Positions 1-42,816 of a stretch of 42,816 nucleotides of DNA are shown in pieces. This stretch comes from Akkermansia sp. (GTDB lineage: Bacteria; Verrucomicrobiota; Verrucomicrobiia; Verrucomicrobiales; Akkermansiaceae). The stretch is taken from NCBI GenBank assembly GCA_030535795.1, contig JAUNRE010000010.1, positions 1-42,816 on the forward strand. The letters run 5' to 3'. The notes below the pieces were generated by a model. It saw only the letters and a program-made list of their open reading frames with translations. It had not been told where the DNA came from and searched no databases. The translations under genes were made by a program, and so were the position numbers. Within the stretch, counting starts at the first letter, position 1; every line of letters begins with the position of its first letter.

Positions 1-22
1 CATAAATGGCACGTACGGTGGT

Positions 23-50
23 GTGTGAGGGGGCGAAAGCCCCCTACACG
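23..50. terminator. GC-rich hairpin with GAAA loop, no U tract
   Basis: Perfect 7-bp arms at 28-34 and 39-45 close a GAAA tetraloop (35-38). The stem can extend through 22-26 and 46-50 with G27 bulged. It lies just past the stop of the His-tailed secreted protein (minus strand), so it probably marks the 3' end of that transcript. No T run follows on either strand, so it may be a U-less terminator or an mRNA-stabilising stem. Confidence 0.55.
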
Positions 51-56
51 ATTGAG

Positions 57-797
57 TCAATGCTTCTTGTGGTGAGAATCTTTGTGGTGTTTGTGGTGGT
101 GTTTACCCTTGTGATGGTGTTTATGATGATGCTTGTGGTGGTGTCGGTGGTGATGATGAATCGGCTCTGTTTCGACAACCGTCTCCGCTGTGGTGGATGA
201 GGTATCGCTGCGCCGGCGAGCTAGGGAATCGCGCAGCACGCGGCGCTCGTAGGGAGAAAGGCGCCGTCTGGTGCGTGTGGGGTCGGGCTGACGCGCAATG
301 GTACGAGTCTCGTTTGGCTTCATGATGCGGTACCATTCAGCGGCCTCGTCACCACTGAGGCATAATCTTGCGCCTGTTGCATAGCCCTGATCGCTTACAA
401 GGCTATTGCTCACGACTTCGTGGAAATCCACATGAGCCAGCTCGCCCCCGTTACTGTTAAGAAGCTGCAAGCGAGTGATGTGATCCGGAACGAACGCCCC
501 CGTCTCTTTGACTGGCGACATGGCGGCAATGATATGTTTCAATCGTTCCTTGTCGTATGAGCTCAGAGTTATCTCCACCGGCTTGTTCATGCGGGCATGG
601 CTGCTGTAGATAACCCGCAGGCGCATATCGGTGCAGCTTTGCGCCGCCTGCTTCAGCAGCCGGAGTTTGCGATTGCTGGCTGCAAGGTTGGCAGCCTGCG
701 CTTCGCTGCTTTCATAAACAGTCTGCGGCCCCAGATAAAGCGCCTGAGCGGGAAGGGCAGCATAGAGGAGGGTGGCGAGAATGAGAGTTTTGTTCAT
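57..797 (-). CDS. Secreted protein with histidine-rich C-terminal tail
   Basis: A 246-residue protein of no family I recognise. Residues 1-19 form a clear signal peptide ending in AQA, so it is probably exported to the periplasm or surface. Residues 20-200 are a moderately polar domain with two cysteines (near 55 and 146), possibly a disulphide. Residues 175-197 are arginine-rich. The last 33 residues (214-246) hold 21 histidines, mixed almost only with lysine, in HHHK-like repeats. Such tails bind Ni, Zn, Cu or Co in Hpn-like and other metal-storage proteins, so metal binding is a reasonable inference. The gene is last in the efflux operon, 68 bp after the RND pump, with a hairpin between them and no promoter visible in that gap. 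This raises, but does not prove, a link between the pump and metals. Confidence 0.8.
   Translation of the reverse strand: MNKTLILATLLYAALPAQALYLGPQTVYESSEAQAANLAASNRKLRLLKQAAQSCTDMRLRVIYSSHARMNKPVEITLSSYDKERLKHIIAAMSPVKETGAFVPDHITRLQLLNSNGGELAHVDFHEVVSNSLVSDQGYATGARLCLSGDEAAEWYRIMKPNETRTIARQPDPTRTRRRLSPYERRVLRDSLARRRSDTSSTTAETVVETEPIHHHHRHHHKHHHKHHHKGKHHHKHHKDSHHKKH
70..160 (-). repeat. Low-complexity His/Lys codon repeat
   Basis: On the plus strand this is a run of GTG, GTT and TGG units. On the coding strand it gives CAC/CAT and AAG/AAA codons for the histidine-rich tail. The unit is imperfect (three His then one Lys) and could change length by slippage. Confidence 0.75.
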
Positions 798-815
798 AGT
801 GGCGAGGGAGGGGGT

Positions 816-848
816 ATTGCTTCGGCCGGGAATGCCGACCGAAGCAAT
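816..848. terminator. Hairpin between RND pump gene and His-tailed gene
   Basis: Perfect 10-bp inverted repeat, ATTGCTTCGG at 816-825 and its complement at 839-848, with a 13-nt loop that can form three more pairs. It sits in the 68-bp gap after the pump gene. There is no T run on either strand. It could end most pump transcripts, or act as an attenuator or processing site that lowers expression of the downstream gene. Confidence 0.6.
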
Positions 849-865
849 GTGAGGGGTAAGGGAGA

Positions 866-3800
866 TTACTTCTTCTTGTCGATGCCGACAACGCGTGCCG
901 TCCAGTCACGCATGCGAGCAAAGATGGCGTAGAGGCCGGGCACCATAAAGATGCCGAACGCAGTGGCCAGTACCATGCCGCAGAAGGTTGTAATACCGAT
1001 TTCCTGACGGCTGGCAGCACCGGACCCGGTAGCAACAACCATGGGGAATACACCGAAGATGAAGGATATGGCCGTCATCAGTACGGCGCGGAAACGCATG
1101 CCGGCACCGTTGAGGGCTGCTACCTTGACGGGGTTGCCTGCTTCATGGTCCTCCTTGCTGAACTCCACCATGAGAATGGCGTTCTTAGCCGCAAGACCAA
1201 TGAGCATCAGAATGCCCAGCTGCACATATATGGAAACGGACAGCCCGAAGAGCTGGGCTCCCATGAAGGCACCCAACGTGGCAACGCTGACCGAAAGCAT
1301 GACCGGCACCGGGGTCGTCCAGCTTTCATACTGAGCCACTAGGAAGAGATAGGCAAAGAGCATGGCAAGGGCGACAAGGACACCGACCTTGCCGGTGTTC
1401 TGGCGTTCCTGGTAGGAGAGATCCTTCCACTCCACCGCCCACTGGCGGTCGAGCCCCTTAGCGCGTTCTTCCTTATTGATTTGAGCGATGGTGTCCTCGA
1501 TAAGCTTCATCACCTGGCCGGAACCGATACCCGCCTGGGGCATGACAGTGACATCGGCGCTCATGTACTGGTTGAAACGGCCGTAGTTGGACGGTCCCAG
1601 ACGGTAGGAGAGAGTGCAGACAGCGGACAGCGGCACCATCTCACCCTTGGTGTTGCGCACCATCTGGTTGAGAATGTCGTCTGCCGTGCGGCGGTCTTTC
1701 ACATCACCCTGAATCTTCACCTTGAAGTTGAAGCCGTTGAGGGTAAAGTCGTTCACATAGGATGACGCCATCACGCTCTGAAGTGTGGTGAAGATAGTCT
1801 TCACGTCCACGTTGAGAGCCTGTGCCTTTTCACGATTGATTTCGAGGCGAATCTGCGGTGTTTCGGCATTGAACTCCGAACGCACCATCATGATGAGGTC
1901 GCGGTGAGCCTGCAAGCGGTTGCGCACTTCCTTCACCATGTCGCCTAAATCCTTGGGGGTGGCACTGCCGCGCCCTTCCAACACCATGGATACACCGCCA
2001 TAGAGGCCAAGCCCCTGAATGGCAGGAGGCGTTGTAGCCATGACTGAAGCCTCCGGAATATCCTTGCAGGCTGCGTTAATCTTGCGAGCCATGGCCGTGG
2101 CGTGCAACTCGGGGTCGGTGCGCTCCGCCCAGGGTTTGAGCATGACAATGACCATACCATTGCCTTCGCCGGAGCCGGAGGCAAAGCTGAAGCCGCTGGT
2201 GGATGTCACAAGAGCGATACCATCGAGCTTGTTGATGCGTTCCTCGATCTGGCGCATAACCTTATCCGTGCGCTGCTTGGCCGTGGCTGAGCCTTCGAGG
2301 TTAACGATACAGAACACCGCACCCTTATCCTCCGTGGGAATAAACGAACTGTTGAGCATCTCCGGCGCAATGAGGCTCAGCAAGTCGAACTGGCTCTGAG
2401 ACTGCGAGGCCTTGCCCATGGCAGCGGCAGTAGGCACCGGAGTGCTGCGGAAGATGTTATTCCACCACTGAGGCGCACCGGCGTAATAGATGTAATTAAG
2501 CCCGAGAACAACCAGCAGGCAGAGCACCGTGAGCCAGGCATGGCGCACCAGAATGCCGGCACCCCACAGGTAGAACGTGCGGCTCTTCTCCATGAACCAG
2601 TTGAACGGGCGGAACAGCCAGTAGGAGATGCGGCTCTGTTTCGTGCCGACCGGGCGCAGAATGAGGGCGCAGAGTGCAGGGGAGAGAGTGAGGGCGTTGA
2701 AGGTCGAGATGCAGAGTGCCACGCACATGGTGACAGAGAACTGCATGTAAATAACGCCAACCATGCCGCCATAGAAAGCGATGGGCACATATACGGCGAT
2801 AGTGACAAGGGTAGTGGCAATAATCGGGCCTGTAATCTGCTTCATGCTCTTGATGGTGGCCTCGCGCGGGCTGAGGCCTTCATCCTGAATAAGACGCATA
2901 CAGTTTTCCACCACGACGATGGCGTCGTCCACCAGTGAGCCGATGACCAGAATAAGGCCGAACATAGTGAGCACATTGACAGTGTACCCCAGCGGGTACA
3001 TGATGGCAAAGGCACCCAGCAATGACACCGGAATGGCCAGAGCGGGAATCAGCGTGGCTCGCCAATCCTGCAGGAAGAGGTAGGTAACCAGCACCACCAG
3101 AAGCAGAGCGAGAACGAGCGTCACGCCGATTTCTTCCATGGTGGCCTCAATGGCGCGAGTGGGGTCATAGCCCATCGTCCAGGTAACGCCGTCCGGCAGC
3201 ATGGGCTCAAGTTCCTTCATCTTGGCCTTCAGTGCTTCCACAGTGGCGAGGGCGTTCGCATCATTATTGCGCTGCACCATCATACCAACGGCATTTTTGC
3301 CGTTCAGGCGGCTGTAGCCGGAGTTGTTCTCAGCGCCGAGTTCGATGGTGGCGATGTCTTTCAGCTTGGTAACATGCCCCTCCTCGCCGCGTTTCACGAT
3401 AATGTTGCCGAATTCCTCAACCGTTTTCAGACGCCCGGTGGCTGTGACCTTGTAGGTAGCGTAGGCGCCTTCGTCCTGCGACCCCACGGAACCGGCAGCA
3501 GCCTGGATATTCTGCTCGGAGATAGCCTTGCTGATGTCAGCGGGGGTGATATTGAGCGCATTCATGCGGGTGGTATTCATCCACACGCGCATGGAGTAGT
3601 TGCGGCTGTGCATGATGTCCGCCACGGAGACGCCATCCACCTGAGTGAGCGGGTCTTTAATGTTCATGCGCAGCCAGTTCGTCAGCTCGAGAATATCCAT
3701 CTTATTCTCATCGCACATGAAGCTTAGGAAGCAGAGCATGTCGCTGGAGCGCTTGCGGACGTTGTAGCCGGTCTTTTTGATATCCTCCGGCAGCTTGCTT

Positions 3801-4147
3801 TCCACCTGCTTAATGGCGTTTGAGACGTTCACCATGGCCATGTCATCGTTCGTGCCGGTGGCAAAGATGAGCGTGAGCGAATACGAGCCGTCGTTGGTGC
3901 AGGAGGAATAGAAGTAGAGGAGGTCATCCATGCCGATGAGGTTCTCTTCCACCGGGGCGGCGACAACCTGGGCTAACTCCTCGGCACTGGCACCGGCGTA
4001 ATTCATACGCACGGAAATCGTCGGCGGTGACACCTCCGGGTATTCGGACACGGGCATCTTGCTCAGGCAGAGGAAACCCGCCAACATCATCACGATGGAG
4101 ACGACGTAGGCAAACTTGGGACGATTGATGAAGAATTGGGAAAACAT
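866..4147 (-). CDS. RND efflux pump, inner-membrane subunit (AcrB/HAE-1 family)
   Basis: A 1093-residue proton-driven exporter, close to the usual length of about 1040. Two halves each hold an N-terminal membrane helix, a large periplasmic porter/docking region and a bundle of helices (roughly 340-500 and 920-1080). The proton-relay residues are present at AcrB-like positions: D407 and D408 in GSLVDDAIVV, and the lysine at 988 in AAKNAILM. The motif before the second periplasmic half (SSFIPTEDKG, about 600) is also typical. Roughly 50 extra residues lie around 550-595 before it. The subunit should form a trimer and export drugs, lipophilic compounds or metabolites with the adaptor encoded 12 bp upstream. 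No TolC-like outer-membrane gene is in the window, so the channel must be elsewhere. The conserved relay fits HAE-1 rather than the heavy-metal CusA group. Substrate unknown. Confidence 0.95.
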   Translation of the reverse strand: MFSQFFINRPKFAYVVSIVMMLAGFLCLSKMPVSEYPEVSPPTISVRMNYAGASAEELAQVVAAPVEENLIGMDDLLYFYSSCTNDGSYSLTLIFATGTNDDMAMVNVSNAIKQVESKLPEDIKKTGYNVRKRSSDMLCFLSFMCDENKMDILELTNWLRMNIKDPLTQVDGVSVADIMHSRNYSMRVWMNTTRMNALNITPADISKAISEQNIQAAAGSVGSQDEGAYATYKVTATGRLKTVEEFGNIIVKRGEEGHVTKLKDIATIELGAENNSGYSRLNGKNAVGMMVQRNNDANALATVEALKAKMKELEPMLPDGVTWTMGYDPTRAIEATMEEIGVTLVLALLLVVLVTYLFLQDWRATLIPALAIPVSLLGAFAIMYPLGYTVNVLTMFGLILVIGSLVDDAIVVVENCMRLIQDEGLSPREATIKSMKQITGPIIATTLVTIAVYVPIAFYGGMVGVIYMQFSVTMCVALCISTFNALTLSPALCALILRPVGTKQSRISYWLFRPFNWFMEKSRTFYLWGAGILVRHAWLTVLCLLVVLGLNYIYYAGAPQWWNNIFRSTPVPTAAAMGKASQSQSQFDLLSLIAPEMLNSSFIPTEDKGAVFCIVNLEGSATAKQRTDKVMRQIEERINKLDGIALVTSTSGFSFASGSGEGNGMVIVMLKPWAERTDPELHATAMARKINAACKDIPEASVMATTPPAIQGLGLYGGVSMVLEGRGSATPKDLGDMVKEVRNRLQAHRDLIMMVRSEFNAETPQIRLEINREKAQALNVDVKTIFTTLQSVMASSYVNDFTLNGFNFKVKIQGDVKDRRTADDILNQMVRNTKGEMVPLSAVCTLSYRLGPSNYGRFNQYMSADVTVMPQAGIGSGQVMKLIEDTIAQINKEERAKGLDRQWAVEWKDLSYQERQNTGKVGVLVALAMLFAYLFLVAQYESWTTPVPVMLSVSVATLGAFMGAQLFGLSVSIYVQLGILMLIGLAAKNAILMVEFSKEDHEAGNPVKVAALNGAGMRFRAVLMTAISFIFGVFPMVVATGSGAASRQEIGITTFCGMVLATAFGIFMVPGLYAIFARMRDWTARVVGIDKKK

Positions 4148-4159
4148 AGTGTGAAGATG

Positions 4160-6322
4160 TTACTTTGTTTCGGAGGAAGCGGGCTCGGAGGCGGGGGTGA
4201 CGAGGGTGCCGTCTGACAGCTCTGCCAGCGGCGAGACAATGCATTGGTCGCCCTCTTCCAACCCGGCAAAAACAGGAGTGAGCCCGTTTTCATCGGGTGT
4301 GCCGCAGAGCACGCGTACCTGAACGGCGCGATTGTGACGCAGGGCGTACACATAATGCCCGCTGGTGTCGGTAAGAATAGCCTTTGCATCAACCGCCGGG
4401 ACGAGTTTATCTGTCTTGCGGGTGATGCGAATGGTAACAACGCCGCCGGGTTGCAGCTCTGCATCCTCATTGCGGAATACAGCCCAGAAGTTCTGGGTGT
4501 CTGTGTTTGTTCGGATGATGTTATCGCAGAAAGCAACGCTGCCTTTTTCGTGATAGGTGTTACCGTTGGCTGTTACCAGGGTGACGTCGGCATCGGATTT
4601 TACTTTATCATCAGTACCGAAATGGGAGAGAATGGTATTTTCGCTCAGCGAGAAGCGCACATAGATAGGGCTGAGCTGCACAAGGGTGGCCAGCGGTGTC
4701 TTCATATCGGAGATGTAGTTACCCTTGGAGAAGCTGACACGCCCGATACGCCCGGTGATGGGAGCCTCAATGGTGCAGCGAGCCAGGTCATCTTCCGCGA
4801 TGATGAGAGCCGCCTGAGCTTTCTTTTTCTGAGCTTTAAGCTCATTGAGGGTAGCCAGTGCACTTTCGAGGTCATCCTTGCTGGTGGCGTTGGTCGCGGC
4901 GAGCGCCTTCTGCCGTTCATATTTGCGCTCGGCATCGCCTATGCGAACGTCCAGCTGAGCGATGGCTGCCTTACGGGCATCCACCACAGCCTGATAGCGG
5001 ACAGGGTCAATGGAAAAGAGCAGGTCGCCCGCGTTGACGCGATCACCTTCGCGGAAAGACGGCTCTGCCAGTACGCCTTGTACCAGCGGACGGATATTCA
5101 CCCGATTGATGGCTTCGATGCGTGCACCGTCACACTCAATCACACTCTTATCCTGCGCCAGTTTAACAGGGGTAAGCTTTACCTCCACGGGGGCTTCCTC
5201 TGCGACCTTGTTGCCGGCATTGTCAATGGTGGAATCGCTCTGCGCAAAGACGGGAATGACAACATCGCCCACACGAATCTTGTGAGCTCCGTCTGTGATA
5301 ATCGTTTCGTCTTCCTTCAGTCCGGAGTAAATGGTTTGCAAACGCCCCTGAACGGCTCCCACCACAACATCGCGGCGGCTTACTTTATTTTCATCGTCAC
5401 TCACGACATAGACGAACGCGCCATCTGAATCGTAGTGAACGGCCGTGAGCGGTGCCATGCAGACCTGGTGTGCATCATTGAGGGCGATGTGCATGGCGCC
5501 GATGCCTCGCGGTGTGAGCATATGATTAGGGTTGCTGAACTCTGCCCATAGCGTGTAGGTATCCGTACCGGAAGTGAGCATATTGTCTACAATGCTTACC
5601 TTGCCAGCGTGAGGGTAGCGGCGGCCGTTGGCGGTGGTGAGACGGATATCTGCCACATTTCCGATTTCCTTGGGGCCTCGGAAAATGCCGTTGACGTCCG
5701 ATTGGCTGAGCGGGAAACGGACGTAGATAGGATCCATCTGCTTAATGGTCGCAAGAGTTTCGCCTCGCGTCACATAGTTACCGTCGGAAAACTCTACACG
5801 GCCGATGCGCCCCGTAATCTCTGCGCGGATGGTGCAGTCATCGAGGTCTTTTCTGGCCTTGGTGAGCTCTGCCCGGGCACCGGCTTTGCTGGCACGGAGT
5901 TGTTCGAGGCGAGCAAGCGCACTTTCTGTGGATTCAATCGAGGTAGCTTGCGCGGCGGCAAGTCGAGCCAAGCGCTTGTGGCTCTTCTCTGCGTAAACAA
6001 TTTGAGCCTCGATTTCAGCAACGGCTGCTTCTGCTTGCTGCACGGCGGCCTGGTATCGCACGGGGTCAATTTCAAAGAGAACATCGCCTTCCTTCACGAT
6101 GGCACCCTCGGTGAAACGAGGCTTCAGCAGGTAGCCCTCCACCGCAGATTTGACGGAAACAGAGCGGATAGCTTCCATGTGGCCGATGCTTTTTCGCGTA
6201 ATGCGATCCTTGCCCAGTGTAACTTTCTCAACCTGAACATGCTCAGACATACGCGGCATCTGTCCACCCGCTACCGCTGAAAGCATAGGCAGTACGACAA
6301 GCGTGCAAAATGAGAATCTCAT
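4160..6322 (-). CDS. Tandem-duplicated RND periplasmic adaptor (two membrane-fusion-protein modules in one chain)
   Basis: A 720-residue protein, about twice the usual adaptor length. Residues 1-20 are a signal peptide without a lipobox cysteine. Module 1 (about 25-365) and module 2 (about 375-715) each carry the full order: N-terminal beta-barrel strand, first lipoyl half (EGD.L.EIDPVRYQA), alpha hairpin, second lipoyl half (TGRIGRV.FS.GNY), beta-barrel and membrane-proximal domain. The two modules match closely at the key motifs: IDPVRYQA at about 86-93 and 439-446, TGRIGRV at about 170-176 and 523-529. The linker is acidic and short. RND pumps use six adaptors per pump trimer, arranged as three pairs, so a covalent dimer fits a 3:3 assembly. 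First gene of the operon with its own promoter and a palindrome over the -35 box. Confidence 0.93.
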   Translation of the reverse strand: MRFSFCTLVVLPMLSAVAGGQMPRMSEHVQVEKVTLGKDRITRKSIGHMEAIRSVSVKSAVEGYLLKPRFTEGAIVKEGDVLFEIDPVRYQAAVQQAEAAVAEIEAQIVYAEKSHKRLARLAAAQATSIESTESALARLEQLRASKAGARAELTKARKDLDDCTIRAEITGRIGRVEFSDGNYVTRGETLATIKQMDPIYVRFPLSQSDVNGIFRGPKEIGNVADIRLTTANGRRYPHAGKVSIVDNMLTSGTDTYTLWAEFSNPNHMLTPRGIGAMHIALNDAHQVCMAPLTAVHYDSDGAFVYVVSDDENKVSRRDVVVGAVQGRLQTIYSGLKEDETIITDGAHKIRVGDVVIPVFAQSDSTIDNAGNKVAEEAPVEVKLTPVKLAQDKSVIECDGARIEAINRVNIRPLVQGVLAEPSFREGDRVNAGDLLFSIDPVRYQAVVDARKAAIAQLDVRIGDAERKYERQKALAATNATSKDDLESALATLNELKAQKKKAQAALIIAEDDLARCTIEAPITGRIGRVSFSKGNYISDMKTPLATLVQLSPIYVRFSLSENTILSHFGTDDKVKSDADVTLVTANGNTYHEKGSVAFCDNIIRTNTDTQNFWAVFRNEDAELQPGGVVTIRITRKTDKLVPAVDAKAILTDTSGHYVYALRHNRAVQVRVLCGTPDENGLTPVFAGLEEGDQCIVSPLAELSDGTLVTPASEPASSETK

Positions 6323-6328
6323 GCGCCC

Positions 6329-6356
6329 ATTCTACCCATTACTTCACAAAAATCAA
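6329..6356 (-). promoter_or_regulatory. Promoter of the efflux operon, leaderless spacing
   Basis: TTGATT (6351-6356), 16-bp spacer, TAGAAT (6329-6334), then 6 bp to the ATG at 6322. A start 7 bp after the -10 box would fall on the A of the ATG. Confidence 0.7.
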
Positions 6357-6371
6357 CATTTTTTTTGTGAA
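6343..6371. promoter_or_regulatory. Perfect palindrome over the -35 box of the efflux operon (candidate operator)
   Basis: TTCACAAAAA at 6343-6352 and its exact complement at 6362-6371, separated by 9 nt. It covers the -35 box and the region upstream. Efflux operons are often held by a TetR- or MarR-type repressor on such a site. No regulator gene is adjacent. On the minus strand a short A/T-rich terminator for the upstream ABC gene is another reading. Confidence 0.5.
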
Positions 6372-6393
6372 TAAAAGGACATGCATGTGTTAT

Positions 6394-9300
6394 TTAATTG
6401 CCGCGGCACAATGAGCGCAGTCTCCAAGCGGCTACGAGAATAGGACATAAGCCCATGATAAGCAGGTAGACAGCGTTGCGTTTCGTCGTGGAAATGGAGT
6501 TCTCATCCGTCTCCTGAATGATGCCTCCATTGAAAGCCTGAGCTTGGCGCGGGGAGAGGAAGAAGCCTCGGTGTTCATTTTTTCGGCCATCCTTACGGGC
6601 TGTTTTCACGCCCTCGCGAATAACATTGAGCTCACGGTTCGAATAGAAGAACTCAAGCGGCTGGTCGTCGGGCGATTCATCACGCATTTCCAACTGCTCC
6701 GTGAGATCTTCCAGGTACTTTTCATTGTGGCTGAGGGCAACTCTGCGGATGCGGCGCAGGATTTTTTCTGCCTCGTCAGCGGTGCGAGCCGTTGAGTTAA
6801 GGAGCAGGGCGGCACGTTGAATGAAACGAAGGTCATCGATAGAGCCGTGCTTTTTGAGGTGCTCACGGCGGTCGTTTACCTTACCACTCTCGATTTCCCA
6901 CAGGTTTAACTGTGTCTGGGTGACGAACAGCATTTCGAAAGCGTAGCGTAACGGGCAGAACTCCGCTATGAAAGGCACCGGCTTTGAGGTAATGTTGTGG
7001 GTCGTTTCATCCTGATAAGCGACTCGGTGGCGCAGAATGGACAGGTGTTTTTCGATACTGGCAGGCACGCAATCCGGTAGATTCGGGCTGAACTCATTCA
7101 TCTCCTCGAATCGAACTAACGCACCTGCAAGCAGAATCTGCGGCACGAGCAGCAATGGCACGATGTTCAGCGCCGTGCGTTCCGAGCGTACCAGAGCCGA
7201 TACCATGAGCGACAGCGCAATACCGATAAAGGCTGTGAGTGTCATGACCCACATGTGGTGCCAGAACATGCCCTCGATGCCAAGAATGGCATTGCCAACC
7301 CATAGGTAGAGCGCACACTGTAGCGCCGCAATCCCCGTCAGCACAAAGATTTTTGCCAGTAAATAGCCGGGAATGAAGAGCTTGTAGTTGCTTTCTCGCC
7401 TTAAAAGGGCGCGGTCTCGCAGTATTTCGCAGGCCGAATCCGTCAGGCCGAAGAACATAGCCAGCACCAGCGAGAGGAAGAGGTACTCCGTAATGTGGAG
7501 CGATTTGTAGAAAGTATAAGGCACATCGCTGGAGGCTCGCAGTGTGCCGGCTATGAGCAGAGCCAGCACCGGCCCCTCCAACAGCAGAGCGTAAAGCCCC
7601 ATGCGGCTGCGTACACGCCCCAGGAAGGTGCGGTTGACCCACAGCATAAAGAGGCGCCAGAGCTCCAGCGGGGTACGGCGGCTCATGCGAGGAATGGGGC
7701 GCTTGCTTTGTTCTGGCTCTTCTTCTTGTTGTTGAGGTTTACGGTAGTAGTAGTTCTCGAATCGCTCCTGCCACATGCCGGGCTTGGGCTTCTGCAGGTT
7801 CCCCAAGCGACTGTACGGTGCTTCGAGTACTTCAAACACATAGTCGGCACCGCCGGCGGCTATGGCTTCACGCGATACATGAAGCCCCATTTCCTGAGCC
7901 GCCTTGCGGAAGTAGCGTACCATTTCATCCGCTGTGCCCCAGAATGCCATCTGCCCGTTGGTGTTGAGCACCATGACCTTCTTGAAGCGATTGAGAATCA
8001 CTTGGGCGGGGCGATGGAGGGTGCAGATGAGAATGTGACCGGTGGCGATGTTGTGCAGAGTATCGATGACACGTTCGGCGTCGCCGGAGGACAGCCCGCT
8101 GATGGGTTCATCGATGAGGTAAACTTCAGCGGTACCGGTGAGATCCAGCCCCAGGTTCAGGCGCGTGCGTTCACCATCAGAGAGAGTGCGCTCTCCTGCT
8201 CGCCCTACGTTGCGATTCGCCAGGGAACCCAGCCCCACATAGTTCAGGATGGAGAGAACGCGGCGCTTGCGGTCGGCATCATTGAGGCGAGGACGGCGTA
8301 CAATGGAGGCGTGGTAGATATGCTCCCCGACCGTCATGGCTTCATCAAGAATATCTTCGCGGGGAATGAAGGCTATGTGTCGTCGCAGGTCAACTGCGTT
8401 CGGGGTAAGCCGCTCGCTGTTGTAATGAATGGAGCCGAAAGACGGTGCAAGGTGCCCGGCAAGCATGCTCAGCAGGGTACTTTTGCCCGAGCCGCTGGGG
8501 CCGAGGATACAGGCCATTTCGCCACGGCGCAGGGTGAAGTCAATATTGTCCACCACACGCCCGGCTCGTACAAAATCTCGGGTAAGGCCCTGCACGCGCA
8601 AGGTGTGAATGAGCGATGATTCCTCCTCAAGCACGCCGGAAGAGAAGCGGCAGCGCAGATGCTGGATACTGCTGAGCTCGATGAGATCGCCGTCATTGAG
8701 TTGCGTTTCGCCCTTAATGGGGACTCCGTTGACCTTCAGCGTGTTGTCACCTTCGATAAATTTGAGGATGCCTGTGCTGTCTGCACAGGAATAATTAACC
8801 TCGAACACCACAGCCTGCGCCAGCCCCGGTGTGAGCATGAGTGCGGTGGGGCTGTTGATGTAGGGGAGGTTCGTCACCAGAATGGTGCGTGTATCGGGGG
8901 CAAGCTGATAACTGCGCCCGGGCACTTCCAAATCGTGCAACTCCGCAAAGCGGTAGGGTCCCAGACCTCCTACCGTAAAAGGGGTGTAGTAGGTTGTGGA
9001 GCAGGATTCGCCGACCGCCAGACGCTTGCCGTCTATCACGATGAGAGAATCGCGGCTGAGCACTTCGAGCTCCACGCGCAGTTTGAACGTGACGCGGGCA
9101 AGCGGGTTGCGCGGGCGATAGCGGGAAATGCTGATTTCATCCGCCTCGCGGTAAAGATAACCCACGGAGCTCACGCCGCTGTATCGGTTCTGAATAAGCC
9201 CGCGAATCGTATTGTAGCTGAACGACCACTCGGTGAGCTCCATGCTCTGACCGGGAGAGAGCAGCTGCATATCGCCCCGGTGCAGGAGACGCCCGCTCAC

Positions 9301-9960
9301 TGTGATAGGAACGCGCGAGTCGTTAATAATCAGCAAAACGTTCACGCAGCAGAATGCACGAAACGATACCCCCTCATCATCTTGCGATAAGGTAACGACA
9401 TTCTCCTCCTCCTGATCCGTAAAACACAGAGTCTGAATAGGCTCAGGGGCATCTATGCCGGGAGAGGAAATCACATTTTCCAATTGCGGCGCCAGTCCCG
9501 GTAGTTTCAATCCATTTGTAACGCGCTCAAAAAGTGTGGGGTTTGTCAGGTCGCCACCCACGCGATAGAGCATGTTAAGAATTTCCAGCGCAAGCGCGGC
9601 ACATTCTTCGCGTGTGCGGTGAGCCGCCGCTAGGCTCAAGGTATCCTCCAGAGAGTAGAGTGCCGTGTATGCCACTTGGAAACGTTCAGCCAGCCAGCTG
9701 TGCTCCACGTTGGGGAAGTCATAGCGCAGCATGTCCATGGTGGTATCCATGTCATCGATGCTGATGCCGTCCACACGCGCCATAATGGCAGCAAACAGGT
9801 CAACCACAACACCGGCGTGACTGCGGCGTGATTCTTCGCGCGCGGCAATGCGGTGGGGGCGGCGGGCAAACTGCTGCGCAAAGAATCGGCGCAACGCCAG
9901 GATGCGGCGACGCGTCCGGATGACCATGGCGGTAATGACTTCTGAAAGGTTTCTACTCAT
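6394..9960 (-). CDS. Large ABC half-transporter: helical N-terminus, FHA-like region, ATPase, ABCG-type membrane domain
   Basis: A 1188-residue protein. Residues 45-150 are an all-helical acidic domain resembling TerB/tellurite-type domains. Residues 180-450 are beta-rich. Their end (LKVNGVPI...LNDGDLIEL, about 408-429) looks like the last strands of an FHA domain, but the usual Arg/Ser/His phosphothreonine contacts upstream are not visible. The ATPase follows: Walker A GPSGSGKST (488-496), signature LSDGE (593-597), Walker B VYLIDEP (613-619), H-loop His649. The membrane part has helices at about 790-805, 826-842, 869-890, 903-925 and 934-950, then a roughly 200-residue soluble segment and a last helix near 1164-1180. 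This is the NBD-TMD order of ABCG/Rv1747-like proteins, which act as homodimers. Its start overlaps the YkgJ-like stop by 4 nt (ATGA). Substrate unknown. Confidence 0.88.
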   Translation of the reverse strand: MSRNLSEVITAMVIRTRRRILALRRFFAQQFARRPHRIAAREESRRSHAGVVVDLFAAIMARVDGISIDDMDTTMDMLRYDFPNVEHSWLAERFQVAYTALYSLEDTLSLAAAHRTREECAALALEILNMLYRVGGDLTNPTLFERVTNGLKLPGLAPQLENVISSPGIDAPEPIQTLCFTDQEEENVVTLSQDDEGVSFRAFCCVNVLLIINDSRVPITVSGRLLHRGDMQLLSPGQSMELTEWSFSYNTIRGLIQNRYSGVSSVGYLYREADEISISRYRPRNPLARVTFKLRVELEVLSRDSLIVIDGKRLAVGESCSTTYYTPFTVGGLGPYRFAELHDLEVPGRSYQLAPDTRTILVTNLPYINSPTALMLTPGLAQAVVFEVNYSCADSTGILKFIEGDNTLKVNGVPIKGETQLNDGDLIELSSIQHLRCRFSSGVLEEESSLIHTLRVQGLTRDFVRAGRVVDNIDFTLRRGEMACILGPSGSGKSTLLSMLAGHLAPSFGSIHYNSERLTPNAVDLRRHIAFIPREDILDEAMTVGEHIYHASIVRRPRLNDADRKRRVLSILNYVGLGSLANRNVGRAGERTLSDGERTRLNLGLDLTGTAEVYLIDEPISGLSSGDAERVIDTLHNIATGHILICTLHRPAQVILNRFKKVMVLNTNGQMAFWGTADEMVRYFRKAAQEMGLHVSREAIAAGGADYVFEVLEAPYSRLGNLQKPKPGMWQERFENYYYRKPQQQEEEPEQSKRPIPRMSRRTPLELWRLFMLWVNRTFLGRVRSRMGLYALLLEGPVLALLIAGTLRASSDVPYTFYKSLHITEYLFLSLVLAMFFGLTDSACEILRDRALLRRESNYKLFIPGYLLAKIFVLTGIAALQCALYLWVGNAILGIEGMFWHHMWVMTLTAFIGIALSLMVSALVRSERTALNIVPLLLVPQILLAGALVRFEEMNEFSPNLPDCVPASIEKHLSILRHRVAYQDETTHNITSKPVPFIAEFCPLRYAFEMLFVTQTQLNLWEIESGKVNDRREHLKKHGSIDDLRFIQRAALLLNSTARTADEAEKILRRIRRVALSHNEKYLEDLTEQLEMRDESPDDQPLEFFYSNRELNVIREGVKTARKDGRKNEHRGFFLSPRQAQAFNGGIIQETDENSISTTKRNAVYLLIMGLCPILVAAWRLRSLCRGN

Positions 9961-10310
9961 GCCTCGGGGGTGTAGGTGGTTTTACCTGCGCCCGGGCAGC
10001 GTTGCTCCCAGCCGGGAAAGTTCCATTTATAGGGAAAATCGCGGCATTGCTGCGGTTTAACCGGTTGAATACGGCAGCCTTCATCTGTCAGCATGCAGCA
10101 GGGGCCATAGCCATTGTCGGCATCAATGAGAGAGAGCCCGCGTCTGTCGCGGCGCAGGCGGCAGTAGCGTTCAATAAAAGCCTCTTCGCTCATGCCAAGC
10201 CAGGCTGAAATGGCAGTAATATCCTCATCCGTCAGGCACACATCGCCCTCCCAGCGGCAGCATGCGCCACAGCGTTGGCAGGTATGAATGATGGTTTCCG
10301 TTTCGCTCAT
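9957..10310 (-). CDS. YkgJ-like cysteine-cluster protein (putative zinc/iron-chelating)
   Basis: A 117-residue cytoplasmic protein of the CxxCxxCC family (YkgJ). The N-terminal cluster CQRCGACC (about 10-17) is followed by CCMLTDEGC and a final CRDFPYKW segment. Eight or more cysteines give a likely metal or Fe-S site. Biochemical role is not established for the family. It sits 12 bp after tsaB and shares an ATGA overlap with the big ABC transporter downstream, so the two are probably translationally coupled. Confidence 0.85.
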   Translation of the reverse strand: MSETETIIHTCQRCGACCRWEGDVCLTDEDITAISAWLGMSEEAFIERYCRLRRDRRGLSLIDADNGYGPCCMLTDEGCRIQPVKPQQCRDFPYKWNFPGWEQRCPGAGKTTYTPEA

Positions 10311-10322
10311 GATGAGGGGGGA

Positions 10323-10958
10323 TCAGTTGCGGATTTCCCAGGGTTTGTGCTTGGCTGCGGTGATATGGGGAGGGCGCACATAGATAGGTTCAGCCGGAGC
10401 CGCTGCCTTAGCTGCTCTTTGTTCCTCTGAGAGAGAGTTCCATGTGCGAATAAGCCCTTCTGCCGTGGGGTAAAGTCCGTACTTCTGCACCTCGATACCG
10501 GCGTTCTGCATAACAGTCTCCGACTCGATACTTCCCACCTTCAGCCCTGCAGCAATTTCGTCTTTTAGCTCCTGCGGGGTGAGTACCACTATCTCCCCAT
10601 TCGCACGCCGCAGCGTCCAGCCACCTCGCCGCGCGTCCGATATAATGGCCGGTGTCTCTTCATTGGCCAGAGCATCCCAAGAGCCAACGGCCACCACGGC
10701 AGAACCGCGCACGGTGGCAATGCCGACAGCAGCGGCCAGAGCCACGCGCACCCCGCCATAGCTACCGGGACCGGCTCCTACCAGCACATAATCCAGCGGA
10801 GCCTCGCCCAAAGCCTCCAGCGCCTGTTGAAGAGCCGGGAAAAGGTGGGCATCGTGGTTGCGTTCTGCTTCCCAGGCAGCGTGTGCAAGGAGGAGCCCAT
10901 CGCGTGCCAGACAAAGTGAGGCACGGGGCTGAGAGCATTCTATGGCAAGCAGGTTCAT
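10323..10958 (-). CDS. tsaB: tRNA N6-threonylcarbamoyladenosine synthesis protein TsaB
   Basis: A 211-residue member of the ASKHA fold, partner of TsaD in making t6A37 on ANN-decoding tRNAs. The hallmark motif GAGPGSYGGVR lies at 61-71 and the N-terminal strand LLAIECSQ is typical. TsaB is a non-catalytic scaffold that binds TsaD and TsaE. I place the start at 10958, whose ATG overlaps the prmA stop (ATGA), rather than the ATG at 10985, which would run 31 nt into prmA. TsaD and TsaE are not in the window. The last 30 residues are proline- and lysine-rich and poorly conserved. Confidence 0.92.
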   Translation of the reverse strand: MNLLAIECSQPRASLCLARDGLLLAHAAWEAERNHDAHLFPALQQALEALGEAPLDYVLVGAGPGSYGGVRVALAAAVGIATVRGSAVVAVGSWDALANEETPAIISDARRGGWTLRRANGEIVVLTPQELKDEIAAGLKVGSIESETVMQNAGIEVQKYGLYPTAEGLIRTWNSLSEEQRAAKAAAPAEPIYVRPPHITAAKHKPWEIRN

Positions 10959-11803
10959 GCTGTGGTGAGTTTTGCGGTTGTCCATTTGCCGCGGCTGACA
11001 ACTTTGAGCACGCGCAGACCGACCGCCTCAGCAGCGCGCAGCGTTTCGTCCGCCTGTGTATTGAGGATGCCGGAGATGATGAGAACGCCACCGGGTTTCA
11101 TTGCGGTCAGGATGCGAGGGAAAGCCTGTTGCAGAACGGTGGAAAAGAGATTGGCCAGCACAATATCCGCTTGCTCACCGGGTGCAGGAGCCCACTCAAA
11201 AACATCTGCCTGAAAAAGCTGAAGGTTATCGGCGCCGCCATTGCGCGCGATGTTGCGTTCGGCTACCTCAACTGCAACAGGGTCGAAGTCGAAGCTGATG
11301 GCGTGCTGCGCACCCAGGCGCAAGCCCGCCAGCGCCAGCACGCCGGTGCCACAACCGATATCGGTCAGCGTCCAGGGCTCATGGCGGCCTTTAACTTCAT
11401 CGCAAAGCATGCGCAGGCAGGTGGAAGTGGTGGCATGATTTCCCGTACCGAAAGCACGTTCGGCCGGGAAACAGAGAATGATGCGCCCCGGGTATTGCGC
11501 TTGCAAGGCTTCCAGCACCTGAGGCTCGGAACTTGCGGAGATAACCAAGCGGTCTCGGATGACGAGCGGCGGCGTGTTCTCCGGAGCTGTTGCCGCCACC
11601 CAGTCCACCGTCTGCACGGCTTCCGTCTTGCCGCCATAACAGGCTGCCAGAACCAAGGCTTCTTCCTCATTCTCCGTATAGACGTCAATATTGAGGCGTT
11701 CCGCCTGAAAGCCCTCCGAAAAGACAGCGCCGGGCAGATTTCCTACGCGTTCCTGCCACTCGCTTTCGTGACTCTTTACAATTGTTTTCTTCCAGACCCA
11801 CAT
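10955..11803 (-). CDS. prmA: Ribosomal protein L11 methyltransferase
   Basis: A 282-residue class I SAM methyltransferase. The PrmA hallmark AFGTGNHATT is at 117-126 and the SAM loop DIGCGTGVLA at 148-157. The post-motif NLFSTVL replaces the more usual NI-type sequence. The N-terminal 85 residues fit the small L11-recognition domain. It trimethylates Lys and the N-terminus of L11 in species studied. It lies 11 bp after the DUF4340 gene and overlaps tsaB by 4 nt, so two translation-related genes ride inside a transporter operon. Confidence 0.93.
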   Translation of the reverse strand: MWVWKKTIVKSHESEWQERVGNLPGAVFSEGFQAERLNIDVYTENEEEALVLAACYGGKTEAVQTVDWVAATAPENTPPLVIRDRLVISASSEPQVLEALQAQYPGRIILCFPAERAFGTGNHATTSTCLRMLCDEVKGRHEPWTLTDIGCGTGVLALAGLRLGAQHAISFDFDPVAVEVAERNIARNGGADNLQLFQADVFEWAPAPGEQADIVLANLFSTVLQQAFPRILTAMKPGGVLIISGILNTQADETLRAAEAVGLRVLKVVSRGKWTTAKLTTA

Positions 11804-11814
11804 AAAATGATTAT

Positions 11815-14091
11815 TTACATATCAAGGATGCTGCCCGCCAATCCCTGAGCTTCGTTGAAAGGCAGGGTAAAGAGTTCGCCGGTTTCGCGGATGCGTCCGT
11901 AGAAGAAGGGCTTGTCGCCGGACTCGGAGGAGGGTGCTAATTCAATAGTGATGGTCTTGCTGTGCGTTTTGCGCTCCTGTAGAGCCAAATCTCGCAGCGC
12001 AGCATCGGTTTCGGTACTTTCCGTCAGGGCATCTTCTGCTTTTTGCAGGCGAGAATCACCGAAGTTCGGGTCGAGCGAGTCGTGGTCAAGCTCGGAGGTA
12101 TCCATCACGACAGCCTCAGCATCCGAGTAATCCGTGATTTCCAGGTCGAGCTTCACGGTAAAGACCGGCTTCTGCAGGCTCTCCAGCGCATACTCATCGT
12201 TGTTGTCGAGCCATTCCGTTACTTTCAGTTTCTGGAGCTGGCGGATGTAGTACTGGGCACGGTGCGGATTGATGCGGGGTGTCACGTCTTCCTCACCCAG
12301 CGTGCCTGTCCAAGTTTCGCCGATGTAGTCGTATTGCAAGGCCAAAGGCGCTTGCTGGTAACCGAGCGTCAGTTTACGCAGAGCGGAAATGGGGAAGCTG
12401 ACGATATTTCGGGCGCGCCATGTGTTGGCATTGAGGGAGAAGGTGCGTGTCAGACGTGTACTGAGACGGTAAATGGTGCTGCTGCCCATTTCCATGCCTA
12501 CCCAGCGCCCCTTGCCGGTTTGCGGGTCACGATAGCGCGAGATATAGAAGACACGCGCGTTGCGATCCTTCACCAAGGGAAGGTCAACCCCAAAAAGCGT
12601 GGCTCGATAGAGGCAGGATTTGGGGCGCAGGTATAGGCTGTAATACGGCTTGTCCAGTCCGTATGATGAAATGATGCGGCGGCGCTCAGCGTTGTCGACA
12701 GGTAAATCCGCCTCGATTCCTCGCACCGGGATGCTGGCGAGACCGTTGATGAACCGTCGCACGACAAGCTCCTCGGCGTTAATGAACGGCTTATTGCCCA
12801 CTGAGCACATCCACATGTCGCTCACCTCGCTCTCAAGGTCGCCGGGAATGAGCAGGAGTCGCAGGGATTCCTGGCTGTCATGAGCCTTGAGCACAATGCG
12901 CTCAATATCCTTATCCACGACATCGGTGAACTTGAGAGAGCGAAGTTCTGCCAGACTGAGGGGCAGGTCGCCGGTGTATACGGTGCCGGCACCGGAACGA
13001 ATCTTAGCCATTGCCTCGGAAGGCAGCACCGGCAGGTTGCAGATACTGTTCACGATGCGGGAATAGCTGCCTTTGCGGCTGACACGGGGCTCTGCCTGCA
13101 AGGTGAAAACAACGGAGCGGTTGTTAACGGTGACGTGGCAGAGCTGCTGCCCATCGGCTTCTGCGGCAAAGTTGCCGTATATCTTCAGTTCCACCGGGGC
13201 GAGCTGGCCATCCACCTTCATGCGAATGGTGAAACGCAGGGGCTCCTTCGGCGCACCAACCGCTGCGGCATCATCTACCTTGATGGCGGAGAGATTAACA
13301 AGCGAAGCGGCAAGATTATTGAGCTTATCCTGATCGGCAGCTGTGATGCAGGGGGAGGAAATCGTCCAGCGCGACTGAGCACTCAGACGCTTGGCTACAA
13401 ATGGCCTGCCTTTGTCGGCATGGTTAGTGATTTCAATTTCCCTGAGAGCATCGGGGGCAAAGAGCAGGGGGCGGGGGTCACGGAGAGCCAGCAGACCTTC
13501 CTTGAATACGCTGAGGATATTACCACTCACCACATGGATGCGCTTATCCTTACCGTAGAAATCCGTGCGCAGGTAGGTGGTTGGCATGACGCTCTTGCCG
13601 TCACCGGCGTCTGCGAGCCAAGGAGAAGCACTGCCGAGGGTGTAGCGAGCAACGGTTGTCAGGTCGTCTTTATCGCCGTCTTCGGTTCTTTTTAAAGTGA
13701 TAGTGTGGGGGTTGGACTGTACGCCGTATTCGCGCAGGCGGCTGCGAGTAGACTTATTGAGGGGCAGTGTGTCCACCACGCGAGCCTTGGCGGTGAAGGT
13801 GAGAATAGCATCGGTTACGGCAGGGTTGAGACGGTCACGGAATGGGTATGTTATCCACCATGTTCCGTCTTCTTCGCGCTCACAGATGAGCGTATCATGC
13901 AAGTCTTTGATGCGCAGCCAGCAAACTTGCGAAAGACGCTCCGTATTTTCTGCCGTAAAGAGAGGCATGCCGGGCTTGAAACTGTACCATCCGGTGATGC
14001 GGGCAAGGTTGCCGTCCACTGTCAGAATAATGGCAGCAGTTACAGACAGAATGGCCGTCAGAGCCAGCAGGACTGTCGAGAAGATTCTCAT
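11815..14091 (-). CDS. DUF4340 family membrane-anchored protein of a Gld-like ABC system
   Basis: A 758-residue protein with one N-terminal membrane helix (about 5-24) and the rest outside the cytoplasm. Several segments repeat the DUF4340 pattern of a strand containing I/V-x-R-x-D/E and a W-x-I/L motif (for example DGTWWITYPF at 77-86). Aromatic- and charge-rich beta segments run to the C-terminus. DUF4340 proteins nearly always follow a GldA-GldF-GldG type ABC unit, as here, 20 bp after the GldG-like gene. Function of the whole complex is unknown outside gliding bacteria. Gliding itself is not implied. Confidence 0.85.
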   Translation of the reverse strand: MRIFSTVLLALTAILSVTAAIILTVDGNLARITGWYSFKPGMPLFTAENTERLSQVCWLRIKDLHDTLICEREEDGTWWITYPFRDRLNPAVTDAILTFTAKARVVDTLPLNKSTRSRLREYGVQSNPHTITLKRTEDGDKDDLTTVARYTLGSASPWLADAGDGKSVMPTTYLRTDFYGKDKRIHVVSGNILSVFKEGLLALRDPRPLLFAPDALREIEITNHADKGRPFVAKRLSAQSRWTISSPCITAADQDKLNNLAASLVNLSAIKVDDAAAVGAPKEPLRFTIRMKVDGQLAPVELKIYGNFAAEADGQQLCHVTVNNRSVVFTLQAEPRVSRKGSYSRIVNSICNLPVLPSEAMAKIRSGAGTVYTGDLPLSLAELRSLKFTDVVDKDIERIVLKAHDSQESLRLLLIPGDLESEVSDMWMCSVGNKPFINAEELVVRRFINGLASIPVRGIEADLPVDNAERRRIISSYGLDKPYYSLYLRPKSCLYRATLFGVDLPLVKDRNARVFYISRYRDPQTGKGRWVGMEMGSSTIYRLSTRLTRTFSLNANTWRARNIVSFPISALRKLTLGYQQAPLALQYDYIGETWTGTLGEEDVTPRINPHRAQYYIRQLQKLKVTEWLDNNDEYALESLQKPVFTVKLDLEITDYSDAEAVVMDTSELDHDSLDPNFGDSRLQKAEDALTESTETDAALRDLALQERKTHSKTITIELAPSSESGDKPFFYGRIRETGELFTLPFNEAQGLAGSILDM

Positions 14092-14111
14092 TTGTGTGAA
14101 AGTTCGGTTGC

Positions 14112-15635
14112 TCAGTGGCGACGTGCATTCCAGATACCCAATGCAATAAGCAGCGCCAGCAAGGGCATGAAGATGAGAGTGATGTGTTCTACCGTGCTGC
14201 GAGTATGGCGATTGAGGTCAATCTTGACGGTAAGGTCCTGGTTGGCGCTCTTTCCCGCATACTCAGGGCGGTGAACCATCCACGCCCAGAGAGAACGCAG
14301 GTAATCCGTCTGCTCCTTGCGGGCATTCTCACGTGCAAGCATGTCGATATTGCCGGTGACAATCATGGTGCAGAGATTGTTCGGATCATTATTACTGCCA
14401 CGCGTTACGGCAGCTTGCAGGCAGAGCGGCCCCTCGCGGTCTTCCTGCGGGTTGAACTCAGGGTCGAGGTCGCGGCTTGTTTCACCGTAGTACTCATCTG
14501 TGCTCATGAGCAAGGGGTAAGTCGTCAGTTTGCGGATAGCGGCCATGTTATCATCGCCGTGCTCCAGTGTGAGCGACATGGACTGTCCGTCCACTTGGGT
14601 GGTGTTATTCCAGAAGGCCTTGGTGCAGTTAAGTCCCTTGGGCATGACTGCCGAGATGTCATAGTAGGCGCGCTTGCGGTTGCGAAGCAGCACTCGGTCG
14701 GAATTCGGACGAATACCTTGCTCGCGCAGGAAGCGATAGAGCATGGGCAGATTCGTATTGGTGGGGTCGAGCGCCACATAGATGGCATTGCGACCTTCGC
14801 GCTCCCAGAACTCGCGCACCACGCGCATTTCATCTTCCGTAAAATCCGTTTGCGGGGAAATGATAATGAGCCCCTCTGCATTCTGCGGCAGCATTTCCAC
14901 TTCGCTGAGGTTGACCCAGGAGAGCTGAATATTGAGCGAGCCTGTAATCTCGCCGAGTGTTTCCAGCAGAGTCTGGTCGTCGCGGGAGACACCGCCTTTA
15001 CCTTCCACCACGCACATGCGGCGCATGTCGCCCTCCACAGCTTCCGTAATAGTGGAGCAAAGCACCTCGTCCATCATGAGTGCGACGATGCGCTTACTTT
15101 CATCCGGCATCACCTCATACTTCATGAAAGAAGCGCCGGGGCGAATGCGCACATGTTTACGCTCACTGCGGTTTTCCTCAAAGGCTTTCAGTGGTTTGGT
15201 GTGGTCTTCGCGGGCATCAACCACGCAGAGATTCTGAGAGAACTCTACGCCATAAATCTGCGAAATCTGGCGTGCTCGGTTGGGGTCACGCAGGGGGTCG
15301 AAGCATTCCACGACAATCTTGCCTTTGCCATGGCGCACATATTCTTCCAGCAGAGAGTACATGCGGGCATAGCCGGTAGCAGTACGCTGGAAGGCAAAGA
15401 TGATGTGAATCGGCTTCTCGCGCTTGCGAATCCGGTCGCTGTTGAGCACGTTGATGGTGCGGTCGGATATAGAGTAGCTCTCCTGCTCAGACAGGTCGCA
15501 GCGCGCATACTCGCGGCAGCCGATGTAGTTGCAGGCAATTACTATGATGGAAAGCAGCAGCAGGTTAATCCAGGCCAGGGGGTTGCCCTTGGGACGCCGT
15601 GCGTCAGGATGTCCGGTAAAGTCTTTCTTTCTCAT
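14112..15635 (-). CDS. GldG-like ABC auxiliary protein (ABC_transp_aux family)
   Basis: A 507-residue protein with one helix near residues 20-38 and one close to the C-terminus (about 483-502), leaving a large extracytoplasmic domain between. The sequence after the first helix (DLSEQESYSISDRT) matches the D-x-T-x-x-x-x-Y-S-L-S pattern of GldG proteins. I chose the ATG at 15635, which follows the permease stop by 31 bp. An in-frame ATG at 15695 would overlap the permease by 29 nt and add 20 polar residues before the membrane helix. It should work with the ATPase and permease just upstream. Confidence 0.85.
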   Translation of the reverse strand: MRKKDFTGHPDARRPKGNPLAWINLLLLSIIVIACNYIGCREYARCDLSEQESYSISDRTINVLNSDRIRKREKPIHIIFAFQRTATGYARMYSLLEEYVRHGKGKIVVECFDPLRDPNRARQISQIYGVEFSQNLCVVDAREDHTKPLKAFEENRSERKHVRIRPGASFMKYEVMPDESKRIVALMMDEVLCSTITEAVEGDMRRMCVVEGKGGVSRDDQTLLETLGEITGSLNIQLSWVNLSEVEMLPQNAEGLIIISPQTDFTEDEMRVVREFWEREGRNAIYVALDPTNTNLPMLYRFLREQGIRPNSDRVLLRNRKRAYYDISAVMPKGLNCTKAFWNNTTQVDGQSMSLTLEHGDDNMAAIRKLTTYPLLMSTDEYYGETSRDLDPEFNPQEDREGPLCLQAAVTRGSNNDPNNLCTMIVTGNIDMLARENARKEQTDYLRSLWAWMVHRPEYAGKSANQDLTVKIDLNRHTRSTVEHITLIFMPLLALLIALGIWNARRH

Positions 15636-15666
15636 GTCAGTTTGAAAATATGTGTGAAGTTCAGGC

Positions 15667-16506
15667 TCAGCGTGTCCAGCGTCGATAGTCCACAATTCGC
15701 TTAGTTAGAGCCAGCGTCAGGAAAGTCATGGTGAGGTACAATACCACGGGGCGTGTGTCGATGACACCACTGGCGAACGAGCGCACATGCTCCGTGCAGG
15801 ACATATAGTGGAAGATGGGCGCGGCCGGGAATTCGCCCCAAAGCTCGGTCACGCGCCCCATGAAGTAGTACATAATCATCAAACAGGTGCTCAGAATGGC
15901 AGCGATAATCTGGCTGCGCGTGAGGGCTGAACACATGATGCCCAACGCCACGAAGAAAGCACCGGAAAGAGCAAGAATGAGATACGGCCCTACCCAGTCT
16001 GCCAGCATGTAAGTGATAAGCCCCTCCGGCTGAATGCCATAACGAATCTCAGTGTAGAGATTACCAATGCGGCTGGCAAGCGGATAGGTCAACATCGGCA
16101 GCCAGAGAATGAGGTAGAAAGTGTAGGCGGCAAGGTATTTACCCATCACAATCTGAGTGGTGGTGACAGGAGCCGTCAGCAACCCCTCAAGCGTCCCCTG
16201 ACGCTCTTCTTCCGCAAGACAGCGCATCGTAATCAGCGGGAAGATGAAGATAAAGTAGAACCAGAAGTTCAGGTTATCGAGCATGTGGTACATGACACCG
16301 TTGCCGGTAGCATGCGTCATGACCTGAAGTACGGCTTGCAGAATAAAGCCTTGCAGAGCCATGGTGCAGCCCAGAATAACCCAGCCGAACGGCACGAGCA
16401 AATAGCCGCTAAGCTCTTTGACGTATATCGTGCGCAGGGTGGCAAGGCTGCTGGTTGTGCGATCAATGATTTTCTGTGCGCCTTTGATGTGCAGAGAAGG
16501 GGGCAT
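15667..16506 (-). CDS. ABC-2 type permease (GldF-like)
   Basis: A 279-residue membrane protein with about six helices, starting near residue 35. The segment EEERQGTLEGLLTAPVT (about 115) is the cytoplasmic coupling motif of ABC-2 exporters, in which GTLE meets the ATPase. It lies 26 bp after the ATPase gene, so the pair forms the transporter core. The substrate is unknown. In Flavobacterium the homologues GldA/F/G serve gliding and surface export, but the same set is common in non-gliding bacteria. Confidence 0.88.
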   Translation of the reverse strand: MPPSLHIKGAQKIIDRTTSSLATLRTIYVKELSGYLLVPFGWVILGCTMALQGFILQAVLQVMTHATGNGVMYHMLDNLNFWFYFIFIFPLITMRCLAEEERQGTLEGLLTAPVTTTQIVMGKYLAAYTFYLILWLPMLTYPLASRIGNLYTEIRYGIQPEGLITYMLADWVGPYLILALSGAFFVALGIMCSALTRSQIIAAILSTCLMIMYYFMGRVTELWGEFPAAPIFHYMSCTEHVRSFASGVIDTRPVVLYLTMTFLTLALTKRIVDYRRWTR

Positions 16507-16532
16507 ATATGAGGTGTAGGTGAGAGGGTGAA

Positions 16533-17471
16533 TCAGTCGCGGCGAGTCATTTCTACAAATACGTCTTCAAGACTGGGGATGTGGCGATAGATGTGGCGAA
16601 TCGGGTAGCCGTGCCCGGTAATGATTGCAGCCGCTTTTTCGCGGGTGTCTGTGCCGGGTTCGGCGCGTACCAGAAGGCGGTGCCAGCCGTCCTCACATTC
16701 TTCAGTCATTACTTTCTTAATGGGGGCGAAGGCTTCCAGTTCCTGAACAATAGATTCCAAATCACCCTTATACTCAATAGAAACGCGTCCTGCGGCGCGC
16801 AGGTTTTCTGTCAGATTATCCGGTGTATCCGCGGCCTTAATCTCGCCTTGGTCGATGATGATAACCTTGTTGCAGATCATTTCCACCTCATGCAGAATAT
16901 GGGTGGAAAGAATGACGGTGTGATTCTCGGAAAGATCACGAATCAACTCGCGAATCTGGCGTATCTGGTTGGGATCCAGACCATTTGTCGGTTCGTCCAG
17001 TATCAGCAAATCAGGGTTGCCGAGCAGGGCATCTGCCAGCCCGACTCGCTGACGATACCCCTTGGAAAGTGTGCTGATGAGGTTCTTTCGCTTCGGTTCC
17101 AACCCACATTTTTCAATCGCCAGGCCAATTTCCTGACGCACCGATTTGCCGCAAATACCTTTCAGGCGGGCTCGATAATCCAAGTATTCGTACACGCGCA
17201 AATCGTCGTACAGAGGGACGTTTTCAGGCATGTATCCCAGGTGTCGACGCGCTTCCAGCGGATTGTCGATGATGTCGTAACCTGCTATGCATGCAGTGCC
17301 TGCCGTGGGTGGCAGATAGCCTGTAAGCATCTTCATGGTCGTGGTTTTACCCGCGCCGTTCGGCCCGAGAAAGCCCACAATTTCTCCTTTTTCAATCGAA
17401 AACGTCGTGTCCTTCACAGCCGTGAAGCGACCAAACGTTTTGTGTAAATGCTCTGCAGTCACCATGCTCAT
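16533..17471 (-). CDS. ABC transporter ATPase (GldA-like)
   Basis: A 312-residue ATPase, first gene of the long operon. Walker A GPNGAGKTT is at 36-44, signature LSKGYRQR near 137, Walker B LLILDEPTNGLDP near 157 and the switch STHILHE near 192. About 95 C-terminal residues form the extra domain seen in CcmA/GldA/NatA-type ATPases. Two in-frame ATGs exist (17471 and 17465). The promoter spacing suits either. It energises the permease 26 bp downstream. Confidence 0.93.
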   Translation of the reverse strand: MSMVTAEHLHKTFGRFTAVKDTTFSIEKGEIVGFLGPNGAGKTTTMKMLTGYLPPTAGTACIAGYDIIDNPLEARRHLGYMPENVPLYDDLRVYEYLDYRARLKGICGKSVRQEIGLAIEKCGLEPKRKNLISTLSKGYRQRVGLADALLGNPDLLILDEPTNGLDPNQIRQIRELIRDLSENHTVILSTHILHEVEMICNKVIIIDQGEIKAADTPDNLTENLRAAGRVSIEYKGDLESIVQELEAFAPIKKVMTEECEDGWHRLLVRAEPGTDTREKAAAIITGHGYPIRHIYRHIPSLEDVFVEMTRRD

Positions 17472-17482
17472 ACGCGCAACCT

Positions 17483-17510
17483 ATACTAGCAGCTTTTTGC
17501 CGTATTTCAA
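17483..17510 (-). promoter_or_regulatory. Promoter of the Gld-like ABC operon
   Basis: TTGAAA (17505-17510), 16-bp spacer, TAGTAT (17483-17488), 11 bp to the ATG at 17471. Predicted leader about 5 nt. It drives the genes from 17471 towards 6394. Confidence 0.55.
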
Positions 17511-17638
17511 GTTGAAAGTACGTTATCGCTCTTTCCCGTGTCATTTTAACAATTTCTTGTTTTGCATTACAGGTATTATGCGTAGTTGCAAAAATCACTT
17601 TTTCGGAAAGAAAAACGCCTACAGACGCCCTTTCTACC

Positions 17639-17667
17639 TTGACGCAGCGAAAGACAACGTGTATGAT
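17639..17667 (+). promoter_or_regulatory. Promoter of osmC-like gene, leaderless spacing
   Basis: TTGACG (17639-17644), 17-bp spacer, TATGAT (17662-17667), 6 bp to the ATG at 17674. The predicted transcript starts on the ATG. It supports this start over longer open-frame extensions upstream. Confidence 0.75.
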
Positions 17668-17673
17668 GCTCGC

Positions 17674-18081
17674 ATGGTAAAATGCAAGATGACATATATG
17701 GGCGGCCTGCATTGCGAATTGCAGCACGGGCCAAGCGGCTCTACGGTAAGCACGGATGCCCCGGTAGATAACCACGGCAAAGGTGAAGCGTTTTCTCCGA
17801 CGGATTTGATGTGCTCAGCCATGGCTGCCTGCATGGCCACCATCATGGGCATCTACGCACAGAAAGAAAATCTGGATTTGAGCGGCACCACGATTGAGGT
17901 CGGCAAAGTGATGAGCGCGAATCCGCGCCGCATTGCACGTATCGAGACAACGATATCCGTGACGCTGCCCGAGGATAATCCGCATAAAGCTGCTCTCAAC
18001 GATTGTGTCATGGGAAGCCCGGCGATGCTGAGCCTGCATCCCGACATTGAAATTCCCATTACATGGGAGTGGATTGGCTGA
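17674..18081 (+). CDS. OsmC/Ohr family protein lacking the second redox cysteine
   Basis: A 135-residue OsmC-fold protein. The first (peroxidatic) cysteine is present: C53 in SAMAACMATIMG. The segment KVMSANPRRIARIETTISV is typical of the OsmC branch common in Bacteroidetes-like genomes. At the second site, where relatives have a Cys-Pro pair before S-L-H-P-D, this protein has Ser-Pro (S115). A different cysteine (C111) lies four residues earlier. Classical thiol peroxidase chemistry may therefore be altered or lost. The start at 17674 is fixed by the promoter just upstream. Divergent from the ABC operon. Confidence 0.88.
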   Translation: MVKCKMTYMGGLHCELQHGPSGSTVSTDAPVDNHGKGEAFSPTDLMCSAMAACMATIMGIYAQKENLDLSGTTIEVGKVMSANPRRIARIETTISVTLPEDNPHKAALNDCVMGSPAMLSLHPDIEIPITWEWIG

Positions 18082-18095
18082 ACAAATCGCCGCAC

Positions 18096-18551
18096 ATGAA
18101 GCGCCTCAATTACATCTACGCAGCTGTACCGCTGTTTGTTCTGCTGAGCTGTGGCTCTCTGATTACCGGCCTGCTGGGCACGGGTGGCCTGATGCTCGCC
18201 ATCGTGTCACTGTTTCTCATTGTGACCTGGGGTGTGGTGTGGATGCGCTTATTTACCGGAGGCCGCTTGCGGCCGGAGTTTGCCATACTGAGCATACTGC
18301 CGCATTCCATCTACTATCTGAGTGTCTTTTTCGGCTCGGAGCTGTTCCGCTCGGTATCGTGGCAGAACGTCTACGGCTTCACCTGGCTGGCGTTCCTGGG
18401 CGTGATACTCATCAGCCTTCGCCCCGGACGCACGGATGAAAACCATGAGCGCATGGCAAAGGATCGCACCTTCCTGTTCATGGCCATTCTGACCGTATTC
18501 TACGCATGGTCAACCTTTGCTTCATTTGCCGTGCAACTTTTTAACATATAA
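18096..18551 (+). CDS. Small integral membrane protein, unknown function
   Basis: About 151 residues with five predicted helices (around 5-26, 30-50, 62-80, 90-107 and 126-148) and a short polar loop with RPGRTDENHE. I do not recognise the family. I prefer the ATG at 18096, 14 bp after the osmC stop. An ATG at 18063 overlaps osmC by 19 nt and adds 11 polar residues. Neither has a Shine-Dalgarno sequence. Probably cotranscribed with osmC. Confidence 0.7.
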   Translation: MKRLNYIYAAVPLFVLLSCGSLITGLLGTGGLMLAIVSLFLIVTWGVVWMRLFTGGRLRPEFAILSILPHSIYYLSVFFGSELFRSVSWQNVYGFTWLAFLGVILISLRPGRTDENHERMAKDRTFLFMAILTVFYAWSTFASFAVQLFNI

Positions 18552-18552
18552 T
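18525..18552 (+). promoter_or_regulatory. Promoter of the lipoprotein gene, leaderless spacing
   Basis: TTTGCC (18525-18530), 16-bp spacer, perfect TATAAT (18547-18552), 5 bp to the ATG at 18558. The promoter overlaps the end of the upstream membrane-protein gene. Confidence 0.65.
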
Positions 18553-18557
18553 CCTTT

Positions 18558-19226
18558 ATGAAATACACAACTCTACTTACCGCTTTTGCCGCCCTGGCAA
18601 TTTCTCTCACATCCTGTGTTTCAGATGACGAAGACTGGGCCAGACCGCGCGTGCACGGACGCGAACAACAGTACGTTGAACAACGCAGTGCTACCATTTC
18701 GCAGGAGCAGCCTTCCCGCCAGGTCTACAATGAAGTCGAATCTGCACCTATTCTGCCTCCGCTGCCCGAAGCAGCCCCCGAACCTGAGCCTCAGCCAGCT
18801 CCTGTTGCCGCTCCGATTATCATTGAGCAACAGACTCGACAGGCACCGAAGCCCGTCGCAGCCCCCGTAGAAACAGCTCCGGCAGCAGCTCCTACTATCT
18901 CCCAACAACAGCCTCAGCCCCAGCATCAGGCGCCTGCAATTCAGCGCCCGCAGCCTCAATATAAAGCCCCTGCTCCTGTTGTGAAACGCCCGCAGCCTCA
19001 ACCTGTTGCGAAGCCGCAGCCTGTCGTGCAACGTCCTGTAGCACCTCGTCCTGCGGTTACTCGCCCGGTTGTGCAGCAACCTGTGGCAAGACCTGTTGCG
19101 CAGCCGGTAGTGCGCCCTGTCATGGAACGCCGAGCCCGTCCTGTGTGGGATGAATCACGCCGCAAAAAATACCCGGTGATGCCCGGTCAGAACCGTGGGC
19201 AGAAGCTGCGTCAGCCTTATTATTAA
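18558..19226 (+). CDS. Proline/glutamine-rich lipoprotein
   Basis: A 222-residue lipoprotein: signal peptide with lipobox LTSC (C20), then an acidic stretch (SDDED). Residues 45-190 are low-complexity, built from repeats of Gln-Pro, Ala-Pro and Val-x-Arg-Pro, becoming more basic towards the C-terminus (VVKRPQPQP, PVVRPVMERR). The end is strongly basic. Such a chain is probably extended and could span the periplasm or bind the cell wall. No catalytic domain is visible. It has its own promoter and is followed by tlyA after 16 bp. Confidence 0.8.
   Translation: MKYTTLLTAFAALAISLTSCVSDDEDWARPRVHGREQQYVEQRSATISQEQPSRQVYNEVESAPILPPLPEAAPEPEPQPAPVAAPIIIEQQTRQAPKPVAAPVETAPAAAPTISQQQPQPQHQAPAIQRPQPQYKAPAPVVKRPQPQPVAKPQPVVQRPVAPRPAVTRPVVQQPVARPVAQPVVRPVMERRARPVWDESRRKKYPVMPGQNRGQKLRQPYY
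18690..19130 (+). repeat. Degenerate Pro/Gln/Val coding repeat
   Basis: Recurring CAG-CC and GT-CCT-type codons encode imperfect QPQP, PVA and VxRP units within the lipoprotein. Period is short and irregular. Confidence 0.6.
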
Positions 19227-19242
19227 AGCATAATCTTCCCTT

Positions 19243-19971
19243 ATGCCGAAACAGAGACTCGATGTACTCGTGACCTCCCTGGGCCTGTGCGACTCGCGCG
19301 AACAGGCCCAGCGCCTTATTATTGCCGGAGAAGTGATGGTAAAAGGCCAACCCGTTACCAAACCCGGCACCAAGGTGGATGACTCCCTGCCCATCACCGT
19401 CAAAAACAAGCCCCGCTATGTCAGCCGTGGCGGGCTCAAGCTTGAAGGTGCACTCAAGGCTTTCCCGGTAAAGGCTGAAGGGAAAGTATGCCTGGATATC
19501 GGCTCCTCCACGGGCGGCTTTACCGATTGCCTGTTGCAAAACGGGGCTTTGCGCGTGCACGCAGTGGATGTCGGCACCAACCAGCTGGTCTGGAAACTTC
19601 GTAATGACCCGCGAGTCATTGTGAAAGAGCAATTTAATGCCCGTTACATGACGCCCGATGACCTGGGAGAAAAGGTGCAGCTGATTGTAAGCGACGTCTC
19701 GTTCATCTCGCTCACTAAAATCCTGCCCGCTGCATACGATTGCCTTCAGGAAGGCGGCGATTTACTCGTGCTGATAAAGCCGCAGTTTGAGCTACAGCCG
19801 GAGGATATCGGCCCGGGAGGAATCGTGCGCGACCCGGCTCTGCACCAACGCGCAGTGGATAAAATACACGACTTTGTGACACTGGAACTTAAACGGGAAT
19901 GGATGGGTGTAGCCGATTCCCCCATCACCGGCATGGAAGGAAATAAAGAATTCTTAGCCTGGCTGCGGTAA
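19243..19971 (+). CDS. tlyA: TlyA-type rRNA 2'-O-methyltransferase
   Basis: A 242-residue protein with an N-terminal S4 RNA-binding domain (about 3-60, RLDVLV...SREQAQRLI.AG.V.V) and an FtsJ-like methyltransferase (60-242). SAM motif DIGSSTGGFT is at 85-94, the conserved KYVSRGG-type entry is RYVSRGGLKLEGAL, and the catalytic lysine region reads LIKPQFE. TlyA methylates ribose 2'-OH in 16S and/or 23S rRNA in species studied. Capreomycin sensitivity depends on it in mycobacteria. It converges on aroK with an 8-bp gap, and I see no terminator hairpin there. Confidence 0.92.
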   Translation: MPKQRLDVLVTSLGLCDSREQAQRLIIAGEVMVKGQPVTKPGTKVDDSLPITVKNKPRYVSRGGLKLEGALKAFPVKAEGKVCLDIGSSTGGFTDCLLQNGALRVHAVDVGTNQLVWKLRNDPRVIVKEQFNARYMTPDDLGEKVQLIVSDVSFISLTKILPAAYDCLQEGGDLLVLIKPQFELQPEDIGPGGIVRDPALHQRAVDKIHDFVTLELKREWMGVADSPITGMEGNKEFLAWLR

Positions 19972-19979
19972 GCAAAGTC

Positions 19980-20540
19980 TCAGCTAAAGAAACGGAGAGC
20001 CGCATCATGAACAATGGGCACGGTATCTCTGACGCTGATATCGGAAGAATCCAGCTTCAGATGAGCCGTCTCGGCATAAAGCGGTGAGCGCTCCCTGTGC
20101 AGACGCTCCATGATGGCCACGCGATCAGGAGATTGCAGCAGAGGCCTGCTGTTACTGCGAGATGTTCGCTCCAGCAGTGTGGGCACATCCACATTGAACC
20201 ACACCGTAAAACCGATGCGGCGCAAAATCTCTCGATTTATCTGTCGCAGCACCACACCGCCGCCGGTTGAGATAATAACGTTCCCCTTCTCCGTGCCGAC
20301 TGTTCCCTCGATGTAGCGCAGCAGCGCTGTTTCGAGTGCGCGAAAATGCGCCTCACCCTCATCTCGGAAAATCTGAGAAATACTTTTGCCGATTTGCTCC
20401 TCAATGATGGCGTCCATATCAATGAGCGGCATGCCGGTCATACGGCTGAGCTCGCGACCGATAGTCGTCTTGCCGCATCCCATCAGCCCGATGAGGATAA
20501 TGGGATGTCCCTTTGTATCAATAGGAAAGCAAGGCTCCAT
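19980..20540 (-). CDS. aroK: Shikimate kinase
   Basis: A 186-residue kinase of the shikimate pathway. Walker A GLMGCGKT is at 18-25, shikimate-binding D41/D43 in DMD, FRALE at 66-70, GGG at 93-95, and the lid arginine in SRPLLQ. Start taken at the ATG 20540. An in-frame TTG at 20549 would add three residues. Length is normal. The promoter is 63 bp upstream and the leader carries a hairpin, unlike most genes here. Confidence 0.93.
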   Translation of the reverse strand: MEPCFPIDTKGHPIILIGLMGCGKTTIGRELSRMTGMPLIDMDAIIEEQIGKSISQIFRDEGEAHFRALETALLRYIEGTVGTEKGNVIISTGGGVVLRQINREILRRIGFTVWFNVDVPTLLERTSRSNSRPLLQSPDRVAIMERLHRERSPLYAETAHLKLDSSDISVRDTVPIVHDAALRFFS

Positions 20541-20574
20541 GTGCGGCAAACTTATGTGTCGGATTGAAGAGGCA

Positions 20575-20592
20575 CCGAGTGGTGAGACTCGG
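20575..20592 (-). promoter_or_regulatory. Hairpin in the aroK leader
   Basis: CCGAGT (20575-20580) pairs with ACTCGG (20587-20592) around a 6-nt loop. It lies within the predicted 57-nt aroK 5' leader. It is short and may be chance, but this is one of the few leaders in the window long enough for structure. Confidence 0.35.
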
Positions 20593-20603
20593 CATCGGCG
20601 CGT

Positions 20604-20632
20604 AGTTTAACAGATTTTTTGTGACTTGGCAA
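20604..20632 (-). promoter_or_regulatory. Promoter of aroK
   Basis: TTGCCA (20627-20632), 17-bp spacer, TAAACT (20604-20609). It gives a leader of about 57 nt. It is back to back with the promoter at 20644-20672 on the other strand, only 11 bp away. Confidence 0.6.
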
Positions 20633-20643
20633 GACTGTAGTGC

Positions 20644-20672
20644 TTGAAAAGCTCATTCGACTGTGCTACACT
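20644..20672 (+). promoter_or_regulatory. Promoter of the small membrane protein gene
   Basis: TTGAAA (20644-20649), 17-bp spacer, TACACT (20667-20672), 10 bp to the ATG at 20683. Predicted leader 3-4 nt. Confidence 0.65.
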
Positions 20673-20682
20673 TGCTGCGGTC

Positions 20683-20874
20683 ATGAAAGAGGAAATCCCC
20701 AAGAACGAAGAGCTCATCATCAAGCAGCAGACGGCTCGCGTGCAAAGCCGTCTGGGCAACATGACGCGCCGACAGGTGAAGCCCGGCATGGTTATCGCCT
20801 GGTATCTGCTTGCTCTGCTGACTGTGGCTGCCTGGGCTTATCGCCTGCTGGGGCTGTATTCTCTTCCTTTCTAA
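20683..20874 (+). CDS. Small single-pass membrane protein (63 residues)
   Basis: A charged cytoplasmic N-terminus (residues 1-36, rich in Lys, Glu, Arg) is followed by one membrane helix at about 37-56. An in-frame ATG at 20644 would lie on the -35 box, so the start at 20683, 10 bp after the -10 box, is preferred. I do not recognise a family. The last 83 nt overlap the 3' end of the convergent hydrolase gene. Reality is supported by the promoter and the clean topology. Confidence 0.6.
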   Translation: MKEEIPKNEELIIKQQTARVQSRLGNMTRRQVKPGMVIAWYLLALLTVAAWAYRLLGLYSLPF

Positions 20875-21586
20875 GCTTTTCGCTGAGAGCATCGTACAGT
20901 GAGGCGTGCTTGCCATGCGCTCGGCTTAGCATAAGCGAGATGGCGTTGTCGTGGATATACAGGAATCCTGCCTCATCGGCTTCCCGCCCGTCAAAGCACA
21001 GATTGACATCCGCGCCCCGGCAGGCATTCCACCTGCCCCCCAACGCCGCAATGTAATCATGCCCTGATTGGGAGTTGACCACATAAGCATTACCCCACCA
21101 ACTTACCGATGTCGGACGCTTGGGAGTCCAGCTGCGGTCGGCCGGGTCGAGCGTTACAAGAAACACAGCCCCTGCCTCTGCTGAAAGCTTTTCCGCAACA
21201 CGCAGCGCCATCGAGGCCCCCATGCTGTGCCCAATCAATACAACGGCTGCATGTTTATTCTTCTTTCGATAGGCATCAATAGCTGCGGTCAGTTGAGAAG
21301 CGCCTTTATCGCAGTCCTGCGGACACCCGGCATGCCAGTGGTAGTAGGCACGCGTTTCACGATTGTCCAGCCGCGGCAGATATTCCATCAACTGAGGCAC
21401 GATGCCGCTGATTTCATCGCCAAACCCGCCAATGAAGATAACGGCAGAGCCCTTTCCCTTGGCATCCAGTTCCAGCTGGGGAATAGGTTGCCTGAGCTGC
21501 TGAGATGCCACGACAGAGGCAGGTTCCGCTGCCATGAGGCAACCGGAGGATACGAGCAGGGCGAGTTTCAGACAATCAGCGAGCAC
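20792..21586 (-). CDS. Secreted alpha/beta hydrolase (lipase/esterase-like)
   Basis: About 264 residues. N-terminal hydrophobic segment (about 5-20) ending near AAEP suggests export. The nucleophile elbow GHSMGAS places Ser121, preceded by the strand AAVVLIGH. D147 in VTLDPAD is a candidate acid. The catalytic His is likely in the YIHDN segment near residue 217. Six cysteines after the signal suggest disulphides. Substrate unknown. Start is GTG at 21586, overlapping the upstream gene by 11 nt. The final 25 or so residues are polar and disordered, and their codons overlap the small membrane-protein gene on the other strand. Confidence 0.8.
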   Translation of the reverse strand: MLADCLKLALLVSSGCLMAAEPASVVASQQLRQPIPQLELDAKGKGSAVIFIGGFGDEISGIVPQLMEYLPRLDNRETRAYYHWHAGCPQDCDKGASQLTAAIDAYRKKNKHAAVVLIGHSMGASMALRVAEKLSAEAGAVFLVTLDPADRSWTPKRPTSVSWWGNAYVVNSQSGHDYIAALGGRWNACRGADVNLCFDGREADEAGFLYIHDNAISLMLSRAHGKHASLYDALSEKLRKEENTAPAGDKPRQPQSAEQADTRR

Positions 21587-22088
21587 GGCGAAGCATCCTG
21601 TTGGCGGCCGGTGCCGGGGGCAAAGCTGCGGCTTTGTTATCCATGCCGATTTTCTCTATACTGATAACAGGACGGAACGGCTCCGCCACATCACCGAAGT
21701 CGCCGTAATAGTGCGCCTGCGTCATGCGCACGACGGCTCCCTGAGGAAGAGCGGCAATAAGCTTCAGTGTCTCTTCACTCTGCCCGGGAGTGTCACGCAG
21801 CAAATCCACCGCGATGACGGAGCCGGCCTCGGCTTTATCATCGCCATATTCCCCCTGCTTCTCATATTTTTCATTGCTCTTTACCGTGAAAAGCGCCACT
21901 TTAGTAGCGTGTCCGCAGCGGTGAGGACAAAGCGCCGTGCGGAACATACACGGGCGTTCCTGTACCCCGGAATAGACGGCGACAACCGTATTGGAGGCCA
22001 GAAGTTCAGCCTTAGCCGGCATGGGCGCAGCCCTCAGGGACGGCGCCGCAAGAGCAAGCATAGCGATGATGCTGTTGATTGTTTTCAT
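21576..22088 (-). CDS. Secreted protein, unknown function
   Basis: A 170-residue protein starting at the ATG 22088 with signal peptide MKTINSIIAMLALAAPSLRA. The body includes three close cysteines (ERPCMFRTALCPHRCGH, about 45-60), possibly a metal or disulphide site, followed by TKVALFTVKS and a mainly beta C-terminal half. The region PCM...CPHRCGHATKVA recalls cysteine-rich NLPE/DUF-like secreted domains, but I cannot name a family. In-frame ATG 22157 is rejected because it overlaps the methyltransferase by 50 nt and hides the signal peptide. Confidence 0.7.
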   Translation of the reverse strand: MKTINSIIAMLALAAPSLRAAPMPAKAELLASNTVVAVYSGVQERPCMFRTALCPHRCGHATKVALFTVKSNEKYEKQGEYGDDKAEAGSVIAVDLLRDTPGQSEETLKLIAALPQGAVVRMTQAHYYGDFGDVAEPFRPVISIEKIGMDNKAAALPPAPAANRMLRRAR

Positions 22089-22107
22089 GGTGCTGTATGA
22101 TTGTGTG

Positions 22108-23007
22108 TTAGGTGTTTTTACGAAGAAGACAGCAGAACCCACCGGCACCGAAGCCATGGCGTGGCAGCAAGCGGTAGCAAGGGAACTCTGCCAGCGTGGA
22201 GCGGAACGCTTCCAGAACAGGGACCTCCACCGCCACCCATCCGGGAACCCGCTTCAGGATATAAGCCATCACCTTTTCATTTTCGTCAGGATCGTATGTG
22301 CACGTGGAATACAGGATATGGCCACCGGGTGCAACACATCGGACGGCTGCCAGCAATATACCCTTCTGGCGTTTGGCGTTTCCGTTCACCATCTGCGCTC
22401 CCAGACATCCGGGGTTGCGAATTCCCTTGCACAGCAGGGATTGTCCGCTGCACGGAGCATCGGCCAGCAATAAATCAAACTGCCGCCCCTCTGTTGCCCA
22501 TTGGTCGGGGCGCAGGCCGGTTACTTCTACATTCGGGACGCCGCATTGCTGCATGTTCTGCCGCAGAATCCCACGGCGGGCAGCATTGACTTCGTTGGCA
22601 ACATGGCATTGCGGCAAATACCGCGCCGCCAGCAACATGCTTTTCCCGCCGGGAGCTGCACACATGTCCAGGCTGCTCTCCGGCCGCGGAACAACGGATA
22701 ATGGTGCGCTTTCCCAGCAGGAGGACAAATCGAGAGAATAATATAGCCCCGCGCCGTAATCTGCATGAGACGTCGGCTTCTCGCCTTCCTGTGGCACAAA
22801 GACGCGCGGTGGCAGCCAACCCCAGCCGGAGGTGTCCACGCAGGCAAAGGGAGGTTTGTAGTCTGCCGGAGCCAAGGGAGAAAGCACCACGGCACTGCGC
22901 GAGGAGCGTCCCTCGCGCATAGCTTTGATGAGATGAAGCGAGTCCTCCTCACCCAGCTTCAAGCGAGTGCAGAGTCTTTGCTCAGCCTTGCCGACGTTCG
23001 TCTCCAC
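22108..23007 (-). CDS. RNA m5C methyltransferase (NOP2/Sun/RsmB-RsmF family)
   Basis: A 299-residue SAM methyltransferase. SAM motif DMCAAPGGKS is at 114-123. The two catalytic cysteines of the family are present: C186 in DAPCSGQS and C236 in STCTY. The segment VANEVNAARRGILRQNM is typical of motif II. It lacks the extra C-terminal PUA-like domain of RsmF and the NusB-like N-domain of RsmB, so the target (16S, 23S or tRNA) is not clear. Start is GTG at 23007, 5 bp after the ROK stop. Second gene of the ROK-led operon. Confidence 0.88.
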   Translation of the reverse strand: METNVGKAEQRLCTRLKLGEEDSLHLIKAMREGRSSRSAVVLSPLAPADYKPPFACVDTSGWGWLPPRVFVPQEGEKPTSHADYGAGLYYSLDLSSCWESAPLSVVPRPESSLDMCAAPGGKSMLLAARYLPQCHVANEVNAARRGILRQNMQQCGVPNVEVTGLRPDQWATEGRQFDLLLADAPCSGQSLLCKGIRNPGCLGAQMVNGNAKRQKGILLAAVRCVAPGGHILYSTCTYDPDENEKVMAYILKRVPGWVAVEVPVLEAFRSTLAEFPCYRLLPRHGFGAGGFCCLLRKNT

Positions 23008-23012
23008 GATGC

Positions 23013-23963
23013 TTACGAATCTTCGTTGTTGGCTACACTCAGTGCCAAACGTGCAGCTCCGATGATGCCGGCATCATTGCTGAACATAGCCGGAAGAATC
23101 TTAATTTTTTCGTAATGCGGCGGATACAGCTGCGCTTTCAGATAACGACGCGTTGGCCCGAACAGCAAATCGCCGGCCTTAGCTACACCGCCACCGATGA
23201 TGAAAGCCTCCGGGTTAAGGATGTAGTGGCAGTTCATGAGGCATGCTGCCAGCTTGCGTCCGATGTCATCCCACAACGCCAGCGCAACCGGACATCCTGC
23301 CTTGGCCGCATTCTCCAGATCCATCGGTCCGCATTGTTCCAGCGGCCGAGCCTGCCCGGCCGCTGCATAGGCAGCCTGAGCCTCGGCGGCAATTTCCCGG
23401 TGGCCGATGTAATCTTCGATGGCGCCCTGGTTGCCGTAGTAACCGATACGCCCCTTGTAGTCAATCGTCATCTGCCCCAGCTCTCCGGCCGCGCTCAGAT
23501 GACCACGCACAAAGTGACCGCCGGCAATCACGCCCGAGCCGATACCGGTACCAAGCGTCAGGCACACCAAATCATTCATCCCGCGCCCGGCACCGAGTTT
23601 CCATTCGGCATAGGCCATGCAGTTAGCATCGTTGTCCACAGCTGCTGGGAGACCTGTCGCATCAGACAGAATATCGCGAATGTGAATATCATACCAGCCG
23701 GGGACATTCGTCAGGGAGTCAACAACCCCCGCCTTGTGATCCACAAAGCCGGGCAAGCCCATACCTACAGCCTTTACAGCCGGATAAAGCTCCATAATTC
23801 CCCGCAGACGATTGCCGATTTCTTCAACGATACAATCCGGGGATTCATAGTCACCCGTCTGCATGGGGTTCCCTCTGAAGATAACATCCGTCCCCTGCAC
23901 TACGGCAAATTTGATGGTGGTGCCACCCATGTCTACACCAATGGAAAGTTCTTCTGCTGCCAT
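23013..23963 (-). CDS. ROK family sugar kinase (glucokinase-like) without the zinc motif
   Basis: A 316-residue ASKHA kinase. ATP phosphate motif DMGGTT is at 11-16, the catalytic aspartate is in VDNDAN (D112), and adenosine/phosphate motif LTLGTGIGSG spans 135-144. These fit a hexokinase-type ROK kinase, probably acting on glucose or another aldohexose. The hallmark zinc site is missing: the GH histidine is Q164 and the C-x-C-G-x-x-G-C cluster reads G-Y-Y-G-N-Q-G-A at 174-181. Start is set at 23963 by the promoter. An ATG at 23990 lies upstream of the -10 box. Confidence 0.9.
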   Translation of the reverse strand: MAAEELSIGVDMGGTTIKFAVVQGTDVIFRGNPMQTGDYESPDCIVEEIGNRLRGIMELYPAVKAVGMGLPGFVDHKAGVVDSLTNVPGWYDIHIRDILSDATGLPAAVDNDANCMAYAEWKLGAGRGMNDLVCLTLGTGIGSGVIAGGHFVRGHLSAAGELGQMTIDYKGRIGYYGNQGAIEDYIGHREIAAEAQAAYAAAGQARPLEQCGPMDLENAAKAGCPVALALWDDIGRKLAACLMNCHYILNPEAFIIGGGVAKAGDLLFGPTRRYLKAQLYPPHYEKIKILPAMFSNDAGIIGAARLALSVANNEDS

Positions 23964-23971
23964 ACACGCGT

Positions 23972-24000
23972 ATTCTAGCACATACGGCATACGAGTAAAA
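23972..24000 (-). promoter_or_regulatory. Promoter of the ROK kinase operon
   Basis: TTTTAC (23995-24000), 17-bp spacer, TAGAAT (23972-23977) preceded by GTGC, 8 bp to the ATG at 23963. The -35 is weak but the -10 is good and has a TG two bases upstream. Predicted leader 1-2 nt. Confidence 0.55.
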
Positions 24001-24011
24001 GCACAAAATAC

Positions 24012-25970
24012 TTATCGTGACTGGAATTTACGCTCTATCTCGTGCAATGAGAACGGTACCAGCGTCGGTTTCCCCCCGGGGGTGCAGTACGGTATCTCGC
24101 AGTTGAGCAAATCATTCAACAGCGGCACCGGGGCTTTCAGCCATGGTGCTAAATCTTCCTGCACGGCGTATTTGCGGGCAATTTGCTGAGCATAAGGCTC
24201 AAAAGGATTTCGGGAACGGCGCAGGCGCTGTTCCCCGCTGGAAAAGGTACGTATGAGGTCATGCACGAACTCACTGACGCGCTGTAACGGCAGCATCATG
24301 GGAATGCTGTCAATTCTCATGGTGCGCTGCCCGAACAGCGAGAGTCGGAAGCCTGCTTTTTCGAGCTGTTTGCTCACTTCGAGAGCCACGCCGACATCGC
24401 GGGCATCGAGCTCCAGCATGACGGGTTGCAGCAGCCGCTGAGTCGGAACGGGGTTGTTGTTACTGTTGAGCAGGCGTTCATAGATGATTCTTTCACGCGC
24501 CGCACGAGGCGAGAGGAGAACAAGCCCTTCAGCATTCTCGAAGATGAGGTAGCGTCCCCCGGTGGTGCCAATATAACGGAATGCCGCCGCACGCGGACTA
24601 CTACTTGTCTCATCTATGTGCGTTTCGGCAGGTAAAGCCGGAGTCTGCGCTTGCTGTTTCGCCGGAGATGACGGCGGTGCAGGCAGCTCCAGCTCCTGCT
24701 GAATCGGCTCTAGGACAGGTTTAAGCACCAGCGGAGGTGCCGTCGGCTCGGCAATAGGTTGCAAGACAACTCGCGGTACGCTCGGTGTAGGTGCCGGGCT
24801 CTGCGGCTTATCGAGAGGTGCAGGCGGCAGCTCACGCCGAGGAAGCACCGGCTCCTGTTTCGTCGCATGGCTTACAGGATGCAATGGTGTTTTCGGCGAA
24901 GTCCCGGCCGGAGCCGGCGTCGGAGCTACGGGTGAAGGCCTGCTTTCCTCCTGCTGTTCCCCGCGAGCATGTGCTGCCAGCGTTGCAGCCACGGCATCAA
25001 GCACCGTATTCGTGATATCGGACGGCCGCAGGAAACGCACCTCCTTTTTGGCAGGGTGAACATTCACATCCACCAGCGCCGGTTCTACTTCCAGATACAG
25101 GAAAAGCGCCGGGTGTAACCCGGTCGGGAAGCCACCGTAGCCATCGCGCACTGCACGGGCAATGATTTTATCATCAATGGAACGCGTGTTGAGGAAAATA
25201 AATTGCATGCGGCGGTTGCGGCGAGCCTCGCTCAGCGGCATCAGGAACCCACTCACATGCACGCCCGGCCCCACCCGTGGCTTGATGCGCAACAAACCCG
25301 CCGCTAACTCGCGGCCGCCGAAGTCCGCGATACGCTGGCGCAGGTCGCTCGTGGCCGGCCAGTCGAACACCAACTGCCCATCGCGCACGAAGACAAAACG
25401 CAGATTCGGATACGCCAACGCATGCAGTTTGATTTCATGCTCGATGTGCCCGGATTCCGTCTCATTGCTTTTCAGGAATTTACGCCTCACAGGCGTATTA
25501 AAGAACAGGTTGCGAACACAGATTTCCGTACCGGGCGCACAGCCGGCATTGGCCGGAGGCTCCATCTCCCCGCCGCTGCATGCAACAACAGTACCCTCCA
25601 TATCCGCCTCGCGTCGAGTGGTGATGCGCAATTCCGCTACAGAAGCAATACTGGGCAGAGCTTCGCCACGGAAGCCGAGCTTTTCGATGCAGGAGAGGTC
25701 TTCGTAGCTGCTGAGCTTACTCGTAGCATGGCGTTCCAGGCACATGAGGGCATCCGCCCGGCTCATACCACAGCCATTATCGGTTACCTTAATCAGCGAA
25801 ACGCCACCACGGATGATTTCCACCCGCACCATGGATGCCCCCGCATCAATACTGTTATCAATGAGTTCCTTTACAACAGAGGCCGGACGCTCTACCACCT
25901 CACCGGCTGCCACCTGGCTGGCCAGCACGTCACTCATGCGGTGAATTCTCTGTTGCGTCTCCGTCTCCAT
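24012..25970 (-). CDS. mutL: DNA mismatch repair protein MutL, endonuclease motifs lost
   Basis: A 652-residue MutL. The GHKL ATPase is intact: E35 and N39 in KELIDNS, DNGCGM at 64-69, HATSK at 81-85, GFRGEAL at 99-105. The linker (about 335-455) is proline-rich and disordered. The C-terminal dimerisation domain follows from about 460. Endonuclease-type MutLs carry DQHA(x)2E(x)4E, an A-C-R/K motif and C-P-H-G-R-P. Here the matching positions read SPRAARERIIYE (about 487-498), ARKYAVQ (598-604) and CTPGGKP (629-635). The metal site is therefore probably absent. It has its own promoter and no mutS neighbour. Confidence 0.93.
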   Translation of the reverse strand: METETQQRIHRMSDVLASQVAAGEVVERPASVVKELIDNSIDAGASMVRVEIIRGGVSLIKVTDNGCGMSRADALMCLERHATSKLSSYEDLSCIEKLGFRGEALPSIASVAELRITTRREADMEGTVVACSGGEMEPPANAGCAPGTEICVRNLFFNTPVRRKFLKSNETESGHIEHEIKLHALAYPNLRFVFVRDGQLVFDWPATSDLRQRIADFGGRELAAGLLRIKPRVGPGVHVSGFLMPLSEARRNRRMQFIFLNTRSIDDKIIARAVRDGYGGFPTGLHPALFLYLEVEPALVDVNVHPAKKEVRFLRPSDITNTVLDAVAATLAAHARGEQQEESRPSPVAPTPAPAGTSPKTPLHPVSHATKQEPVLPRRELPPAPLDKPQSPAPTPSVPRVVLQPIAEPTAPPLVLKPVLEPIQQELELPAPPSSPAKQQAQTPALPAETHIDETSSSPRAAAFRYIGTTGGRYLIFENAEGLVLLSPRAARERIIYERLLNSNNNPVPTQRLLQPVMLELDARDVGVALEVSKQLEKAGFRLSLFGQRTMRIDSIPMMLPLQRVSEFVHDLIRTFSSGEQRLRRSRNPFEPYAQQIARKYAVQEDLAPWLKAPVPLLNDLLNCEIPYCTPGGKPTLVPFSLHEIERKFQSR

Positions 25971-25981
25971 TGTCCGCGTTT

Positions 25982-26010
25982 ATACTAACACGTTCCCCGC
26001 AGGTCGTCAA
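25982..26010 (-). promoter_or_regulatory. Promoter of mutL
   Basis: TTGACG (26005-26010), 17-bp spacer, TAGTAT (25982-25987), 11 bp to the ATG at 25970. Predicted leader about 5 nt. Confidence 0.7.
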
Positions 26011-26083
26011 TCCCGCAGGAATGGACAGAAAGTCATAAATCCGCCTCCTCTGCAAATTCTGTGACTGTATGCTCTGAAATGAC

Positions 26084-26112
26084 TTGACTTTACAATCACG
26101 CACAGGCAGAAT
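26084..26112 (+). promoter_or_regulatory. Promoter of def
   Basis: TTGACT (26084-26089), 17-bp spacer, CAGAAT (26107-26112), 20 bp to the ATG at 26133. Predicted leader about 14 nt, with no Shine-Dalgarno sequence. Confidence 0.5.
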
Positions 26113-26132
26113 AGCAGTACGCTTTACAAGTC

Positions 26133-26696
26133 ATGCTTCTTTCAATCACACAATATGGGAATCCGGTACTGCGCGCCGTCAGTGCGCCGGTAGAAAAAGT
26201 CGACGAAGCTATTGTTGCGCTCGCCAACAATATGATTGAAACCATGTACGCCGCCAATGGTATCGGCTTGGCTGCGCCTCAGGTAGGCGAAAACATCCGA
26301 CTGGTCGTTATCGATATTCCTGAAGACGAGGAGGAAGGAGCCACACCCGAGATGGCTACGGTCAACGGCGAGCTTCGCAACATCCATGACCTCATGCCGC
26401 TGGTGTTCATCAATCCCACTATCGAGCCATACGGTGAGGAAGAGCTTTTCCAGGAAGGCTGCCTGAGCGTGCGCAACATTCGTGCCAATGTGTGCCGCCC
26501 TGACCATGTGAAGGCCACCCTGCCCCAGCTCGATGGCTCTGTACTGGAGATTGACTGCGGCGGCCTGCTGGCACGCTGCCTGCAACATGAGTGTGATCAC
26601 CTGGACGGCTTCCTCTTCACCGACCGTGTGTCATCCGCCTCAAAAATTACGCTGGCAAAGAAGCTCAAAAAACTCGCCCAAAGCCAGGGATACTGA
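26133..26696 (+). CDS. def: Peptide deformylase
   Basis: A 187-residue metalloenzyme that removes formyl groups from nascent chains. All three family motifs are present: GIGLAAPQ (43-50), EGCLSV (108-113, metal ligand C110) and QHECDH (151-156, ligands H152 and H156, catalytic E153). An acidic insert EDEEEGATPEM lies near 64-74. Its 3' end overlaps the convergent synthase gene by 32 nt, and its terminator lies further inside that gene. Confidence 0.96.
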   Translation: MLLSITQYGNPVLRAVSAPVEKVDEAIVALANNMIETMYAANGIGLAAPQVGENIRLVVIDIPEDEEEGATPEMATVNGELRNIHDLMPLVFINPTIEPYGEEELFQEGCLSVRNIRANVCRPDHVKATLPQLDGSVLEIDCGGLLARCLQHECDHLDGFLFTDRVSSASKITLAKKLKKLAQSQGY

Positions 26697-27579
26697 GGAT
26701 GAATGCCTTGAGCATGCACCCATAAACGGCTCGTCGCGGTATTTTTACTTTCCCGCATTCAGGCGTTGCTCTCCGGAGCAACGCTATTGTTTTTTTGCCT
26801 ATCAGAGCCGGAAGCATCCCGGCAAAACGCAGGCGAAACCCTCGCAGGCGCAGGCAGTAGTCGATACCGTCATTCATGTAATAATCGGCTCTGTTGAGCC
26901 ATTTTGCCGGAGCGCTGCACAGGTAGGAGCGCCCGCGGGCGGTATCCTCGCTGTGGTCGCGCAGTATATTGATGAGCTGTAGCCCGCGACCGTAGCGAAT
27001 ACCGGCTTGCGTCATCAGTTCCCGAAGCTCGGGCGCGCAGAACGCGCTTCCCATGGCTGCGTATCCCAGCTCCGTCCAGAATTCTCCCACACAACCGGCC
27101 ACTCGATAGGTATACAGCTCCGTCTGCTCATCGCTTTCCACACATTTATGCTCGCGGAAGTAGGTAATATCCCACAACTGGCCTTCAATGATGGTGTTGA
27201 GCACACGGCGGATACAGGCTTGCTGTTCCTCCGGGAACGTAGCAAGAGCCCGGAGGCAATCGCCGAATCGTTGCAGCAGGGTGCGCTCAGCGGGGTTCGT
27301 CTGGGCTTGCGCCATATCCCCGGCCAGAGTCTCCAGCAGTGCTTGCGTCTGAGCCTCGTCCCCCTCGCCCTGAATGGCACGCCCCATGGCCTGCAACACA
27401 TCTTGCCGTAAGTGAGAGTCTGCCGTTGACGTATCGGCAACGCTGTCGGTGGCACGCGCCAACATATAGCCCAGAGCCACCCCCCTGCGCATGGCAGCCG
27501 GCAACCAGTAAATCGTCAGATAAAAGGAGCGGGATACTGCCTTGAGCAGCTCTCCGGTGAGGTCTGTGCCCTGCTTCAT
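26665..27579 (-). CDS. Squalene/phytoene synthase family protein
   Basis: A 304-residue head-to-head prenyl synthase. The first aspartate-rich motif is ATDSVAD (D45, D49) and the second is NILRD...ED (204-212) within GRGLQLINILRDHSED. Family proteins join two C15 or C20 diphosphates to give squalene (hopanoid or sterol route) or phytoene (carotenoids). Which product cannot be told, since no desaturase, HpnD/E or cyclase is nearby. Start at 27579 is fixed by a promoter whose -10 box ends 6 bp upstream, though the frame stays open far upstream. The last 32 nt overlap def, and residues about 262-272 are encoded over the def terminator. Confidence 0.88.
   Translation of the reverse strand: MKQGTDLTGELLKAVSRSFYLTIYWLPAAMRRGVALGYMLARATDSVADTSTADSHLRQDVLQAMGRAIQGEGDEAQTQALLETLAGDMAQAQTNPAERTLLQRFGDCLRALATFPEEQQACIRRVLNTIIEGQLWDITYFREHKCVESDEQTELYTYRVAGCVGEFWTELGYAAMGSAFCAPELRELMTQAGIRYGRGLQLINILRDHSEDTARGRSYLCSAPAKWLNRADYYMNDGIDYCLRLRGFRLRFAGMLPALIGKKTIALLRRATPECGKVKIPRRAVYGCMLKAFILSIPGFGRVF
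26763..26796 (+). terminator. Intrinsic terminator of def, inside the opposing synthase gene
   Basis: Perfect 9-bp stem, GCGTTGCTC (26763-26771) and its complement (26776-26784), 4-nt loop, then TATTG and seven Ts (26790-26796). It is the only canonical hairpin-plus-T-run terminator I find in the window. It lies 66 bp after the def stop, in antisense to synthase coding sequence. Confidence 0.8.
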
Positions 27580-27585
27580 GGCCTC

Positions 27586-27614
27586 ATTATGCAATACTTT
27601 GCTGTTCCTGACAA
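27586..27614 (-). promoter_or_regulatory. Promoter of the prenyl synthase gene, leaderless spacing
   Basis: TTGTCA (27609-27614), 17-bp spacer, CATAAT (27586-27591), 6 bp to the ATG at 27579. Confidence 0.7.
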
Positions 27615-27666
27615 GGGAAAATATGCGAAAAACGCCGTCGCGAACGCCGGCAGTGCCGCTTTTAGC

Positions 27667-27695
27667 TTGCTCAGGCAGGGAAAATAGGTTATAAG
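27667..27695 (+). promoter_or_regulatory. Promoter of the tandem secreted-protein pair
   Basis: TTGCTC (27667-27672), 17-bp spacer, TATAAG (27690-27695). The gap is 5 bp to an in-frame GTG (27701) and 14 bp to the ATG (27710). Confidence 0.5.
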
Positions 27696-27709
27696 AGAGG
27701 GTGAAGGAT

Positions 27710-28468
27710 ATGAGTTTACGACTGTTCAGCCTTCTGTTATGTGCTTTATCGTTCTGTGATGCCGCGCAGAACGGTGTCGACGTGCGGCTTCGCAGTTGCC
27801 GCACGGAATACCGCACGCACAACAGTGCCATGGCTCCGGGATTTTCCTGTACACTGGAACTCATCCCGCCCGATGGAATGCGTATGTGCGAAAGCACCAT
27901 GCTATCCGGTGTTATCCGAGTGAAAGACCGCCGCTCGGTGCGCCTTGCCGAGCTTGGTCCCATTACCATCACCCCTGATAACCGCGCCTTTACCACCATA
28001 TCCTGTCCCTCTCGCCCGCACGGCACCAGCGTAGAGCTTCAGGGAGAGGTGCAGGTCACGGTCGCTAAAGAACGCATTGCTTCATTTCATGCAGCCGTCA
28101 GCATGCTGAACCCTTCGGAGCACGACATGAAAGTGGCTCAACTCATCATCACGCCATCTGCAAACAATGCGCAGAAACGGAACCGCGAAGGCACACAACT
28201 GAAACGCGCCGAGCTATCGCTCACCTGCACCGAGGGTATGACGATACGCCGCGTGGAGCGTGTGTGGAAAGGAATTGACGGGGAACAGTATTCGCAGCCT
28301 ATCGATTTAGAAGCAACGGGGGGCAATACCTATAAGCTGCAACTCTGGGATGCGACGCCGACTGAGTTTCTGAGCTTCGTGTTTGTGAAAGACCCACGCC
28401 GCGAAAAGGTAAAGTTCCGCATGAATGTGCAACTGGGTGAAAAACCGACAGAAACAGACGCGCCATGA
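27710..28468 (+). CDS. Secreted protein, paralogue of the next gene
   Basis: A 252-residue protein with signal peptide MSLRLFSLLLCALSFCDA. The body is mainly beta with no catalytic motif that I recognise. Shared features with the following gene include a Cys-x-L-x-L-x-P pattern near residue 45, an ITPS motif in the middle followed by an Asn-rich stretch, and an E-K-V/L-K-hydrophobic-R strand near the C-terminus. Start could also be GTG 27701, three codons earlier, which would be leaderless. The ATG at 27710 is preceded by GAAGG, one of the few Shine-Dalgarno-like sequences here. It overlaps the next gene by 4 nt (ATGA). Confidence 0.75.
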   Translation: MSLRLFSLLLCALSFCDAAQNGVDVRLRSCRTEYRTHNSAMAPGFSCTLELIPPDGMRMCESTMLSGVIRVKDRRSVRLAELGPITITPDNRAFTTISCPSRPHGTSVELQGEVQVTVAKERIASFHAAVSMLNPSEHDMKVAQLIITPSANNAQKRNREGTQLKRAELSLTCTEGMTIRRVERVWKGIDGEQYSQPIDLEATGGNTYKLQLWDATPTEFLSFVFVKDPRREKVKFRMNVQLGEKPTETDAP

Positions 28469-29226
28469 TGATGATACTTAAGACGATACCAGTGCTCCCG
28501 CTCATGGCGATGCTCGCCTGGGCAGACGAACAGCAGAAGCCCGAAGTTTGCCCGGTAAAGGCATCGCCCCAAAGCGTGGAGTGTTTCTATCCCACAGGCG
28601 AGGCTGACAAAGCCGGTTGCCGAGTCCGCCTGCACCTCACCCCGACCAAAGGGCATACCATACGCTTAGCACCACTCGAGGCGGAGCTTCACGCCACTGA
28701 TGCTCAGGGCAATGGTATGAAAGGCGAGTTCCGCGAATGGGAGATATGCTACGGGGATGCCCGTAATACACGCTGCGTCATTGCCGTGTATGATTTTCCG
28801 GCCTTACCGAAAGGCGGCGCCATCTGTTTTGACACCACGGTTGCTGTCCCAGTGACCAGCGGCACCAAGGAGCACGAGGATGTTGATTTCACCGTAGCCG
28901 ACACATCCAAGCTGTCGATTGAAGATATCGACCTGACCATCACACCATCCTTCGCCAACGAGACAGACCCCGACAACACGGCCTTTTCCATTGAATACAG
29001 TGAAGAAAGCAAGGCAGCTATTGCCCAGATAACCATCTGCGACCCCAAAGGCCAGCCCATGCAAGCCAACATAGTCGAGGGTGTCTATCACGAAGCGGGC
29101 AACATCGTCCGCGCCACCTATGTGCTGAGCAGCAAGCACGAGAAGCTTAAGCTCAGGCTCTCCACCTACAAGCCAATCGGCACGGTTGAGGTGCCGGTGC
29201 GTTTTCGCACGACAATAGGTCGCTAA
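28465..29226 (+). CDS. Secreted protein, tandem paralogue of the previous gene
   Basis: A 253-residue protein with a signal peptide ending near MLAWA (about residue 20), then four cysteines. Its start (three ATGs in a row) overlaps the previous stop as ATGA. It follows the same plan as the upstream gene: an LHLTP strand near 52, the motif LTITPSFANETDPDN near 160, and the strand KLKLRLSTYKP near the C-terminus. Sequence identity is low, so the duplication is old. Function unknown. Possibly an immunoglobulin-like or beta-sandwich surface domain, by inference only. Confidence 0.75.
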   Translation: MMMILKTIPVLPLMAMLAWADEQQKPEVCPVKASPQSVECFYPTGEADKAGCRVRLHLTPTKGHTIRLAPLEAELHATDAQGNGMKGEFREWEICYGDARNTRCVIAVYDFPALPKGGAICFDTTVAVPVTSGTKEHEDVDFTVADTSKLSIEDIDLTITPSFANETDPDNTAFSIEYSEESKAAIAQITICDPKGQPMQANIVEGVYHEAGNIVRATYVLSSKHEKLKLRLSTYKPIGTVEVPVRFRTTIGR

Positions 29227-29263
29227 TATCAGTATCCTGACACCTGAAACACCGAATTTATCA

Positions 29264-29292
29264 TTGACAAAAGCCCCTGGCAGTGGTAGGCT
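29264..29292 (+). promoter_or_regulatory. Promoter of nadA, leaderless spacing
   Basis: Consensus TTGACA (29264-29269), 17-bp spacer, TAGGCT (29287-29292), 6 bp to the ATG at 29299. Confidence 0.75.
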
Positions 29293-29298
29293 CTGCCC

Positions 29299-30231
29299 AT
29301 GTTCCAGGAGGATTTGATTCAGGAAATCGCGCGCCTCAAGGCAGAGCGCAATGCCGTTATCCTTGCTCACAGCTACCAGCGTCCTGAGATTCAGGATATT
29401 GCGGACTTTGTGGGCGATTCGCTGGCTCTTGCCCGCAAAGCACAGGAAGCCGAGTGCGAAGTCATCGTGTTCTGCGGTGTGCATTTCATGGCGGAAACAG
29501 CCTGTATACTCAACCCCTCCCGCACCGTTCTGCTGCCGGATTTGAATGCAGCATGCTCTCTTGAGCAGAGCTGCCCCGCTGAGGAACTGGCTGCGTTCCT
29601 GGAGGCTAACCAAGAGAAAAACTACTACGTTGTCGCCTATGTGAACTGCTCCATCGGCGTGAAAGCCCTGGCAGATGTGATTGTAACAAGCGGCAATTCT
29701 CAGCGCATCATCGAAACAGCTCCGGCTGACCGCCCCATCCTTTTCGTGCCCGACCGCAACCTCGGTGCCTGGACGGCTCGCAAGGTAGGCCGAGAAATGA
29801 CGCTCTGGAACGGTGCCTGCCACGTGCATGAACAGTTTACACGCGACAAGGTGCTGGAGGTAAAAGCTCAGTATCCGGATGCTCCCATAGTGTGCCACCC
29901 TGAGTGCCAGGAACCCATCCGCTTGCTGGCAGACCATATCTGCTCCACGGAAAAAATGATTCCCTACTGCCGCGAAAGTGAATCTCAGCGTTTCATTATT
30001 GTGACCGAGAGCGGCATCCTGCACAGGCTCCGCAAGCTGGTCCCCGGCAAGGAATTCATCGGCGTCGGCACAGAGAAGTGCTCCTGCGCCGAATGCGAGT
30101 ACATGAAACTCAACACGCTGGAAAAGATTCGCAACTGCCTGCGCGACATGTCGCCGGAGGTGCGCGTGCCGGAGGAGCTGAGACTCCGTGCCGAAAAACC
30201 GCTTCTGCGCATGCTGGAGCTTTCCTGCTGA
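29299..30231 (+). CDS. nadA: Quinolinate synthase A
   Basis: A 310-residue 4Fe-4S enzyme that condenses iminoaspartate with dihydroxyacetone phosphate to quinolinate in NAD synthesis. Family motifs are present: ILAHSYQRPEIQDIAD near 19-34, CGVHFMAETA near 58-67, a cysteine in YVNCSIGVKA, HPECQEP near 198-204, and the C-terminal CSCAECEYMKLN. The cluster ligands should be the cysteines in NCS, PEC and the CSCAEC group. NadB and NadC are not in the window. First gene of a three-gene plus-strand operon; the next start is 4 bp after the stop. Confidence 0.95.
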   Translation: MFQEDLIQEIARLKAERNAVILAHSYQRPEIQDIADFVGDSLALARKAQEAECEVIVFCGVHFMAETACILNPSRTVLLPDLNAACSLEQSCPAEELAAFLEANQEKNYYVVAYVNCSIGVKALADVIVTSGNSQRIIETAPADRPILFVPDRNLGAWTARKVGREMTLWNGACHVHEQFTRDKVLEVKAQYPDAPIVCHPECQEPIRLLADHICSTEKMIPYCRESESQRFIIVTESGILHRLRKLVPGKEFIGVGTEKCSCAECEYMKLNTLEKIRNCLRDMSPEVRVPEELRLRAEKPLLRMLELSC

Positions 30232-30235
30232 TACC

Positions 30236-31234
30236 ATGAACATAGCGCCTTACATTCTCGCCCACGGCAACTGGATATCCATGGAGCAATTCATGGAGTT
30301 GGCGCTGTACGATGAAATCGGGGGCTATTATAGCAAGAACATCAGCAGCATCGGCTTTCGTGGGGATTTTTCCACCTCAGCCACCATGTGCGATTTGCTC
30401 GCAAGGCGCATTCTGCAACTGTGGCGGGAATGCTGCAAATCGCACCACCGCAAACTTCCCATCATTGAAATAGGTGGCGGCAATGGCGATTTGGCCATGG
30501 CTATCTGCCGCAATATGACTATCTGGGAGCGCCTCATCTCCCGCTATTACATGGTTGACAGGTCGCAAGCCCTGCGCAACCTGCAAGGGATGGTCGGTGG
30601 TCATTCCGTTACGGTGTTCAGCAGTGTCAAGAAAGCACTCAAAAAGGTCGACGGACATGCGTTCATCTTCAGCAATGAACTCCCGGATGCCTTCCCTGCC
30701 CGCCAATTCGTCTTTCAGGGGGGCGAATGGCTGGAGCTGGGATTAACTGTGACCGATGGCCGCGTGGTGCGCCAGGCAAACAGGTGTCCCCTGCCGGCTT
30801 CATCCGCTTTTGAACAATGGGCTCAGGAAGGCCAGATTATCGAAGTGCACGAGAGCTATGTCGCCTGGTACGCCGAATGGGAGCAGTACTGGAAAAGCGG
30901 CTCCATGCTTACCGTGGATTACGGCCAGACAAATGACAAAGTGTACTATCGGCGTCCGCAGGGCAGCTTGCGCGGCTATATGGCACACACGCTGCTGAGT
31001 GTAGAGGAACTCTTGCCTCTTGCCGGGCGCTGCGATATCACGGCCGATGTCAACTTTACCGACCTCATCAACATGGCCCGCAGCTGCCGCGATGATGTGG
31101 TGCAATACATGAGCCAGCGCGATTTCCTGTTGCCGCTGGCTGACACCTCGGTGCCGGAGGAAGCGCACCTCGTTGCAGTACCGGGTGCGGGTAATTACTT
31201 TAACGTCATGATACAGCATCGTTTCAATGGCTGA
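30236..31234 (+). CDS. MidA-like SAM-dependent methyltransferase
   Basis: A 332-residue protein of the MidA/NDUFAF7 (DUF185) family. The N-terminal signature ALYDEIGGYYSKN (about 23-35) and GDFSTSATM (43-51) match the family's LYDPxxGYY and GDFxTAP. The SAM loop is IIEIGGGNGDLA (76-87). A second motif, FSNELPDAFPA, matches the family NELLDALP. Eukaryotic relatives methylate an arginine of NDUFS2 of complex I. Bacterial targets are mostly unknown. It overlaps the MenE-like gene by 8 nt, so the two are probably coupled. Confidence 0.85.
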   Translation: MNIAPYILAHGNWISMEQFMELALYDEIGGYYSKNISSIGFRGDFSTSATMCDLLARRILQLWRECCKSHHRKLPIIEIGGGNGDLAMAICRNMTIWERLISRYYMVDRSQALRNLQGMVGGHSVTVFSSVKKALKKVDGHAFIFSNELPDAFPARQFVFQGGEWLELGLTVTDGRVVRQANRCPLPASSAFEQWAQEGQIIEVHESYVAWYAEWEQYWKSGSMLTVDYGQTNDKVYYRRPQGSLRGYMAHTLLSVEELLPLAGRCDITADVNFTDLINMARSCRDDVVQYMSQRDFLLPLADTSVPEEAHLVAVPGAGNYFNVMIQHRFNG

Positions 31235-32276
31235 ATATCTGTGCCTCAACGGTGAAAGTATCGGCCCCGACACGCTCGAACAATGGCGTTGCGGCAGATG
31301 CGGCCGGGAGGCGGAGTTGGGCGATTTTCTGGCAGAATGGTACTCAGAAGCGGATTTCGTCACGTTACATACCAGTGGTTCTACCAGTAAGCCCCAACGC
31401 ATTCAGGCGGCGAAGGAAGCTATGCGAGCAAGCGCACGCCTCAGTTGCGAGTACTTTGGCATAATCCCCGGCACCCGCGCCCTGCTGTGCCTGCCGTTGC
31501 GTTACATAGCAGGCAAAATGATGGTAGTGCGAGCTTTGGTGAGCGGGTGCGAGCTCCTGCTCGGCGAACCGTCTTCCCGCCCGCTGGCCACATGGCACGA
31601 GCCTATTGATTTTGCTCCTCTTGTTCCCATGCAGGCAGCTGCCACGCTGCAAGAGCCCGGCGGACTTGCCCAACTTGCTCAAGTGAAAACGATTCTGCTG
31701 GGCGGCAGTTTCATCGACCCTGCTCTGACCGAAGCTTTGCAGGCTGTACCATCCCGCATATTTGCCTCCTACGGCATGACGGAAACGCTCTCGCACATTG
31801 CGTTGCGCCATGTCAACGGCTCGCTACGTTCCGAGTGGTATACCCCGTTGCGGGGGATAAGTCTCTCGCTCTCAGCGGATGGAACGCTGCAAATCGAGGC
31901 ACCGCATATCGGCATCTCTCGATTGACAACAAATGACCTGGCTGAAATTGCCGCCGATGGGCGTTTCCGTATCCTCGGCCGCCGCGATTCCGTCATCAAC
32001 AGCGGCGGCGTCAAGGTACAGGCCGAGGAGGTGGAACAGACACTCACAGCGGCCACCGGGCTTCCCCTGCTGGTAGTGCCGGCACCGCATGCCATACTGG
32101 GGCAATGCGTTGCCCTGCTCTGGGAGGGGGCATTGAACAAGGAACCCGTGCTGATGAAAGCTATCGACTCCCTGCCCGCCTACCATCGACCTCGCATCAT
32201 CCGCCATATTGACGCGCTTCCCCGCACCGCCACCGGCAAGTTGAGCCGAGCGCAGGCGGCAGCGATGCTTCGCTGA
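31227..32276 (+). CDS. MenE-like acyl-CoA ligase (O-succinylbenzoate-CoA ligase candidate)
   Basis: A 349-residue ANL-superfamily adenylating enzyme. AMP/phosphate loop HTSGSTSKPQ is at 48-57, YGMTET near 180, the hinge/GRRD motif GRRDSVINSGGVKV near 251, and the catalytic-lysine end PRTATGKLSR near the C-terminus. It is much shorter than ordinary acyl-CoA ligases because the N-terminal subdomain is reduced, as in MenE of Bacteroidetes. That makes menaquinone synthesis the best guess, but no other men gene is in the window. The stop is followed by a strong hairpin shared with the convergent fusion gene. Confidence 0.75.
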   Translation: MAEYLCLNGESIGPDTLEQWRCGRCGREAELGDFLAEWYSEADFVTLHTSGSTSKPQRIQAAKEAMRASARLSCEYFGIIPGTRALLCLPLRYIAGKMMVVRALVSGCELLLGEPSSRPLATWHEPIDFAPLVPMQAAATLQEPGGLAQLAQVKTILLGGSFIDPALTEALQAVPSRIFASYGMTETLSHIALRHVNGSLRSEWYTPLRGISLSLSADGTLQIEAPHIGISRLTTNDLAEIAADGRFRILGRRDSVINSGGVKVQAEEVEQTLTAATGLPLLVVPAPHAILGQCVALLWEGALNKEPVLMKAIDSLPAYHRPRIIRHIDALPRTATGKLSRAQAAAMLR

Positions 32277-32279
32277 ATA

Positions 32280-32316
32280 CAACAAAGCGCTCCGCTTGTG
32301 ACGGAACGCTTTGTTG
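32280..32316. terminator. Bidirectional hairpin between convergent genes
   Basis: 10-bp arms CAACAAAGCG (32280-32289) and complement (32307-32316), one mismatch, then four more pairs around a 7-nt loop. It fills the gap between the MenE-like and RpiB-GlyA stops. No T run follows in either direction. Confidence 0.65.
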
Positions 32317-32340
32317 CAAAGGGTTAAAACCAACTGCCGC

Positions 32341-34026
32341 TTACGGCATCGGGAAAGACTTGTTGAACGCGCTTACCTCAGCACGCAGGGCATCGTAAGC
32401 ATCAGCCGTCTCGTGCACCTTCTGCGCTGCGAGGATGGCCAGACAGCGGGCAATGTACTCCGCAACCTTACGCACATCTTCCTCCTTCATACCGCGAGTG
32501 GTAACAGCGGGGGTGCCGATGCGGATGCCGGAGGGCTTAGCCGTTGTGCCCTTGTCGTAGGGGATGGCGTTCTTATTGACGGTGATGCCGACCTTATCAA
32601 GAGCCACCTGCGCCTCGGCGCCATTGAGCCCCTTCACGCTGAGGTCCACCAGGAAGCAGTGGTTGTCTGTGCCACCGGCCACGATACGGAACCCGCGGGC
32701 GGAGAGCTCGGCAGCCATGGCCTTGGAGTTCTTGACCACCTGGGCTGCGTAATCGCGGAACTCAGGCTTGAGTGCCTCGCCAAGGCAGGCAGCCTTAGCG
32801 GCGATGACATGCATCAGCGGGCCACCTTGCAGACCGGGGAACGTTGCGCTGTTGAGCTTCTTGGCCCACTTTTCCTTGCAAAGCACCATACCGCCGCGCG
32901 GGCCACGCAGGCTCTTGTGGGTGGTGGTGGACACAAAGTCAGCGTAGGGAACGGGGGACGGGTGAGCACCGCCGGCCACAAGCCCCGCAATGTGAGCCAT
33001 ATCAACAAACATGATAGCGCCTACCTCGTCGCAGATTTCACGGATACGCTTAAAGTCGATGGTGCGAGAGTAGGCGGAGGCTCCGGCCAGAATCAGAGCG
33101 GGCTTGCACTCGCGAGCCTTATTGGCCATATCCTCGTAGTCAATGCACTCGGTCTCAGGGTTTACGCCGTAGTGCACCACCTTGTACTGCTTGCCGGAGA
33201 AGTTGGCGAAGAAGCCATGGGAAAGGTGGCCGCCGCAAGCCAAATCCATGGTGAGAATAGTATCACCGGGGTTAATGCAAGCGTGATACACGCTCATGTT
33301 GGCCTGAGAGCCGGAGTGAGCCTGTACGTTGGCAAAGTCGCAACCGAAGAGAGCGCAGGCGCGATCGATGGCCAGTTGCTCCACTTTGTCCACCACCTCA
33401 CAGCCTCCGTACCAGCGCTTGGAGGGGTAGCCCTCGGCATACTTGTTGGTAAGCACGGAGCCCTGAGCCTCCATCACGGCAGGCGAGGCAAAGTTCTCTG
33501 AGGCAATCAGCTCGATGTTGTTGCGCTGGCGGTTGTGCTCTTCTTCGATGTAAGCGGCAAGCTCAGGGTCGGTGGAAGCCAGAGCGGAGCCGGAGGCCTT
33601 GGCCAGCCGGCGCACGTGGCGCCCGCCTTCGAATTCGGACTCAAGCCAGGTGTGTAGCAGGTCATCAATATCATCAGCCGTTACGAATGCCGAGGCAATG
33701 CAAATCACGTTAGAATCATTGTGCTGGCGGGAAAGCGCAGCCACCTGCGGCGTGCGAGTCAACGTTGCACGAACACCCTTCCAGCGGTTTGCAGCAATGC
33801 TCATGCCCAGACCGGAGAAGCAAATCAGAACACCACGGTCAGCGCGGCCATCCGTCACGCGCTTGCAGACTTCGTTGGCATAGTCGGAATAATCGCAGGA
33901 CTCCTTGGTATTAGTGCCTACGTCCTCTACCGTGTACCCCCAGCTGGTGAGGAGTTCCACAGCAACTTCCTTCAGATCCACGCCCTTGTGATCCGAACCG
34001 ATTGCGATGCGAAGGTTGGTATTCAT
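32341..34026 (-). CDS. RpiB-GlyA fusion: ribose-5-phosphate isomerase B plus serine hydroxymethyltransferase
   Basis: A single 561-residue frame. Residues 1-145 are RpiB: start IAIGSDHKG, catalytic C69 in [16 protein letters not shown], and H102 in HNDSNV. The usual ICGTG reads ICFSG. Residues 151-561 are a complete serine hydroxymethyltransferase: IELIASENF (172-180), HSGSQAN (237-243), and the PLP lysine K371 in [14 protein letters not shown]. The linker of about ten residues is small and polar. RpiB interconverts ribulose and ribose 5-phosphate. GlyA makes glycine and methylene-THF. Both feed purine synthesis. I place the start at 34026, since ATGs at 34083 and 34053 lie on or before the promoter boxes. 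Confidence 0.93.
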
Positions 34027-34054
34027 ACGAATGTTACGCCTGTTGAGCGCGCAC

Positions 34055-34083
34055 ATTCTAGCACATGATAGAGCTTTTAGCAA
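34055..34083 (-). promoter_or_regulatory. Promoter of the RpiB-GlyA fusion gene
   Basis: TTGCTA (34078-34083), 17-bp spacer, TAGAAT (34055-34060) preceded by GTGC, 28 bp to the ATG at 34026. Predicted leader about 21 nt. Confidence 0.6.
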
Positions 34084-34102
34084 GCGTATTCTGCTACATT
34101 AT

Positions 34103-35083
34103 TCAGTCCTCGTGTTCGAGGGTTGAGCGCAGGCGACGGGAACCGAAAAAGGCGGGCTTTACTTCATCTTGCAGGTAATGGCTCACGCGGTCCATGATAT
34201 GCACCAGAATTTCCAGCTCAGGAGAGAAAAGGAACATATCTTCCTCATAACTGCGGCTTATTCCCGCATTGCAGGTTATCGCGCGCATCTCTCTATGCAA
34301 GCGGCTGAGCTGCAAAGACACGACATCAGCAGAATCCTTATCACGCACCAGTGCAATCAGAGCCACCCACTGCCGCATGAGCGGCTCAAGCTCGCGGGTG
34401 GCTTTCATAACGCCTGGAATAGCATCAGGATCCACCTGCATGTTCATGTTTTCCAGCACATCGCGCACGGCTAACAAGCCTTCCATCAGCCGCTCGGACT
34501 CAAAATAAGCGGCATCTCGCAAAGCCAGCGCGCCCCAAGCCTGCAAAAACTTCGACACATGCCGACGATTCCCGGAGAGGTAACGCATGCGCAGTTCGCG
34601 CCGCGCCGCCCGAGGTGTGGGTTCCGTCAGTTCGGCAAGCTTTTCGGCACGGGATGCCATGAAGGGGGCAAAAGAGTCCAGCAACTCTGCCGCAGAATCC
34701 GCTGTTGCTTTATCGGTTACGCGGTTGAGGGTGGCTGTCAGGTCATCCATCGCCTGCCACATTTCACTGAGGGGCTGCAGGAAAGGCGTCACATCAGCCA
34801 TTTCCTTATCGGTCAGTTGCGGCAGAAAAGGCTTCATGACAGCCTGAAGCTCCGGTGAGCCGAAGCAGGAAGTGCCGCGCAACAGCAGTAAATCGTATTG
34901 GTCCACCGTTACTTTATCGATCCCCACCTGTTCTATCATGCTCTGAATACGAGGAGCCGCGGCATCAGCACTGTTGCGGTCTGCCACATACATGAGAATG
35001 GGAGAAAGCGATGCGCTCCCCTGCTGCGCAAGGGTAAGCGGAGCCGCCATGGCAAGTGTAAGGAGAGAGAGGAGCGTTTTCAT
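34103..35083 (-). CDS. Secreted protein with three D-K-x-x-A-D / F-G-S repeat units
   Basis: A 326-residue protein with signal peptide to about residue 20. It is largely helical and built of three units: about 32-84, 121-204 and 245-322. Each begins with a motif like VTDKATADSAA (here VADRNSADAAA at 33-43, VTDKATADSAA at 122-132, VRDKDSADVV at 246-255) and ends with an aromatic-G-S-x-x-L helix (CFGSPEL at 73-79, YFESERL at 193-199, FFGSRRL at 312-318). The same units occur in the protein at 37693. No enzyme motif is visible. Its ATG overlaps the ankyrin gene stop (ATGA). Confidence 0.78.
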   Translation of the reverse strand: MKTLLSLLTLAMAAPLTLAQQGSASLSPILMYVADRNSADAAAPRIQSMIEQVGIDKVTVDQYDLLLLRGTSCFGSPELQAVMKPFLPQLTDKEMADVTPFLQPLSEMWQAMDDLTATLNRVTDKATADSAAELLDSFAPFMASRAEKLAELTEPTPRAARRELRMRYLSGNRRHVSKFLQAWGALALRDAAYFESERLMEGLLAVRDVLENMNMQVDPDAIPGVMKATRELEPLMRQWVALIALVRDKDSADVVSLQLSRLHREMRAITCNAGISRSYEEDMFLFSPELEILVHIMDRVSHYLQDEVKPAFFGSRRLRSTLEHED

Positions 35084-36294
35084 TCGTCAGAGTTTGTATC
35101 CGTTGGTTGTTGCTCGGGGGTGTATCCGAATTCGCGGAAGATTTCCTGCGTTTTTTGTTTCAAAGCATCACATTGCCAATCTGCCGGCAGTGGAGCGGGT
35201 GCAGCCTTGTGCTCGAAGAGAAGCCGCAACTTTTGCAGCTCCTCCTTGCCGTGTTCTTCGGCTTCCTGGATGGCCAGCATATCAAGCACCAGCGCCAGCG
35301 GTGTGCGCTTTTCCGGCGCGTATTGCGCTTCGGATGCCGGCAGTAAATCGACCTCCGCCCCGAGGCTCAGCAGCATCTTGAGCACCGACAACTTGCCGGC
35401 CATAGCAGCAAGTTGCAGGTAGGTCATGCTGCTGCGTTGGTCATTGATGTTGATTCGGCCTTCTTTCACCAGGCGCTCAAACACAGGCATGGCCACATCT
35501 TCCTCGACACATTGCTCCAGCGGCAACCAACTGTGCTTATTCTTACGGCACACATCGAGCGGCAGGCCGTGCGCCAGCAGCCACTCCAACGTTGCCGCGC
35601 CGTCATCGGCCAGTATCACGGCTTCGTACAGTTTGAGGTCAACCTTCACCTCTGCTCCCTTGCTCAGCAGCCACTCCGCTTCGGAAAACACTTCCTGTTG
35701 AGGTTTACTTTCCATATTACTGAGCACCAGCGACAACAAGCTGTATCCATCAGCATCGGTCTGATTCACCGGAAATCCCTTTTCGACAAATACCCGCATG
35801 GCTGCCCATTGTCCCATTTCCGCAGCATCATGGGGCAAGGTGCACGGCGTTTCCGAGTCTCTCAGTATCAAGGCAGCAGTTGCCGCATCCGACTGCACCC
35901 ATTCGCGAAGACTGTCAGCAGCGCGGCGGGCATGCGGCAGGGTGTGCTTATCGCGCATGAGCACCCAATCCATCGTATCAGTCGGCGGCTCTTCCTGCCC
36001 ATTCTCCAGCCACGCATTGTACATATCTGATTCGACGGTGTACTTATCATTGTCGAAGCGGATAGCATAAGCAAAAGCATTCATTGCCAGTTTGTCGCTT
36101 TCCTGCCAGTGGGGTGCATACCTCATCTCACCGCGCAGCAACCAGCCATAGGTGCTGATACCGTCGAAGAGCATCACGCAGGCCATCAGCAGAATGACGG
36201 TCGCGAACATAAACATCATGGTGTAGGCCGCGACGTTCAAGAACACGCGCCACGGCGCATACGCAGCGCTGTTTACTGGTGGTATTTGTATCAT
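35080..36294 (-). CDS. Membrane-anchored ankyrin-repeat protein
   Basis: A 404-residue protein with one long N-terminal membrane helix (about 22-46) and the rest soluble. Ankyrin repeats run from about residue 160 to 345: for example DGYSLLSLVLSNM, the AEWLLSKGAEV unit, TLEWLLAHGLPL, and TYLQLAAMAGKLSVLKMLLSLGAEV. The best match (about 290-315) is canonical. Residues 50-150 have no repeats and three Trp. The partner is unknown. It has its own promoter and is coupled to the repeat protein downstream through an ATGA overlap, so the pair may act together. Confidence 0.85.
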   Translation of the reverse strand: MIQIPPVNSAAYAPWRVFLNVAAYTMMFMFATVILLMACVMLFDGISTYGWLLRGEMRYAPHWQESDKLAMNAFAYAIRFDNDKYTVESDMYNAWLENGQEEPPTDTMDWVLMRDKHTLPHARRAADSLREWVQSDAATAALILRDSETPCTLPHDAAEMGQWAAMRVFVEKGFPVNQTDADGYSLLSLVLSNMESKPQQEVFSEAEWLLSKGAEVKVDLKLYEAVILADDGAATLEWLLAHGLPLDVCRKNKHSWLPLEQCVEEDVAMPVFERLVKEGRININDQRSSMTYLQLAAMAGKLSVLKMLLSLGAEVDLLPASEAQYAPEKRTPLALVLDMLAIQEAEEHGKEELQKLRLLFEHKAAPAPLPADWQCDALKQKTQEIFREFGYTPEQQPTDTNSDE

Positions 36295-36305
36295 CCTGTG
36301 GTGTA

Positions 36306-36334
36306 TTTATAGCACACTTCAGGCGCGATGACAA
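36306..36334 (-). promoter_or_regulatory. Promoter of the ankyrin/repeat-protein operon
   Basis: TTGTCA (36329-36334), 17-bp spacer, TATAAA (36306-36311) preceded by GTGC, 11 bp to the ATG at 36294. It fills the 44-bp gap after the MFS gene. Confidence 0.7.
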
Positions 36335-36338
36335 GCAC

Positions 36339-37514
36339 TCACTTCATTTTGCGGGCAAGAAAACCGGCGGCAACCACAGCAAGTCCACCCGTCAGGAATA
36401 CGGCTTGTGGCCCGCCGGAATACGTCCAGATGATGCCGCCGATAATACCGTAGGCGATGGAGGCCACATGATTGATGGCAATCCCGGTGTAGATGCAGGG
36501 GGTGATATCGCTGCGCCGGTCGCCGCAGATGCGTGCAATATACGTAGTCCGAGCCATTCCCAAATCAAAGAGCACCTTATCCAGCACAAAACAGCACCCT
36601 ACCACCGCCACAGCCCAATGCGCAGGCAACAACCCGGGAGCAAAAGCATAGGCCAGACACAGCAGCGAGAGCGCCACACTGTCGAAGATGGTGACGCGCT
36701 TTTCACCAAAGCGTTTAATGCTCCGGCCTATAAGCGGCTGGGTGAAGAGCCCGATGACACCGGCGCAAAGCATAATCATGCCGATGCGCGATGGCGGCTG
36801 CTGGAGCGTATTCACCATGAGCCAGTAACCGAAAGTGATATAGAGCTGCTTACGAATACCGTGCAACGTTTCGATACCGTAATAGACGGCGTATTCCTTT
36901 CGCAGGATGAAGTTCTCGCGCATACTCTTGCGGCGAGGGAACTCCGGCGTGCGGATGCAGAATAGCAGAGTGGCAGCAACCAGGAATATACCGATAATCA
37001 GGATATAATCCCACGCAAAATCATGATTAAACTTCCACTTCAGCCAAATGAACAACGCCCCCAGAAGCGTAGCCGCCGTACCGAGGGCGCGCATTTGCCC
37101 CAGGCGCAGGCTCCGATTCTCGGGGCGTGCCGTGTGCATCACAATCGAGTCCACCGTGCCCATGAGAATGTGCAAGCCCAGGCTCGCCGTCAGCACACAC
37201 ACGCTTAGCTCCCACATGTCGGCATCCGGCCCCAGTTGCATCATGAAAAACGTACCCACGGCCGCCAGCAATACGGACACCGCCGCCAATCGCACTTCAT
37301 TCAGGAAGAAAAGAGCCCCCAACACCACCAGACTCAGCACTCCCGGTAACTCGCGCGGCAACTCAAGAAACCCTCGTTCCCCGGCATCCAGATGCAACAC
37401 ATCGCTCAGGAAATTGCTGAACAGTAAATCATAGACCCCTGCTCCCAGTTGTGCCAGAAATAACGCCGCCAACACGGCCACCATCACTTTGCGGATTCGC
37501 GGTGCCTCACTCAT
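36339..37514 (-). CDS. Major facilitator superfamily transporter
   Basis: A 391-residue membrane protein with about 12 helices. The central loop carries SIKRFGEKRVTIFDS, and GLFTQPLIGRSIKRFGEKR matches the MFS loop-8-9 copy of the G-x-x-x-D-R-x-G-R-R motif. An earlier charged loop (TPEFPRRKSMRENF) separates the halves. Substrate unknown. Start at ATG 37514 is supported by the promoter. An upstream GTG at 37535 is within it. Confidence 0.88.
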   Translation of the reverse strand: MSEAPRIRKVMVAVLAALFLAQLGAGVYDLLFSNFLSDVLHLDAGERGFLELPRELPGVLSLVVLGALFFLNEVRLAAVSVLLAAVGTFFMMQLGPDADMWELSVCVLTASLGLHILMGTVDSIVMHTARPENRSLRLGQMRALGTAATLLGALFIWLKWKFNHDFAWDYILIIGIFLVAATLLFCIRTPEFPRRKSMRENFILRKEYAVYYGIETLHGIRKQLYITFGYWLMVNTLQQPPSRIGMIMLCAGVIGLFTQPLIGRSIKRFGEKRVTIFDSVALSLLCLAYAFAPGLLPAHWAVAVVGCCFVLDKVLFDLGMARTTYIARICGDRRSDITPCIYTGIAINHVASIAYGIIGGIIWTYSGGPQAVFLTGGLAVVAAGFLARKMK

Positions 37515-37523
37515 ACCGCCGCC

Positions 37524-37552
37524 AGCATAATACACCCCACCTGTTATTTCAA
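37524..37552 (-). promoter_or_regulatory. Promoter of the MFS gene
   Basis: TTGAAA (37547-37552), 17-bp spacer, TATGCT (37524-37529), 9 bp to the ATG at 37514. Predicted leader 2-3 nt. Confidence 0.65.
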
Positions 37553-37653
37553 CGCTGCTCTGCGTCAGTACAAATCACACACCGGGTAGCGTGTTCTCTG
37601 CCACAGCATCCGGATCCGCTAACATCTTCATCTCCGTATCGTTGTTTTTTTGC

Positions 37654-37682
37654 TTGACCCTGCGACGGTTGGGCGTTAACAT
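37654..37682 (+). promoter_or_regulatory. Promoter of the second repeat-protein gene
   Basis: TTGACC (37654-37659), 17-bp spacer, TAACAT (37677-37682), 10 bp to the ATG at 37693. A second -10-like TATTAT lies at 37685-37690 but is only 2 bp from the ATG. Confidence 0.6.
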
Positions 37683-37692
37683 CATATTATAC

Positions 37693-38733
37693 ATGAAACG
37701 TCTCTCCGTCATATCGCTTCTGATGTTTCTTCCGGCCTTTGCTTCGGAAGAAACTGATTTTTCCAAAATTGACCCCGGCACGCACTCGGATATTCCCTTC
37801 ATCCGCCACGAAAGTCGGGATGATGATGTTGTGCCACCAACCTACCTGCAAAAGCGCTTGGAGATATTGCGTGAGGTACAGGATGAGCTGAGTGCCAAAT
37901 CCGCAGTAGCCATTCTGCGCACGCTCACCCCGAAAAACGCCGTCAGCGACACACCGGTAACACAGCCCGTCAACGTGCTGCAAATGAACATAGCGATGGA
38001 GCTCAATCGTTTGCGCGATGCCTCGTTCTATGGCTCCGAGGCTCTGGCGGAGCTGCTCAACTTCAGCCGCGAAGCAGCAATGTTACCGGAGCAGCCTACA
38101 CCCGAGCTATTGCAGGAGCTCCAGGGTGAAATCTTGAAAAACACGGGCGAGCGTCCGCCACAGTCGGAAGTAAGCGGCGGCCCCGGTTTTACTGTCGGCT
38201 CGGCATGGATTGTGCACAACACCGACAAAAGCCAATGCTACGATGCTGCGTTTTCTGCCTCGACCGATGGGTTTGATGACTGGACAGACTCGGCGCAGCG
38301 TATGGAAGTGGTTGAGAACAGACGTTTCATCGTCTATACCATCACACTGGTACGCCATGACCGAAAGTACAAAGTGGAACAATGGTGCGACATCTCGGCG
38401 GCGCGCAAGGTCTATACCCCCGAAGAACAGCAGGCAGCCATGCAGCAGATAGTCAGCAATCTGCAAGCCATGCAGCAACTCATGGTCAGCATTACCGACA
38501 AAGCCGGCGCCGATGAAGCGACTCCCCGCATGCAGGAGCTCATCGCTGCCGTCTCACCGCTGCGCGAAATTGCTGAAACGCGCAACACCGAAACATCGCT
38601 CATGAGTAATCTCACCTCCGGGTTTGACTACACTGCCTTCCGCGCTGCCATCAAGCGCCACAAGGAGCATGACTACTACGGCTCCGAAGCGCTGCGTGCC
38701 TTCCTTCATTCCCTCGTGGGGCTGAAAGAATAG
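37693..38733 (+). CDS. Secreted protein with two D-x-x-x-A / Y-G-S repeat units
   Basis: A 346-residue protein with signal peptide to about residue 18. Unit 1 starts with VQDELSAKSAVAIL (62-75) and ends with FYGSEALAELL (112-122). Unit 2 starts with ITDKAGADEATPRM (267-280) and ends with YYGSEALRAFL (328-338). Both match the three units of the protein at 34103-35083. Between them lies a domain of about 140 residues with beta character (GFTVGSAWIVHNTDKS and RRFIVYTITLVRHDRKYKVEQWCD). The frame is open upstream to 37591 but the signal peptide and promoter fix the start at 37693. Confidence 0.78.
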   Translation: MKRLSVISLLMFLPAFASEETDFSKIDPGTHSDIPFIRHESRDDDVVPPTYLQKRLEILREVQDELSAKSAVAILRTLTPKNAVSDTPVTQPVNVLQMNIAMELNRLRDASFYGSEALAELLNFSREAAMLPEQPTPELLQELQGEILKNTGERPPQSEVSGGPGFTVGSAWIVHNTDKSQCYDAAFSASTDGFDDWTDSAQRMEVVENRRFIVYTITLVRHDRKYKVEQWCDISAARKVYTPEEQQAAMQQIVSNLQAMQQLMVSITDKAGADEATPRMQELIAAVSPLREIAETRNTETSLMSNLTSGFDYTAFRAAIKRHKEHDYYGSEALRAFLHSLVGLKE

Positions 38734-38779
38734 CCCCCGTCAGGAGGCGTTCAAATGAAGTCAGTCGCGCACTTTTGGC

Positions 38780-38809
38780 TTGCGTTAGGCGGCGCGCCTG
38801 CCTTATAAT
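38780..38809 (+). promoter_or_regulatory. Promoter of the thioredoxin-like gene, leaderless spacing
   Basis: TTGCGT (38780-38785), 18-bp spacer, perfect TATAAT (38804-38809), 6 bp to the ATG at 38816. Confidence 0.7.
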
Positions 38810-38815
38810 GACCGC

Positions 38816-40108
38816 ATGAAGAAAACAGCACTTCTCGCCATATTGGCTGCACTGAGTGCAACCGCGTTTGCCGCTGAGCCCGCCATGCGTGCCTCGCTTG
38901 CGAAGTGGGAGCAGCAGATGACTGAATACCGGGCTGCCTGCAAGGTGGCAACCACGGATGAGCAGAGAGCAGCCATTAAGATACCGGATGGCAGTGACAT
39001 CGCTGCGGAGTTGTGGCAGAGTGTGAACCGGAAGACGGGTGAGCGCGAGGAGTTGGTGTGCCCCACCGCTGCCGAACGCATGAATGGTGCTGTGGATGAG
39101 CGCAAGATGGTGCCCGTGTATGAGTTTGACCAGCCGTGGGCTGCGCCTGCCGTGGTATGGTTCATCAACCACCCCGATGTGTTTGCCAAGATGTTCAACG
39201 GCCGCCAACGCCGTGTAGCCTACTATGCCAACGCCTTGCTGGAGAGCCTGAATCGCACCCACTACGCCAACCCGGCAGTGGCAGATTGCTGCGCCAAGCT
39301 CTCGGAAAGCCAGAGTGTGCGTGTCTATGAGATTCTTCAAAAAATCTACAGCCGCAACCAAGACCTGGCCGCCCGCGCCAATGCCGCCATGGCCATGAGC
39401 ATCATGCTCTCTAACCCCACCATCTCCGGGGCGGAAGGAAGCGCCGCCATGGCTCGCAGTAAACAGCTCTACTTCCTGCGCCAGGCTGTGCGTATCGCCC
39501 CCGAAAACGCCATGTTCGGTGCGAGAACGCTCAGTGAGGCTATCATCGAGATGAGCTATGTGCTGCGAAACCTGAGCGTCGGTAGTGTGCCGCCGCTGCT
39601 GAATGTACTCGCGGCAGACGGTAACACAGCCACCTTCCCGGTGGCCGGTAAGCCCAACCTCATCTTCTTCTGGTCGCCGGACGAACCGATGGGGTTGAGC
39701 GTGGTGCAGAAACAGCATCAGCTCGCGCAGCAGTACCCCGGCCTCGTTTTCTGCCCCGTCACCGTGCACGAGGAGCGCGAAGAGTGGCTGATGAAGCTCC
39801 GCCAGATTGGTGTGGTGGCTAATTGTTTCATGGATGATGCGGAAAACAGCAACGGCCGCGCATACCGCGTGGCACAGCTGCCTACGGCGGTCCTGGTGGG
39901 CGCCGACAGCCGCATCCTCTTTATCGGATACCCCGGCCTCCCCTTGCAGACGGCGCTCGATAGCCTCTTTGCCAACAGCAAAAAGCAGGCACCCCGTATT
40001 CTGGTGGAAGAAACAGCTCCCGCCATGCAGCCCGGCTCGCAGCCTGCTACACCTACAGGCAGCAGCGATGAAGCACCCGCGCTGCGTGATATGCCGGAAG
40101 ATTTCTGA
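38816..40108 (+). CDS. Secreted protein with thioredoxin-like domain lacking CxxC
   Basis: A 430-residue protein with signal peptide MKKTALLAILAALSATAFA. Residues about 25-260 are helical and may include TPR-like helices (for example RVYEILQKIYSRNQDLAARA). Residues about 265-395 look like a TlpA/AhpC-type thioredoxin fold: a strand (NLIFFW), the position where CxxC would sit reading SPDEPMG, a central helix, the cis-proline strand QLPTAVLVGADSRI, and a closing YPG turn. The redox cysteines are absent, so a binding or structural role is more likely. The tail is Pro/Thr-rich. It ends in TGATG, sharing one base with hrpB. Confidence 0.75.
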   Translation: MKKTALLAILAALSATAFAAEPAMRASLAKWEQQMTEYRAACKVATTDEQRAAIKIPDGSDIAAELWQSVNRKTGEREELVCPTAAERMNGAVDERKMVPVYEFDQPWAAPAVVWFINHPDVFAKMFNGRQRRVAYYANALLESLNRTHYANPAVADCCAKLSESQSVRVYEILQKIYSRNQDLAARANAAMAMSIMLSNPTISGAEGSAAMARSKQLYFLRQAVRIAPENAMFGARTLSEAIIEMSYVLRNLSVGSVPPLLNVLAADGNTATFPVAGKPNLIFFWSPDEPMGLSVVQKQHQLAQQYPGLVFCPVTVHEEREEWLMKLRQIGVVANCFMDDAENSNGRAYRVAQLPTAVLVGADSRILFIGYPGLPLQTALDSLFANSKKQAPRILVEETAPAMQPGSQPATPTGSSDEAPALRDMPEDF

Positions 40109-42642
40109 TGCGGCCGGCACTCCCCATAGAAGCCATACGGCCAGATGTGGTACGCGCTGCCCGCGAACCGGGCTTCTGCGTGCTGCTGAGCGCTCCCACG
40201 GGTAGCGGCAAATCCACCCGCGTGCCGCTGATGCTGGACGAGGCAGGTGTAGCAGAGCGAGGCTGCATCATCGTTGTCCAGCCTCGTCGTCTTGCTGCCC
40301 GTTTACTAGCAGGCTATGTGGCCAAGCAATACCCATGCCGGCTCGGGGGCGAAGTGGGCTACACCGTGCGTTTCGACTCCCGCTGCAGCGAAGCTACGCG
40401 CATCTTGTACGTGACGGATGGTATACTGGAACGACGCCTGACAGAAGACCCACAGCTGCGGGGCGTCAGTGCCGTGGTGTTTGACGAAGTGCACGAGCGA
40501 CGCCTCTCCGGCGACCTCTGCCTGGCGAGGGTGCTGGAACTACAGCGAGGCGCTCGCCCCGACATGGGGGTGTTTGTCATGTCTGCCACGCTGGAGCTGG
40601 ATAAACTGCAAGGGTACTTGCCGCAAGCGACGGTGTTGCGAGCCGAAGGCAGACTCTACCCGGTGGAGGTAAGCTACCGGCCGCCCGTCCTTACCCGCGA
40701 CAGCCGCGGCTATGTATCAACACCGCCCGTATGGGAACAATGCGCCGGAGCTGTCAAGAGCCTGCTGGAGCAGCCGGATTGCGGCGATGTGCTGGTATTC
40801 CTTCCCGGAGCCTATGAGATACGCCGCACCGTGGAAATACTGGAGCAAGTAGGGTGGATGCGCGGACGCGATGTCTACGCCCTGCACGGCCAGCTCACCC
40901 CCGAGGCACAGGCGCGAGCCGTGGAATGCGGCGAGCGCCCGCGCGTCATCGTTTCCACAAATATCGCCGAAACATCGCTCACCATTGAAGGTGTGCGCTC
41001 CGTTGTCGACAGCGGCACAGCCAGAGAAGCACGATGGGATGCCCGCCGTGGTCTGAGCACGCTGCATATTGTGCCGATATCGCAAGCACAGGCGGAACAA
41101 CGCGCCGGACGTGCCGGGCGACTGGGACCGGGGCGCTGCATTCGCCTGTGGAGCGAGACTGAACACCGCCGCCGCCAGCCATTCCCCGCACCCGAGGTAC
41201 ACCGAGCGGACATTTCCCAGGCTTTTCTCAACCTGCTGGCTTGGGGGTGCCGTGGCTTGGAGGGTATAAAGCGCTTTGACTGGCCGGATGCTCCTACGGA
41301 GGACGCCACGGCACGAGCATGGATGCTCTTGCAGGAGCTGGGAGCCATTAACGCGGACGGCAGCTTGAGCGCCATCGGGAAACAAATGCTGCACTACCCC
41401 CTCACGCCCGTGTTGGCTCGACTGATGGTAGCCGGGCACGAGTATGGCTGCGAAACGGAAGCCGCCGTCATGGCCGCCTTGCTTCAGGGCGAAAACGTTG
41501 CGCTGGCCTCGGGGCTGAGTGATAAACTGTACGAGGATAGTGATTATTCGGATTTTCAGGCAGAATGGCGTGCGGTAGAGACTGCCTACCGACTGCGCTA
41601 TGATGCAGGAGAATGCAACCGCCTGGGAATCATGGCGAGAGCCGCCCGCGAAGTGATGTCTGCCTGCCGACAGATACACCGCCACGACAGGATAGAACCG
41701 GACTTTGTTGCTAAGCGTGATGCCGTGGTGGCAGCTCTGCTCCGCGCCCTGCCGGCAAATGTTGCTGCCCGCAACAGCACGGCCACCGGCACGGCGCGAC
41801 TCACCGACCGCAGAAGCGGCAAGATTGCTTCCCCCATCGGAGCTGAGTCAGATATTTTCCTCGCGGCTGAAATAGCCGAAATCGGCGGCAAGGGCGTTGA
41901 AACTCGCATCTCCCGTTGCACCCGATTGAGTATAGACGACTTACCCACGCACGAAGACGATGTGGCGCACTATGATACCACCCGCAAACGCGTGCTCAAT
42001 ATGCACCGCGTGCTCTACCGTGATTTGGTGATTTCCGAAAAGGAAACGGGGGATGCGCATCCTGATTTAGCTGCGCCGCAGCTGGCGGATAGAGTCATAC
42101 GCGGAGAGTTGCGACTGGAAGGCTGGGATGGCCACGTGCTGCAATGGATTAACCGCCTCACATGCCTGCGGCAGGCAATGCCGGAACTCGAAATGCCCGA
42201 GTTCGGCGAGGACGAGAGACTGGTAGCCATCACCATGCTCTGTGAAGGGGCTGTATGCTACAAGGATATCGCCACGCGCCCCGTCCTGCCGATTCTGGCG
42301 GAGTGCCTGTCACCATGGCAGAAAGAATGCCTGAATCGCTATGCACCCAAAGCCATTCGTCTGCCCAACGGACGCGAGGTCAAGCTGCTGTACCGCGAAG
42401 ACGGCACGCCCACCTTCGGTCTGAAATGCCAGCTGCTATTCGGTGTGCCGACAACGCCCACCATCGCAGACGGACGCGTAAAGTGCCTCATTGAGATTTT
42501 GGCACCCAATCAACGGCCCTATCAGACGACGTCTGATCTTGTTTCTTTCTGGAACAATGGCTATCCGCAGATGAAAAAGGACCTTGCCGGCCGATACCCC
42601 AGACACGATTGGCCCGATAAAGCCCCAGATGCCAAGGGATGA
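40108..42642 (+). CDS. hrpB: ATP-dependent helicase HrpB
   Basis: An 844-residue DEAH/RHA-type helicase, normal for HrpB (about 820). Motif I APTGSGKST (29-37), Ia QPRRLAA (58-64), II DEVHER (126-131), III MSATL (158-162), V STNIAETSLTI (about 282-292), VI QAEQRAGRAGR (about 330-340). The winged-helix/ratchet region follows and the C-terminal HrpB domain ends with LAPNQRPYQTTSDL and a YP-x-x-KKDL-x-GRYPRHDWP stretch, which is diagnostic of HrpB. Cellular role is poorly defined. Coupled by one-base overlap to the upstream secreted protein, an unusual pairing. Confidence 0.95.
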   Translation: MRPALPIEAIRPDVVRAAREPGFCVLLSAPTGSGKSTRVPLMLDEAGVAERGCIIVVQPRRLAARLLAGYVAKQYPCRLGGEVGYTVRFDSRCSEATRILYVTDGILERRLTEDPQLRGVSAVVFDEVHERRLSGDLCLARVLELQRGARPDMGVFVMSATLELDKLQGYLPQATVLRAEGRLYPVEVSYRPPVLTRDSRGYVSTPPVWEQCAGAVKSLLEQPDCGDVLVFLPGAYEIRRTVEILEQVGWMRGRDVYALHGQLTPEAQARAVECGERPRVIVSTNIAETSLTIEGVRSVVDSGTAREARWDARRGLSTLHIVPISQAQAEQRAGRAGRLGPGRCIRLWSETEHRRRQPFPAPEVHRADISQAFLNLLAWGCRGLEGIKRFDWPDAPTEDATARAWMLLQELGAINADGSLSAIGKQMLHYPLTPVLARLMVAGHEYGCETEAAVMAALLQGENVALASGLSDKLYEDSDYSDFQAEWRAVETAYRLRYDAGECNRLGIMARAAREVMSACRQIHRHDRIEPDFVAKRDAVVAALLRALPANVAARNSTATGTARLTDRRSGKIASPIGAESDIFLAAEIAEIGGKGVETRISRCTRLSIDDLPTHEDDVAHYDTTRKRVLNMHRVLYRDLVISEKETGDAHPDLAAPQLADRVIRGELRLEGWDGHVLQWINRLTCLRQAMPELEMPEFGEDERLVAITMLCEGAVCYKDIATRPVLPILAECLSPWQKECLNRYAPKAIRLPNGREVKLLYREDGTPTFGLKCQLLFGVPTTPTIADGRVKCLIEILAPNQRPYQTTSDLVSFWNNGYPQMKKDLAGRYPRHDWPDKAPDAKG

Positions 42643-42816
42643 ATCCGCAGTTGAACGACTCTTTTTTTGATACGCGTTGGAGCAATTGGAGGCTTAGACC
42701 CATGATGATAGCTAAATTGATGTTTGTCTACATTTACAATCTACAATTGACAAAGTTCAAGTTTCGCTCGGATGTCTTAGCTACGCATACCCGCGGGCAA
42801 CAGCCCGCCGAATTGG
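42643..42816. other. Unassigned region at the window end with two inverted repeats
   Basis: No gene is seen. A seven-T run at 42662-42668 follows the hrpB stop without a clear stem before it. The region is AT-rich to about 42760. TTTGTC (42723-42728) and GACAAA (42749-42754) form an inverted repeat, and a consensus TTGACA at 42747-42752 has no convincing -10 box. At 42793-42808 a perfect 6-bp stem closes an AACA loop (GCGGGC and complement). The region continues past the window and may lead into another gene. Confidence 0.4.

Follow-up and report, generated by a model that had tools for sequence, protein, structure and literature searches.

Akkermansia is a much-studied gut symbiont, and its influence on the host is believed to depend on the proteins that it exports. 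One published point of comparison for the locus considered here is StlA, a salt-tolerance protein encoded on a metagenomic fosmid of human gut origin that bears Akkermansia-like genes (PMC3861447). StlA has 257 residues, was predicted to be exported and had no homologues when it was described, and homologues of StlA are often found near ankyrin-repeat genes (PMC3861447). By that description it also has four transmembrane regions (PMC3861447), and for this reason we set it aside as a candidate member of the family discussed below. Our literature search found no paper describing this family. Judged from their sequences, the two exported proteins at this locus, A and B, are members of a homologous module family of approximately 95 residues per unit, for which we coin the name SADA/YGS after its two conserved motifs.

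Layout of the locus

The window, a stretch of 42,816 nucleotides, is part of contig C162 of a 2.40 Mb Akkermansia metagenome-assembled genome. Its relevant features are as follows.

34103-35083, minus strand: protein A, 326 residues, with a signal peptide (MKTLLSLLTLAMAAPLTLAQ) and three units, A1-A3
34829-35011, minus strand: unit A1, short, VADRNSADAAA ... CFGSPEL; assigned by profile and kept in protein A orthologues
34472-34780, minus strand: unit A2, VTDKATADSAA ... YFESERL; assigned by profile
34112-34411, minus strand: unit A3, VRDKDSADVVS ... FFGSRRL; assigned by profile
35080-36294, minus strand: ankyrin-repeat protein (Pfam Ank_4, 4.3e-09) with a single N-terminal hydrophobic stretch, likely a membrane anchor
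36339-37535, minus strand: MFS transporter gene (Pfam MFS_1, 4.5e-13), upstream of the ankyrin gene and without a SADA/YGS unit
37693-38733, plus strand: protein B, 346 residues, with a signal peptide and the order unit, GGPG domain, unit
37843-38064, plus strand: unit B1, shortened, VQDELSAKSA ... FYGSEAL; assigned by profile and model
38170-38415, plus strand: GGPG domain, GGPGFTVGSAW ... QWCDIS, approximately 82 residues; assigned by profile and a low-confidence model
38428-38712, plus strand: unit B2, ITDKAGADEA ... YYGSEAL; assigned by profile and model, and the unit modelled with AlphaFold2

The two genes and the five motif pairs were all present where a first-pass annotation of this DNA had put them. 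For protein B, a GTG start at 37591 was rejected and the start was set at the ATG at 37693 (MKRLSVISLLMFLPAFASE). Orthologues of protein A occur in nine other Akkermansia genomes, and orthologues of protein B were also found in other genomes. The MFS, ankyrin, protein A and RpiB-SHMT genes follow one another in that order on the same strand. The last of these is a single frame (32341-34083, minus strand) that fuses ribose-5-phosphate isomerase B (RpiB, residues 26-162; Pfam 3.8e-50) to serine hydroxymethyltransferase (residues 169-544; Pfam 2e-166), and a long frame matching RpiB-SHMT adjoins protein A in genome G336 as well (L129). On the other side, protein B is adjoined by a gene for a secreted thioredoxin-like protein (38816-40108, plus strand; Pfam Thioredoxin_8, 4.1e-07), a gene order also kept in G336 (L138).

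Homology of the five units

The first-pass annotation proposed that the five units share one plan, in which a VxDKxSAD-like motif is followed 30-65 residues later by aromatic-aromatic-G-S-E-x-L. The spacing measured from motif start to motif start (A1 40, A2 71, A3 66, B1 50 and B2 61 residues) roughly agrees with this proposal. The second motif was drawn too tightly, since GSE is found in B1 and B2 only and the units of protein A read CFGSPEL (A1), YFESERL (A2) and FFGSRRL (A3). A looser plan, VxDKxSAD and then aromatic-G-S-x-x-L after 40-71 residues, describes all five units, with the second motif relaxed in A2. Global alignment of the window units in pairs returned z values of 0.2-6.5 with several pairs near chance, so the repeat claim would be doubtful from these five units alone. 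Stronger evidence came from an independent profile, for which 84 units were taken from other genomes and both the window genome and the A and B orthologues were excluded. This profile matched the whole proteins at E=1.5e-26 (A) and E=3.1e-21 (B), whereas the best E value among 1000 shuffles, made of protein B only, was 0.097. At the level of single units it matched A2 at 2.4e-13, B2 at 2.0e-13, A3 at 1.8e-4 and A1 at 5e-4, and B1 was matched as two halves (0.03 and 4.5e-4). By this measure A2 and B2 are clear members, and the profile also supports A3, A1 and B1, which are copies that have diverged or been shortened. Chance similarity was rejected for the five-unit set because of these E values relative to shuffles near 0.1, and the idea that A and B share a repeat family is thus borne out. 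Conservation in the family centers on the two motifs, with Asp at 84%, Ala at 97%, Gly at 84%, Ser at 84% and Leu at 96%, and other positions vary.

We also looked for a relationship between these units and described domains. Neither A nor B had a match above the curated cut-off in Pfam or NCBIfam, and Pfam searches with A, B and 41 units gave scattered weak helical matches, the best being GlutR_dimer at 5.7e-06 in a single member and none being consistent. A search of PDB sequences returned no significant relative of the unit. The earlier statement that no named domain has this pattern stands, with no credible match in Pfam, NCBIfam or PDB sequences.

Distribution and architecture

Searching the window genome with A and B uncovered further proteins carrying the same motif pair. 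In all, this genome has approximately 24 units in approximately 17 genes; an 11-unit profile lists 24 matches, 23 of them at E<0.01. A profile search of 30 relatives gave as many as 37 matches in one genome. In a survey of 241 genomes of the order, in which no more than about 20 candidates were scored for each genome and copy numbers are therefore lower bounds, the unit was present in 49/49 Akkermansia genomes, with 1 to at least 20 matches and a median of 12, and 35 of the remaining 192 genomes carried 1-3 matches, the others none. At the level of the phylum, 31/288 genomes were positive, 23 of them Akkermansia. A scan of 84,980 species with a single short peptide pattern, which finds close copies only, gave 13 relatives, each of them from Akkermansia or Akkermansiaceae; the profile search covered one phylum. 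Named relatives include Akkermansia muciniphila (a few copies), A. glycaniphila and Akkermansia metagenome-assembled genomes. The expectation that a profile would reach beyond the five units was confirmed, as numerous further members turned up in this genome and across the genus and few beyond it, and the family is far larger than the two window proteins suggested. The proposal of a lineage-specific module survives in part: the module is expanded in Akkermansia, but related genera hold 0-3 copies, so it is not exclusive.

Members of the family come in several layouts. Some consist of a signal peptide and a single unit, and their genes often form tandem arrays (as in L057 and L170 among several species with such arrays), some have two units, and others are of the three-unit A type or the unit-GGPG-unit B type, with the longest chains reaching five units and three GGPG domains. 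Three single-unit genes stand in a row in A. glycaniphila (L071, 1629-3303), directly 3' of a site-2-protease-like gene. The signal peptides reported for both window proteins were read again as signal-like N-termini in A and B, and such signals are near-universal in the family: by a crude rule, 112/119 family ORFs carry a signal peptide or lipobox, versus 122/400 control ORFs. Outside the genus, several relatives are short single-unit lipoproteins (L098, L099, L100, L102, L103, L105 and L160), and others carry plain signal peptides. These few outgroup sequences suggest that the family may have originated as a small lipoprotein. A search for phage or viral-contig relatives found none, and a phage origin was rejected on this ground. 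The family, its distribution and its export signals are read directly from the genomes.

The second domain of protein B follows the pattern GGPGFTxETAW ... Y ... WxDxT, and profile comparison with Pfam and PDB gave no relative of it. Its own profile search found it in 6/194 genomes of the phylum, all six Akkermansia. Four loci (L025, L032, L034 and L169) have a variant domain after the unit that starts with GGDG, GGSG or GGNG and resembles the GGPG domain.

Predicted fold

An AlphaFold2 model of unit B2, built from a 21-row alignment, is all-helical (pLDDT 88, pTM 0.78), with helices at residues 3-26, 30-55, 60-70, 73-85, 87-90 and 92-102. Motif 1 corresponds to the break that separates the two long helices, and YGS precedes the last helix. 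The unit is thus predicted to be an independent all-helical bundle. A helical hairpin had been anticipated for the unit, and a long antiparallel hairpin does make up the N-terminal half of the B2 model, but four shorter helices follow it. The full-length model of protein B has a pLDDT of 65, is low in confidence outside the units, and places a helix and three strands in the GGPG region, also at low confidence. The suggestion that predicted structures of the units be compared was followed for protein B, by the order of predicted elements; B1 and B2 repeat the same order. Because motif 1 is modelled as a turn between helices and YGS as the start of the last helix, the conserved motif residues look structural, with the remaining surface free to vary.

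Fold comparison of the unit model with Foldseek returned nothing below 0.001. The highest Z given by VIA-align was 7.5, for a fungal lipid-binding protein, followed by approximately 7 for syntaxin domains, and these values are within the range of common helical arrangements. The absence of a fold match with these two tools does not show that the fold is new.

Possible functions of the module

We are evenly divided on the reading that we prefer, in which the exported proteins A and B consist of helical modules that serve periplasmic or surface protein interaction and were diversified by duplication in Akkermansia. On this reading, VxDKxSAD would supply the turn that joins a pair of long antiparallel helices, F/Y-Y-G-S would start the last helix, and the two conserved motifs would keep the module structurally rigid. 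The module itself would be a periplasmic or cell-surface block for protein interaction, and tandem duplication followed by divergence would fit its copies to different partners. In protein A, three modules would make up a rod that is produced together with the membrane-anchored ankyrin protein, its probable binding partner, and protein B would have two modules flanking its GGPG domain. Binding, partners and biological role of the module are what we infer.

The genomic link between protein A and the ankyrin protein can be followed across species. The stop codon of the ankyrin gene and the start codon of the protein A gene overlap in ATGA, and the two genes are adjacent in four genomes (the window genome, G336, G313 and G163), of which the first three share the overlap and G163 has a short gap. 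Six genomes keep protein A without this ankyrin gene nearby. The coupling put forward in the first-pass annotation is therefore upheld by the overlap and by the pair in four genomes, but it does not extend to the six A-bearing genomes without the pair, and their lack of it counts against our preferred reading. Given the hydrophobic N-terminal stretch of the ankyrin protein, its repeats may be in the periplasm with protein A. Clustering the genes that flank family loci gave no recurrent functional neighbor, only orthologous contexts, which also counts against it. Additionally, the conserved motifs may be only structural, and nothing in the sequence demands binding, a point against the interaction role. 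A wider version of the proposal is less likely than not: SADA/YGS and GGPG, two exported domains not described before, may together form the core of a combinatorial, fast-duplicating secreted or periplasmic interaction system that derives from single lipoproteins in the order, expanded with the adaptation of Akkermansia to the gut, and uses ankyrin partners in some species.

Modules that face the host provide a further explanation, which we consider rather unlikely. Displayed or released, they would bind mucin, mucosal proteins or neighboring bacteria, and copy number would track adaptation to the guts of different animals. Expansion in a gut-dwelling genus that is absent from other genera of the order, the strong variation in copy number by species (1 to at least 20) and the export signals on members are all consistent with this role. 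However, no sorting or surface-anchor domain was seen, Pfam, NCBIfam and PDB sequences gave no similarity to adhesins or lectins, and the ankyrin coupling points to the inner-membrane or periplasmic side. It is improbable that the module carries a lipid or hydrophobic ligand in the core of its bundle in the manner of fungal Mp1-type proteins. The top VIA-align row is indeed fungal Afmp4p with bound palmitate (Z 7.5 over 95 residues), but the tool's own note describes Z <13 as common for helical bundles, syntaxin domains score about equally, and sequence support is absent. Less probable still is an immunity or anti-toxin type of family directed against rival bacteria. It would explain the many diverged paralogues and the tandem arrays, yet no toxin gene recurs beside members, the search for phage or viral-contig relatives was negative, and matches to immunity families are single and below threshold. 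Compositional similarity, with alanine-rich secreted helices having converged without homology, is very improbable: the five window units are only weakly alike in pairs, but profile E values reach 1e-26 against shuffles near 0.1, two separate motifs occur in a fixed order, both protein B units are predicted to follow the same order of helical elements, and the family is nearly restricted to one order.

Significance and comparison with known systems

A domain that is unnamed in Pfam and NCBIfam, has no PDB sequence relative and occurs several to dozens of times per genome in almost all Akkermansia represents a sizeable unexplored part of the proteins that this symbiont exports. A single profile would allow the SADA/YGS module to be annotated. 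A. muciniphila, with a few copies, is culturable, so deletion and localization tests are possible in this species.

Three known systems offer points of comparison. Syntaxin Habc-type three-helix bundles (e.g., 1ez3) resemble the predicted model of the unit in their long antiparallel helices, with a VIA-align Z of approximately 7 over 86-100 residues, a value common for helical arrangements; in contrast to the unit, syntaxins are eukaryotic cytosolic proteins, and the two have no sequence relation (Foldseek E 0.78). Fungal Mp1-type lipid-binding proteins (Afmp4p, 5j5k) are likewise all-helical and of similar size, with a Z of 7.5 over 95 residues, but the likeness is one of predicted fold only, without sequence relation, and the lipid cavity is a feature of the Mp1-type proteins. 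Tandem helical repeats, such as the spectrin-like ones, share with this family the use of repeated helical units in variable copy number. The family differs from them in matching no Pfam repeat family at cut-off and in its pairing of VxDKxSAD with YGS, which is particular to SADA/YGS.
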